From NCBI GenBank assembly GCA_012064415.1, contig SSNU01000163.1:124001-188000 (forward strand): DNA of 64,000 nucleotides, given 5' to 3'. Shown piece by piece: positions 1 to 64,000 of this stretch; position 1 is the stretch's first letter, and each line of letters begins with the position of its first letter. The position numbers were made by a program, and so were the translations under genes. The DNA is from Gyrodactylus bullatarudis (Eukaryota > Platyhelminthes > Monogenea > Gyrodactylidea > Gyrodactylidae). The notes under the pieces are model-generated. The model saw only the letters and a list, made by a program, of their open reading frames with translations. It was not told where the DNA came from and ran no database searches.

Positions 1-100
1 TTCTGAGAGCAGTATTCTTTGGAGAGGCTTCCACTAGTTTCCATGCATTTTGAAGAGCACTCACTTCCTCCGTTGTTAAATTATGCTGGCCAAGAACCAT
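1..100 (-). CDS. Globin-like protein, N-terminal end only (cut by window edge)
   Basis: Reading leftwards from an ATG at 98-100 gives 33 open codons running off the window edge. The peptide contains LTTEEVSALQNAWKLV followed by EASPKN. This resembles helix A of invertebrate globins: the Leu-Thr/Ser start, two acidic residues, and a Trp about 12 positions into the helix. Helices E and F, with the haem-binding histidines, lie outside the window, so oxygen binding cannot be checked. A TATA-rich stretch lies just upstream at about 105-130. The family call rests on one short helix and is moderate; any helical protein starting this way is the alternative. Confidence 0.5.
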   Translation of the reverse strand, partial: MVLGQHNLTTEEVSALQNAWKLVEASPKNTALR

Positions 101-1929
101 TCCTATATATACAGTATGTATATATATATGTAGTGTAGTTGTAAATAAGAGTATTTCAAGTAGAACAAATCTTTAAAAATAAAATGATTATATGGAATTC
201 AGAATGCTTAATTCTAATTGGTTGATATTTCCAGCTTATAGAATCTGTAATAATAAAGATTGACTTTGGCTTGTCATCTAATGTTTTTTTTGAACAATGC
301 ATTTTTTATCTATTGATTTTGGTTCTTTAAAATCTCAACCAGTCTATTTATGAATCAGTATACTGATACGTTCATCAAGACTTGATGCCATTCGAAAAAC
401 GTTATAAAAATATTGTAAATTGCCTGTGTGATTATACACAGAAAATACATCAAGAAAATGTAAATCAATTTGTAAATAAATAGTATTGTATGCAATAAAA
501 GTATACTTGAAATATGTATTAAACATTAAACTTGGCTTATTCTGAGAAATAGATTAACATTGAGAAACATGAATTTGGGGGTCCTTACATCCACTTATGA
601 GTGTTGTGTGATATGTCATTCGAAAGCTCAATAAACGCTCTACATAATCTATGAAAAAGATAAATACCAAGAGGTTACGATAAAAAGCAATCAACTGTAA
701 AATACAAAAAATATCTGTTAAAAATAGGAAAAAAAACACTTATTTAGTGTTCGTAGTACTCTAATGAGATTATTCAATGTTAGATCGGGTTCAAATTTTT
801 TTTAATCGATAAAACGATTATATATCTTTGTTACTAGTAAAATTCGGGTCTATAAGTCGTATAATTGAGTGGTGAATATGTTTTAAAACAAGTTAGTTGC
901 TACGGAAACTTGAAAAACACTTAAACTCAAATAACTGTCCAGAAACATGTATTAATTTTTACATTTTTGAAATCAGCGTGAAATTCTGCTACAGAAAGTG
1001 TCATTATCTGAAATATACAATTTTTGACTTGCCCCAGTGGTATTGAATTCGCAAGAATATTTTACCGAAAAATTCCGCATCGAAAAAATTCATCATACGA
1101 TTAATGTGATGAGATGGAACTCACTTTTATCATTAAATTTAATTCTGGTTGAAATCTGCTTTATAAGGCTTGGGACTTGCAAAGTTGTATCACTGAATTC
1201 ATAACCATTAGGCCAGTTGGAAATTTCTAAATTGAAATAAAGTTTGAAATGAACCACTTACTGAAGTTTTATAGAGTTCTTTTTGCTCCAAAATACAAAT
1301 CTCATGAACCAATTCTTGAAAAAATGGTACCAATTATAAACAAATTATTTGATCAATCTTAGTAGCCCGATTCGGGACATGGAAGGATTTTTACAATAAT
1401 GAAATTTAGATTTCATAGCGAGAGATGGATCAAAAGTTGTTTTTCAAGGATCACAATTGGATATTCTCGAATGAACTCGAGCCATCCAAATAAAAATGAT
1501 CAAGAAATTGAAATTCCTACGATGATGGGGTTATTAAAATCCCATGTTTATTTGATATTCTTGTCTAATCGCAAATTATTTGATTTTAGCATCAAATTAG
1601 GAAAAATGTCTGAATCTGGATATCTGAATTCTTGAAATTTGTAAAAATCATAAATTCTCATTTTCATATTACTGAATAGGTGTAAATTATTATTTCTTTG
1701 CTAGATACTAATCCAAGATCCCATATCAACTTTATCTCAAAATAAATACAGAGCGCGAAATCAAATTTTTGTATTTCAATCATTCGTAGGACAAAATATG
1801 AGAGCTTCCGAAAAAAATACGTCAATATAAACTTGGGCCATCTGATATAAGAGAAAATTTCTATGAATCAAAAGTCAAAACAAAAATTTATTCCCTGTTG
1901 TGAATATCCTTTTTAAAAATGATTCTAGC
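101..1929. other. Non-coding stretch, no gene recognised
   Basis: This A+T-rich stretch separates the globin-like 5' end from the 3' end of the next minus-strand gene. The only open frames are short and biased to Phe/Ile/Tyr codons as random A+T-rich DNA gives. I saw no tRNA, no recognisable transposon protein and no long repeat. Confidence 0.6.
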
Positions 1930-2529
1930 TTATTCATTTTCAGCTGCTTGTTCGAGTAGTGGTCCTCTTATATCAGCGTACCATTCATGACCAAGGTCTT
2001 CAAGAGTAAGGTCACTTTGAACTTGAGTATCCAGTGTTTTAATAAATTTCACAACATTCTTCTTATACGAGGGATCAGTCCCAAGATAAATGTTAATCAA
2101 AAGGGCTTCCAATTCTTGCAAACCAACTTTGCAATCACCAATATCATGATCGTTTTTCGGGTCAAAAATAGTTCCTTTCATTGATGAGTATATATCATAG
2201 AGTATCAACCAATGGAAATTCGAATATTCGTTATATTTTCTTATTAATTTGAAGATGATTTTTTCCAGAAGCTTCCAATTTCCATCTGCTTTTTGAAGGA
2301 GACAAGCAATTCCCTCTTTGTGACTGAAATTTCCTCCAACCAACCAGTAAGTGCCTAAAAGCATTCAATTCCAATAAACTTGCATGTGAGAATAGAGCAA
2401 ATGATAAGATATACTCTTTGAAGCTTCATTATTTATTTATTCACTGTAACTAATTTTAATATGAACAGTTGTAGCATATTAAGATGGATTTTATAAGAAC
2501 TCACCTGTTATCAATGTTAACTTGAACAT
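1930..2529 (-). CDS. Small two-exon protein of unknown function, possible signal peptide
   Basis: Two exons fit: exon 1 at 2529-2505 (ATG to a GTGAGT donor) and exon 2 at 2354-1930 (TTTTAG acceptor to TAA). They join in phase 1 and give 149 residues. The N terminus, MFKLTLITGTYWLVGG, is hydrophobic with an early Lys and could be a weak signal peptide or a buried strand. The rest is helical in appearance, with many acidic and aromatic residues and a C terminus of LLEQAAENE. I recognise no family. It is transcribed away from the ECM29 gene, across about 720 bp. The clean phase match and strong donor make it a credible gene, but the product is unknown. Confidence 0.65.
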
Positions 2530-3248
2530 TCCAGGAATTCAGTTAAACATTTTCACTCGTACCTTATGCAAGCTTTAGTTATCAAGAATCAATAAGAATT
2601 TTTCACAGGGTTTGAGTTCAAGAAACTCCCCGTTTTCCATAATGAAACCTATTGAGTAAAAGATTTTTGAGTCTCACTGGTAAATTCTTTAGTACCTTCA
2701 GAAAAAAATATTTCGACTATCTACTTATAAGTAACTACATTTCATAATAGTGTAATTTTATGTAATAAACGCTACCACAGTTTGGAAAAGAAGGCAAGTT
2801 CAATGAACATTGTTCAAAGTCGTAAATTAAGTCGTTATTAATTGTGAATTAGAAACAGGTATGATCTAGCTTATGAAAAAAGACAAATTTAGTTTTCTTA
2901 TACTTGAGATTTATTTCTCGAATCTCCTGATGACATCAAAATTATACTCCTCAAGTGGTGGGGTATTTCATAGTTCATAAGTAGATATCTTTACTTCATA
3001 ATTATTTTATCATTAATAATGATTCATTTGATAAATTTCATAATGAAATTTTCAGTGAAAATAATTTTCAATGAAAAATTTCCAATGAATTCATATTATT
3101 ATTTCTGAAATAATATTTCAATGAAATAATTTCCTAATGATTAAACTTGGGGTCAAGTTTAAACACATTTTATTCTCTTTTAATTATCTTTTGATTAGTT
3201 GTGTTGTGTAGCAAATTTAACCGAAAATTCCTGCATGATATTGCAAAA
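2530..3248. promoter_or_regulatory. Divergent intergenic region with imperfect CAATGAAA reiteration
   Basis: This region lies between the small minus-strand gene and ECM29 and presumably holds both promoters. From about 3010 to 3140 variants of TTTCA(A)TGAAA recur several times on both strands, making a palindromic A+T-rich patch. No known promoter element was recognised. Confidence 0.4.
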
Positions 3249-6200
3249 ATGACTAGCAATCTTGTACAACAAAGTACAGATATATGTAAGTTTTCTAAAT
3301 AATTATCTCGAAGCTGATGAACTTGAGAAGATTTCTCTTCGTCTTTCATTGTCGAATTCTGAGCAAAAGTATGAATCCTTTGTGAATAAATCGTTACCTG
3401 TTTTGATAAAATATTTGGCCACTTGTGAAAATCACAGAAAGAAAATCTTTGAAATTCTTAGTGATATTATAAGAAATGTCAAAAATTATGAGACTATGGA
3501 TTTACCTGTCATTGATTTGTTCTCACTTTATAATGATGAATCCAAAAGTACATTCCTGCAAAATTTCAGTTATATTTATCTGAAACTTGGATATCCCAGA
3601 AAATCATTAAGCGCACAAGCTGAATTATTATCTACTCTATTTAATTCCCTCACTGAGGATAAACCAATCGTTCAGAGAGATGCGTAATTTAAATTAAGAT
3701 AATTATTTTTAGACTTTTACACTTGACATTTCCCGTCCTCCGATACATAAGCAACATTAGTTTCAATAAACATGAAATGAGGCTAGCTGAATCACATTAT
3801 CAGCGTCGTTTTATTACAGAGTTTTACACGCTTGTCCTCCTCCTTCCATACGAGTATGTAAACTATTCTTGGATTTCAATTTACAAAATAAAATTCTCTT
3901 ATTTAGTTTTTTGAGATCTATTCAATTCTCCAATGTTGACGTTTGTCTGGTTGACGGAATGAGTGTTTATGATTTCAACAGATTAGTTAACGAAAAGTAC
4001 TCGAATATTTTCCCTAATGGTCAACTGGAAAGCTATAAAGCAGCAATTGTCAGTTTCTTTTCACGTGGTATATTCACTCCTGAAGAGAGTATCATTCCAA
4101 TACTTTTTGCCAATGCTGATACTAGACACTCTGTTGTTTCTTTAGCTTCTAAGGAATTACGATATCTCTCTTTTGAAGTCGACTGGGAAGATTCTAACCT
4201 CTTGAGCAATCTTATGGATTGGTACCTGGGACGTAGTCGAGAATTCGACCCTATGGGTCATTTATTGAAGATGAGAAATCCACTTAGCAGTAGAATGAGA
4301 GTGAAACTTACTCCGTATCTTTTGAGATCGCGTATAACCTTACCTGGACCATTAATTGCTGACCTGATTAGTGCAATATTGTTGGGACTAACCTCGGCCA
4401 TGATTACCTCCAGAAATGTTGTCAAACAAGGCTTTTTGAATCAGGAGAATAAAAAATTAGACAACCAAGGAACAATGACACCCAATAGTGGAAATGATTC
4501 AATCAGCTCTCAACTAAACCAGCAGAATGGTGAGTAGTGAATGTTGATGCTTCCTCCTGCTACCTATACTTATTGAAATTATAGAACTTTTAGAGAGTGA
4601 TAACCTATCCAACTCGTTGGGCAGTACAAATTCTGCGGAATCTGTCAAAGTTGGAATAGTCTCCTTGATGCAACACCGCAAACTTGCTGACCACAGCCTT
4701 GATCTTCTCCAACACTTGATTACCTAGTAAGTACCTACTCATAGGAAATAATTTCTTGTCAACTACCTTTTTACTCTTCTCGTAGTTCACGACTGACCTG
4801 CTCTTCCACTGTCTCGGCAGCTCTTCATTGCCTCGTCAACTTTATCTGTGAAAAATCTCCAGACGAGGTTAGTTTTTATTCCTCACTATTTTCCATCCAA
4901 TATAAAGTTTATATCATCTTTTTTGAATTTCAGTTCAACATTGTTAGAATCAGAGGTCTTGATTTACTAGCAAAAATATTCAATAGACAACCATTCTTTC
5001 TGTTGTCTGAGCCCCTACAGTTGCCTCGTCTTTTTGATCTCCTCTGTCAGGATATATCACTAGAGTTGAAGAAAGCTGTGGGCAAATGTCTCATTCGTTT
5101 GTCGAGTAGTCTTGAAAAATTGAAAATTCACTATTACAATACGTTTAAAAATCAATTTGCCAAATTAGAGGAGATTCTCTTTGAGAATATCGAAAAGGTA
5201 AGTGCACTGACTTGAAATTATCTCCTCCTCTCTTTTATTGTCCGCTTACTATTTTGATAGAATGAGGTTATCTGTCGTCTTGTCGCTCTATGTTATGCTG
5301 AAACAATTTACGATTCAGATCACATTCCCACCAGATATCTCATTCTCCAAGCTCTCGGTGACAAGTGAGTATTCAACAACTTTTTCATGAAACTCGATAA
5401 ATCATTTTATCCATATCAGGGATCCTAGTGTCCAATACCAAGCCAGACAAATATTTTCGCCCTTCTTCAGTCCTGATATTGCCTATGACATAGTCTTTGG
5501 CAAGATGAAGTTGCCCAGTTTTGTTGAATTCGTCAATCATGTTAGTTTTTCCTAATTTTATTTTCTCCATACACCTTATCAATAACGTTTCCATTCTAGG
5601 ATACCAACCATCCGAGACAAAATCCATTCGTTGACGTAGAACGATTAGTTCCCGTGAGCATACTAGATGAAATTATATTCTGAATATATTCATGTTAAAA
5701 CTCAATTTCCTTACCTTTCACAGGTCGTAAGATTCATTCGATTCTGCCTTTTGGCTGAACAAGGTGGTCTCAGTGCCAATCAAGAGTCTGAAATGACCTA
5801 TGAGTCAGAAGATGAATTCCGCTATCGTATCAACCAAAATGTCCGACACTTTTTGATGCTACAACATAAAAGAAATGATAACTCTGACAAGACGGGAGAT
5901 AAAAGTGCCTCTGAAAAGACTGATTCTGATATTCCTTCAGATCTTAAAGCTGAATCACTCGATGTAAGTCTTTGATATAATATAATGATCTTTAGGACGA
6001 AAGCCTTGCCCAAAAGATGGAGAGTGTTGGCTTAACCCAGAACAACGTTGATGAGTTATTGGATGAAACAGCTGAAATGTATGCTCGCATTAACCAAGGC
6101 TCAGAATCGGCCAAGCAGAATGAAAAGGCTTCTGATTCTTGTACTTCTGTTTGTATCAGTCCTGAAAAGGCTCGTAGATGTATTGATACCTATTTCAGAC

Positions 6201-9200
6201 TAATTCAAGTTGTCATTTTTACTCGTTCACGAAATAATAAGGAATGTAAGTTCTTTATTCTGCTGCTTTCATTATTATCCTTAATCATAATTATGGCTTT
6301 TAGCTAATGACTTTCCGAAATTCCTCGAAGAAGTATTGGTCAATAACACCAAGGACTTGCTCATCAATGGAAAACAGTTGTTTGAACGAATCAATGTAAG
6401 CATATACAACAAACAAAATTAATTGACCATTGGCTGCTCTTCTTTCTTGAGATTCATACAATAATTATTGTTCCTTACCTCTAAAATACATTTAATTTAT
6501 TCTAGACTGTGTTGTTGATCTCATCCAGAGGAGCTTCATGTCGCCATGCCTGTGCCTCGGTTTATAGTGTAGTCATAATGGAAACTCAACCCCCTCATGT
6601 AGCCCTACAAACTGCATTAGCTATGCTACCAGAAGATGTCACAGTCCTCGATAATGACATGTCGCACTGTCTTCAAGGTATGTGCATGGGCACTGCTTAT
6701 CTTCTTGAAAGCTTGCATAGAACTTATTACAACCAAAATGCCGATAGTCAACCTGAGTCAAAGGAAGCAAATTCGACAAAGAAAAAGGCTCAAAAATCCA
6801 AGAAAAACGAAGTACAAAACGACCCAGAAACTGATCAAGCTGCAATTTCAAAAAAGATTCTAATTGGTATTCAAAAGCTATTGAATATCATTGATCAATT
6901 CCTTGTTTCGTCAACTAATCTAGGCTCTCAGAAAATAACTTCATCAAGTCATAATGTGGTCATAGAAAATCGATATTCAAACATTGATGTTGCCAGGAGT
7001 ACAATCACTGCACTTTTAGAAGCTCTAAAGGTATTAGGAGAAAGTGGTGCCTTATCTGATCTTTTAGTCTCTCGCCCACCAGTTGGCCAAGTAAAGGATA
7101 AAGGTCGTCCTCCTCTAACTGCTTCAAAACAGGCTTTCCTCCACAGAATCTCGAGTTATCTCCCACCAAATTTAGTCATTAACACACATAATAAAGATGG
7201 CAGCGTTGATGAGAGTTTTGAGGACATCAAGAAACTCGTAGAAGCTTCCATAAGGACAATGGTCTCAATCGCTATTGGTGAAAAGGATCGTACTACTGGA
7301 ATTCATCTTTACATCTTGAAAACCTTGGTGAACTCTGTTAAAATTAAAGAGGCTAGTCTCCATTTGTTTGTTGGCACAGCCATTGCTGATGTACTAATAG
7401 GTGAACATACTCCCTTCAAAGGTCACTGGTACCAGAGAAAATATCCTCTCAAAGTTGGACCGCCAGAACTCATCAAGAATTATCTTAATCCTGATCTAAA
7501 CAGTGATGCCAAATGGTTACATGATAAGCTAGTAGAGTTCCTTACACCCCTTCCAGGCCAGGTTACTACCCGACAAGAGACAATTTCTGCTGCAATTTGG
7601 TGTCTATCCATTGCTAAGCGTATTTCAGCCCCTCTCCACGGACTCATTCACATTGATAGCATTATTGGTCTGCTTGAAGAGAAAGAAGGTCAGTTGCTCA
7701 TTGTTAGCCTCATTCGGCCCTTATTATACTCATTCATATTTCTCTACAGTTTACGTTCAGTGTATTGGAGTTGCCTGTTTTGGTTTGATTTTTGATACCA
7801 GCTCCAACGAGGAAAAGCAGGTCCTCCTCGAAAAGATTGCAAACTATATTGAGAAAAATAAAAAGTAAGCTTTACACAAAATACCATACAGAATACATAT
7901 TCTTGATCAATTTCTTGTATTTTCCAGCTCAACAAACAATATCTATGTTGACCTCTATGAGCTGGCTGTACAAATCAATCGTCCCGACTTGGCCCTCTCC
8001 CTTTTTGTCTTGGCTATATCATCCTGTTTCAATAATGACGAAACTGATAATCCCATGAGCAAGTCCCTGTCCAGCCTTTTGGCTGAAATTGGATCCAGTC
8101 TACTGAGGAGACTGGGCCGAAATTTAGCTCCAGCCTTACCTCATCTTGTTCCTAGAATTTATGTCAACAGATTTGATCATAGTCGTCCTCATTTCCAAAA
8201 GGCTATGGAGAGTATTTGGCGCGGTCTCGTCATCTATTCAGATGCTGGAAATGTCACTACCAATTTCCGTTCTCCCTCAATGCATTCATCAACTGAAAAA
8301 TTTGTTGTCGATCTTGACGATGGGAATAGTTCACGTCAAAATACCGATCAGCAGCATTCAATAATTGACGAATCTCTCAAGCAAAGAGAAGACAATGGAG
8401 TTTCCTATTTCTACGGAGAAATGGATATCAACCGTACCTCTCGAAATGATTCAAATAAGAAATCCTTCTACTCTCAGCTTACACACTTGGTACCTTTTTA
8501 GACTTTTCCTATAAAATCTTCAATATTAAATTAATATTTTCTCCCTTCAGATTGAAGCACACTTTAATGCAATAGTCTGTGAGATAAAATCTCTCCTCGG
8601 CTTCATACCCAGTGTCCAAAGTACATCTGAACATCAAACCAATTCAACATCTGTGGTTATCTCGAAAAATCCTTGCAACGATAGATTTAGGGATGCTTGC
8701 TGTTATGCCCTGGTCAGTTTGTGTAAGCATCCTTCAGCTGAAAGAAAGTTGGCTGGCCATTTACCAACTCTCCTCTCCGGTCTGTTTGCAATAATTGAAT
8801 CCAACAAATCCAGTCCTGCCCCTGGTTATGAGTATGCTTACAAGGATCCCTCAAATGAGGAAATTATCCCTGCAGAAAAAGCTTGTATAGCTGTTCAAAA
8901 AGTAAGTATTTTTTATATTTCAAGTTTCATCATTTAATTAATTTCTTGAATAGATGGTCCTTCAAGTATTTGAAAATCCTTCTTCCCGGGAGGCAGCAAT
9001 ATTCCTCTTTCCTGGCCTACTCCCAGTTCTTATTGAAACTACGATATCATTACCGTTTGGATTGAACAGTCCTGTTAAACTGAATGCCGATGGACTAGCC
9101 AAGGTGCCTTCTTATCTAACTGAAGAAAGTGAATCAAAGAAATTGTCCCTTGATATTATCCTTGCTGCTGTTAGGGTTTCCAATGCCTCAGCCCTCATGT

Positions 9201-12200
9201 CAATCTTGCCGATACTGATTCTTGCTGGTCTTCATACAATGGCCTATCTGCCACCTAATCGCATTTGCTCATTGATTCGCCAACCAATAGCTGCTGCAAA
9301 TGCTATGAACATATTTCCGAATAGCAACACATCATCTGGTACTATCACTGTTCAATCTAATCCAACATCAGATCCTAATCAACAAAGAATGAGAAGCAAA
9401 ATCAAGGCTGAAATACCCACCAATTGTATTCCATCATCATTCTCGAGGGAAATTCAAATGGCTGAAATCCTAAGCATAGTTTGTCTTTTGAATGATACTC
9501 ATTTTATTATTTGTATTTTTTTTCATTATTTTTCCTTAGTGTCTTCGTCTCATCGATGATAGCTGCCTATCAGATTTGGTGATTACATTCACTGAACTAA
9601 TTCGTCTCGGCGGTGTCCTTCCCGATAAATCATCCTCCTCAAACCAAATATTCACCAACAATTCAACCTGTCAAACATCAGTTTCAGTCTCTGTAGCTGT
9701 CTGCGTTCTGATCACTCAGTTAGCTACTCGTTGTTCCTGGGTGCGCAGGCATCATAGTGCAATTCTGCCGGGTGCCACAACACAGGCTCTCCTCCAAATT
9801 CAAAACACCATTCAGCCACAAAATCAAATACCAATTAGCCAAGATTCAAATCCCCAACTCTTCAACAATACCAAGTTCTCGTCAGCTGGGCCACTCTCAT
9901 GTAGGTTATAATTTCTATAATCTAGCATTCCAAGATTTCCTCATCATGTTAATTCTTTCAGCACAGACAAGCTCATCGCAATCCTCTCCCCAGTGGGAAA
10001 ATAAATCAAAATCCATTCAGGCAAGTTCTTCACGTAAAACTCTAGACTCAGAAGAGTCCTCAAAAAGAGTTGGGAATATTAATTACAATGGTGAAGGGTC
10101 TGACGTTGTGGGAAACTTGAACTTGGCGCCTTATGCCGGAAAGTTGTTGGCTGCTCTCTTGGCTGCTATTCCCGGAGCAAGTCGTCACACAGACAGTGTT
10201 CGCATTGAGATGAATAGAGCAGTTGTAAGCCTTCTGCCTTTTGCAAAGGATAGTACAGTCGCAAAGTTAATTAATCGTGTTACTGGCTGGTACATGGACA
10301 CTGTCGCTGGAAATGAAAGCTCTGAGGAAATTCGTTATTGTTATGAGCTTGCTTCTGTGACAACATTGTTAACTATTGTTAATCACTCCCATCAAATCGT
10401 TCAAAAGCATGCCCCTCTCATATTCCCAGCCATTTTCATTGCACGGCAAAAGGAAGAAGAAATTGTCAACAACTTTGAGAGAGCCAGTTACATTATGATG
10501 TTCTCATTAGCAGGTCGAATAATGGCTATGACCATTTCCCTTTGCTTTGCCAATAACAAATGGAAGCCAACTGACCCTTGGTGTGTTGGTATTGCCTCTA
10601 AGAATGCTAATCAATATGACTTTGTTACAATGCGTAATAAGTGGTCTGATCTCTGGCTAGATGCACAAGCTGTCTACATATCCCATTGTCATTCTCAGTC
10701 CAAGGGTTCAGACTCAACTTTGATTCCCTCTTCTGATGGTAGTCTTAGAGAGGATGATTCCCCAAAATCAGTTAGCAGCAATTCAAAAAAAGCACAAGAA
10801 TCCCCTGATAGAATTGATTCCGACAATGGAGAGCCAAATCCTTCTGGTTCTATCAAAACAAAGCCAAAAGTTTTACTTAGAGACTGTGAAAATTTTGTCA
10901 GCTTGAGAAATCAAAGCTTTGTGGTTAAGCCACAAATTTTCCCCGAAATCATCTCGAATATAGAAAAACTTCTCTATGGAAAGAACCAAAGTTTGTTTTA
11001 TCCCACATAATTCATGAATTTTATGAAATTATTTCAATTTTCTCTTGTTAGCTATGCATTGGTCAATAAGAACTCAAGCAGCTCTGGCTTTGTGGTCTTT
11101 GACAGTTAGCCTTATAGAAGTTAATAACAGCGTAACATTTAATTGGGCCGAAGAAGCAAATGAGGAACTTTTGCTCAGTGCTGCTGATCTTGCTGCCACA
11201 ATGGCGAGTGAGGAAAGACCCCTGCTCATAAGTAAACAGGATCGTAGATCAATTTATCAACATCTTCAAAAACAAAAGGTAACCAGCAATGACGAGGACC
11301 CCTCGAATCCCGAGAAAAAACTCTTGAATATGCCCGATGGAAATAACCAAATCAACTTAGAAGATCTTCGTTTCAATCACAAGGTCTGGGTCAAATTGAC
11401 TAGCGTAATCATAAATAGTCTTGAGGAAACCAATCCATGGGCAGGCAAATTATACATTATTAGATCGGCTGCATTGCTCTGTTTCTATGCATGTGATCGA
11501 GACTTATCAATGAATGAGCCAGACCTTCTTAAAAAGGTATATTGAATCTTTTCAAATAAGCTAGTTAAAAAAGTATTAATCAAAAATTTTAGCTCTATTC
11601 TGCTTGTTTCAATGAATCCAAAAGTAAGAGAGCCATCAATTCTGTTAGTTGTATGGGCGCTCTAGAGTTGACCGATGATGAAGAGGCTTGTGGCTATCAG
11701 GTTGAAGCTCTTTTTGCTTGCTCTTGTGTCCTCGAAGCTTTAGATCAAAATTTGGATGTTTCTTCCGATGAAAATGTAGACGACAAGTACCCAAAGAACA
11801 ATGTTTCTTGTGAACTAATTTCCAAAATGTGCCAGATAGTTCTTCCAAATTACAACATCAAGGATAACAAACTATTTTCTGGCTGTCAAAAAAGTAATTT
11901 TTCTAATCATTAATCAATATTATTATTATTTGTTTATTTTTCATCACAGCGGATGAGACAATCAAAGTCAAAGGAAAGAAAATGAGAATTTTGAACAAAT
12001 ATCTCAACGATTATGAATTACAAGTTGCAATGTTGACTTTAACCCTCTTATGGCCTGAATCTAGAAAGAACCAGGACTGTAAGTTACGAATATCCTCATC
12101 ATTTCAATAAATTTCTCACATTTTAAAATTCTATCCTACAGTGAGCATATTACCAGATCTTCTTGAATTTATTGTAATTGTTCTACCAGAAGTATCCTCA

Positions 12201-12554
12201 AATGTACAAATTGCCACCTTAAATATGTTGATTGAAATCTTCAATAAAATTTCTCCTCAAGATATACAAGCTGGGATTGATGAAGCTGACAAAATTGATG
12301 CTGCAAAGATGGATAGAACTGTTGTTAACTTGCTCGGAATACTAGAAAAGTTTTCATATCAGTCATCAAACTTTGGTTTGCAGGAACAAAGTTTGAAAGT
12401 TCTTTCTGCAATTGTTTTTCACCCGAGTTTAATTAATGCACACAAAGAGACTATCGAAAAGTTAATAGATCATTTTATGAAACAAAATAAGTCAGCAGCC
12501 TCATGTCTACAAGAGTTAGCCTCTCAATTGCATGGAAAACTCCAAATATCTTAG
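3249..12554 (+). CDS. ECPAS: ECM29 homologue, proteasome adaptor and scaffold protein
   Basis: ECM29 is a HEAT-repeat protein that binds 26S proteasomes and links them to membranes and motors. Twenty-four exons join in consistent phase: 3249-3285, 3314-3683, 3713-3853, 3907-4529, 4585-4726, 4786-4867, 4934-5197, 5261-5364, 5420-5540, 5600-5653, 5724-5963, 5996-6245, 6304-6395, 6506-7688, 7750-7864, 7928-8489, 8551-8901, 8954-9478, 9540-9900, 9962-10990, 11052-11536, 11593-11893, 11950-12078, 12142-12554. They encode about 2,657 residues against about 1,850 in vertebrates. Landmarks shared with human ECM29 occur in order: KISLRLSLS and the LLHLTFP segment, ADTRHSV, TPYLLRSR, DHIPTRYLI, LVPRIYVNRF with SIWRGLV, and CLRLIDDSCLSDLV. 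The extra length lies mostly in Ser/Asn/Lys-rich insertions, for example at 6740-6860 and 8270-8480. The ATG at 3249 was chosen because it is followed by a short exon with a GTAAGT donor; the resulting intron is only 28 nt. Introns 2 and 11 are 29 and 32 nt; most others are 50-70 nt. Confidence 0.93.
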
Positions 12555-12892
12555 TTTTTACATTATTTAATATAATTTTGATTTAAATTGAAATAAAGAT
12601 CTTTTAATAAATATGATCAGTATCTTGATTTAAGATTCTTTTCTCTAAATCCTACCAGAAACTCTTATCAGGCTCTAAATAAAATAAGAGTTGACAAATT
12701 CTACTTAAGTAGTAGAAAGTTTACATTCATAATAAATTCTGAAATCTTATAGACTGTTTGCTAAATATATTCAATTTAATATTTTTAAAATATTTCAGTT
12801 AAAATTTCTACTCCTTATTCTATACTAACAAAAATTTCCTTTTAGTAAAATTAAAATCTTTATCTACTTACAGTTAAGCAATTCAATTTCGA
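12555..12892. other. Intergenic spacer between ECM29 and the helicase-like gene
   Basis: This 338-bp A+T-rich spacer contains AATAAA-type signals shortly after the ECM29 stop (around 12590-12612), which suggests polyadenylation there. It presumably also holds the promoter of the next plus-strand gene. Nothing else was recognised. Confidence 0.5.
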
Positions 12893-15800
12893 ATGCAAAC
12901 ATATAATATTCCATCTTCTACTCAGATTTATCATCCAAAATGCGAACGAGAAAAAATTATTACAGGTAGATTGATGCCTGGCGTGCCTAAGATTCCAACA
13001 AAATTTATCGGTAGTAGCAATGATTTTGGAACTTTATCGAATGTCATTGAGAAACTACTTGAGCTGCTAGAGGAACATAAAATTGTCCATTTAAAATTTC
13101 CAGTCGACTTGGACAAGAATATTATCATTCCTAGAGCTATCATCAACAAAGCTTGTGAAAAGAAAGAGAAATGCAGAATAATATTGTCCTATCCAAACCA
13201 TCTTCTTGCTAAATCATTTAGTGAGAAACTATCAGACGTGTATAATGAGAAATTGGGATTTCACGTAGGATATCAAGTCCGTCTTGAATCGAAGTAATTT
13301 CTTGATAGATTATTTTTTCAAATTCTAGAGTTTCTCCTTGTACATTTGCAACATTTTGCACTCACTCTGTTCTTATTCGTAGTTTATTTGCAGACTATAA
13401 AAAATTCGCTGGTATAACCCATTTAATCATATGTGACAACAAATTTCTGCAAGATCCGGATACCTCAGACAAGAAAATAAACATTTTCATTGATAAAATT
13501 CCTGATCTCATAAAAGTTTTTCCTCTGATAAAAATTTTACTGTTAACCGATTCTGGATATTCATCCCTTGAATCTAAGATCAACTATAATGAGGAAAAAT
13601 TAAAATTCGATTTATTAGAACTCAAACTATCGTCACTGGAAAACGAAGAAATTTTGATCAAATCCCTAGTAGTAAACTCATCTCAACAATCGATAAAAAC
13701 ATTTTATTTAGAAGATGTTTTGAGTTGGATTGGCACAATTGAAATGCCTGAAAATATTAACCAAATTATTCAAATTGATTCAATGCACTATTCAAACATG
13801 AAGTCAATGATAGAAAAAATAAAAATTGATCCCACTAAGGCAATTAACAATTTGGTAAGATAATTTATTCAACATAACATATTGAATGTATGTATCATTT
13901 CAGGAAATTTTAGAGACCTTTTTTTAGACATATGTAATGAGGGTAAACATTTCACCGCTTCTTTTTTTGCTCATTTTATTTTTGATTACTGTAGTGAACA
14001 TTAGTAACACTGTTTTTTAAACTCTTCTATAAGTTCAGATATACATAATATTTGAAAATCCAATTTTATGAAGTCATTGACATCAATGTGAGGACTAAAA
14101 TAACTAATTGGTAAAAAGCGGTTTAAATACAGCCATTTTCACACATGATGACTCGAGATAAATTAAATATTTCATGAAGGTTTATTTTTATACCTCTCTG
14201 CCCCAAGTCAGTAGCCAATGAATTTTCAGTATCCAAGGACCAATCAGAATTTAGCAGATTTTTTCTATTCCCAATATTTCACAACTTTCCATAAAGCGTT
14301 TGTTTTAAAATAAGATACTACATGTTAAGCCTCATGAGATAGAGAATTTTTTGCTCTTTTAAATGAACTAAAAATCATTGCTGTGTCTTTAGTAATAAAA
14401 TAGTAATAGATAAAATAACTCTGTTATCTTAGAGTGAACAGAAAAAATAATTGCACCATTCTATAGGCAATTGAATATCACATGTTATCCCTGAATATTT
14501 TTGTGAAACTGTAAAAGGTGTAAGATTCATTGCAAATATAAATCGGCTAACAAAACTTTTAACTAGGAAATTGTTGATGATAAAATATGAACAAAAATTT
14601 CACAAAAAGCTAAAACAAGATAGAGAGAATACCCAACCCCCCACCACCAGAAGATAGAAATTTTAAATGTGTGAATAGCACTCCAGTAGTCAATCCCCTT
14701 TCACCAAAAAGTCTATACAATACAGATGTTGTTAGATGAACTTTTCTAAGAGTGCGAACTGTTCGCCACCCTATAACCTCCATGAAATATTTAATTTATC
14801 TCGAGTCATCATGTGTGAAATTGACTGTATTTCAAATTTGGATATATTTTTACAACTAATAAATACTATTAAAAAAATGCTATTTTCTCAATCGATACAT
14901 TTTTAGTTCAATTCAATGATCCTTAATAAAAATCGAGACATTAACAATTTAACAATGGACGACTTAATTTATGACATTTGGAAAATTATTCTTGCTAATC
15001 ATATGTGCTTGAAAAAGATTGAATCAAATTCTTCTCTCTTACATATGAAAAGCATTCTAAAATGTCTAGTTTCAAGCTGGTTTTCGGTGGATTATCATCA
15101 TTCAGCATTGGGATTAAACTTATTGATGATATGTTGTGCTGCTGGCCTCGCAAAATGCGTAGAGACAATCTTGCAACATGGATCAAATCCCTTTTCTCGT
15201 ATTTTACTCCCCATTGATTTAGTCTTGTCCAAATACTCAAGATCAGATATTCTGGGTTCTGAAGACTGTGAATATGTCGCAGTCAATTCTTATCACATCA
15301 GCTTGATTTTCAACAATTTTTTCTGTTCAGAAATCATCCTCAATCACATGTGAGATTTATATAACAAATTTTAGGTGTTTCTTGAGCTCCAATGTTATTA
15401 TGGAAGATCAAAATATTTCAATTTTACGCTACAAAGCTATCGTTCGCAATCCGGTATCATTAGAGAGTGTTTTTGATGATAAAATATCAAATCTCAACTT
15501 GAGTAAAAATACTCTAAGTTATCTCATATCCAAGAATTTTATCCTCAATGATAATCAATCTGATTTTCACCTTATTTTCAGTTTAATAATTAAGATCCTA
15601 AATTTTTCTAACACTGGCAATATTCTAGTTTTCCTAAAAAATTACGAAGAAATTAATTCTTTTCGCAAATATTTCTTTGCTGTTTACTTTGAGCCGTAAG
15701 TCTTTTCTAAACTCTTCAGGCAAGAAATAAAAATATTTTTGATACACTCGAAGATGATGGTTTCAGATTTGATGAAAGTTCTAGAGGAAAAGACTTTAGA

Positions 15801-18586
15801 CGCCTCTCGTATTGTGAGTCTTATGGGTTATTTGTAAATTTATTCAGATTGTTTTGTCAACAAACTTTAGCGAAGATCATATTATTATTCCAAATATCTG
15901 TTTTGTTATTGACAATGGGGTGTGTGAGTTGGTAAGGCTAAATTTTTTTCTATTCTCTAAAGAGACTGGACAATAGTTGTAGTATTTCAATTTGGATCGA
16001 TAAAACTCAGGCTGACCGAAGAAGAAATAAGTAATTTGTTGATCTATTCATAGAATTAATAGAATCACATGTAAAGGAGATCCTATTGGAAATGATACTC
16101 GTCAAGGAATTTGTTTTCGGCTTTATCAAAAATATCAGCTGAAATCCAAATTTGATTTTGATAATATGACACCCAAGAGTTATCATAAATACATAATATA
16201 CAAGTGTCTTTTGAGTTCAACAGAAGCTAGTTTAAGAAATTTGATTCTATCACCAAATCAAAATCAACAATACTACTTGTACTATCTGAGAGTATCTGGA
16301 ATTTTAGATTCTTCCTTTAGACTGACCGAACTAGGATACCATGTATGTGACCTATCCATGGACCCTTGCTATGCAAAAATGATATTGATGAGCATATTTC
16401 TCAAATGCCTCGATCCAATTTTGACTATAGCTTGTATTCTGGCTTTGGACGGAGAACCTTGTGAGGACTAATTTAGCTTATTTTATTTTGTACAGTTGTC
16501 ACCTCATCTAAGCTATATGAGCAAGATAAAATTCTTGAAATTAAACGAAAATTTGCTGCAGACACAGCCAGTGATCATATGGCTTTACTGAGAGCATTTC
16601 AATACTGGCAAAAGGCTAGATCAGAGAATTGGGAAAAATCTTTTTGTGATAAAAATATGTTGTCTCAGTCCAAATTTGAAATTATCATATTGAAGAGGAC
16701 CAGAACTCTTGGCCAATTACGGGCCTTGGGGTTCGTCAAAGCTCGAGGTGCAAGTGACATTAGAGATTTAAATTTGAACAGTGGTAATTGGGCTGTAGTA
16801 AAGGCTGCTATAACTTATGGAATGTTTCCCAAAATAAAGAAAACAAAATATCTTTCGAGTGAAGCTCCTAATTTGGAATTAGAAAAATATTTTATTAGCC
16901 CCCTTTCAGTTTCAAATAAAGCTTTTCGAAAATCTCAGGACTACATTGGTTTGCATGGGCTGACTCATGAGAGGAATAAAGAAAGAGTTTTTCATGTTTA
17001 CGACAAGGAGCAAAGACTCAGAGTGTTTGAAAATTACAGTTTTAATACAATTGAAACAGTTACTGCTGTCTCTTTAACTACTGTCAAGTTGATGTGTGGC
17101 TTCAATAACAACATGGGTATGTGAATTTTAATTTATCTCTTTTAGAAAATTCTAAATTGGACAATCTAATCCATTTGCTACATCAAAACTGGTTCTTTCT
17201 TGTTAACGAAAAAATTAAAAATCCTGGTAAGACGTTTTTGGATTTTGAGAAGTTGACGCTCACGACAGTTGTTGAATTAATCACGACTTCTGAGAATGAA
17301 TTAAATCCACATTGTCAACCTTTAAATGTTGGAATTAGACCTCGACCGGTAGCCATTGAACCAGTTAATACGGAAGAGCTTAGTTCTTTTAAACTGCAGC
17401 TTAATAATGCTACACAGAGTTCCAAGTTGAGTATTGAGAGAAATAAAAAGTATTTCATGTATTTAACCTTCTACCTAATAGTAATCAACAAGCAGAAAAA
17501 CATGAAAATATCAGACAAAAGTTTTATCAAATTACCGAAAGGAACAATGTAAATTATATTGATCACCTTCGTGAGAAATTTTCTTCAATGAAGCTCCATC
17601 AAACTGATCATTCATCAAATCTTCCTCATTGTTATAATTATCAATCAATTGCGATAAATGATTTCACACCGACCAGAAAATATAAAATTCATGAAAGTTC
17701 AGCCGGTTTGAATTCTGGAGAATGTCAATTTTCATTAAATGCTTCTATAAGTGTGTGATTTGTCGGATAAAATTCTAAATATTTTTTTATTTATAAAAGA
17801 GATTTATTGAAAAAAATTAAAAAGAGGTAATGGTTATCTGGTGATAATTTTCTTGGAAATCTGCTTTATTGATTGGTGTTCAAAATTAAATTAGTTGACT
17901 TTGAATCTGATTCTGAGGGGATATAATGTGGAACGACAGAGGTACTTTTTCTGAGTACTTTTACGAATGTTAGAGAGGAGATCCCCACAATATTCAAAAT
18001 GAGGAAGGATACATTGTTTATGCAGTAAGAGTTCGAGATCCGAGTAGCGTACAAACTTTCTTAGGAAGTATGATTAAATTCTCAGTATCCTCAAAGTTTC
18101 TTCAGCATGAATGCGATTGTCAAGCTTTTAAGTTCAAGCGTAGTTAAGTCCGAGATCATTGATTTGAGTAACTAGAAGTGTGTTCAGGTCGGAATCAAGC
18201 AGGATTTTATCGCTGAGGCACATTATTTTAGTCTTATTGGTGTTGAAGGATAATCCAATTGTTTCTAGATGTGATGACAGATGTAAGTTCGGATGATTTT
18301 TTCTTAGTTAAAAAAATTAGTTGTAAACATTTTCAGACAAATTGAGGAGAAATTTTAAATATTTAAGAATTTGATCAGATTCCGAAATCAATATTAGAGA
18401 CTTGTTAGTATGGCTAAGGGTTTTTCATTGATTTCAAAATAAACCTCTTCTTTTGTGTAACTTTAAAAACAGAGAATTGATCGGAGTAAAGTTCCTCTAT
18501 ATCTTTTTCTAGGTGATGAAGAAGAATCCAGCTATTATGAGAAATTGGAAAAACAAGTTGAACAAATATTAAAAACATTTTTCTAA
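12893..18586 (+). CDS. YTHDC2: YTHDC2/Bgcn-like DEAH-helicase relative with degenerate ATPase motifs
   Basis: The family regulates germ-cell RNA: YTHDC2 in vertebrates, and Bgcn in flies, which is ATPase-dead and lacks YTH. Exons: 12893-13293, 13329-13854, 14907-15349, 15375-15695, 15720-15813, 15848-15931, 15963-16030, 16054-16460, 16496-17116, 17146-17458, 17482-17750 and probably 18513-18586, about 1,206 residues. If the last exon is wrong, translation stops at 17758 (1,184 residues). YTHDC2 landmarks appear in order: GYQVRLESKV, ATFCTHSVLIR, an ankyrin repeat inside the helicase region (GLNLLMICCAAGLAKCVE), VLSTNFSEDH, GICFRLY, CLDPILTIAC, DHMALLRAFQYWQKARS, GQLRALGFVKARG, NSGNWAVVKAA and GIRPRP. 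The Walker A GxGKT is replaced (VDLDKN), DEVH is replaced by CDNK, and the QRxGRxGR motif is lost (DRRRNKINRI). No YTH domain follows. Five introns are 23-31 nt. The two long introns (1,052 and 762 nt) both carry transposon debris. The homology is sure; catalytic death is inferred from motif loss. Confidence 0.9.
14121..14837. mobile_element. Terminal-inverted-repeat element (MITE-like) inside a helicase-gene intron
   Basis: The segments 14121-14180 and 14777-14837 are reverse complements over about 60 bp with only a handful of mismatches; both contain TTCACACATGATGACTCGAG or its complement. They flank about 600 bp with no coding capacity. The whole lies inside the 1,052-nt intron at 13855-14906, in a gene whose other introns are mostly 23-35 nt, so insertion explains the length. 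No clear target-site duplication was identified. It could be a non-autonomous DNA transposon or another foldback element. Confidence 0.7.
17891..18300 (-). mobile_element. Decayed non-LTR retrotransposon (LINE) reverse-transcriptase fragment
   Basis: The minus strand reads, with stops, HLETIGLSFNTNKTKIMCLS, INDLGLNYA, RIHAEETLRILR, KFVRYSDLELLLHKQCIL, HFEYC and LRIRFKVN. Each piece aligns in order with the larger LINE copy at 29532-30688 (for example AIGLTINDSKTKIMILS, IKDLGLNYD, SKFEYC). There is an internal deletion before the last piece and several stop codons, so it is dead. It sits in the last, 762-nt intron of the YTHDC2/Bgcn-like gene, in antisense orientation to that gene. Confidence 0.8.
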
Positions 18587-18891
18587 TGCTTAATCAATTG
18601 TGTAGTTTGTACAAATTCAAATCATCATTATGACCACAGCTATGAAAATGCAATCATTACTAGACTTGACTGGTTTTTTGATTTTCTATTATTATTATTA
18701 TTATGTGCATGTATGTTATTCATTAACTCTAGTTTGACATACTGAGTCGATACATGTTACAATAATGTTGTTATAAATATTGTTTGTTTCTTCCTAACTA
18801 ATACATAGCCGATACACACCGAATACATGGTATGTTAAATAAATAGACATTTTTTCAATATAAAATCATTCTGTTTCATCAACACTCTGTA
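18587..18891. other. Intergenic spacer upstream of the GH27 genes
   Basis: This 305-bp spacer has a short ATT microsatellite near 18690 and an AATAAA near 18838, compatible with polyadenylation of the upstream gene. No coding signal was seen. Confidence 0.5.
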
Positions 18892-20208
18892 ATGATAATG
18901 ATAACAGGTTTATCTGTTGCATTCTTTCTAAATACTCTAGTCTGGTTCTCACAGGGTCTAGATAATAATCTGGCCAGGACACCGCCCATGGGTTGGATGA
19001 CTTGGGAGCGTTTTGCGTGTGAAACCGATTGTAATAGATACCCTGATACCTGCATTAGTGAACACATGATAATAAACCAAGCGAAATCATTCAAGGATCA
19101 AGGATTTCTCGATGCTGGTTATCAGTACATGATAATCGATGATTGCTGGATTGGCAAGAGAGACGAGAAAACCCAGGAAATTCGAGCTGAGCCAAAAAGA
19201 TTTCCTAACGTGAGTTATAGAATAGTTTAATCTGAAGGGCATGGAACATGTCAGCAAATATTTGAATAATTTGGGAATTAGTTTCGGTATATATCTCGAC
19301 TTTGGCTCGCTTACATGTGGTGGCTATCCAGGCTCAGAGTTTCACTTAAACCAAGATGCCCAGACTCTTGCAAAATGGAATGTATCCTATGTCAAAATGG
19401 ATGGCTGTTATGCTAATGCAAAAGATTATGAGAAAGGCTATGAAACTTTTTCAAAGTTTATAAACACCCAGGATAGATCAACTGTATTTAGTTGTAGCTA
19501 CCCTGCATATATGAACTGGGAGCAAGGAGATCCTTTCAGTTGGACAAAACTTGTTGAAAACTGTAATTTATGGCGAATGTACTACGACATTACAGATGAT
19601 TGGGGTGCCGTTCTTGGTATCATCGATCTTTACAAGAAACAAAACGATAAACTATCCAGGTATGGCGGAATCGGCCATTGGAATGATCCAGACATGTTGA
19701 TGATAGGAAATTTCGGTCTGTCCAGAAGTCAATCATTTGCTCAAATGGGCATGTGGGCAATATTTGCTGCCCCCCTCATTATGTCAACTGATCTCACCTC
19801 TATTGATCCTGATATGAAATCTATTCTATTGGATAAAGATCTCATTGGCATTGACCAAGATTCCCTCGGCGTTCCTGGACAGTTTGTGAAAGATCAAGGA
19901 AAATTGTCGGTGAGAAATTTGATAATTGCAATGATAATTTATAATTAATTTTAATTATAACTTTATTCTCTATTTTTTAGTTTTGGAAGCGAACATTGAG
20001 CCTTAACAGAATGGCGATTGCAGTTTTAAATTCTGATACAATCGGTTCATCCAAAAGAGTTACAGTATCATTCAGAGATTTTGGAATACCCGAAGGTAAA
20101 AGCTTTACAGTATACAATTTAAAGTCAAAAATTAATGAGACTAATCAAAATTCTTACGAGTTCAACTTATTCAGTTCATCCCTGGATTTACGCATAGTTC
20201 ATCTTTGA
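18892..20208 (+). CDS. NAGA: Lysosomal alpha-N-acetylgalactosaminidase / alpha-galactosidase A family (GH27)
   Basis: This enzyme removes terminal alpha-GalNAc (or alpha-Gal) from glycans, normally in lysosomes. Exons 18892-19209, 19238-19909 and 19981-20208 give 405 residues, the usual family length. Residues 1-22 form a signal peptide. Family motifs: RTPPMGWMTWERFAC, IIDDCW (substrate-binding Asp pair), YVKMDGCY (nucleophile Asp), DITDDW (acid/base Asp) and HWNDPDMLMIGNFGLS. The specificity loop reads CSYPAY, with Ser and Ala where alpha-N-acetylgalactosaminidase has them and alpha-galactosidase A has Glu and Leu, so GalNAc specificity is predicted. The first intron is 28 nt, in phase 0. 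The next gene is a tandem paralogue less than 100 bp downstream on the same strand. Confidence 0.93.
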
Positions 20209-20301
20209 ATAAAATAATAATTAACATTATGCAATTTACAATTTTTCCTCTAATCTTTCAGATTATCAAGTGATCTTGAACTAATGCCGCTTGTTCTCTA
20301 G

Positions 20302-21708
20302 ATGCTGTCAAAAGAAATTCTTGCATTTCTATGCATTGCTCTGCTGGCGATGGCAGTTGCTAAACCTCCTATGGGCTGGTCCAGTGGATTTCGCTTCAAG
20401 CAATACACCGATTGTACAAGTCAAGATGATTCATGTCTGAATGAAGCCTTGGTTAAGGCCACAGCTGACGAGCTAGTCTCTGGGGGCTATCTCAGCAAAG
20501 GTTATGACCACATAATTCTCGAGGATTGGATGGACAAGGACCGCGATTCAAACTTTCAACTTGTCCCAGATAAAAAACGATTTCCACAGGTAGATTTGTA
20601 CTTTTATTGTTTCCCTTCCAAATGTAAATTATTATGAGTTTCTTAACATTAACCTAGGGATTCAAATCGCTTATTGATTACGTTCATGGGAAAGGTCTCA
20701 AGTTTGGTCTTTATCTCAATTTTGGTCAGTACACACCCAATGGCTCTCCAGGGTCAATGTTTTTCATGGATATTGATGCAAAAACAATGAGAGACTGGAA
20801 AGTGGACTACGTAAAACTGGATGCTTACCAATCAGATCCGAATCAACAAGAAGTTGGAATAATGACATTTTCCAATTATCTCAGACAAAATAATAAGTGA
20901 TTTAGAATAAAATACACTAAATAGGACTTATCAAATGATTGCTTTGATTCTCTATTTTCTAGTTCAATTCACATCATGTGTCAATATCCTGTTTATCAGG
21001 CATGGCAAACTAAAGGAGGTAGTTACGATTTTAAAAATCTCGCCAAATCCTGTGACACATGGAGAATAACTGGTGATGTTCAAGATAGCTTCTCAAGCAT
21101 CAAGGCTGTCGACAATTTCTTGGTGAAATATATTCCAGATTTGTTGGAAAAGCAGAAAGACTTGTATGATCACCCCTTTGATTCTGACTTTCTCCTGATT
21201 GGAAATACAGGTCTTTCTAAACGACAATCTGAAATGCAGATGATGCTGTGGAGCATTTGGAATGCACCATTAATCATCTCTGCTGACCTATTGAAAATGA
21301 CCGATTTTGATAAAAAACTACTCCTAAATGAATTCCTAATAGAAGTCAATCAGAATACAAATGGAAATATGGTCGAAACAGTGAATGGCCCAAATAAGAA
21401 TATTCAGGTGAAATCACGTTCACAGAGATTTTAATTTCGAACTTAAAATCTTTTTTAATTTCTTTTAGATTTGGAGAAGAAAAATTTCTGATAGTGAACA
21501 GGTTGTATTATTCCGAAATTACAATACTCTTGGCTCTCAAATTAACCTCACTAAATCGGTAAAGGAGCTGATCAATGTTAATTCGGGAAAATTCAGTCTC
21601 ATGGATTTGTTAACTGGGAAAATCGAACGTCAAATCGATGCAAGCACACAAATTAACTTTGTGATCACCTTGTCGTCTGGAAAAATTTTCAAAATTTCTA
21701 AAGAATAA
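20302..21708 (+). CDS. Divergent tandem GH27 paralogue, substrate site altered
   Basis: Exons 20302-20589, 20658-20896, 20963-21407 and 21469-21708 give 403 residues with a strong signal peptide (ILAFLCIALLAMAVA). GH27 landmarks remain: KPPMGWSSGFRF, GLKFGLYLNFG, YVKLDAY (nucleophile Asp kept, following Gly-Cys lost), DTWRITGDVQDSF (acid/base Asp and the preceding Arg kept) and GNTGLSKRQSEMQ. Substrate-site residues have changed: IDDCW is EDWM, NDPDM is DSDF, and the specificity loop is CQYPVY. Both catalytic Asp residues survive but the sugar pocket does not match either known specificity. It may have a new substrate or be a non-enzymatic lectin-like secreted protein. It arose by tandem duplication with the gene 93 bp upstream. 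Confidence 0.88.
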
Positions 21709-22088
21709 AATTATGAAATTATTGAGAATTATTTTTTAATTTGAATGGGATAATTTTAAATTTTGATTTAAAACTCATTTGGTCTACTGAAAAGTAAGTA
21801 GAAAATAAGGTGTTACAAATTGTTTAACAAAATGAGTTATAAAATACATATAAGTTATATGATGTAACCGGCATTTTTTTGATTTATACAAAAAAATTGA
21901 ATACAAATTTTGTTATATTAAAAAGTTTTATTTTTACTGGACATTTTAAAATTGTAACAAAATACTTGAACGTTATAATTAAAAAAATTAATTTGACAAT
22001 ATTTTTTCAGAAATGTTTATTTTAATAATAGGTCCGCGTTTTTATGGATGTTTTTATTCTAAGCCTATAGATTTGAGCTGTGAAACAT
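21709..22088. other. Intergenic spacer
   Basis: A+T-rich spacer with long A and T runs. AATAAAATT overlaps the upstream stop region and may serve in polyadenylation. No gene recognised. Confidence 0.5.
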
Positions 22089-22976
22089 ATGAGTGATGCT
22101 ACAATATACAACAAAAGTTCATCAATACAAATGCTGAAAAATATCTCTTCAAGAAATGGATCCCGAGAGTTTCTTGGTAATTCTCGTGAATCATTAGATA
22201 CAGCCAGCAGCGATGGCAGAAAGAAGAGAGGCAGTCAAATAATAGATGGTTTCGAAATACCAGAAGAAGAAATATGGTGCTATAACCCATCCAAGACAAA
22301 GTACACTAAAAATCCCTGTTATTTTCGTGATTGGATTCGAGAAGTATTCGATAGTTATGATTCTCCTCTCTATAATATAAAAGGACAAATATTTCACATT
22401 TTAGGCACAGCTCAAGATAAAAAAGCAGATTTTCAGGAGCCGAATAAACCAAGCGTTATGACAATGAGCCAAAGTGAATCTGTGCCTTCACTCAACAAAA
22501 TCAAAGAATCAACAACATTTGACGGCAAACTTACTAGTCATAATTCAAGAGGAAAATTGAGTTCTAGTCGCGGGCACAGTCACTCGCCCCCTATTCATTT
22601 ATCTGGTGACGAAGGAGATCTGTGTCTTCTCGCCAAAAAGCAAGAGGATGCTCTCAAAGCTCAAGTTGCTGCAATGAGTTACATGAGACACACTGAAAGT
22701 CAATCATCTCTTAAAAGCAATAATCCCAGTCCAATGGGCAGTAAGAGTTCTTTGAACAACATTCATTCGAGTATTGCTAAAGAAAAAATACCAGATCGTT
22801 ATATCAATGCTATGGAAGATTCCGAGTCTATGCTCAATAGAATTCGTCAACCAATCAGTACGAGACAAAATACAATCAACATTGTTGGCAATCACACCAA
22901 TTTAAGTCGAAGTTATAATCAACCTCTTCGTATTGATCCAAACAATAAGCAATACAAACACCAAAGTCACTATTGA
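22089..22976 (+). CDS. Ser/Asn-rich protein of unknown function
   Basis: An uninterrupted frame of 295 residues runs from ATG 22089 to TGA 22974-22976. It begins MSDATIYNKSSS, has one better-ordered segment at about residues 55-110 (EEEIWCYNPSKTKYTKNPCY, then FRDWIREVFDSYD) and is otherwise rich in Ser, Asn, Gln and basic residues, with several Arg/Lys-Gly-Ser patches that could be phosphorylation sites. There is no signal peptide or membrane segment. Such length without a stop in this A+T-rich DNA argues for real coding. A splice-acceptor-like CTATAG about 20 bp upstream suggests a 5' leader exon. Family not recognised. Confidence 0.65.
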   Translation: MSDATIYNKSSSIQMLKNISSRNGSREFLGNSRESLDTASSDGRKKRGSQIIDGFEIPEEEIWCYNPSKTKYTKNPCYFRDWIREVFDSYDSPLYNIKGQIFHILGTAQDKKADFQEPNKPSVMTMSQSESVPSLNKIKESTTFDGKLTSHNSRGKLSSSRGHSHSPPIHLSGDEGDLCLLAKKQEDALKAQVAAMSYMRHTESQSSLKSNNPSPMGSKSSLNNIHSSIAKEKIPDRYINAMEDSESMLNRIRQPISTRQNTINIVGNHTNLSRSYNQPLRIDPNNKQYKHQSHY

Positions 22977-23209
22977 ACAGTAACATTATGTGAAATGCAT
23001 TTTACTCAGTATTTTATTCAGTATTAAACAGTACAGTATTTTTTTTGGATATTTTATCTCTCTTTGGAGCTTGTGTGTTAATAATCTCATGTGTATGAAA
23101 ATTATTTTATTATTATATTTTTGCTCTAAAGACAATCATTTTTACTACAAATTCTTGTCAAGACTTTTCATTCAATGATTCAGTTTACATTAAAAGAAAT
23201 TTTTTTAGA

Positions 23210-23428
23210 ATGTCTGAAGAGGAAAGGTCTACGGAGAACATCCTGAATTTATTGAGCAGAGTCACCAAGTCAGCGGAAAAGCATGATAAGCTAACGGAAT
23301 TGGGCAGAGAATGTATCAAGTATTTGCACCGAGCTAAGGACGAAGAATGTGAATTGAGGAGAAATATTGATCAAAAATTAGCTCATAATGAGGAAATTGA
23401 CAAGGAACTTGCCTCCTTTGGCTACTGA
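23210..23428 (+). CDS. 72-residue charged helical (coiled-coil) protein, unknown
   Basis: The frame encodes a 72-residue protein starting MSEEERSTENILNLLSRVTK and ending ELASFGY. It is almost wholly helical in composition, with heptad-like Leu/Ile spacing and many Glu, Lys and Arg residues. A strong acceptor (polypyrimidine then TAG) lies directly before the ATG at 23208, so a 5' untranslated exon or an upstream coding exon is possible. It ends about 160 bp from the 3' end of the Hook gene on the other strand. Family not recognised. Confidence 0.6.
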   Translation: MSEEERSTENILNLLSRVTKSAEKHDKLTELGRECIKYLHRAKDEECELRRNIDQKLAHNEEIDKELASFGY

Positions 23429-23589
23429 AAGTTTTTCCACTACACTCGAATTATTTAATCAAGATGGATCAAAATAAATGCGTAATATTTATTATACAAG
23501 ATAATAATTTATTCGATTTACACATTTATAAAAAGCTGCATATTAAAATTCGATAATAATTTTCGATATGTAATACAAGTTAACAAGCT

Positions 23590-25845
23590 TCAAGTTTTCT
23601 TATAAAGATATGTATCACGTTGGCGATTAAGGAAGCTCGTGGAAGGATTTTCCACGTCCATATTCGATTGATTAGGTATACTTTTGGAAATTGACTGCTG
23701 GGTCAACTTCATGGAGAGATTGTACCAAGAAGAAATGACCAGATTGTCCTCCAATTCTCGCTGTCGAATTAAATCCTCATTTTGTCGCTATAAAAATTGG
23801 GAATATAAGTTGAAATTCTCCCTTTACTTAAGAGACTTGCCTCCAACTTTTCAATGTAGACTTCTTTCTCGTTCAGTTTACTATTGAGAATGTCAACTTC
23901 CCTGGCCCAATCAATGATGCTTCCATCCCCATTACCATAATCACACAGTCTGGATTGATTCAAGTCCATTTGACGGATAATCTCCCTAGCTTTGGAGAGA
24001 CACAATCGGTACTTTTGCTCCATTTGCATCATTTCATAGTTCTTCTCCTGCAATCTATCTTCCAAGGCCCTTTCATCTCCTCCTCCTCTGAAGAAGAAGA
24101 AGAAATAAACGACACTGTAGTCAACAGTTGACAAGTTTTTTGGTTTGATTTTTTTGTTTTTTTTAATCAAATCAATGCTTTCAACTTACTCGTGAAAGTT
24201 TTCAGTCTTGGAACGCTCGAATGCATCATTCAGAGTTTCCACTTTGAAATCATTTGTAGTTGATCCAATATTGAGGCTGTCAACACTAATGCACATGACC
24301 ATGGGTGGAGGTTTCTTTGCAATTTCAATCTGAATGAGGTCAATTACATTTTTGAGATGACTAAAGTCTCCATTTGAGGCACAGAGACCTTCGCACAAGT
24401 CTCTGAGTCGTTGGTATTCTCCGAGTACTTTCTGTAAAATCAAATTTATTCCATATTAAAAAGGTAAGCTTGCTTAGAGGAGGTGAGGTAGCTCACCTGG
24501 AAATCTCTTTCAAGTGAATCTTTTTCAGATTGAAGGCGGAAATTCTCGGTTTGTTGTCTCTTGATGTCATTCTTAAGCTCATTCATTTGAAGGTAGGCTG
24601 TATTTTCGAATTCATTGATAGAAATTTTCTTCAACTCTGTCCGGTCTTTGATTGTTTTTGAAATTCTCTGTGACTAAAGGGGAAAGGATAAGAAGAATAT
24701 CTGACTTGTTCTAATTCTGAGATTTTATCTAGACACAACCTGTTGTCTGACTCGAGACGTGCTATTTCACTTTTAAGATTGGAATTTTCTTCAGCTTTCT
24801 TCCTCCACTGCTCAGAAGATTCAGCAATTTTGGACAAGTTTGATATCTCTTCCCTGAGTATGTCCAATTCGTCTGCCTGCTTTTGAGTACTTTCCATGAT
24901 AACATTTAGCTCTGAGACTTTTTTCCTTAAGCTATTTGACTTGTTTAGCTCCTCTTCCATTTTGAGTTTATACTCCTCGACAACTGTAAAAATTAATTTA
25001 TAAAGAAAGAAAATTAGCATACGGCTTTCCAGTTGAAGGTTTATTTTCCTCAGCTCATCATTCTTTTTTTTCAAATGATTTACTTCGAGGCTCTCTTGGA
25101 GATTAGACTTTACAGGAGTAGAAGAATATTTGGAATTCTTTTGATTAATATCATTAGAGTATAGATTGTGAGCTTCGAGGAGAGAAAGTTTCAAGTTTTT
25201 CTCATGTAATTCTTGGGATAGTTTCTTATTATGAACTGAAATTTCTTGGTACTTTGTCTGGAGCTCCTCAAATGATGTGGTTTCATTTTCAGAAAAATCT
25301 ATATTAACTCTTTCATATTGAAACTAAAAATGAATGAAATGATGTGGCATACAGATTCGATGGCTTCCATCAAAGTCTGTTGAATAACTTTGTCAAGAGA
25401 GAGTATATTATGAATAAAGGAGGAATTATTTGGCCCAGAAACAGCACACATTAATATTAATTTGAGAAAATTAATTATTTCTTCTTCATCGCCATTTAAA
25501 ATTATCTTATGAATGTTGACAGATTTTTTAATAGAAATATGAAGGAAATTTATGAAAAAATTATAAATTCTTTCTAGTATATAAGAAAGAGAATCCTCCG
25601 GATCAGATCTAATGTCTGAGGGCATTTTATAAAGTTCATCCTCAAAAAAATCAGGATATCTTGAAGGAATTAAATAGTTTTAGTTACATTTCAACTAGAA
25701 TATTTGTCAAATTTGTTACAGAGAATACATCCATGTATTCTGAGAGTTTATCAACACATTGAAAAGTTTCTAGCTAAAAAGAAGAGAATTAACAACGACT
25801 AATTACCCATTGAATATAGAATGGAATAACGTTTGAGCTAAACAT
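23590..25845 (-). CDS. hook: Hook-family microtubule/cargo adaptor
   Basis: Hook proteins couple endosomes and other cargo to dynein and kinesin. Nine exons read leftwards: 25845-25807, 25773-25688, 25659-25353, 25323-25023, 24983-24706, 24673-24497, 24431-24190, 24087-23841 and 23787-23590, giving 624 residues (vertebrate Hooks about 720). The N-terminal Hook/CH-like domain (residues 1-145) shows IQWLETF and LKLILMCAVSG followed by IQQTLMEAI. A long central coiled coil follows. The conserved C-terminal part has MMQMEQKYRLCLSKAREIIR and LEDNLVISSWYNLSMKL. Introns are tiny: 33, 28, 29, 39, 32, 65, 102, 53 nt going 3'. The 39-nt intron at 24984-25022 is stop-free and in frame. The last intron starts with GC in an AGGCAAGT context; only that GC-AG junction keeps phase. 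The gene is 138 bp head to head with the integrase-like gene. Confidence 0.92.
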
Positions 25846-25983
25846 TTGATATTGTACTAAACTGAATACGGACAAACTAGGATTCCGAATGTTATCATTG
25901 TTTTGTCACGTAAACCGTTTAAGCCTGTAGTTGAAAATTTTTTTGAAACTTGAAACTGAAAATAAAATAAATCATCCTAACTC
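25846..25983. promoter_or_regulatory. Probable bidirectional promoter (Hook / integrase-like gene)
   Basis: Only 138 bp separate the two start codons, so both promoters and 5' leaders must fit here or overlap the genes. No core motif was recognised. The inference is from spacing. Confidence 0.45.
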
Positions 25984-27493
25984 ATGCCTGAAATTCTACA
26001 TGATTACATAACGAAACCTGAATTGATGGATAGAACCATAGCGGTTATAAAATACCCACCTCATAGACTTAGTAACAATATCTTGCATAAAGAACTGTCA
26101 GGGTTTGATGTGTGTAAGATCACAAGAGAACAAAATATTATATTCATTACATTTCCAGATACTTTGAGAATAATTGAAGCTCATGATTTCCTGAATTCTC
26201 TTGTTCTAGATGATATTACAATTGTTGCAATGTTGCTTGGTGGAAAATTCACTCTTAATGTTCGTGACAAGATTCAGCTCTTTAAATTATACTGTTCAGT
26301 TCCAAGTTTATACTTTTTCATTCCCGAATTGGAGCACAATAACCCAGCTAATAATTCACGTCTTGCCCTATTCGATTCCGACCAAGTATGGATTGATAAA
26401 AAATGTTACATTGAATTCTTTTGTAAAATTGGTCGTATTTTGAGTAAGTACTGTATGCATCAACTTTTTAGATATAAGAAATCTTCCAAAAATTTTGGTC
26501 ATCACTTTTGAATCTAGAGATATTGCAATGAAGGCATATAATGCTTCATTGGATGCATGCCATTCGTTGAGGCTAAAACCTTTTCTCGTCTACGATGATT
26601 TTAGCAACTTGTCGTTAGATACAAGCATCATTAAAGAATGCAAGGAAGATGAGTCCATATCATTCTACAACCCTAAATCAAACATGGATGTAACTCACAT
26701 AGAAAAGGTTGAAAATCTTGCCTTTTTGATATTTTATCAAAATAATCGAGAACTTGAATCTTTAAACTTGGAGTACACAAGGCTGAAAACTTTGGTACAA
26801 AAGTTTTTAATGACCAAAATTTATGTTTACAAGGTAATGATAGAAGATTCTAAGGATATAAAGACCATAGAGAATATTGTAAATTTTGATCTATATGATG
26901 TTATGAAAAAGAATCGCAATGATTTTTATATTTTACTGAGAAAATCTGATCAACTAAGATCCCTGTCAAGACTATATAGCTCCATACCAAATTTTGGTCT
27001 TAGCAACGGTATCAAGATTAAATTATCTGAGACTGAATTGGTCCTGCGTAGGGAGTTACACTCTCTTGTCGCTACAGGGATAATTTTTGACAAAAATTAC
27101 CTAGTCGAAATGCATAAAATCAATAATATTGTCCTCATTCATGATGTCTACTCACACTGGATAGAGATTGGAATGCTGACTGAAGGAGAAATAGTGGAAA
27201 CAACTATTTATAATAACTGGATCGTTCGCTATGGTGTGCCAAAGTATTTCCAGACTACCGTAAAAGATTTTAAGCCAAAGTACATTCACTCGGTCGGAAT
27301 AATTACAGTGGAGAAGGAGGATGAATTCTCTCCTCACTTCAAGAACGTGATCAAAGATATTCAAGCAACACAGGAAAATACTAACGAGTCTTTTGAAAAT
27401 TTGAAAAATTCCGTAGCCGAAGCAAATCAGTCCATTTTACCAGGAACATTAGGTCGTACTCCCTTGTCGCTACATCACTATTTTCACAGATGA
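25984..27493 (+). CDS. Spliced host-like gene with degenerate retroelement-integrase-like C terminus
   Basis: Exons 25984-26443 and 26472-27493 (28-nt intron, phase 1) give 493 residues. Two N-terminal segments have the pattern of small RNA-binding-type folds: TIAVIKYP...IIFITFPDTLRIIEAHDFL at about residues 17-72, and NLPKILVITFESRDIAMKAY at about 156-175. Near residues 370-420 the sequence NNIVLIHDVYSHWIEIGMLT, then ETTIYNNWIVRYGVPKYF, matches the core of Ty3-type retroelement integrases (VDRFSKW-type strand, W-I/S-RFGVP). The tail LGRTPLSLHHYF resembles the usual TGMSPFEL segment. The catalytic Asp expected after GVP (SDQG) is absent (TTVKD), so it is probably inactive. No reverse transcriptase, protease or LTRs adjoin it. 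The integrase homology is an inference from pattern; the RNA-binding fold is weaker. Confidence 0.7.
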
Positions 27494-27606
27494 TACCTGG
27501 AATTTTGGAAGAATTTCGAAAAAAATTTTAGATAATAAATTTTATTTTCACGCATAATTTTTAGATTTTGTCAAGCAGGGACTCTACTCGCAGTCAAATA
27601 ATATTA

Positions 27607-27962
27607 TTAATTTGTAACAATCAATGGGCCTACATTGTCCCCGGTGTCCTTGTTGTGTTTATTGTGGGACCCGTCGCATAGGGGAAATTTCTCAGATTTC
27701 CAACAACGACAGTAGACTGCTTTTTCACCAATATCTTTACAACAGACTGAGTCAGCAACTTTATCCTTGTCAAGCTGAATTTTATAATTAATTTTAGTAT
27801 CCTTGGCGTGAACATGATACATCCAGTATCCAATACCAATTACTGCTGCATGGAACCCAATGAACTTTAGACCAGGTTTTCCTGAAAATTAAAAAGGAAT
27901 TTCAACTAACCTACTAGGTCACTAAGAGAAGAAACAAAGGGGTAATCGGAAAACAGCTGCAT
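27607..27962 (-). CDS. CISD1: CDGSH iron-sulfur domain protein (mitoNEET/CISD family)
   Basis: These are small outer-mitochondrial or ER membrane proteins that carry a redox-active 2Fe-2S cluster. Exons 27962-27911 and 27881-27607 (29-nt intron, phase 1) encode 108 residues, exactly the mitoNEET length. A membrane anchor, [18 protein letters not shown], lies at about residues 24-41. The cluster-binding motif is intact: [17 protein letters not shown], with three Cys and one His ligand, followed by [15 protein letters not shown]. Assignment to CISD1 rather than CISD2 rests on the short N terminus. It lies about 330 bp downstream of RACK1 on the same strand. Confidence 0.93.
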
Positions 27963-28291
27963 ATTTGGGATATAACTCTGTAGTTGATAAAAATATATGT
28001 GAAAATAATTGCCAAATGTTTAAACTAATTGAATTAGTGAAACAAACTGCAGTCATTAACTATTACTTGTTTAATATGGTATTAAAATAAAAATTATTAA
28101 TTATATAACTTAACTAGACTACTTAAAGTGGTAAATCACCGTACACTGTACGGCGTACAGTTTATCAAAGAGTATTGTGTCACTGATATTAGGATGAGAC
28201 GAGATATAGCTATTACTCTAGGTTCAGCTCAATTTTTTTAGCATAGTTTAAAAATAATTGCCAAGACTGATTTAACCCATGAAAGATATAT
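27963..28291. other. Spacer between CISD and RACK1, with a 15-bp perfect palindrome
   Basis: This A+T-rich spacer holds the CISD promoter and the 3' end of RACK1 (both transcribed leftwards). CCGTACACTGTACGG at 28139-28153 is a palindrome with 7-bp arms, standing out in A+T-rich DNA, and could be a protein-binding site. It lies about 180 bp upstream of the CISD start. Confidence 0.4.
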
Positions 28292-29246
28292 TTAACAATT
28301 GAAAAGTTCCCAAATTCTGATAACGCCATCTGTGTAGCCAGCATACAATTTTTGTCCATCTGGAGACCAAGTAAGACATGTGCATTCGAGTCTCTTGGAG
28401 GTACTATTGGATTTAAGTTCGTCGAATAGGACCTTGTGTTGAAGATCCCAGATTTTAATGGTTGATCCCATGGCGACGCAGAGCCAGTATTTATCGGGAG
28501 AGAAGCAAAGAGCTTTAATTTCTCCACCTGCATCTAAAGTAAACATAAATCTATTGTCGTGGAGATCCCATAACATAGCGTGGCCATCCTTGCCACCTGA
28601 GGCGCATAGTGATCCATCAGGGGCAACAGCAACTGAATTGAGATAACCAGAATGACCAACCAAATTGGTTCCTAGTGAACAGTTGGTCAGAGACCAAACT
28701 TTGATGATTTTGTCCCAGCCACAACTAACAAGAATTGGTTTCTCAGTGTTAGGTGAGAATCGAACACATGATACCCAATCGGAATGACCATTGAAAGTGT
28801 ATTTACATTCACCCAAAGTATTCCACATCTTGATTGTTCTATCACGTGATGCAGAAACTATTTGACGATCGTCAGCACTGAAGGCTACGCTTAGGACATC
28901 TTTAGTATGACCCTCAAATAGTCGAGTAGATTTTCCATAGGTAAGATCCCAAAGGCGGAGAGTTGTATCCCAGGAGCCAGATAAAGCGAATAGACCATCA
29001 GAGGAAGTAACTACGTCACTAACAAAGTGGTTATGTCCGAGTAGAGATTTTTTAGCATAACCGTAATTTCCAGGAGAATGGGTCAATTGCCAAACGATTA
29101 AACTTTTATCTAAAATATTATTAATTAAAGAATTTACCTCTTGAAGATGAGATAAGAACATCTGGGGTCTGTGATGAGGTTGTAATTTGAGTGACCCAAT
29201 CTGAGTGACCGGTAAGTCTATCAACGTATTTCAACTGTTCATTCAT
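28292..29246 (-). CDS. RACK1: RACK1, ribosome-associated seven-bladed WD40 scaffold
   Basis: RACK1 sits on the 40S subunit head and docks signalling kinases. Exons 29246-29138 and 29109-28292, separated by a 28-nt intron in phase 1, encode 308 residues (human 317). Seven WD repeats are visible. Conserved stretches include [107 protein letters not shown] and [13 protein letters not shown]. The ATG at 29244-29246 gives [17 protein letters not shown], matching the family start. The match is close along the full length. Confidence 0.97.
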
Positions 29247-29531
29247 TTTGACGTGAATTACTTGAATTGTGCGAAAATTACATTATGGTTAAAACATTTT
29301 TCCCAATATAATACCCCATTTTATGCATGTTTGTTTTAATCAGTAAAGTATATGAAATTTAATAAAAATTTTATAATAAATGAACTCATGTCTAATATTG
29401 GTACATAGTGCAAAGCCCTAAATAAAAAAAAATTGTTAAAAATAGGGTTTAGCCTAAACCATTGACTGAATGGGTCCGGAAACATTATTATATATGTAGT
29501 AAAACTAAATATACTCCATATTTTCCTTAGC

Positions 29532-30688
29532 ATTGTCGATGCAATATGTCATCACATTGTATCATCGGAGATTAATATGAAAACTATGGATGCCTCCCAA
29601 CATGGCTTTGTCAAAAAATTAAGCACAACTTCCAATCTCCTCACTTTTTTGATGAGGCTAATGACCTTATCCACAAGAAAATCCCTACTGCAGTTATATA
29701 TCTTGACCGATTGCCATTCATAACTATTCAATCAGCCCTAGTTCAAGCAAACATTAATCCATATCTCATTAACTGGATCTGTAATTTCATCTCTAATAGA
29801 AGTCAATTTGTACACCTTGATAATCAGTCCTCTGATATTACTCGAATTACCTCCGGAGTTCCTCAAGGCTCAATTATTGGACCTCTACTATTCAACCTGG
29901 TATTTTCTAGTATTGTCCCTACATCAACGAACCTTAAATACTTTAAATATGCAGACGACTTAAAAGTTCTCATTCCAAATTATTCTCAACAAAAAATTCT
30001 TGATGAACTCATGCATATCAAAGACTCACTTAGAGCTATTGGACTAACCATCAATGATTCGAAAACTAAAATTATGATTCTCTCGCCAAGCAATCCGTCG
30101 AATGAACTAGACTCTAGTCTCTCTCACCTAATAGTTATGAAAATTAAAGACCTTGGTCTTAATTACGACAACAAACTCAGAGTCAAGCCTCATATCAATG
30201 AATTACTTAAAACACTCAGATACGCGACTTATCTAATAACAAGATTCATAACATGCTCGAAACTCAAACTAATTGTATATAAAAGCTTCATTTTATCTAA
30301 ATTTGAGTACTGTGCCGCTCTAATAATGGGAATAACAATCGAATCTACTAAAAAGATTGAAAGAATTCAATACAGATTTCTCAAATCATGCTTTGGCATG
30401 GAAAGTTACAGAGAATCTCTAACCGAAGCTTCACTCTATCCTATTTGGTTGAGAAGAATTGCTGCATCGCTGGTACTTTATAAGAATACTATGAACTCAC
30501 GCCTGAGGAGATATGAAACTAGAAAAAACAGAAGCTACACAATCCTTCTCCAAAACACCCTCCAACTAAGAACCAGATTCAAAATAAATCTATCGAATCA
30601 TAAATTTGTAAATATAAAAGCAACCTGCCAATTCCTATTTACATATATTCCAGAGAATCATAACATGTTTAAAAATTATTTTTTATAA
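29532..30688 (+). mobile_element. 5'-truncated, broken non-LTR retrotransposon (LINE) with reverse transcriptase
   Basis: The sequence reads QHGFVKKLSTTSNLLTF, then after a one-base frame break IPTAVIYLD, then an open frame to 30688 with SGVPQGSIIGPLLFNLVF, FKYADDLKVL (catalytic Asp pair) and GLTINDSKTKIM. The region expected after YLD, the F-x-K-A-F-D part of motif A, is missing, so this copy cannot be active. The 3' region encodes a typical post-RT segment and ends in an A+T-rich tail with ATA/AAT runs near 30710. A degraded copy of the same family is at 17891-18300. The clade is probably CR1/Jockey-like; I cannot place it more precisely. Confidence 0.88.
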
Positions 30689-31316
30689 ATGACTGTAAAT
30701 ATCCATATTCAATAATAATAAAAAAAACTTCTATTCCCAATATTATTATTGAATAATAATATTAACCGCTTTGATTGTATATTTTTTAAAACTGACTATT
30801 ATTTAGTGACTAATCTGGCGATAAATCATTTCTTACCCATGTATTATACAAAAGCTGTATCATTCATAATAACCAATAGTCTTTGTCGATTATGTATCAC
30901 TTTTCAGAAAATATGTACGTTTCCATGAATACTAATTTCATCATTTTGTATCATTCGTGTCAATATTTTGGATTTATCTTTACACAGCCTAAGTCATCAG
31001 AAATTTTGACAGAAATTAAGCTTTCAAAATAAAATATTGAATTTCAAAAGAAGGATAAAATTATGATGATATATATTTGGTTAAAAAATAATGACATTAA
31101 CATTCATAATATATTTTAAATAGAATTTATCATAATCCAACAAAATCTCCCAGGTTTATAGCGGATCACATAGTTGAACAATCTCAGATCTAGGAATTCG
31201 TATTTGCATCACGATAAATGGCATAATATAATAAATATAATCTTCATATCAATATCATATTTGGCTGTTTTGGTTTGTTCAGAAAATTCGAGATATGTGA
31301 AATATTCACCGTCTAT
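30689..31316. other. Intergenic spacer with LINE 3' tail
   Basis: This starts with the A+T-rich ATT/ATA repeat tail of the LINE (30700-30770) and continues as non-coding DNA to the 3' end of RAB39. No other feature was recognised. Confidence 0.5.
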
Positions 31317-32550
31317 TCAACAGCATCCTGAAGATTCATTTTGTTGTGAGTTTTTAAACTGCAAAGGTTGTCCTTTAACTACTCCATCCCATTCATTTCG
31401 GTTAGATTCCTGAAAAAATATTTCTATAGAATTTTGTATTATACACATTCAAGATGTAAAAAACCAGATATGGAACCGATGAAGCTCAAGAAATTTTTTT
31501 CGCAATTGCTTATAATTTCACTATCAGTGATAGAATAAGATTCACTGGAAAAAATAATCAGATTAAACAGTTCAAAATAGAATTTCTCTTTACGAATAAA
31601 TTCACTTGATTATTGAATTTCATACCTATAATAATCATTATAATTAATGGGTAGCAGTAAGGTAAAGATTTTCTAGCTTCTAGCTACATAAAAATTTTTC
31701 CTGGTCTTGACTCAAGACTCTTGACTTAAGACTAATGGTCAAATTTTGTAAGCATGCAAGTTATTAACTCTATATTGATTGAAACTAATGTTATACTTGT
31801 AACATGTATAGATTTTTTATTGAAATAGTATAGAGCCAATAGAGAATGTAAGAATTAATAAAAATTATAATAGAGAATCTAGGTATTATAACTTAATACC
31901 AATATAGAATGTATAAACTGTAAATGAAATATTTGAATTTATGAAATGGCTAACCAAAGCAATGATAGTGCATTGAGGATTCAAAATTTAATACGTACTT
32001 CGTTAAAAAGACCATTGTTCATGTTTTCGTATATCCTTTGAGATATTTCAATAAAATATTGGTTCAATTCACTTGGTTTTTTTGCAGTTGTTTCGAAATA
32101 TTGAAAATTTCCTAAATCTTGAGCTAAGCGTTCTGCCTCTTCGGTGGAGACCTCTCTTTTATCGATGATATCTTTTTTAGTGCCAACAAGAACAAATACA
32201 GGGTTCCGACATAAAATCGAACCAGCTGCTTGTGAATACCATTCAATGATATTGTCAAAAGTGCTTCTTTTGGTTAGATCAAAAACTAAAAGGGCTGCTA
32301 CAGTATTTCGATAGTAATTTTGAGATATTGATCTAAATTTCTCTTGTCCGGCTGTATCCCATATCTGCAATTTAATCAGCTTGTTATTACTGAGGCGAAC
32401 ATTCTTAATGCAAAAATCTACGCCGATAGTAGGCTCACAACTATCTACAAATTTATTTTCCACAAAAGAGTTGACCAGAGATGATTTACCGACCATACTA
32501 TCACCTATAATAATAACTTTGAACTGATAGTCATAAGTAGGGCTTGACAT
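31317..32550 (-). CDS. RAB39: Rab39-like small GTPase
   Basis: Rab GTPases direct vesicle traffic; Rab39 acts at Golgi, endosome and phagosome membranes. Exon 1 (32550-31999) has the P-loop GDSMVGKSS, effector region EPTIGVDF, WDTAGQEKFRSIS and YYRNTVAALLVFD, guanine-binding TKKD and ETTAKK. The donor at 31998 (GTACGT) joins, after a 589-nt intron, to exon 2 (31409-31317), which encodes ESNRNEWDGVVKGQPLQ and ends SSGCC. The terminal double Cys is the expected geranylgeranylation site; reading exon 1 alone would give a protein without it. Total 214 residues. The guanine motif has Thr instead of Asn (TKKD), as in other Rab39 variants with non-Asn residues. It is divergent from the next gene across 93 bp. 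Confidence 0.92.
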
Positions 32551-32643
32551 TGCATAGATGATCGAAAATTCCTAATTTTTAAATCATGAATATACTTAAA
32601 AATTAATCAATTATTTAATTGGTTGTTTCAATCGAACTATAAA
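32551..32643. promoter_or_regulatory. Probable bidirectional promoter (RAB39 / UTP12-like gene)
   Basis: Start codons lie 93 bp apart on opposite strands, so promoter elements must be shared or overlap. A+T-rich, with no recognised motif. Confidence 0.4.
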
Positions 32644-33503
32644 ATGAACCAACATGATGCAAAAAAATTAATAAACGTATGTCAAATAGAATTATTCGTT
32701 AGATTAAAGACCTTACAGAGCAAGGGCATTATGATATTGATGGATTGTTGATTAATTCAAAGTCTTTCAACCAGTTGTTTATTCTTAGAAACAAACCTAG
32801 TCATGTAAAGCTATTAGTTAAACGTATTCTGACATCTGAAAAACATACTCTATGCTTTATTCGGATTCTCGTTGATTTCATTGTCATGAATAAACATCCT
32901 GACTGGATCTCTCACTGTCATAAATGGCTTCTTGAAATTATAAATCAAAAGCCAGATCTAAAATTCAACAGTGTGCTAAAAAATGAGCTAATCAGACTCA
33001 GAAGCTCTTACTACTCAATGAAATCGTCAAGAGCTCGAGTTTCCCTCTCAGCAAAGCGTTTAGAAGGAATTATAAATTCATCAAATGTGTTCGAATCAGA
33101 CAGAAAAATTATTAACCTCGATCCTGTAGATAGAGATTGCTATAAATTTATTGACGATTCAGATGAAGATTTTGGTAGTGTTACAATCAGGAGAAATCGA
33201 GAAAACCTAATAAATCGACATAAATATCTTTTACTCAAAAGCAAATCTTTAATTCCAAAGGCAACAAATGTGGTTTATGACAATGGTAATGACTGCAGTC
33301 AAAATGCAAGCAATGAGTCTGAAGAAGGTACAATACATTCTGAGATCATATCTTCTATTGATGATGGTTTCTTTGATGTTGCCTCAAATCTGGGGGCTGA
33401 AATTGATGAACAAAGGGAATCAATGACTGAGGAATCTGATGAAGGAGATGAAGACTCTCTAGCTAGCGAGGTTGAGTGTGTTGATGATAACGAATCAGAA
33501 TAA
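32644..33503 (+). CDS. Helical protein with acidic tail, possible UTP12-type domain
   Basis: Exons 32644-32676 and 32703-33503, separated by a 26-nt intron in phase 0, encode 277 residues beginning MNQHDAKKLINIKDLTEQGH. Residues 15-125 are a run of amphipathic helices (LLINSKSFNQLFILRNKPSH, VKLLVKRIL, FIRILVDFIVMNK, WLLEIINQKPDL) with the look of the C-terminal UTP12 domain of small-subunit processome WD proteins, but no WD repeats precede it. Residues 200-277 are strongly acidic, ending VECVDDNESE. A nucleolar role is only a suggestion. The open frame and clean short intron support a real gene. Confidence 0.6.
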
Positions 33504-33951
33504 ACGTTTTTATAATTTAATCTTTAACCATCTCTTCAATTTTTTAGCAATTGACGAATAAATGTCAATGGCATCACTCAAATATTTCACTTAGACTCGA
33601 TTAATAGATAAAAGTAGTAATTGGCAATAACAGATGCAGAGACAAATATATAAATTAGAAAAGAAACAAATTCGAATGGATGGCAAGACCAAGAGGATCT
33701 AGAACTAAATTACCAACCAAACTTACTGGAATTAAAATGAGAGAGCTAAAAAAAATTTCTATTGGAAAATAATAGGACTATCTGCCCAAGGGCACCGAAT
33801 AAACATGTGTGATAGGAGACGTATATGCCTTATTAGCATTGCCTTATTAGTATGAAAAAAGAAGTATTTCATCAATATTACTACAGTTGGAAGAACTAAA
33901 AATGCAATAACTCTGTCAAATTTATATTTGCCTTAGATTCGATCTTGAAAC
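33504..33951. other. Tail-to-tail intergenic spacer
   Basis: Non-coding A+T-rich DNA between converging genes. No repeat or RNA gene was recognised. Confidence 0.5.
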
Positions 33952-34275
33952 TCATTCGTTTTTTATTGCATCATTATTGCGGCTGTTTTTCGTTGCGTCA
34001 AGAATCCTATTCCTTGCATTGTCTCTACGTACAACAAAGATGCTAATCATTCCAAGACCGAAGAAGCTCACGCTGAGGAATATGTGGATGAAATTGAATA
34101 TGAAATATCTTGTGTTGATATGGGCAACGAGAAATTGAGAAATGCAGACGGAAAAGTAAAATAAGAAAAGTTTACATTGATCCTTTAGAACATCTGATGA
34201 ATTGTAAGCTAAAATTCCAGAAAAAATAAGTGCTAAACTAGCCAGAAATGAGTATAGATTTAGGAACCAAACCAT
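33952..34275 (-). CDS. Small multi-spanning membrane protein, unknown
   Basis: From ATG 34275 the frame encodes 107 residues with three hydrophobic segments: FLASLALIFSGILAY, LFLFYFSVCISQFLVA and FIHIFLSVSFFGLGMISIFV. It ends in a basic and polar tail (RRDNARNRILDATK). The frame is open further upstream to about 34311 without an ATG, so an additional 5' exon is possible. It resembles small tetraspan or TMEM proteins in layout, but I recognise no family. Confidence 0.5.
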   Translation of the reverse strand: MVWFLNLYSFLASLALIFSGILAYNSSDVLKDQCKLFLFYFSVCISQFLVAHINTRYFIFNFIHIFLSVSFFGLGMISIFVVRRDNARNRILDATKNSRNNDAIKNE

Positions 34276-35251
34276 AGGAAGAACCCTCGGATTGCAGGTA
34301 CAGTAGTACACAAAATTCAGATAGAATAATTGACAAATTCCAAACTTTGGAATTCAAACTATGGTCCATGGCAGAAACTTGTTTAAATAATTGAAAATCT
34401 TCGAAAAATTTATTTCGAATGAATCACACAACTAATATTATTATAAAAGATTAAAGGATTCTTTGATACAGAATCTTGAAGCTTTTCAATTTTCAAGTAG
34501 TTATTAAATAAAATCCAATCCAATCATGGATTAAGGGAACAGTTCGACTTTGTGATAAATTATTACAGTTGGAGAATTGCTATAATAAAATATTTCAAAT
34601 AGATTTTTTATTAGAAATAAATATATTTCTTGAATGTGTACAACAAATTGTGTAGGCCTAGAGACATGAATTATATTCCTAAAATTGTATATATACTTTC
34701 TAAAAGTTAATGAATTTCTAATTCTGACTAAGTGAGATATTACACCAGTTGAAGTTCCATTTTTTGAGTATAAAACAAATGATACTGACATATGAAAGAG
34801 TTAATATCGCTCATTAAATGAGAACAAAACAATTTATTGGAAATTTAAAAATTTGCTCAGGCAAAAAAAGATAAAAATGGCCTAGACAAACACAATATCA
34901 TTAATTAGAAGCTCATCTATTGGATTTAAATTGAATTTTAGAATGTCCAAACAGCTATTTTTAGATAAACAGTGTAAGATTAAAATTCGATTAAACTAAT
35001 AACCTTTATTAATTGATGAGAAAAAATTTCTCTTCCTAATTCTCAGATTTGTCTTTTTTTGTTTAAAGTAATTTCAAGAATGGACTTCAATGAGTTTATT
35101 TAAGCGGTTATTTGTAATGGTGTATACTAATTCGTTATGTTTGATCACTGATTGTTAATATTGCCCTCTAAAAATTCCCAAATAATCAAAACACCATTCT
35201 GTAGTTAAATTTGAAAAGCCTGTTTATTAATCCAAGGGAAAAGCATTATAA
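34276..35251. other. Divergent intergenic region upstream of G alpha q
   Basis: Nearly 1 kb of A+T-rich DNA with stop-dense frames. It presumably contains the promoters of the flanking divergent genes. No specific element was recognised. Confidence 0.45.
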
Positions 35252-36611
<1,360 letters not shown>

Positions 36612-39600
36612 CCCAGTTATATACTATACGTAGACTCTCTCGATCTAATTTTCACATTGGGGCCCTTTTTCAGCCATCTATCTCTCTCTTTCTCTATATA
36701 TACAATGTTAACAAAAACCTGTCAATTCATAAGCCCGAAAAGCCAGCAATCATCCTCTTTGACCATTGGTCTCCTCTCAAAGCTATACTCACACCTATGC
36801 GTATAGTTCAAAATGAGGATGATGGAAGCAAACAATCTCTTATTTGGAATTAAACAAGAAGAAACCCACAAGTATTCAGTTTATTAATTTGATTAAAAAT
36901 ATTTTTTTTTGATGAGAATAATTTTTAAAGGATACAATTTGTATCCCCACATCTGATATATATTATTATTATCTATATAAACTTTAAATTATAATAATAG
37001 TAATAATTTTAATTATTTTTACCAAATGATAATAAGGGAATATGTGTGTGCGTGTGTGTGTGAGAATAGTTTTCAATTGTAAATTAATTTGAAAATTTCT
37101 ACTAGTCTCTTCCTTCTCTTACTCTCTTTCACACATACACACACACGCACGCATCTACACACTGAAAAAAAACTATTTGACACAAGGATTCACATATTAA
37201 ACCTTAACATCTTTCTCTCTGAATCAAACTCTCAGTTGTAATATGTATGAATGAATGAATGAAAAATTGTACTTTCAATGCCTTGACTCGTTTACAAAAT
37301 ATTACTACTATTATTATTCAATGAAAAACATGATTGTGATTTTTGAAAATATTCTCTCTTAACAAACCAACGCGCGAATTTAATTTAATTTTTTTTGATT
37401 TATACCCCAAAACAAACATCATCCCCCATATTCATCTTACATTCTCCATGATATTTTTATTGATTACCCTGCCAATAGAAAAAAAATCCAAATATTCATT
37501 TGTTACAATCGCTAGGCTAAAAAATGATGAGCTCCTTCTTTTGTTTTATTATTTTCTAATTTTATCTATACTCTTTCCGTTCAAATTGTTAGTTTAAAAA
37601 AGGAAAAACCTCTCTCTCTCTACTATTTGTTTCCCTCTCCTTTTCTCACTTTCCAACTCGTTATTTTGTTGGTCTACAAGCCCATGTGTATTTGTTAAAT
37701 TTATTATAATAAAAGCATTACTATTACTATTATTATGAGAAATGAACGAGCCTTAAAAATGAAGCGAATTGAATGAGGACTATCAAAAACTCGTGTGTCT
37801 ATTTTTACGTGAGTGTGTGTGTATTATTATTGAAGATTAGGACGAAGAAAGAAAAACCAATCGAATTTGAGCCAAATGATGAATAAAAGAAAGTTGAAAT
37901 CTAATATTTATTTTTTGACCCATTAATCCATCTTTTTCTGTCGAATTCTCACTCTCTCTTTCTTATCATCTCCTCTTCAGATTATTCAATTAATTTTTTT
38001 TGATTTTAATATATTACGATATTCATTGTAATAATTTCTTCTGTATGATCTATCTTTGCATGTGTGTGTCAATAAGGAATACATATACACACACACCTAT
38101 AGTATATTTGTTAGTGTGTATGTTTCATTCATATTATTATTACTACTATTTGGTATAGTATACATATTTTTTTTGTATCAACTACTACTGACATTGATTT
38201 ATACAATGATTATATAATTCCCTCTTTTCCACTGGTACAATATACACATGGATAACATACATTACCAGTTAATAATAATACTAATCATAATCATAATAAT
38301 CACGGCCATAAATGATGTCTATAATGGAACACACAGATAGAAGTGAACAAACTCTACGACTCTAATCATCTTAAGAAAAAAACAACAAAATAATAATGCC
38401 TTCTTGATGTAATGTATATTCACTATGATTATCTCCCTCTCTGTTTTGCCTAACATTAAAACTCTCTCTCTCTAATGAGGATGAAGGATGATATAACAAT
38501 GTGTACAATTCCGTTGTATGTGCTTACCAAGCAAATACAAATGTATAGAATATCAAGGAGACGGAGAAGAAAATCAATATTATCATTATCAAGAATTTAA
38601 TGCAAAAAAAGTTAGAGGTTCTGTCTCTCTAGACCTTGATCCTTTGTTACCTTGCCATTCTGTCCTGATTTTGAGTTCAATTTCTCTCAGCTCACTCGCT
38701 AATTACTAACCTATACACGCACACAATCAGACACACTCATTGCCATGTAACTTGGGTCTTTTTCTCTCTGGTCAGTTTTCAGTTTTATTATGATGATAGT
38801 TTTATTTTACATTGTTTTTAGCCCCAAAAAATGGGAACAAAAAGACAAAAATATTATCTTTTTATGTTTGTGTTATTATTACATGTATGAATGCCCTGTC
38901 CCTTTTTGAGAACCACCGCCAACCCTCACTTTAAATCAAGACTGTCTTGCCAACACAAAACGGAACCGGAACATGATTCTTGGTCTGGTGTGGCCACTCT
39001 CTCCTCCTCTCTTAACGTCATTTTAATCAAAAGGAAAGATGTATAGAGGAATGAGAGAGGCGAGTATAGACTCATTTTCCCGCTTATATTCTACAAAAGG
39101 CGTACAAACATTAATCTCTTCTCTCTTGGTGCTTTTTATACACTCAAACTGTACCTGTAAATATTAATGTATATTGTTGTTGATTTTGAGGTCTTGTCTC
39201 TTTCTTCATTTATCTATCTCACTCTTACTCCACTTTCTCTAACGACGACATGAACACCATCATCAGACACACAGCAATCTCTCAAGTATAATACATAACA
39301 TCCCCCCGAAGAACTGACAAGACACTTGTGATCTTTTCCCCCTCTTTTTTGCCTAATTTTTTTCATCTGGCATATTTTTTCTTTTTTTGCAATAATATAT
39401 ATACTTCATATAAATAGTTGTAAGGATAATAATAATACTAATTAATATTGAATATGGATAGCCTTGAGATTAAAAAAAATACAAACCCAACCAAGAAGAC
39501 CCCATTTGAATCTAAATCATTTTGCATTTTTAAATTCACTTCAAATTGTATGTATTAATTAATTAATCAGCATCATCAATGTGTATACCTAGAAAGTCGG

Positions 39601-40628
39601 CTCATGATCACACGGAGCTATGCCCATTCTACCTCGGGACACTATTACTCAAATTGCCTTCTCTTACAAGACAATGGAAACAGGTGTAAACTTGCTTTTC
39701 ATGCATCTATATATATCATATAGACCAAGTTGAACAGGGTCAGAACAAGTGTGTTTTGTTCTTTGACCTTGTATGCATCTAATATTTTGTTTACACCTGT
39801 TCCTTGGAATTACGCCCGTCTCATGCTCCTTTCCCGATCCCATTTTTATTCGAAACCTCCAAAAATGAAAAAAACATAAAAACCCGAAAAAAGATCACAC
39901 ATACACACAAACACCAAAAAGAACACTAGACGATTGAGAAAAAAGTTGCAAATTGAAGGAAAAATCCAAATTTCTTGGGTTTAATCTTGGCTAATTATGA
40001 TGATTTGTTATTACTTAAATTTTGTTTATTACACTTGTCAATAAAAAATATACTGTTATATATACAATAAAAACATGATTTCTCGTTTCTACTGTATAAC
40101 AGGAAGAAAGGGGTCTGAAACTAGATCTCTCCAAACCCAGTAGAAAAGCCTGGGCTAAATCTAACTCATGATTAACTGTATTAGGATAAAACAGTATAAA
40201 TGTTTATTTTCCAGTTAATTAAAACTGAATAATAACGATCGATCGTGCATTTATTTTCTAAAGTCCTAGAATGTATCAAAATGAGTCGAGAAAAAGAATC
40301 CCAGCCCAGCCAATCTAGAAGATGGTGCAAAATATAGTTGGATTATTCTGTAGCTGTTGAGATGTGATTAAACCCATGAAAACCATTCCCTAATTATAAT
40401 TAGTCGATTAAACTACTGAATAATTTAAACCGTACAGAACTCACTTGTTCGATTGATCGTTGGGCATCCGATTTTTCACCCAAGTTTTGTTACAATGTAA
40501 CAGAATTGACTAAATTGCTATGGCAATAAATTATTTAGCTCCCCTCGACTAAATGATCACTCAAAAAAGAACGATGAAAAACGTGAAAGTTAAGAATTAA
40601 AAAAACTTTCAATTTATTAAGAGAGACA
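36612..40628. other. 4-kb microsatellite-rich non-coding region (likely long 3' UTR plus spacer)
   Basis: No gene is visible between the G alpha q stop and the 3' end of the next minus-strand gene. The plus strand is pyrimidine-rich, with many short microsatellites: TCTC runs, GTGTGT at about 37040-37062, CACACA at about 37128-37150, GAAT at about 37246-37264 and scattered ATT/AAT runs. The GT and CA tracts about 90 bp apart are complementary. Much of it may be a long G alpha q 3' UTR, but no single polyadenylation site stands out. Confidence 0.55.
39676..39803. repeat. Nested inverted repeat (foldback)
   Basis: GGAAACAGGTGTAAAC at 39676-39691 is complementary to GTTTACACCTGTTCC at 39789-39803 (one bulged base). 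Inside, ATGCAT at 39701-39706 and 39773-39778 match, and GGGTCAGAACAA at 39737-39748 pairs with TTGTTCTTTGACC at 39756-39768 with a small bulge around a 7-nt loop. Together they could form a broken stem of about 128 nt in DNA or in a G alpha q 3' UTR transcript. Confidence 0.55.
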
Positions 40629-42448
40629 TTAGTCTTGTCGATAGATTTGTTTGAGAATGTTTTCCGGATTCGGGGCAAGATGACTGGGGAACTTGGATAT
40701 TTCGCCGAGGATCTTGTTAATTGGCTCAATAATCTTTCTTTTCCGAGTCATTCGTTCTTGATCAATGTCAGAACTGCTAGAGTTAACGTTTATATTTTGT
40801 TGGACTGGTTTTGCCATGGTCAATATCGATGTGTTCAACGTATTATTAAGGTCAAGCTCATCTTGCTCTGCAATAACATCGAGGACATTAGCTAATGACT
40901 TGTTGGCGTCAGCCAAATCAATTTTATTGGTCAGATATCTGAGTTTGCGATCTATCCGAAGTTGATGGCTGTTCTTTGAAATATCCAAAGAAACAAAGAA
41001 CAAGTCTGACTTGTCGATAGTTGAATGGGGCAAGAATTTCATCTGCAAACCTATTTCATAGTTGATTTCATTCTCTGTTTCAAAGCTTTTCACTGTCACA
41101 TCCTCATTGTTGAGGATGTTCTCAAAAATTTTTACTTTATCAATAGAGTCCATTATCACAGAATAGAGTTCAACTGGAATAAAAAGAAAATTTTCAGCCA
41201 TTCCTTCAATTTGATTTGGTGAATATCGAAATGAAAAACTGCTGATCAAGAGAACTCTTACCTGAGCCTGATTTCAATCTAAAAACAGCAAAAACCGGTT
41301 CAGTTTGATGGACTTGAACAATTGTGAAACGTTCAAAGAAACTTTTGGACAGTAGTCTCTTTGAATGAACGACAAAAATCAGACTAGAATTTGGTTCACT
41401 CTGGAAGCTGGCGACCAAAGCCAACTGAGCAAAAGGCTTCTTCTGATGAAGAATGATGAGGAAGCTGTTTTCACCAATCCCGGGAACATTGATTTTCTGA
41501 ATATGATAAATCATTGCCTTGTCAAGAGCAACAAGATTGTCAGTATCAATCGTTTGCCTCGAGTCTCTCCAAACGAAGCATGGCTCAGGAAAAACTAAAT
41601 GTTTTTATTAAATTATTTAGTTTGTATATTGGTCAAGTGAGTCAGAATTTAATTTACCATCGTTGATGAGTGAATGAAAGTCAAAGACAACAAAATCAAA
41701 TTGTGATGTTTGAGCAAGAATGTAGTCTGACGAGAACATGGTAAAAGTTTCCAATTCCATGTTAGTCCGGTTAAAAGAGTTGATATAGACCCTTGATGGT
41801 TGCATAATAAGGGGGACTGTAAGACTGTACGGCCATATGGAGTATTTACGAGTGAGAACTTGAGAAAAAAATTAAAATTATTCTAGTCAAAGGTGGCCCA
41901 AAAACTCACATGATTGCTGGTCAAAGTTGAAGATTACTAGGCGAGAATCAGAGGTTAAGAGGAGGGTCTTCCAGGAGTCCTCTTGTCGGTGATGAAAGAA
42001 TTTGAGGCCTATACAGGGACTAGCCAGAAAGTCAACACAATGAGAATCCACAGGGGAACTTGTCATTTCATTCCTGATGATGATGATACGAGTTGATAAT
42101 TTGAGAAAGAAAAAAAAAGATTTATAGAGGGGACAGATTATACTTAAATTGTCAGTCAAATTTTGACAAAATAAGCAGGAGATTAAAATAGGGGAAAATG
42201 GGAAAAATAATAGGAACGTACCTTTCAAGGTCAAATAACCACCATGAAATTCTTGATTGATTATCATTCTTGTGGAAACAGTTCACTTTTCCACTCGTAT
42301 GATGGGAGTCATTCCAGTCAATGAGTTCAGAGTAGGTTACAATCCATCGATTAGTTGCCGGAGAATCATTTCTAATCATACTATCGATTAGTAGGCAATC
42401 TGAGTAGCTTGGTTTCTTGTTAATCTCCCTTGGCACAATTTGTTCCAT
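40629..42448 (-). CDS. Unrecognised five-exon protein, probably beta-rich, with basic/acidic C terminus
   Basis: Exons read leftwards: 42448-42222, 42073-41910, 41858-41658, 41594-41262 and 41203-40629. Phases agree and give 499 residues from MEQIVPREINKKPSYSDC to NILKQIYRQD. The first 330 residues alternate short hydrophobic strands and turns (for example FDFVVFDFHSLI and SSLIFVVHSKRLLSKSF), a pattern compatible with a beta propeller without WD signatures. The last third is polar, with TRKRKIIEP as a possible nuclear signal. An acceptor just before the first ATG implies a 5' leader exon. No family recognised. Confidence 0.75.
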
Positions 42449-42627
42449 TGTTATGTCCAACTGAAAATAAATGTCAATCAACTTGAGGAAACAAACTAAA
42501 TCTGTGAGTTTCACTTAAGATCTTACAGACTCCCTGAAATTGAGTATAGTTTTCTCTATGCATAAGATTTTTGATATTCTTTTGTAAATTTTTTCACGAT
42601 TTAAATTTCACAAGATACAATCCTGAT

Positions 42628-42754
42628 TTTTCTGTATAAATAATTCACGTAAATTTTCAAATACGTCCGAAAATCCATTAAAAATCATATTAAAATTGAA
42701 GAAAAAGATATATTAACACCAAATACGTATTTCTTAAAGGATCATCAGTGGTAT
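42628..42754 (+). repeat. 127-bp direct repeat, copy 1
   Basis: This segment recurs at 44690-44816 in the same orientation with 125 of 127 positions identical. It begins TTTTCTGTATAAATAATTCA and ends ATCATCAGTGGTAT. The ends are not TG...CA, so it is not a typical LTR. Confidence 0.85.
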
Positions 42755-44689
42755 AGTTTCTCTAGAAACATCCTCATTAAAACGTTATTATGTATCGTAG
42801 GAAAAATTGAATTGTACCATTAGAAAGCTTGATTTTCAGAGATTATTTTGGTTAGAGCAGAAATTCAAAAATTTTATTCGGATACTGATATTCATCAAAA
42901 AGAAACCTTTCATAATAATGAGGGATAAATAATTTAATACATTGTGTTACATTACAACCCCAAACAAAGAAAAAAGGGGGCCTGTGTTTTTTTGGGGGTA
43001 GACATGAAAAATTTTAACTTAGAAAAATTTTGGGCAGAAAAATTTTTAGGAGCTATTCTACACCATTACCAGAAATTCATTTATATAAAATTCTCTACAC
43101 ATTACATGTCTTAGTTTATTAATTAATTAAATAAAGTTAAGAAAAAAATTTTTTTATACAGCCAAAAAACTATGTATATAATTTAACTCAAAAATTATCT
43201 CCATAAATTTAGGGTTTTGGACAAAAAAAAATTTTTTTTTTTCAAAAATTTGCCTCCTAACTATTTTACTTTCTTTCCTATTTACGCTCCAAGCAATGAC
43301 AGGATAAGCATTTCTCTTAGTCAAGGAATAATTATTAAATTATAATTTATTACTGAAGCTAGCTAATATGGAGAAATGGGAATTTATGATTTTCACAAAA
43401 CTCTAAATAAAACCCTGAGATTAATGATGCTTTTTCCCATCTTTCTGATGATATCAGATTAGTAGAACGATCAGTATAGCACTTTCAACTTAAAAGTTTC
43501 GCAAATTTTCAACTACCATTTTCAAAATAACGATCATGGTTGACCAATTTTTACGAATTAATATTCACTCTAGCTGATTATGAATAGAGTAATTAGCTTC
43601 ATTTTGCCCATTCGATTATTTCTTTGTCGCAAAAAATTTTATTTAATATCTTTCTAAAAAATTCCATTAAATCGATCTAAATATTCTTCGAGTGTTTTAT
43701 TGGCAAAATTTCTCGTTATCTCCCTAGAAGAGGGAGAAGAAAGAATCGAATTTCTCTGATTATTTACTCAATGCCATATTATCATGAGATAAACTCCGAA
43801 TAAAACAGGATGTATTCAGATTTTCTCAATCCTTTCACTTCTAAATAGAATTAGATTATTTCTGAGAACTAAAAGAGATTTTCCATAGCTTATGAATTCG
43901 TGTAAATCTCCCAGTTTAGATTTTAACAAAAATTTAAAAGGCGATATTGCTTTTTTGTTCAGAAGAAAAAATAAGACAGCGTTTACTCTAAATTCTTACT
44001 CAAATTTTTTGCAAAATTGAACATGTCAACTCTGCTCTGAATAATTTTTTTAAGCAAATTCAAATTTCCCATTGTCTATTTTTCTCTCCGAGTTACCTTT
44101 TACTTATGGATGTGTGTGTCTTATGCATTAAGCATTGTCACTTTTTTCGTAGAAAATTTAATGAGTTAATTTTTCCCTATTGAGAATAAAATATTAGAAT
44201 TATTTTGAAAATTCATTTCCAAAATTTACAAAACTACTAAGCTACTTGAAAATATTGTGTTATCATCATAGTTCTTCTCCCAGGATGAAACTTGTTACAT
44301 TTTCATTAAGCATTCGAAAATATCAAAGACTCCATTTTATTGCATTGTTTCTCTATTTCCTGACTTTTCCCTTTTCGTTACACTTTTTACACATCTTTTT
44401 ATCACAGAAAAGACATCTCTATATTTGAATGTGAAAAATTTATTGGTTTTTTTTCATCTACCCTTCCTTGTCTGTTGTTCAAATCTCTTTTTTCAATTGA
44501 GGAAATACAGAAGAAAAGAACTACTACTGGTAATAAATTATCGTGTCCACCAAGACTTGTCATTTATTCAGAAAGAGAAAGAATCTCTCCTTATATTTTT
44601 TCAACTTGAATTTATTCAAGAATAATTATTTTATTGCATAATGAATTTTGTTGACCATTGATGGTATCTCAGATATTTATTAAACTATA

Positions 44690-44816
44690 TTTTCTGTATA
44701 AATAATTCACGTAAATTTTCAAATACGTCCGAAAATCCATTAAAAATCATATTAAAATTGAAGAAAAAGATATATTAACACCAAATGCGTATTTCTAAAA
44801 GGATCATCAGTGGTAT
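44690..44816 (+). repeat. 127-bp direct repeat, copy 2
   Basis: Second copy of the repeat at 42628-42754, starting 2,062 bp downstream. The two differences are an A/G in the AAATACG segment and a T/A in TTCTTAAAGG. High identity in otherwise drifting DNA suggests a recent duplication or an element boundary. Confidence 0.85.
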
Positions 44817-44973
44817 CACTTTAAAAATGATAAGAGTTAAATAATTGAATGAAAATAATAATTTACAAATATGAAAGAAATAGTAAAAGTTTTAGAAATA
44901 AGAATAAATGCAAGCTGAAAAAACACCAAAACTCTCCAATAATTAGCAACAATGGAGAGAAAAGTGAAAAAGC

Positions 44974-45352
44974 TCACATCGGCCAAGGTAGTTGAAGATT
45001 ATATGAATAGTTTTTCTGAACACATAGATTAGGTTTGTGTTGATTGATAAAGAATTTCTCCTTTACCCACACATCTATGCTGTCATCTCCAGGGTTTTTA
45101 TATAAAACGGAAAAATTTGAAATTGAAGCATAGTGGTTTTCTTGTTTAAGATGTCTAGTAACCGCGGTATCCTTATGTAAATGATCATTCGATCTTGTAG
45201 ACAATTTCCTAATAGTTCCTCCTATGTAAGAAGCGCCACAATCACATTGGAATTTATAAACTAATAGAGTTTTCTCTTCAGGCTTGAGTAAATCCTTATG
45301 AATCAAACTGAACAATCTAAGTTTTAAATACAATTTTCAATTGTATAATCCT
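44974..45352 (-). mobile_element. Penelope-like element relic, GIY-YIG endonuclease end
   Basis: The minus strand encodes LLVYKFQCDCGASYIGGTIR, then TRSNDHL, TRHLKQENHY and KEKFFINQHKPNLC. This is the GIY-YIG endonuclease typical of the C terminus of Penelope-like retroelements: Cys-x-Cys before the YIG, an Arg in the helix, and a Glu before the final KHKP-type segment. The linker LRLFSLIHKDLLKPEEKT also fits. No reverse-transcriptase part was found upstream on that strand, so it is a fragment. A second, more damaged copy starts at about 63827. Confidence 0.85.
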
Positions 45353-45884
45353 GATTTCAAGAAATTGATTGAGAAAATTTTGCGATTCCTTGAGAATTTA
45401 TGAAACAATTCAAATTAAGTTGAATAGACTATAAGAATGCAAGGGATGATGAAACCAAATCTCAAGGACAAGTTTATCGATTTACAAAGGGTTTGGAGAA
45501 GTATGTGCCCTTGATCTAAAACGGCATACATGAAATGAACGGTGCACATTTTTCGTAGCTGATCGAAGTTAACGATTGCTGGGTTTATGCAAATTATTAT
45601 GAAAATTTGCTCTATTGAAAAAAAACAAGAAACTATGAATACATGATTACTCTCTAAATTAGAATGATGTAAGCTAAATGATTAAGGAAGCCAAGTAAGC
45701 TCCAGAGAAGGTAAATGTAAAATATGGACTGAAAAGTTTCTTTGTATTTGGATTAAGTTCATAGAAGAAATACTTTGAACCTGAGCTCAAATCTTTTTCA
45801 TGTTCTCAGACATAGCCTTTCGTCCATAATAGCTATTAGCATAGCCAAAGCAACAGATCACCAAACTTTTAATTTGATGGAACA
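45353..45884. other. Non-coding spacer between two retroelement fragments
   Basis: Stop-dense in all frames read. One minus-strand stretch (about 45785-45900) is open for some 38 codons but was not recognised. Confidence 0.4.
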
Positions 45885-46000
45885 AAACCCATAAGCCAAG
45901 TAGTAAAGCGTGATTAGAGGCGTCAATTCAGTGTTGAAGACCAGAGTACAAATCCTGGTTATGGTCTACTGACGAGTCCTAACAAGGAGTCATTGTGAGG
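45885..46000 (+). mobile_element. tRNA-derived SINE-like unit with hammerhead-like core
   Basis: AAGCCAAGTAG at 45893-45903 resembles a Pol III A box and AGTACAAATCC at 45945-45955 a B box, about 42 bp apart as in tRNA genes. CCATAA near 45889 pairs with TTATGG near 45959, and ACCAG pairs with CTGGT around the B box, as acceptor and T stems would. Directly after comes CTACTGACGAGTCCTAACAA then GGA, which matches the hammerhead-ribozyme CUGANGA core plus stem II. The CGAAAC half of the core is replaced, so it is probably inactive. tRNA-plus-hammerhead SINEs are known in flatworms (Sm-alpha). Confidence 0.5.
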
Positions 46001-46157
46001 TGAAAGTTAGATTTCATGAGGACACAGAAATAACTCAAGACCACACTTTACTAGAATTCTCGCACGATCATTCAGATCATTTTATATCCCATTTTTATGA
46101 AAACCCCCATAAGAAAAAATACATGTCGAGCGAGGCTAATCATGTTAAATTAATTAC

Positions 46158-47765
46158 CTTGTTCTGAAGAATTTTAAGCATATTCTTGTCCTGTTGGATT
46201 AGCTGAAGTTTACCCAGACAGTTTGAAATCAGGCCCAATGTTGGTTTATCGGGAGAGTTTTGAAGAAAATGAAGAATACAGGGCTGAGTGTAACCTCGAA
46301 ATCCTGTTTTTATCTCAAGATTTGGAATTTGAGACCAGGATCCGAGAGAGGGGAGTTGTCCAAAATCATGCAGAACAAATTTCAAATCGAAATTTATTGA
46401 GTAAACTTTTATGGCTGAAATAGAATAATAATAATTATGAAAAGTGGTGATTATTAATTAACTCCTATTGGTCCAAAATTAAATAAAAAACCGATAAAAA
46501 ATTAGATAAGCTGTTGAAAAATCAAATTCCCAAATTAATAAAAACCTTCTGTTAAGTCAATAATTTTTGAAAGTCACTTTAAAGCCGATTATCCCATATT
46601 TCGATTCCAGCAAAATTAATATCATTTATATCTAAAGCCTCATTAATAATTCGTTTCACAAAATGATTTTGACCTGCAGAGCACAGGTTTCTAATCCCAC
46701 TAAAGAAGGCAATTGACCATCTCATTACCGAAAAGTATGGAAGAGACTTTAGAAAAAGATTAGTTATTTATAAAAATCAGCTTACAGTTATCTTGCAAGT
46801 GAATGACAATATTATCAACACAGTCATCGCTTCTCTCACACTTGATGCGAGATATAGGGGCTCCAAGGCGAGGAAGAAATTTTCGATGCTTGTAGTCTCC
46901 GATAGCTTCTGAAAGATCCCATTTAACGAGAACGCTCTCAAGACCTCCACTGATCAATTGTTTATCAGAAGAGGAAAACTCCAAGTCTAATACACTATTG
47001 AAATGCCAATGAATCATATTTCGCTTGAGGAATTCAGAAGGTGTAGGTTTCCATAGGAGATTCTTTTTCGGGACAACAGATTCACTATCTTGATAGTCAA
47101 CATTCACGTCAGAAATCAAGTTCCAAATAACAGTTATCTGGCCGTTTTTATGGCCGACAGCAACAATTTCTTTGCTCTTTCCACAGGTTATGGCTGTTAT
47201 TTTTTGTTGTTTTCCTGATGCTACACATACTTTCTGAACGTAATCATAATCTGGCCAAAATACCAAAAGCATATCTTTATATTTAGAAGCAATATACTGG
47301 GATAACAAGCCACCATGATATATTTTATTAATTCTATGTTCAGGGAAAATATCTTTCAGAAATACTCCATCATCATCATAAAGTTTGGATTTTAAATTAT
47401 CATCGATTATAGCAAATCCATGTTTTGTTAGAACCGCATCACAGATAGAGCAATCAAGATTAACTACTTTTTTCATTTCCAATTTTGCCAAATCCCATGA
47501 AACAATGGATCCATTTTGATGAACTGAATAAATCTAAAATGTTTAATTGAATATAACAAACAGTTTGCTTAAATTGATGGTCATTTAAGATAGTGACAAT
47601 ATCTGAATCATTGTGAGACAATTCTTTGATTAAATTGTGGTTTTGATTGAAAACTAAAACTGACGACCATTGAGAACAGAATAAAAGTTTTTTAGAGTCA
47701 ACATAAGTTGCATGGCAATCCCTTAGATTAAGAGAATTAATAGGAGTTTTGGAATTTTTCCTCAT
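46158..47765 (-). CDS. WDR75: WDR75 (UTP17) homologue, N-terminal half visible
   Basis: WDR75 is a WD40 protein of the small-subunit processome, acting in nucleolar pre-rRNA transcription and processing. Exons 47765-47562, 47533-46786 (28-nt intron) and 46414-46158 (371-nt intron) join in phase and give about 403 residues. The match to human WDR75 is clear: HWHFNSVLDLEFSSSDKQLI then SGGLESVLVKWDLSEAIGDY, KFLPRLGAPI, and in exon 3 SIKVYSINFDL and LGLISNCLGKLQLIQQ. A GTAATT donor ends exon 3 in phase 0, but no further WDR75-like exon was found leftwards through the repeat-rich 42.5-46.1 kb region, although about half of the protein should follow. Either the remaining exons lie beyond a long intron or the gene is truncated. 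It is divergent from SAE1 across 126 bp. Confidence 0.85.
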
Positions 47766-47891
47766 TTCAAAAAAGCATGAATAATTTTTGTAAATATATC
47801 CAAGTCAAACAAAAATAATCATTCACGTTTTAAATCCAGCAAAAATTTTGCTGAGAATTACAAATTTTTCAAATTTGACGAACTCTCGAGC
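47766..47891. promoter_or_regulatory. Probable bidirectional promoter (WDR75 / SAE1)
   Basis: Opposite start codons lie 126 bp apart. No core motif was recognised; the call comes from spacing. Confidence 0.45.
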
Positions 47892-48860
47892 ATGATATCT
47901 ATTGATGAGGATGAGGCAAAACTCTACGATCGTCAAATCCGTTTATGGGGTCTTAACGCCCAACAACGAATTAAATCTCATACTGTCTTTGTGGACTGTC
48001 TAACTTTTACAACTACAGAAATACTGAAAAACCTAGTATTAGCTGGAATCAAAAGTGTTACTATAGTTCTAGATCCAGCTCAGCCTGATATCAAAGATAG
48101 CTTTTTTATCAATTCGTCTGATATTCCTCTTGAAGAAGAATTTAAGAAAAACGTTTCCGACCTTAACCCTCGCGTATCCATCATAACTGTTCTCAAAGAG
48201 AATTTTACCGATTCTTTGATTGCAGAGGTAAATACAATAGTTTCAACATCCCAACTGCACTCATGGAATGAAAAATTTGATTACTTCCATAAAATTAATC
48301 CAAATGCTAATATCATCCTCTGCTCCTCGTTGGGAAGTCAGGCCATTTCTTATTTCTACTTTGGTACCTACGAGTTCCAAGAAGAGGAAACTATCAAGGA
48401 TGCTTCCTGTTCAAATTCGAGCATAGTCAAGTGTGAGGAATACCCTAAAGTTGACAAATTCATCAAAATGGACCTCAAGACTTTTTATAAGAGTTTCAAG
48501 AAACAAACAAGCATTCCCATTGGTTTCATTCTTTCCAGATTGTTGTTTAAATCCCCCAAAGTCATTCTTAAAGATTGGGAAGCTCATGCAGAGGCCAATA
48601 CATTGAACAGTAGCTTGATTGATCGAAATCTCCTTGATTCCCTCAATGTCAAGGACTGTGTTTCTATAGGAGCAATTTTTGGAGGTTTTGTTTCCCAGGT
48701 TATACTTAAAGCTGTCTCTAAAAACAAGCCACTTGGGGGAAATGTTTTCTTCTTCAATAGTCTAGAATGTTCTGGTCAATTTGATTGGTATCCAAAACCC
48801 GAGGAGAGCGGACCATCTAATCAGGCAGCTCAAGAAATTACAATTGATGAAATTTTATAA
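47892..48860 (+). CDS. SAE1: SUMO-activating enzyme subunit 1 (AOS1)
   Basis: SAE1 pairs with UBA2/SAE2 to adenylate SUMO in the nucleus. It is a single exon of 322 residues. The N terminus EDEAKLYDRQIRLWGLNAQQ followed by RIKSHTVFVDC matches the family hallmark. LKNLVLAGIKSVTIVLD is the Rossmann segment after it, FEEE-like YEFQEEETIKDAS matches HEFVEEKTK of human SAE1, and GAIFGGFVSQVILKAVSKN with NVFFFNSLE matches the C-terminal VVGGILAQEIVKALS...NFFFFDG. The glycine-rich VxLVGxKGLG loop is altered to VFVDCLTFTTTEI, as expected for the subunit that lacks the ATP-binding site. It has no intron, unlike its neighbours. Confidence 0.93.
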   Translation: MISIDEDEAKLYDRQIRLWGLNAQQRIKSHTVFVDCLTFTTTEILKNLVLAGIKSVTIVLDPAQPDIKDSFFINSSDIPLEEEFKKNVSDLNPRVSIITVLKENFTDSLIAEVNTIVSTSQLHSWNEKFDYFHKINPNANIILCSSLGSQAISYFYFGTYEFQEEETIKDASCSNSSIVKCEEYPKVDKFIKMDLKTFYKSFKKQTSIPIGFILSRLLFKSPKVILKDWEAHAEANTLNSSLIDRNLLDSLNVKDCVSIGAIFGGFVSQVILKAVSKNKPLGGNVFFFNSLECSGQFDWYPKPEESGPSNQAAQEITIDEIL

Positions 48861-50348
48861 ATACACTTTATTACTCATGAGATTTATATCTTTACTTTAA
48901 AGTAAAGCAATTAAAATTTGAATAAAATTCCAAACTATTTTAACTATATTTTTCCTCTTTTTTGATAGAAAGCTTAATTTATTTAGGAGAATCTCGAGTT
49001 AAAAGTAAAATATATACAAATATGAATCTTGGTTATTGAGTACCATATGGTTTAATAAAATAATTCGAGTTTATATCTGATGATGATGGAACAAGGTAGC
49101 ATATAAAGAAAGACGTATATGTTGCGAATTTGCAAACCAAAGAGAGAGTAGATGTCAATGTTGAAGGGTGTTGTTGAGAAGGCACGTGAACTTCAATTTG
49201 TTCCTAATTTTTCTCTTCAATTCCTGTAATGCATTGCTTATTCCTCGTTGAATATCACTCAAAATTATTTTAATATATGAAAAAATTCTACTTAGAAGTA
49301 TGCAGATTAAATTATGTATTATAAAACTAAAAGTTACATTAATCTGTTTAGTACAGAGTTCCCCACTATTCAACCCTAGCCTCCTCCCTCATACTGTAAA
49401 GAATTGACTCACAACATTGAAGAATGTCGTAGCCATGATTCACGTTCTTGTTGTAAAAAGTCTCTGTCCCCCTCTCTCTTTATGTGAGTCACACCACCAT
49501 ACCTCCCATGAAAAAAGCTTATTCAAACGTAAACAGATGCAGGGTGGATATCGATTGCTAATCCTATATTCCACAGTGTAGATAATAAAGTAGATTCTTT
49601 CATTTGTATGTATGTTGTGTTGTAAATAATGCATACACAGAAATTGAATGTATGGGATATAATAAAACACCCCCTCCCTCTACCCTTATTGGATATTCAT
49701 AGGGGAAGCCATCTTCTTCCTCTACTCATTGACAGAGAGAGAGAGAACTTGAGGGTGGTCGATAATTTGGAAAATACTGTCCTATTCTCTTATTTTACGG
49801 AATATTTTGAGTATGCAATACAGAGAAAGGATAGTTGGAAAATGCGTATTTTGACCACTGAGTGAAAACACAGCATTAGTGAGAACTCAAGTGTTTGTCT
49901 AAATGAAAAGAAGCACATTTTTCAATTTTTGTAGTAAATAATATTTAGTATATAGAATAATATATTTCTTCTTGTTTTGTCTTAGTTTTTTTTGGTCTAG
50001 TCAAAATTGGAAAATGACGTAGTAGTAACAAACTAGAGGATTGTAAAATCGCATAGCTTCCATTTTCTCTTCCTCCTCCTTTTGATGATGATGATGAAGT
50101 TGTCTCTTAATTCAAAAATACATGGAAAATTTATCGTGCAAATTTGAGGCTTTGTACAATAGATTACATGATAATTTGATTAGCAAGGATTTCTATTGCA
50201 AGGAATGAACCAAATTCTATAAAAATAAACTGAGAAGATGGAAAGATTACACAGGTATGTGTCGATGGGGGGGGGATAAATTGATGATCAGAGGTTGGGC
50301 GGGATAGTTTCACTTAATAATTCGTTTGTAAATCTATTACAATTTTGA
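48861..50348. other. Tail-to-tail intergenic region
   Basis: About 1.5 kb between converging genes, with AATAAA shortly after SAE1 (near 48920), a GATGAT run near 50086-50100 and a G8 tract near 50269. Probably the long 3' UTR of the zinc-finger gene lies in the right part. No gene recognised. Confidence 0.5.
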
Positions 50349-52507
50349 TTAATTCTGTGCAGATGAATTATCGGCAAGGGCATTGTTTTGACCATTTACA
50401 ACTGTAGTTAGGATGTTACTATCAACACCTGAAGCCATAATGGGATAAATGAATTGTTGTCCATTAGCTGATAGGGCAGAGTTTTGCTGGCGTAATTGTT
50501 CCAAGAGGGCTTGTTGCTGAAGTTTAATTTCCTCCTGGTTAGGAAGATTGCCAGAGTTTCCCCCAATATGCTGAGGGTTAACACTGATGGTCTGTTGAGC
50601 TTGTTGAATCTGACGGCCAAGTGCAACCGCCATGACAGCAGCAAGGTTTGAATTAGTACCACTTGATGCATTATAAGTGGTAAATAGCTGATTATTTCCC
50701 ATAGCTGAGGCATTGGGCATGAGAATTTGTTGTTGCTGCTGCTGTTGTTGACCAATTGGGCCTGTGGCCTGAACTGTAGAGAAACCTTGGGGTGTGGCGC
50801 TAAAGAAGGTAGGTATTGGAGTACCATCCTGACCAATTGCCTAAATGAAGGGAAAATAATTTAAAATATATTAAATGTCGGCATATAATATGTGAGGCTT
50901 GAGATGGAAAAACCCTTTTAATAAGCCCAACATTTACCTGAAAAAGTCCATTTTGCTGGGCAATAACTGCGGCGAGATCTTGACTAGAGGCTCCATTCCC
51001 TATGATTGTGGGTAATTGACTGGCAATTGGATTACCCTGTAGGTTAGTTCCACTTGAGTTAGCCTGGATGAGGCCATTTCCATTGGTCAATAGACTTGTA
51101 TTCAGACTGGATAGGGGAACAAGGGATTGATCTGGATCAGTGTTGTTAGTCTTTTTTGATTTTTTCCCCTTGGTTCCACTTCGATTGGGTTTCGGTCCAA
51201 GGGAGTGAATTTGCTCGTGCATTTTTCTTTTATCAGACCGAGAAAAACACTTACCACAAATGCTACAAGGATAGGGTTTAATTCGAGTGTGAATACGTTC
51301 ATGAATTCGAAGTTTATCAGATCGCGTAAAGGACTTGGGACAAAATTGACAATTATACGGTTTAATGCCAGTGTGAATTCGGTGGTGGATTTTAAGTTTA
51401 TCTGAGCGAGTAAACCTCCGGCCACAGGTGGAACATTCAAAAGGTTTAAGATTGAGATGGGTTATTTCGTGAGATTTCATTTTATCTGCTCTAACAAACG
51501 ATTTACCACAAACAGTACACTTGTGAGGTTTTATTTCGGAATGAATAAGTCTATGATTGCGGAGGGACTTCAAGGCACCAAATCTTTTGTGACATTGTTC
51601 ACATTGAAAGGGTTTCAATGCAGGATCTTCAAATTTTGGGGCAGGGAAGTTATAAATTGGAGTGCCATCGGCATTACAGCCAACAGGAAAATTATCTAAT
51701 TTCACCAACATTTCAGATCCATTCCTTAAGGGGTCACTGTTGATACTTTGTTCTGTTTTTTCATTCTCAGTTTTATCCTCTAATTTTAGATTATTTGATA
51801 AATTTTTATCAGATTCTGTCATATCCTTTTTCTCGACCATCTTCTTGCCAGCTTTTCCACGCTTTTTTGGCTTTTTGGGAGTTTGAATTGACCCTGAAGG
51901 TAAAAGGTTTGAGCCATTTTGAGCGTTGATAACAAAAGAACCAGGGAAGAAACTCTGATTAGTATTATTTCCATTCACCTGAGCGGCATTTAGGAGACTA
52001 GTCGGCTGGTAAACTGCAGTAGCATTAGATCCCCCCAAAGCAGTCATTTGATATTGGGGTCTGATTTGTTGGAAAGGAGCCTGCCCTGTTATGGCATATG
52101 AATGTTGATACAAGGCATTCGTTGCTGCAGTCGTCAAAACAGAATCTGAAGAAAAATTTTGTATACCAATATTAGCAAAGTTGGGGATGCTAGCTGTTTG
52201 ATTTGAGTTAGCTGATGAAGCTTGAGTAGAGGATTGTCTAAATTTAATATCATTCTGATTTATTGAAGTTGGCGTACAAACACTTTGCATAATAGCAGGG
52301 GTGTTTGTAGCATTTAGTTGACTCCATGTAGCGATCTGGGGACTTTGAACGATAACTAGATTTAATAGAATTTCAATTATATGATATTAAAATAACAAGA
52401 TTTTAGTAATTCGAACAAATATGAAAATTTATATGCACGAATTACTCACCCGGAATACCATTTCCATCAACAATAGTATTGTTCCACGATAGTAGAACAT
52501 TTTCCAT
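50349..52507 (-). CDS. Five-finger C2H2 zinc-finger transcription factor with Gln/Asn-rich flanks
   Basis: Exons 52507-52450, 52355-50938 and 50840-50349 give 655 residues. Residues about 270-410 hold five consecutive C2H2 fingers: CEQCHKRFGALKSLRNHRLI, CTVCGKSFVRADKMKSHEIT, CSTCGRRFTRSDKLKIHHRI, CQFCPKSFTRSDKLRIHERI and CSICGKCFSRSDKRKMHEQI (each followed by the last His). Linkers are IKPH/LKPF/IKPY type. Repeated RSDK helix residues suggest a repetitive G-rich DNA target. A Lys-rich patch (PKKPKKRGKAGKKM) before the fingers may be a nuclear signal. Both flanks are Gln/Asn/Ser-rich, with a Q9 tract in the last exon, typical of activation domains. The subfamily was not recognised. Confidence 0.9.
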
Positions 52508-52615
52508 TATACAAAATGTTTGAACACTTTGGAAAGTTAAACAACGCTGGATTAAAGTGTAACGAAATTAAATTTTTTGTTTCTATGTGTTCTGGAGAGT
52601 AGATTTGGTTTTGAA
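52508..52615. promoter_or_regulatory. Probable bidirectional promoter (zinc finger / RSPH14)
   Basis: Opposite start codons are 108 bp apart. No core motif recognised; the call comes from spacing. Confidence 0.45.
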
Positions 52616-53813
52616 ATGTCGATTGCCAGGACAACTTCTAGACCATTTGTGCAATATGATGTGAAAAAATCTGATATTGCTTTTGAAGAACGAGCTTATT
52701 ATAAATATGTACTTTGTCAAAAGGTTATCATATAGATTCTGGAAATAGATTCCGAAGATTTTGATCTGGTCAAGAAATCTCTCACTTCCTTGTGTGAATT
52801 TATAAATCAGCCAGAAAATATTATCAAATTAGTTTCTTTAGGGCTATTGAAAAGTTTCAATAAACGATTAGATTATGAGGATGATTATGCCCGCTTAAAA
52901 TCCTTTGAAATAGTCAAGAAATTTTCAAGTACATTTAAAGAAACTATTGAATTTTCTATATTTGAAATTCAAATTTAAAATATTTTTGATTAGGGAACAG
53001 TTTTGGCCATGAGAATGTTAAAAAAGAGATTGATTTTGAAATTCTCAAAAAGGCTCTGTATAAACCTGATCCTCTGTTCAAGGTTCGTGTCGAAGTGTGT
53101 GAAATACTGGAAAGATTTAGCTTATTCCAACAAGATCGTTTCTTTCTGATAGAACACATGCTTCCATATGTTTTTATCGATAATATTCTCAATGAGCATG
53201 ATGACATTCAGCATAAATTCCTGTCGATTTTGATAAACTTCATCGAAATCAAATCAACTCAACTGATCATTTACGGTGCAATGGTCACTATGAAAAAGTT
53301 GCTTAAAACAGAATGCTTAAGTGTTAGAAAAATGTCAGTAGAATGCATTTCGAGGCTATGGTAAGCATTTTTTTAATACTATTTCATACAGTATGAGTAT
53401 CAAGGGAAAATTTGAAGCAATTAGAATCGGTATTGTGAAAGATCTAGCCCATTTCCTCTTGGATATTAATGTAATTATTCAACTTGAAGTTTGTATGGCC
53501 TTGGCAAAGTAACTCTGAATAGTATTAACTTTATGAATAATAAAGTATTGCATTAATAACACCGGGAAAAAGGGAAATTTTGAAAATTGAAAAATTATTC
53601 GAAAAAGTGCTTCTAATTCTTGAGAATAGCTCTGGAGTGGACATGATAAAACCCATGAGATTAATAGAAGTTCTCTGTGAAGTGAAATCAGCTAGAGAGC
53701 TTATGTTGGGCAAAGTTGACATTTTTGAGAAAATTGAGAACAACTCAGATAATTATAGGATTGTGAGAAGGCATGCCAAGTCTTGCAAAGAAGTAATACT
53801 ATGGAAACCCTGA
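52616..53813 (+). CDS. RSPH14: Radial spoke head 14 homologue (armadillo-repeat axonemal protein)
   Basis: RSPH14 belongs to the radial-spoke machinery of motile cilia and sperm flagella. Exons 52616-52708, 52736-52928, 52994-53360, 53392-53508 and 53546-53813 join in phase to give 345 residues; the human protein has 348. The N terminus KKSDIAFEERAYYKYILEID aligns with the human DPTKAAIAYGCRALSKLNEE type start, and SLTSLCEFINQPENIIKLVS with its [20 protein letters not shown]. Further matches are SVRKMSVECISRLW, ALITPGKREILKIEKLFEKV and the C-terminal RHAKSCKEVILWKP. The fold is a series of armadillo repeats. Introns are 27, 65, 31 and 37 nt; ignoring the 27-nt one leaves a stop in frame. Its presence implies motile axonemes in this organism. 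Confidence 0.85.
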
Positions 53814-54116
53814 GATCAACTTACTGTAGTTAGTAAAATATTGATTTATTACAGCTCATCGTCAATGACAACATGAAGAAATTAATAAAAATTGTACTAA
53901 TACTAAAGATGTAAAAGAGAAAGAGATATAGTGTAAAATCACCTAGGTAAATAAATGACAATCAATTAGAAATCATTGAGCAAAGTTGAGTTTTCCCTTC
54001 ACATGCGGTGCACTGCAATCAGACATGTTGATACATGTTTGTATTATTGGCTTAATAAACAAAATTTATTAAAATAGAACTAATCTGTAATTTTATATAC
54101 AAGAAGGAATCACGTT
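53814..54116. other. Tail-to-tail spacer
   Basis: A 303-bp A+T-rich gap between converging genes, with AATAAA-like signals (near 53949 and 54053). Nothing else recognised. Confidence 0.5.
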
Positions 54117-55400
54117 TTAAACTTCAATCTGGAAGTCTTTTCGGGTTTTCTCCACCAACTTGAACATTGAGATAATTTTTTTGTTGACATATTCCTGATT
54201 CTTTCCGTAAAAGTTGAGGTAAATTCCGAATATTATGAGCAAACCAGACCAGATGTAGCTGAAAAAAAAACAAAAAATAAAAATACGTTGAGTAAATGCA
54301 ATTATAAAGTAAAAATCAATAAAGAGTATTAATGATTCTTTAAAATCAATTGAATATTTAACAAAGACTTTTCAAAGTGTTCACGTAATGATTTGAAAGT
54401 TGATTGGGACTCACCCCGAACCAAAAGGCTTTTGGAACAATAGAAATGATGCGATAATTGTCAGAGCCTTTCTAAATGTTGTCATTGTAACTGTAATGAG
54501 TGCTCCATGCGATCTGATTAAAAAATAGATAAATTTTACACCTAGGTAAGAGTTTATTGAGATGACCAATCCCAAGGGGTAGGATATGGTTGGGATTCTG
54601 TTAAAGTCTTGTATGCCTTTGAAGAATCTTCCCTCTAACAAGAGAATTGCGAGGAGAAATATGGATCCAAATAAATGGGCGTAAAATATTAACTCCTTGT
54701 CTCTAATCTGATATATTTTCATTGCCAGTTCTTGCATGTTGGAGAACAGGCCATCGAATATCAGTGCAGAGCAAATTAAGGATAGTCCAAAATAACTGTA
54801 CTGAGGATAAAGATTTACATCTTGAAGAGTGAAAAAAGTCATTCCAATTACAATGAGAACCATGCCTATATACTCGAAAATCGAATATTTTTTCTCTTTT
54901 ACAATAATGACAAATTAAACAAATTACTTTGTATTAGAACACCTATCAACATAACTGGAACGATTTTACAACTTTTAAATGTAGCCTGCATCGGATAATT
55001 CAAATGTTCAAGGGATGCATTTGATAAAAACATTGTTCCCACTGATAAAATTGACGTGGAAAGAAAAATAAGAGAGCTTTCACTAAATTGTAATGAAAAA
55101 TAATCTAACGGAATTATTGGTATCGGTTTATTCTCTGATCTTAACTCCAAGTAGGTGAGAAAAGATATGATTAGAAACATGATCAGAGTGAGTAATCCAC
55201 CATGTGGTTTTAACTCTTCGTAAACAAAAAATTCTTCCTATCAACGAATAAAATAGAGAAATAAATACGTGAAATATTCCAAATGTTATGAAAAATAACA
55301 ATACTCCAAACGAATTAATCACAAATTTTTCTGTGTCATTCCTATGGGTGAAATCAAAGAAGAATATTTTATATTGTTCCTGAATCATAGTTTTCTCCAT
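54117..55400 (-). CDS. SLC35B3: PAPS transporter, SLC35B3 type (Golgi nucleotide-sulfate transporter)
   Basis: It carries the sulfate donor PAPS into the Golgi for sulfation of glycans and proteins. Exons read leftwards: 55400-55269, 55237-54928, 54895-54415 and 54258-54117, giving 354 residues. About ten membrane segments are visible. Family matches: SNASLEHLNYPMQATFKSCK followed by IVPVMLIGVLIQ, ALIFDGLFSNMQELAMKIYQ, SHGALITVTMTTFRKALTII, LLFQKPFG and YIWSGLLIIFGIYLNFYGKN. These fit SLC35B3 better than SLC35B2 (LNYPxQ, GxxIQ). Introns are 31, 32 and 156 nt. The hotdog thioesterase gene follows 116 bp upstream in the same orientation. Confidence 0.92.
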
Positions 55401-55516
55401 CTCATTAGTTTCAAATTTGAAAACTACACAAGAAACCTTTATAACAAAAAGTCATTTTGTTTTATTTTGTTTAAACAAAATTCTGACAATTCAATTGTCT
55501 CTATTTTCGAATTGTT

Positions 55517-56059
55517 CTATTCTCTTTTCGTGCTTTGAATTTTTAAATGCATTTCAATCATTTCCTGAATGCTAGGACCTTTAAGTATATATTTTGTGTG
55601 CGTCCCTCTAGCAAAGATATAATCTCTGTTTTCGTTGAAAATTTCAAAATCCACAGAAACAAGATTATCAAGTAATCCACGAAACTTTGAGGAGAAATAG
55701 AACACATCTTTGATGTTTGTTTGGTCATAAATTCTAATTCATAATGTGAAAAGTTAAAGACTTTACTGTAATGATAAACTTGTTGTCACGTGAATTACAG
55801 GCCCTCTTCTACTGATATCTATTCCGGTGATATTGTCCGCCGCATACATGTAAAAGCCTGTGTTAACACTTTGAAATTGACTTGATATTTCCTCATTAAT
55901 GTTTATTCTTGTAACCAGTTTGTCCTCTGTAACTTCGACCACTTCGAACAGATTTGAATATCTATTGAAATCTTTTGTTTTTGCGAAGGTCTTAAAGATT
56001 TCGTTAATTAAGAATTTGGAAGTAATCGGTTTTGATAGCAGACTACTTTTCAAAACCAT
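55517..56059 (-). CDS. ACOT13: Hotdog-fold acyl-CoA thioesterase, ACOT13/THEM2-like
   Basis: ACOT13 hydrolyses medium- and long-chain acyl-CoA, mostly at mitochondria. Exons 56059-55767 and 55733-55517 (33-nt intron, phase 2) encode 169 residues. The pattern follows human ACOT13: FKTFAKTKDFNRYSNLFEVV at the start, then INEEISSQFQSVNTGFYMYA, DNITGIDI, VIHVTTSLSLQIYDQ and the C-terminal IFARGTHTKYILKG. The usual LHGG active-site turn reads VNTGF, so the residue environment at the catalytic site differs and activity is uncertain. The N-terminal 20 residues are basic and Ser-rich (LKSSLLSKPITSK), compatible with mitochondrial import. Confidence 0.8.
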
Positions 56060-56423
56060 TTTTATCTTGTAAATTAATGATCAAATTAACATACAGTTAT
56101 AATATAACTTGTATTGACATTCGAAGACTAACTAACAAAATTGATCTTCAGAATGCTATATCAATAAAAACAAGGTTAAATGATAATACTACTTATGAAC
56201 ATATTATTCATGTCTGGAAAAAAATTTATTTTACTAATCGAATCTGATTGGTTGAGAATTATTTCTAACCAATCACAACATAAAGTTGTGAATATAATCT
56301 AGTAGTATCGCTAATAAGTTCTTCATTTGAGATCCTTCAAGGAGTGGGATCAATTGTTAGACACTTGGATGATACAAAGGCTCCACTTTGGAACTATTCA
56401 TCAACACTGCTGATAACTGATTA

Positions 56424-59067
56424 ATGGGTATTCACAATAGAAATCCAATAATTTTGGCCTTTTGGCTTCAAATTGTGAGCCTATTCTGACTCAAGTAATC
56501 GAGTCATTCATGAAAAAACTAACAATCTAATTTCCTTTTATCTCAATAGATATTCGCATTGCCAACAATTGGTCTATTCGGCAATCATAGAGGCATTAGT
56601 AACCTAATGTTTCGTGTGGGTTCAGCAATTTTCATGGCCCTCGGATCGATAATATTCATGATGATTTATTCGTTCAACTTTACCAGACCCGTTGATGGCA
56701 GAACACTTTTTAAATTAATTGCAAGTTTTGACGAAAATCAATCCAATTTCAATCATTTTTTAAACCATTTCTTTCTCCCCCTTTAAAGGAAGCCATTTAT
56801 CAAGTATTCTGCGTCTTTATGTACATAATAATTCTGGGAATTTCTGGAACTTCGACATATACAGATAACTTTGCCCTTACCAATGCTATTCAAGTGAGTT
56901 TCCTTTAAATATCCATGATTAATTTCAAAGATATTCCTAGAAATATTTGCCAACTTTGGGTTTTAAAGGGTTGTTTTATCGGCTTAATATCAACTCTCTT
57001 CTCAATGGATCTCTTGGATCTGATTGATAGACTTGAGATTTGCTTTTCTCTTCTTTAAATTACCTGTAGAAAAATCATCTGCATACAAACAAGAGGTATC
57101 ACACACAACAAATATGGATTATTCGCATTTATACATTCGAGAATGTTGATCAAGCTAAAAGAATTCTCGAAAATACCTCCCTTTTAATGTAGAAAGCGCT
57201 TGCTTGTAGTCTTATAAACGCTAATTAAGCATAAGATTTCGAATGTGAACTTTTCAGTCCGATAGGAAATTAATGCACCATTAGATAATCTGTATATTCT
57301 TCATTGATTACGAGAATGAGTATTGAAAATTTTCGAAAATTTACTCTGTGTCTGTATTTATTCTATTCATTTTATTCTTATTACATTCTTGTTATTGCTT
57401 AATTGGATTTAGAAATTGGTGCAAAAAGTTGTATCCCTTCTTGAGAACAGTCTTATTGTATAGATCTCACATCGATCGAAGCCATGAGTTTACCATTAAA
57501 TTCTAAAAAAGAGTATCAAATTGATCATCCATGAAAAGTGTGCAAGGCTGAACCTAGAATACAACTGTATTCTATTCACTTAATTCGCTATTCACGACGT
57601 ATTTATTTACAAAGTATTCAATTCATAGTTTTTCTTACAGTCAACTGGCAAAATTTCCTCATTCCCACAACAACTTAATTTTATTTTCATGCCACTACAG
57701 CTAATCGATAGAGAGGGTCTCGTGTTCAATCTTTTTTCATTTCAACATGAGGCACACGTTGAAAATAAATAAGAATATTTTCAATAAAACAACACCATAC
57801 TTTGTTGGGGGAATATATTTCTACTGCATACATGTATCGGGAGGAATCGTGATCTGTCCCTCACCCACTTGACTGATTTTAGCACACATGAATAAAAAAT
57901 ATGAATATTAACATCATGTGTAGTCATAGGGTAATGTGAGTTTTTACAATCCTTCTCTCAAAAAAATCCAATTGAACTAAATAATATGGTTCTTACTTTT
58001 GTCCTGATTATTATTATTCACGATATCTAATGATGTTTTTGAATGAAGCGGTATTGTAATTTATTATTTTTCAATGAAAAGTAGTATGATAAAATTGTAT
58101 GTATTAGAAAAATTCATTCAACCCACGTACTTTAAGATACTCATCCTTGAGTAGGGCTATTTACAAGAAACACCAAGCACTACTAAAATTAGGTATTTCA
58201 TTGTTGACTCAGTTAGCGGTTATTTTTTGAGTCAAAGATTTTTTAGAGTGCACACCGAGTGCTAAAATTCACTGATCAATCAATCATATAAAAATAGTAG
58301 TTGTAAAATTCCATTTTAGACTACGCGCTTCGACTTATTGATCAGGTTGACATTTTTATCAGTGAATATTACCTTTTTGTCTGAATACTTTATCGAAATA
58401 TCAAGGCAACCAAAGTTGAAGTTCCCTTCTTTCTTCAAATTTTCTCTTCAGAATTTCATCTCAAAGATTTAGAGAATTATTATTTTGTTTTTTTGTAAAT
58501 TTGTTTGTTTAAATGAAGCAAAAGGGAAAAATTACCATTTTGCTAGAGAAAAATCCCTCTTAGGATCGGTGATTCTATGTGTAAAGTTTCATTCATCCCC
58601 AACCTGAGATGGATGTAAATAATACATTTACTAATATGTACACATATATATGTAAATAGAATAATACCAAATTCATCATGAATCATGGGTGATAAATGAT
58701 AATTACATTTGGAGATGTTTCATCCCAACCACCCCCTCTATCCAAAGTACACATTTATTTAAGCCCAAACCGATACAAAAAAGAGAAACATGAATAAACA
58801 TGTAAATAAAAATCAATTGAATGATAAATGGGGTTAGGGCTAGAATTTCGAACCCAAATCCCAAGAAAAACTTGATCTTTTATATAATTTGAACTCTTTT
58901 ATTAATAGAAATGTATTGTTAATTAGATATTTGCTTCCTTCACGTTCGCCTCGTATATAATTGGATGTCTGCTATCGTTGACAGAGTTGATCTGGGAAAA
59001 GAATGAAGTCGTCACTGAATTCAGACCGGCTGGAAGTAACAAGAGTCAGCAGCCAAGAGTCAAGTAA
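56424..59067 (+). CDS. Small tetraspan (MARVEL-like) membrane protein
   Basis: Exons 56424-56474, 56550-56690 and 56789-56893 are all phase 0. Two candidate last exons exist: 56969-57058 (ends FSMDLLDLIDRLEICFSLL) or 58927-59067 (IFASFTFASYIIGCLLSLTE, LIWEKNEV, then a polar tail ending KSQQPRVK). The second gives 145 residues with four membrane segments: PIILAFWLQIIFALPTIGLF, SAIFMALGSIIFMMIYSF, VFCVFMYIIILGISG and FASYIIGCLLSLTELI. Its polar cytoplasmic tail makes it the better final exon. The donor of exon 2 (GTTGAT) is weak. Layout resembles MARVEL/claudin-like proteins, but no family signature was recognised. The intron to the distal exon is about 2 kb, long for this region. Confidence 0.6.
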
Positions 59068-59890
59068 AGGCCCCATTGGTTATAAGACATAACAAACAGT
59101 CTGTATTATCATTAATATCATCATTATTATTATCAGAGATGTATGAAATTGACGCTAAAATTTCATATATACCACCATAGCCTTTTAATCGTTGTTACAT
59201 GAATAGATTCTTGTTATTGCCTTGAATCAATAATCCCTCGGAAAAGACTTGTTGCAACAAAATTGAGATTTATTTGTGAATAAGAGAAATAATAAAATAA
59301 TAACTTGAAGAATTTCTTTTCTTTTCAATTTTAACCTGCTCAATCATGATTCAAAATTCAGGAGTAAGGGATGAAACAGTAATAATCAATTTACTTTAAG
59401 TAAGACAAAGTACAATTTTCGTTTGAACCTATTTTTTGTTGCCTATTTTCCTTTCAATCTACCCAGACACAATGATTTGCGTTCTTTCAAGACAAATGTA
59501 GTAATTAATAAAGTACAATAGTGTATAGTAATTTTCGATAGGCATTGCGCCTATGCTGTGTACCGTTCGAATGATGCGTTAAAATCTCTCTTCATCTAAT
59601 TCAACACTTGTAGATAGTAGGTCCTTCTTTGCCAGTCCAAGGCCTAAACATTTTTCAATCTTTTCAGAAATTTTCTGAATGACTCTAGCTAAATTAGAGA
59701 AAATCCGATTGAATTATAGTATTTTTTACTGTGTATTCATCTTAGGTCAGTCTGATGAATTTGAGTGACTATATATATGGGATTCAGATTGATTATTTGC
59801 ATCAAACATTCAGATAAGGAAACCCTTAAATCCATTTACAACATCCCTGGGAACTTTTCTAAGCCCAAGAGATGTAAAAAGTTATTCTCA
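59068..59890. other. Intergenic region with one possible terminal exon
   Basis: Mostly non-coding. On the minus strand at 59688-59579 a TTTAG acceptor is followed by 36 open codons ending in TAA (RVIQKISEKIEKCLGLGLAK, then KDLLSTSVELDEERF), entered in phase 1. The composition looks like real coding sequence, but no partner exon was identified. Confidence 0.35.
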
Positions 59891-60126
59891 TTAAATTGAA
59901 TATAGTGATTTTTTTCCATCACAATAGTCACATCTAGCTCTTTTACCAGACTTGGGACCATTTGTAATTCTATCTTTAGGATCTTTTATTTCCCTGGCTT
60001 AGTAGGAATGGAAACTTTCATCGGGCAACGTCCTCTGAAACTAACAAGTTGCTCGTGTACTGTAAGATATTCACTCGGAGTGTAACCAGTTTGAGAATTA
60101 TTGACAAAGTTTTCAGAGAAAAGACT
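59891..60126 (-). mobile_element. piggyBac transposase relic
   Basis: The minus strand reads NSQTGYTPSEYLTVHEQLVS then FRGRCPMKVSIPTKPGK and a stop. The core EYLTVDEQLVPFRGRCxFRQYIPxKPAKYG is diagnostic for piggyBac (DDE_Tnp_1_7) transposases and contains one catalytic Asp position, here His. After a large deletion and a frame change, GPKSGKRARCDYCDGKK resembles the C-terminal Cys-rich finger. The copy is dead. It lies about 140 bp beyond the 3' end of LSM11. Confidence 0.8.
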
Positions 60127-60266
60127 GGTATTTTTTAAATTTGTATAATTTCCGTTACTTGAAATATAATTGACTAAAATCAGTTAGATGAAAAAAAAAT
60201 CATTTCAATGAATAGAAGAATCTATTTTGAGGTATATTAAATGCAGTTGTGGAAAAATGATACAAT

Positions 60267-63174
60267 TTACTCAACAGAGTCAGAATTGGGAATAAACTGG
60301 ACAGAAATAACATTAGAGCCACGGATGAATAATTGTGATGAAGACCTGTCCCCTGGGTTACTGCTTGCAGAGTCAATGTAGTGTCGAATGACTTTGTATC
60401 GGTTGTTATTCAACAAGGGGATGGTAACTGCATCTCTTGCTGGTTTGTCATTCTCTGTGGAGAAATGAAAAGAATTGAAAAAAGTCATCTGACACTCATA
60501 TTTCTACGTTGAGATGTTGTATATTGAATTGTAATTTCTTTTGAAAATAAAAAGAAAGAAATCCATGTAGATGAACCATCAATCACAAGAAAAATGCAAA
60601 TTCTTCATATGAATGAGGTTCGCATGGTTGCTTTTTGTTTTTTGTTTTGACTCAATTATCCTTTGATGAAATTTTCAAGAATTTTTAATATCATCAATTC
60701 AATTGGTGACCATAAAACCCGGATAAAACACTAGAATTTCCATGTAATAAATTCTCATTTGGTCATTCTAAAAATGAGAGTTTATAAAAGTTTGAAAAAG
60801 ACTATGCCTAATGATAATTTTGAGGAGTGCGGTTGGGTTTAAATTATTATTGTTAATAATTAGATTTTTTAACTAGAATATGCAGTGCTGATTAAAAATA
60901 CCTTACGAAAATATTTCTATTTAAAATTGCATTCAAATAGCTTTAAATTTAGATTTTAATCGATTGTAGTAGGAAAAATTCATCGAAAATTGTTGGCACT
61001 AATTCAAAAATCGGCATTTTCAATTGCGATTTGGTATTGGGTATCCAAGCGAAATTTAAAATACATGGTTTAGTAAGATTTTTTTTCCGTGAGTTGTTCG
61101 GAGAAAAATAAATTTCAAACTGGCCTATTTATAATTATCGATCTAATGAAACGATTAATTGATAATTGTTCCTCGAATAATGAATAGGACACCACCTGAA
61201 ACTCTATTATGGGTTTCTAGGAATAAAATGGAAGGGAGTGCACTTTTGCTTGGCATAGGTCTAAGAGACAAACTTTTCTCCATGGTTAATGTAAAGATTG
61301 TATGAAGACAATTTGAATTGATTCATAAACCATCAGTATGAATGAATTTTTTCACAAAATTGAAAGAACGCTCTCATTTCAGATTGATCTTCTGTAGAGA
61401 GATTATCTTCTTTCCCATTAAAAGAAAACCTGACACACTAACTTAAAAAAATAAAGAAAGTATTGGGTGGTTGTATAGATCACACACGCATATTTCATGA
61501 TCAATAGAAAGAGATTTGGATCACTTGACGATGGAGAAAATCTGATCTATCTCTCTATTAGAAAGATTAATTGCCTTTTCAGAAAAACACTGGAAGGAAA
61601 AAGTAAATAAAATTTCCATCTATTCATTGCTGGGTTGAGATTATTCGTAAATCTGTAACACATCATCACATAGTAAAAGAGAATATACTGTAAAATATGA
61701 ATGGTTTAAAGATACAAGAGATATTTTTTAAATGAATGAGCAAGGATTAATTCATAGTCAATGTTTACTACCACTAAATGTAGTTGTGAATGAAATTGAA
61801 TCTTTTGTTACTACTGAATAACCTTTATTAAGATGGAAGCGCCTTACAAACTGCTGCAATACTTTTTGATCATGATTATCATTAATGGCGAATAAAAGAA
61901 TTTAAGAAGATGAAATTCATGTGATTAAAAAAATTGAAATAATCCATTACGACAGTTTATCATCTTTCTATGTAAAGCCTTTTGCATTATAAAGCTAGTC
62001 TGTATATCTTGTGAACTCGATCAAAAGTCAAAGAGGATTTATTTCTAATCAAATCTTTTTCATTATTGCAGGAAGTATTATTATTATTATTCAACAATGA
62101 TTTAGAACTCAAGTGTGTATAAGTGAATATTAGGAAGAGGCATATACTGTTACTGGCTAGAATGGAATTATTGATTTTGAACAGAATACGCTAGTAACGA
62201 ATATGCATTTTTCCAAAATCAACTTTTATTCTAGGAGATATTGTCACAGAAAATAACCCTGATCTAAAGATGACTTCATAAGTTACATACGCCATATTAA
62301 TAATAGACCTGGCGAAAAATGATATACGTATGCTTTCTCTAACCTTCCCTCATGAGTTCAGAACCCAAATTTTTTTAGTACAAAAGAATTACCTGAACTA
62401 TTTTCAACACGTTCAGTGGGTGCTTTGTTCTCTTTGTTGTCATCTGTAGATGGATAATTTTGATTTTTCATGCGATTAAAACGAGCCTTGACACGTTGGA
62501 TCCGTCTTCGCCTACTTCTGTTCTTACGTTTATTCTGAAACCAATATTTAAAAATATATAGATATCTTTTGATCAAGTTACTTGAAAGTAAGAATTTGAA
62601 AAAAATACTTTTTTATAGTCTTCTGGAGTGATATTAACAAGGTATTCAACAACATCTTCCAAGATAAGGTTCATAAACTTGTCAAACGCGATTAGTCTTC
62701 CATGTAGGGCTCCACGTACTTCTTTAAGTCCCCTAGTCCAAACAATAACCGACTCATTGTTATACATGGCGAGTTGAAGTCGTTTGAAAGGTTCTTTATC
62801 GCCAGTTTTAGCATTTTTGTCGATTTCTTGAAAATTAACGAATTAAAAACTTGCAAAGGAGACTATATAATCAATGTGTGATTTGCTTTTAATGTTAACG
62901 AGGCTAACTTTGAATAACTTGAGAGTGTACATTTTTAAACCCCTCAGTGTAGAGAGAAACCATTCTTCCATGCTCAAGTAGGAAAAATTAGAACCCAAAA
63001 TTCATTACTTGACCAATATTCGAGAATTGAACCGGCAACGTCGAGATCCTCTCGATTGAGTAACTCTTCTATTATATCCCGGATATTTGACGTAGACTTT
63101 CTCTCGTTGCAACCATCTGTAAGGGTTGTCGGTCTAGTCTCTGACTTTGTTGGCTCCTGATGATGTTCGTCAAC
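60267..63174 (-). CDS. LSM11: LSM11, U7 snRNP-specific Sm-like protein (5' exon not found)
   Basis: LSM11 replaces SmD2 in the U7 snRNP, which cuts replication-dependent histone pre-mRNAs in the nucleus. Exons read leftwards: 63174-63009, 62826-62609, 62534-62393 and 60454-60267, in consistent phase, about 237 residues. The Sm1 part reads NESVIVWTRGLKEVRGALHG then RLIAFDKFMNLILEDVVEYL, matching human [28 protein letters not shown]. The Sm2 part in the last exon is SSSQLFIRGSNVISVQFIP, matching NQIFIRGENVLLVHLA. Between them lies a basic insert (NKRKNRSRRRRIQRVKARF), as the family has. The first exon listed is preceded by a CTGTAG acceptor and has no ATG, so the true start is in an upstream exon I could not fix. 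The last intron is 1.9 kb. Confidence 0.9.
60455..62392 (-). other. Long LSM11 intron
   Basis: This 1.9-kb intron separates the basic insert exon from the Sm2 exon. No transposon protein or RNA gene was recognised in it. Its size contrasts with the tiny introns elsewhere in the window. Confidence 0.5.
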
Positions 63175-63311
63175 CTACAGTAACAGTGGAAAGAGTAACA
63201 TGGGGGTAATTCAATGAACTCAAAAGGTAAGAAAATTAAATTTTTTATATTTTTTTATAAAAAGAAACTTTTTGTACAAAAAACCTTTTGCTATTTTGTA
63301 TTTTTGTCAAA

Positions 63312-63803
63312 TCATCTTCTAGTGTTATTACGATTGGGAAATCGTTCATTATCATGATTCCTCCCAGCATTAGAGTGATAATATTGACGTCTAGGAGGGT
63401 GCATAACTGGCGGATGGCCATGTTCTGGATAATCTCGATTGGCATAGGGATATGAATCCCGAAAATATGGAGGTCTGTGGGATGGATGTACTCTTGGATA
63501 GGGCTCATGACGTTCACAATAATAATCATGGGGATGGAAGGAACCTCTATTGCCATGGTGGTAGGGATTTTGATAGGGAGGTTCATTGGGATGAAAACTA
63601 CGATCTCTATCATCGTGAGGATACGATCTATGCGGATACATATCATGACTTGGATGGGGTGGATATCTTCTGTCTATGTCTCTTACAGGGGGCTCAAAAT
63701 TGCGTAGATCAACATCACGAAAATCGTTATAGTCATGCTTGGAATCTATAGATTGAGTATATGATATTTGAAAATAACAAATCAGAAGATTTTGTTTCAT
63801 CAT
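63312..63803 (-). CDS. His/Pro/Tyr/Arg-rich low-complexity protein
   Basis: A frame open from ATG 63803 to TGA 63312 encodes a strikingly biased sequence: RDIDRRYPPHPSHDMYPHRS, DRSFHPNEPPYQNPYHHGNR, and similar to NERFPNRNNTRR. A TAG acceptor at 63746 suggests that the biased part begins with an exon at 63745; a short preceding exon or one beyond the window may supply the start. Such His/Pro/Tyr/Arg tails occur in RNA-binding proteins. It lies directly upstream of LSM11 and could be either a separate gene's C terminus or an overlooked LSM11 5' exon in another frame. The product is unknown. Confidence 0.45.
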   Translation of the reverse strand: MMKQNLLICYFQISYTQSIDSKHDYNDFRDVDLRNFEPPVRDIDRRYPPHPSHDMYPHRSYPHDDRDRSFHPNEPPYQNPYHHGNRGSFHPHDYYCERHEPYPRVHPSHRPPYFRDSYPYANRDYPEHGHPPVMHPPRRQYYHSNAGRNHDNERFPNRNNTRR

Positions 63804-63826
63804 ATCTTAAGGAATAGTTTATAATA

Positions 63827-64000
63827 TACAATTGAAAATTGTATTCAAAACGCCAAGATTATTCAGTTTAATCTACTAAAACCTGAAGAAAAGACTCTTA
63901 ATTTATAAATTCCAGTAGGAAATTATCAACAAAATCAAATACAACGGTTACTAGACATATCGAACAAGAGAATCATGACGCTCCAGTTTTTAATTTTTCA
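63827..64000 (+). mobile_element. Second Penelope-like element relic at the window edge
   Basis: The plus strand reads IQLKIVFKTPRLFSLIY, a stop, and LLIYKFQ. The DNA is clearly related to the reverse complement of 45190-45352, sharing for example ACAATTGAAAATTGTAT, a GAAGAAAAGACTCT segment and a CGGTTACTAGACAT segment. About 70 bp present in the first copy (the Cys-x-Cys and YIG region) are missing here. The IVFKT segment is the usual linker before the GIY-YIG domain. The copy is dead and runs to the window end. Confidence 0.75.

Follow-up and report, generated by a model that had tools for sequence, protein, structure and literature searches.

The window, that is, the whole stretch of 64,000 nucleotides analyzed here, carries a YTHDC2/Bgcn-like gene on the forward strand at 12893..17758 (3′ end uncertain), placed by alignment with six YTHDC2 relatives chosen from 120 listed, namely, one fluke, two scallop, two frog, and one other protein. 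A PDB search matched the encoded protein to the C-terminal part of a DHX36-type helicase (E = 1.9e-32), and a Pfam search of the same protein found HA2_C, a Helicase_C match slightly below the cut-off, and no YTH domain. The helicase motifs that we take to be Walker A, DEVH, and QRxGRxGR are lost, which together with the missing YTH domain is presumably also the state of Drosophila Bgcn. Motif VI is degenerate in the fluke YTHDC2 relative (P0015) as well. The two halves of the gene are not bridged by any long open frame; between them lies a non-coding gap at approximately 13863..14907 (+ strand), probably a long intron of ~1 kb, and the second half is open from ~14907 to 17758 once the last eight of the nine introns claimed for this gene are removed.

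These nine introns had been proposed in the initial annotation, and their coordinates, lengths, and GT/AG ends all proved correct in the sequence (9/9). The further claim that each is needed to restore the reading frame and the family similarity stands for most of them. The 5′ frame meets a stop within the segment in seven of the nine, and the 31-nt intron at 15932..15962 is required by a stop at 15974, 12 nt past its end, and the 3′ frame has a stop within the segment (15939). Six of the nine also lie within or at the edge of aligned blocks, all on the + strand. Removal of the 35-nt intron at 13294..13328 joins RLESK to VSP.TFATFCT, matching vertebrate and scallop YTHDC2; the 34-nt intron at 15814..15847 falls in the RIIVLSTNFSE block, and the alignment likewise supports 15932..15962, where the gene caller chose 43 nt. 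Other legal GT..AG segments of 15-60 nt exist at these three places (four to eight each), whereas the 24-nt intron at 15696..15719, in an aligned block, and the 35-nt intron at 16461..16495, aligned with one residue gap at its junction, are each the sole legal segment. At 16031, where two segments are legal, the frame alone permits 16031-16062 (32 nt) as well as the alignment-supported 16031..16053 (23 nt), and we read the alignment as favoring the latter. The remaining three claims, likewise on the + strand, are less well anchored. The frame needs the 29-nt intron at 17117..17145, the sole legal segment there, which is poorly aligned; the 25-nt intron at 15350..15374, with a 5′-frame stop at 15351, has an ambiguous acceptor (15374 or 15386), the alternative 15350-15386 of 37 nt being equally possible among two legal segments; and the claimed 23-nt intron at 17459..17481 lies in an unaligned tail with seven legal segments and is not required, because the frame stays open to 17550 without its removal. 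We judge the run of tiny introns in this gene to be real, although one of the claimed introns is unneeded and another ambiguous.

Similar introns occur in neighboring genes. The ECM29 gene (3249..12554, + strand), defined by the gene caller and by alignment with flatworm ECM29 proteins, has 26 model introns, of which 16 are supported by homologues, three contradicted, and seven left out of the supported set; the supported ones comprise one of 29 nt (3684..3712, + strand), lying in an ungapped block among the flatworm proteins shown, and fifteen of 52-70 nt. An alpha-galactosidase/NAGA-like gene carries a 28-nt intron at 19210..19237 (+ strand), and the first 364 residues of its spliced model match Melibiase_2 over positions 1-284 of 284. 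Two such genes stand in tandem at 18897-21708 and were fused by the gene model. The RACK1 gene (28292..29246, - strand) has one 28-nt intron, whose junction is ungapped against a solved RACK1 chain, and a G-alpha-q gene contains introns of 67 nt (35370..35436, + strand) and 66 nt (35906..35971, + strand), residues 1-239 of 240 aligning gap-free to a solved G(q) alpha chain. The window also holds a LINE-like reverse transcriptase at 29576-30688 and a candidate Penelope-like element ORF at 44974-45336 (- strand), with another at a second locus (L025); both resemble what we take to be pieces of a GIY-YIG endonuclease.

To assemble a supported set, gene-caller calls in ECM29, RRM1, RPC1, TAF5, G-alpha-q, NAGA, and RACK1 were judged by eye against homologues, which supported 31 of 38 and contradicted seven (56, 36, and 27 nt in ECM29; 21 and 28 nt in RRM1; 32 and 26 nt in RPC1). 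Kept out of the set were seven calls in ECM29 and further ones in RRM1, TAF5, G-alpha-q, and the NAGA-like model, as was a 36-nt call from the second of the G-alpha-q models, which looks wrong against the Gq sequence. With six YTHDC2 introns added, the set reached 37 introns in eight genes (16 of them in ECM29), and removing them restores the conserved frame in homologue alignments. Their lengths fall into two classes, with 13 introns of 23-35 nt (median 29), one of 42 nt, and 23 of 52-74 nt (median 61). Since the caller accepted only GT/GC..AG segments of 18-75 nt, this set is silent on longer introns and other boundaries; an intron of ~110 nt seems to exist in ECM29 at 6396-6505, as does the ~1-kb intron of the YTHDC2 gene. 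Both classes coexist within single genes (ECM29, RPC1, and TAF5). The claim that the short size class recurs elsewhere is thus borne out by homology for NAGA (28 nt), RACK1 (28 nt), and the 29-nt member of the 28, 29, and 32 nt listed for ECM29, while the lengths for Hook (33, 28, 29, and 32 nt), CISD (29 nt), and the UTP12-like gene (26 nt) are gene-caller lengths and, like the 28 and 32 nt of ECM29, remain candidates. Judged from sequence and homology, recurrence of 23-35-nt spliceosomal introns across genes is supported; the second class of 52-74 nt had been missed.

Motifs and clustering were analyzed in two larger sets, one of 99 short introns and one of 107 longer ones, consisting of frame-breaking calls in genes scoring at least 25; four ECM29 calls (the three contradicted and one more) had been taken out beforehand, and the sets still include the contradicted RRM1 28-nt and RPC1 32- and 26-nt calls and those in transposon ORFs of L025. 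Neighboring introns belonged to the same class in 90 of 147 pairs, compared with 73.1 ± 6.0 after shuffling (p = 0.002); without ECM29, this tendency was weak (73 of 127, p = 0.047). The idea that the 61-nt class represents two fused short introns was rejected, as no AGGT/GTAA signal was seen at the middle.

We then asked how far the GT..AG boundaries stand out from chance by letting the boundary dinucleotides of a simple gene model vary freely (256 pairs) over the window and 28 loci. Once dinucleotide frequency was corrected for, GT..AG came out as the likeliest pair (3696 versus 3632 for the next, 63 log units); it ranked 75th of 256 in the uncorrected comparison, which was replaced because it favors A/T-rich pairs. 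Likewise, the trained GT..AG model reached a total score of 4982, compared with 4295-4686 for five models with altered boundaries, and its learned splice matrices were near AAG/GTAAGT at the donor with a T-rich tract before AG. Taken alone, the nine YTHDC2 gaps say little, as GT..AG fills all nine but so do many other pairs, and it ranks 38th (30 legal GT..AG segments versus 17.3 expected); the case therefore draws its strength from the full set and from homology. In one gene-caller run with a flat length prior of 12-200 nt, the loosest filter (n = 155) left 32 introns at 21-38 nt and 58 at 51-72 nt, with 7 at 39-50, 19 at 73-100, and 36 at 101-200 nt. At a delta of at least 2, the two peaks held 32 and 58 introns for GT..AG versus 2-13 and 9-28 in the altered models, and at a delta of at least 4, 4 and 13 versus 0-2 and 0-5. 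Some excess at these lengths appears in the altered models too, because real exon gaps remain.

Donor and acceptor consensus are common to the short and longer classes, with a weaker G in the short class at -1 (0.28 versus 0.47) and +5 (0.44 versus 0.57). The motif TAAY is mildly enriched in short introns (52/99 versus 38.9 ± 4.1 shuffled) and not in longer ones (72/107 versus 76.2), and no fixed branch-point position was found. In short introns, AG is scarce at 4-11 nt before the terminal AG (9 versus ~23 expected), which hints at a branch site ~12 nt upstream. Part of this scarcity may, however, stem from the acceptor model, and two supported short introns (TAF5, 31 nt; RPC1, 35 nt) speak against such a site in having an AG 9-10 nt upstream. 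The C+T fraction next to AG is 0.72 and 0.73 in the two classes, the 3′ ends being T-rich in an A/T-rich genome.

The initial annotation had suggested that introns this small imply an adapted spliceosome and had proposed looking at homologues of U2, SF1, and U2AF, and genes for U2, SF1, and U2AF65 were indeed found. Three loci (L029, L030, and L031) encode U2 snRNA, and the branch-recognition stretch GUGUAGUA is intact in two of them; the U2-like copy at L031, which lacks GUGUAGUA, may be a pseudogene. A U12 snRNA gene gave a full-length match (L039:1501-1658, 76 bits), from which it seems that this genome, for all its tiny introns, has retained a minor spliceosome. A U2AF65 match covers positions 22-510 of 510 (L033, 467 bits). 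It lies in one open frame of 502 codons and is intronless. SF1-HH (96 bits, positions 36-111 of 114) and RED_N (222.8 bits) were also matched. C185 carries, ~1.8 kb apart on the same strand, a G-patch and a weak match resembling UHM (42 bits, under the family cut-off), a pair that we take to be SPF45-like; a PDB search with the G-patch piece did not return SPF45. With U2, U12, U2AF65, SF1, and RED present, a loss or reduction of the spliceosome is not indicated and the suggested adaptation is not supported, a subtle one being still conceivable.

Taken together, these results make it very probable (roughly 0.93) that the tiny introns are ordinary U2-type GT-AG introns of a Gyrodactylus flatworm, belonging to the shorter of the two short-intron ("microintron") classes known from parasitic flatworms, which center here near 29 and 61 nt. 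This reading is built on introns observed through sequence and homology, on their two size classes, and on the U2, U12, U2AF65, SF1, and RED genes. For their removal, we infer a route in which the tiny introns are most likely excised via intron definition. U1 would pair with the near-consensus GTAAGT, while SF1, U2AF, and U2 would crowd on a degenerate branch site perhaps ~8-17 nt from AG, and RED/SMU1 together with the SPF45-like protein may aid activation of the cramped complex.

The origin of the DNA bears on this reading, as a dicyemid genome with a specially adapted spliceosome would offer introns of similar size (26.2 ± 1.9 nt, PMC2222250; median 27 nt, PMC6543705) in a genome of similar size (67.5 Mb, PMC6736024). 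However, when residues 1-1689 of the ECM29 model were scored against the 7979 candidates with most shared words, ten flatworm proteins gave 1040-1183 bits and the other four listed 95-191 bits. In a maximum-likelihood tree built from the entire model plus 13 of these 14 sequences, it falls among the flatworms beside the monogenean Cichlidogyrus (97/99, flagged for long branches), so that ECM29 ties the window to monogeneans, if on long branches. Moreover, the one COX1 found, on a contig other than the window's, reads through in the flatworm mitochondrial code (code 9: TGA = W, AAA = N, AGR = S), and its best match among those listed (120 of 214) is a Gyrodactylus cluster at 90% identity, followed by Macrogyrodactylus (86%) and by Cichlidarus and Paragyrodactylus (85%). 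The assembly size of 77.3 Mb and the G+C content of 33% in the window fit the 67-91 Mb and 31-39% given for Gyrodactylus genomes (PMC12677651). Nor do the available parts of the dicyemid papers describe a large 61-nt class. The dicyemid reading is therefore barely credible, and would require both a foreign mitochondrial contig and a long-branch error in the ECM29 tree.

It is also very improbable that the frame breaks are merely assembly indels or pseudogenes. Some short calls did turn out to be coding or wrongly placed (three in ECM29 and two each in RRM1 and RPC1), but what must go to restore the frame is not a single base but an entire block of 23-35 nt bearing donor and acceptor consensus, the frames are intact on either side, the same holds in eight conserved genes, and GT..AG comes first of 256 pairs after correction. 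Just as improbable is a U12-type identity for some of the short introns, which the full-length U12 snRNA gene would allow; a GTATCC donor occurs in 0 of 37 supported introns, with ATATCC donors outside the caller's rule. Less remote, yet still unlikely, is a division of labor in which the ~29-nt class would use an SPF45-like protein and RED instead of U2AF65 and the ~61-nt class would use U2AF65. The RED gene and a probable SPF45 gene are present, and human short introns with SPF45- and Smu1/RED-dependent splicing are described (PMC8363638, PMC6692369), but donor, acceptor, and near-AG pyrimidine content are much alike in both classes, and thus no clear sequence signature separates them.

Short introns of this kind have precedents. 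Bimodal short introns are described in tapeworms (~36 and ~73 nt) and in Gyrodactylus salaris (PMC5036155), and the tiny-intron class is therefore mostly known in this genus. As here, the "peak-1" and "peak-2" introns of that work are two A/T-rich classes at a length ratio of ~1:2, and genes with the longer class are richer in introns, a pattern that ECM29 fits; the peaks here, at ~29 and 61 nt, differ from the ~36 and ~73 nt of that work. In flukes and other flatworms, "microintrons" are gene-clustered and sometimes lost to annotation settings (PMC6530080). In Opisthorchis felineus and other flatworms, the short class is clustered as here, and in both cases no motif of its own was found; the O. 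felineus peaks are at 37 and 90 nt, and our introns, with C+T at 0.72 and 0.73 beside AG, do not clearly show the polypyrimidine-tract loss described there. The dicyemid introns are typically 26-27 nt long, in another phylum, and no ~61-nt class is mentioned in the available portions of PMC2222250 and PMC6543705. The description of the present introns as among the shortest expected in any animal is accordingly fair, their length being comparable to these published introns and hence no record. Stentor also combines very short introns (15-16 nt) with the usual snRNAs, but there the length is nearly constant and the branch A usually sits at position 10 or 11 (PMC9505925), whereas no fixed length is seen here.

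The novelty lies in the two peak lengths, which are based on 37 introns from eight genes. A class of 23-35 nt occurs together with one of ~61 nt in a genome where several factors for 3′ splice-site recognition are present. A speculative and rather unlikely reading is that both Gyrodactylus classes have shrunk jointly from the tapeworm ~36/73 nt to ~29/61 nt, keeping a ratio of ~1:2 with few introns between. If so, a flatworm spliceosome would favor two intron geometries, scaled lineage by lineage and reaching as low as 23 nt, without loss of U2AF65, SF1, RED, or indeed the U12 RNA of the minor spliceosome. For annotation, published Gyrodactylus gene sets have mean introns of 353-773 nt and BUSCO scores of 56-59% on the assembly (PMC12677651); a search of the text of that paper found no minimum intron setting. 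Minimum-length settings can hide microintrons, as PMC6530080 warns, and some of the seeming gene loss in Gyrodactylus may therefore be an artefact of missed microintrons.
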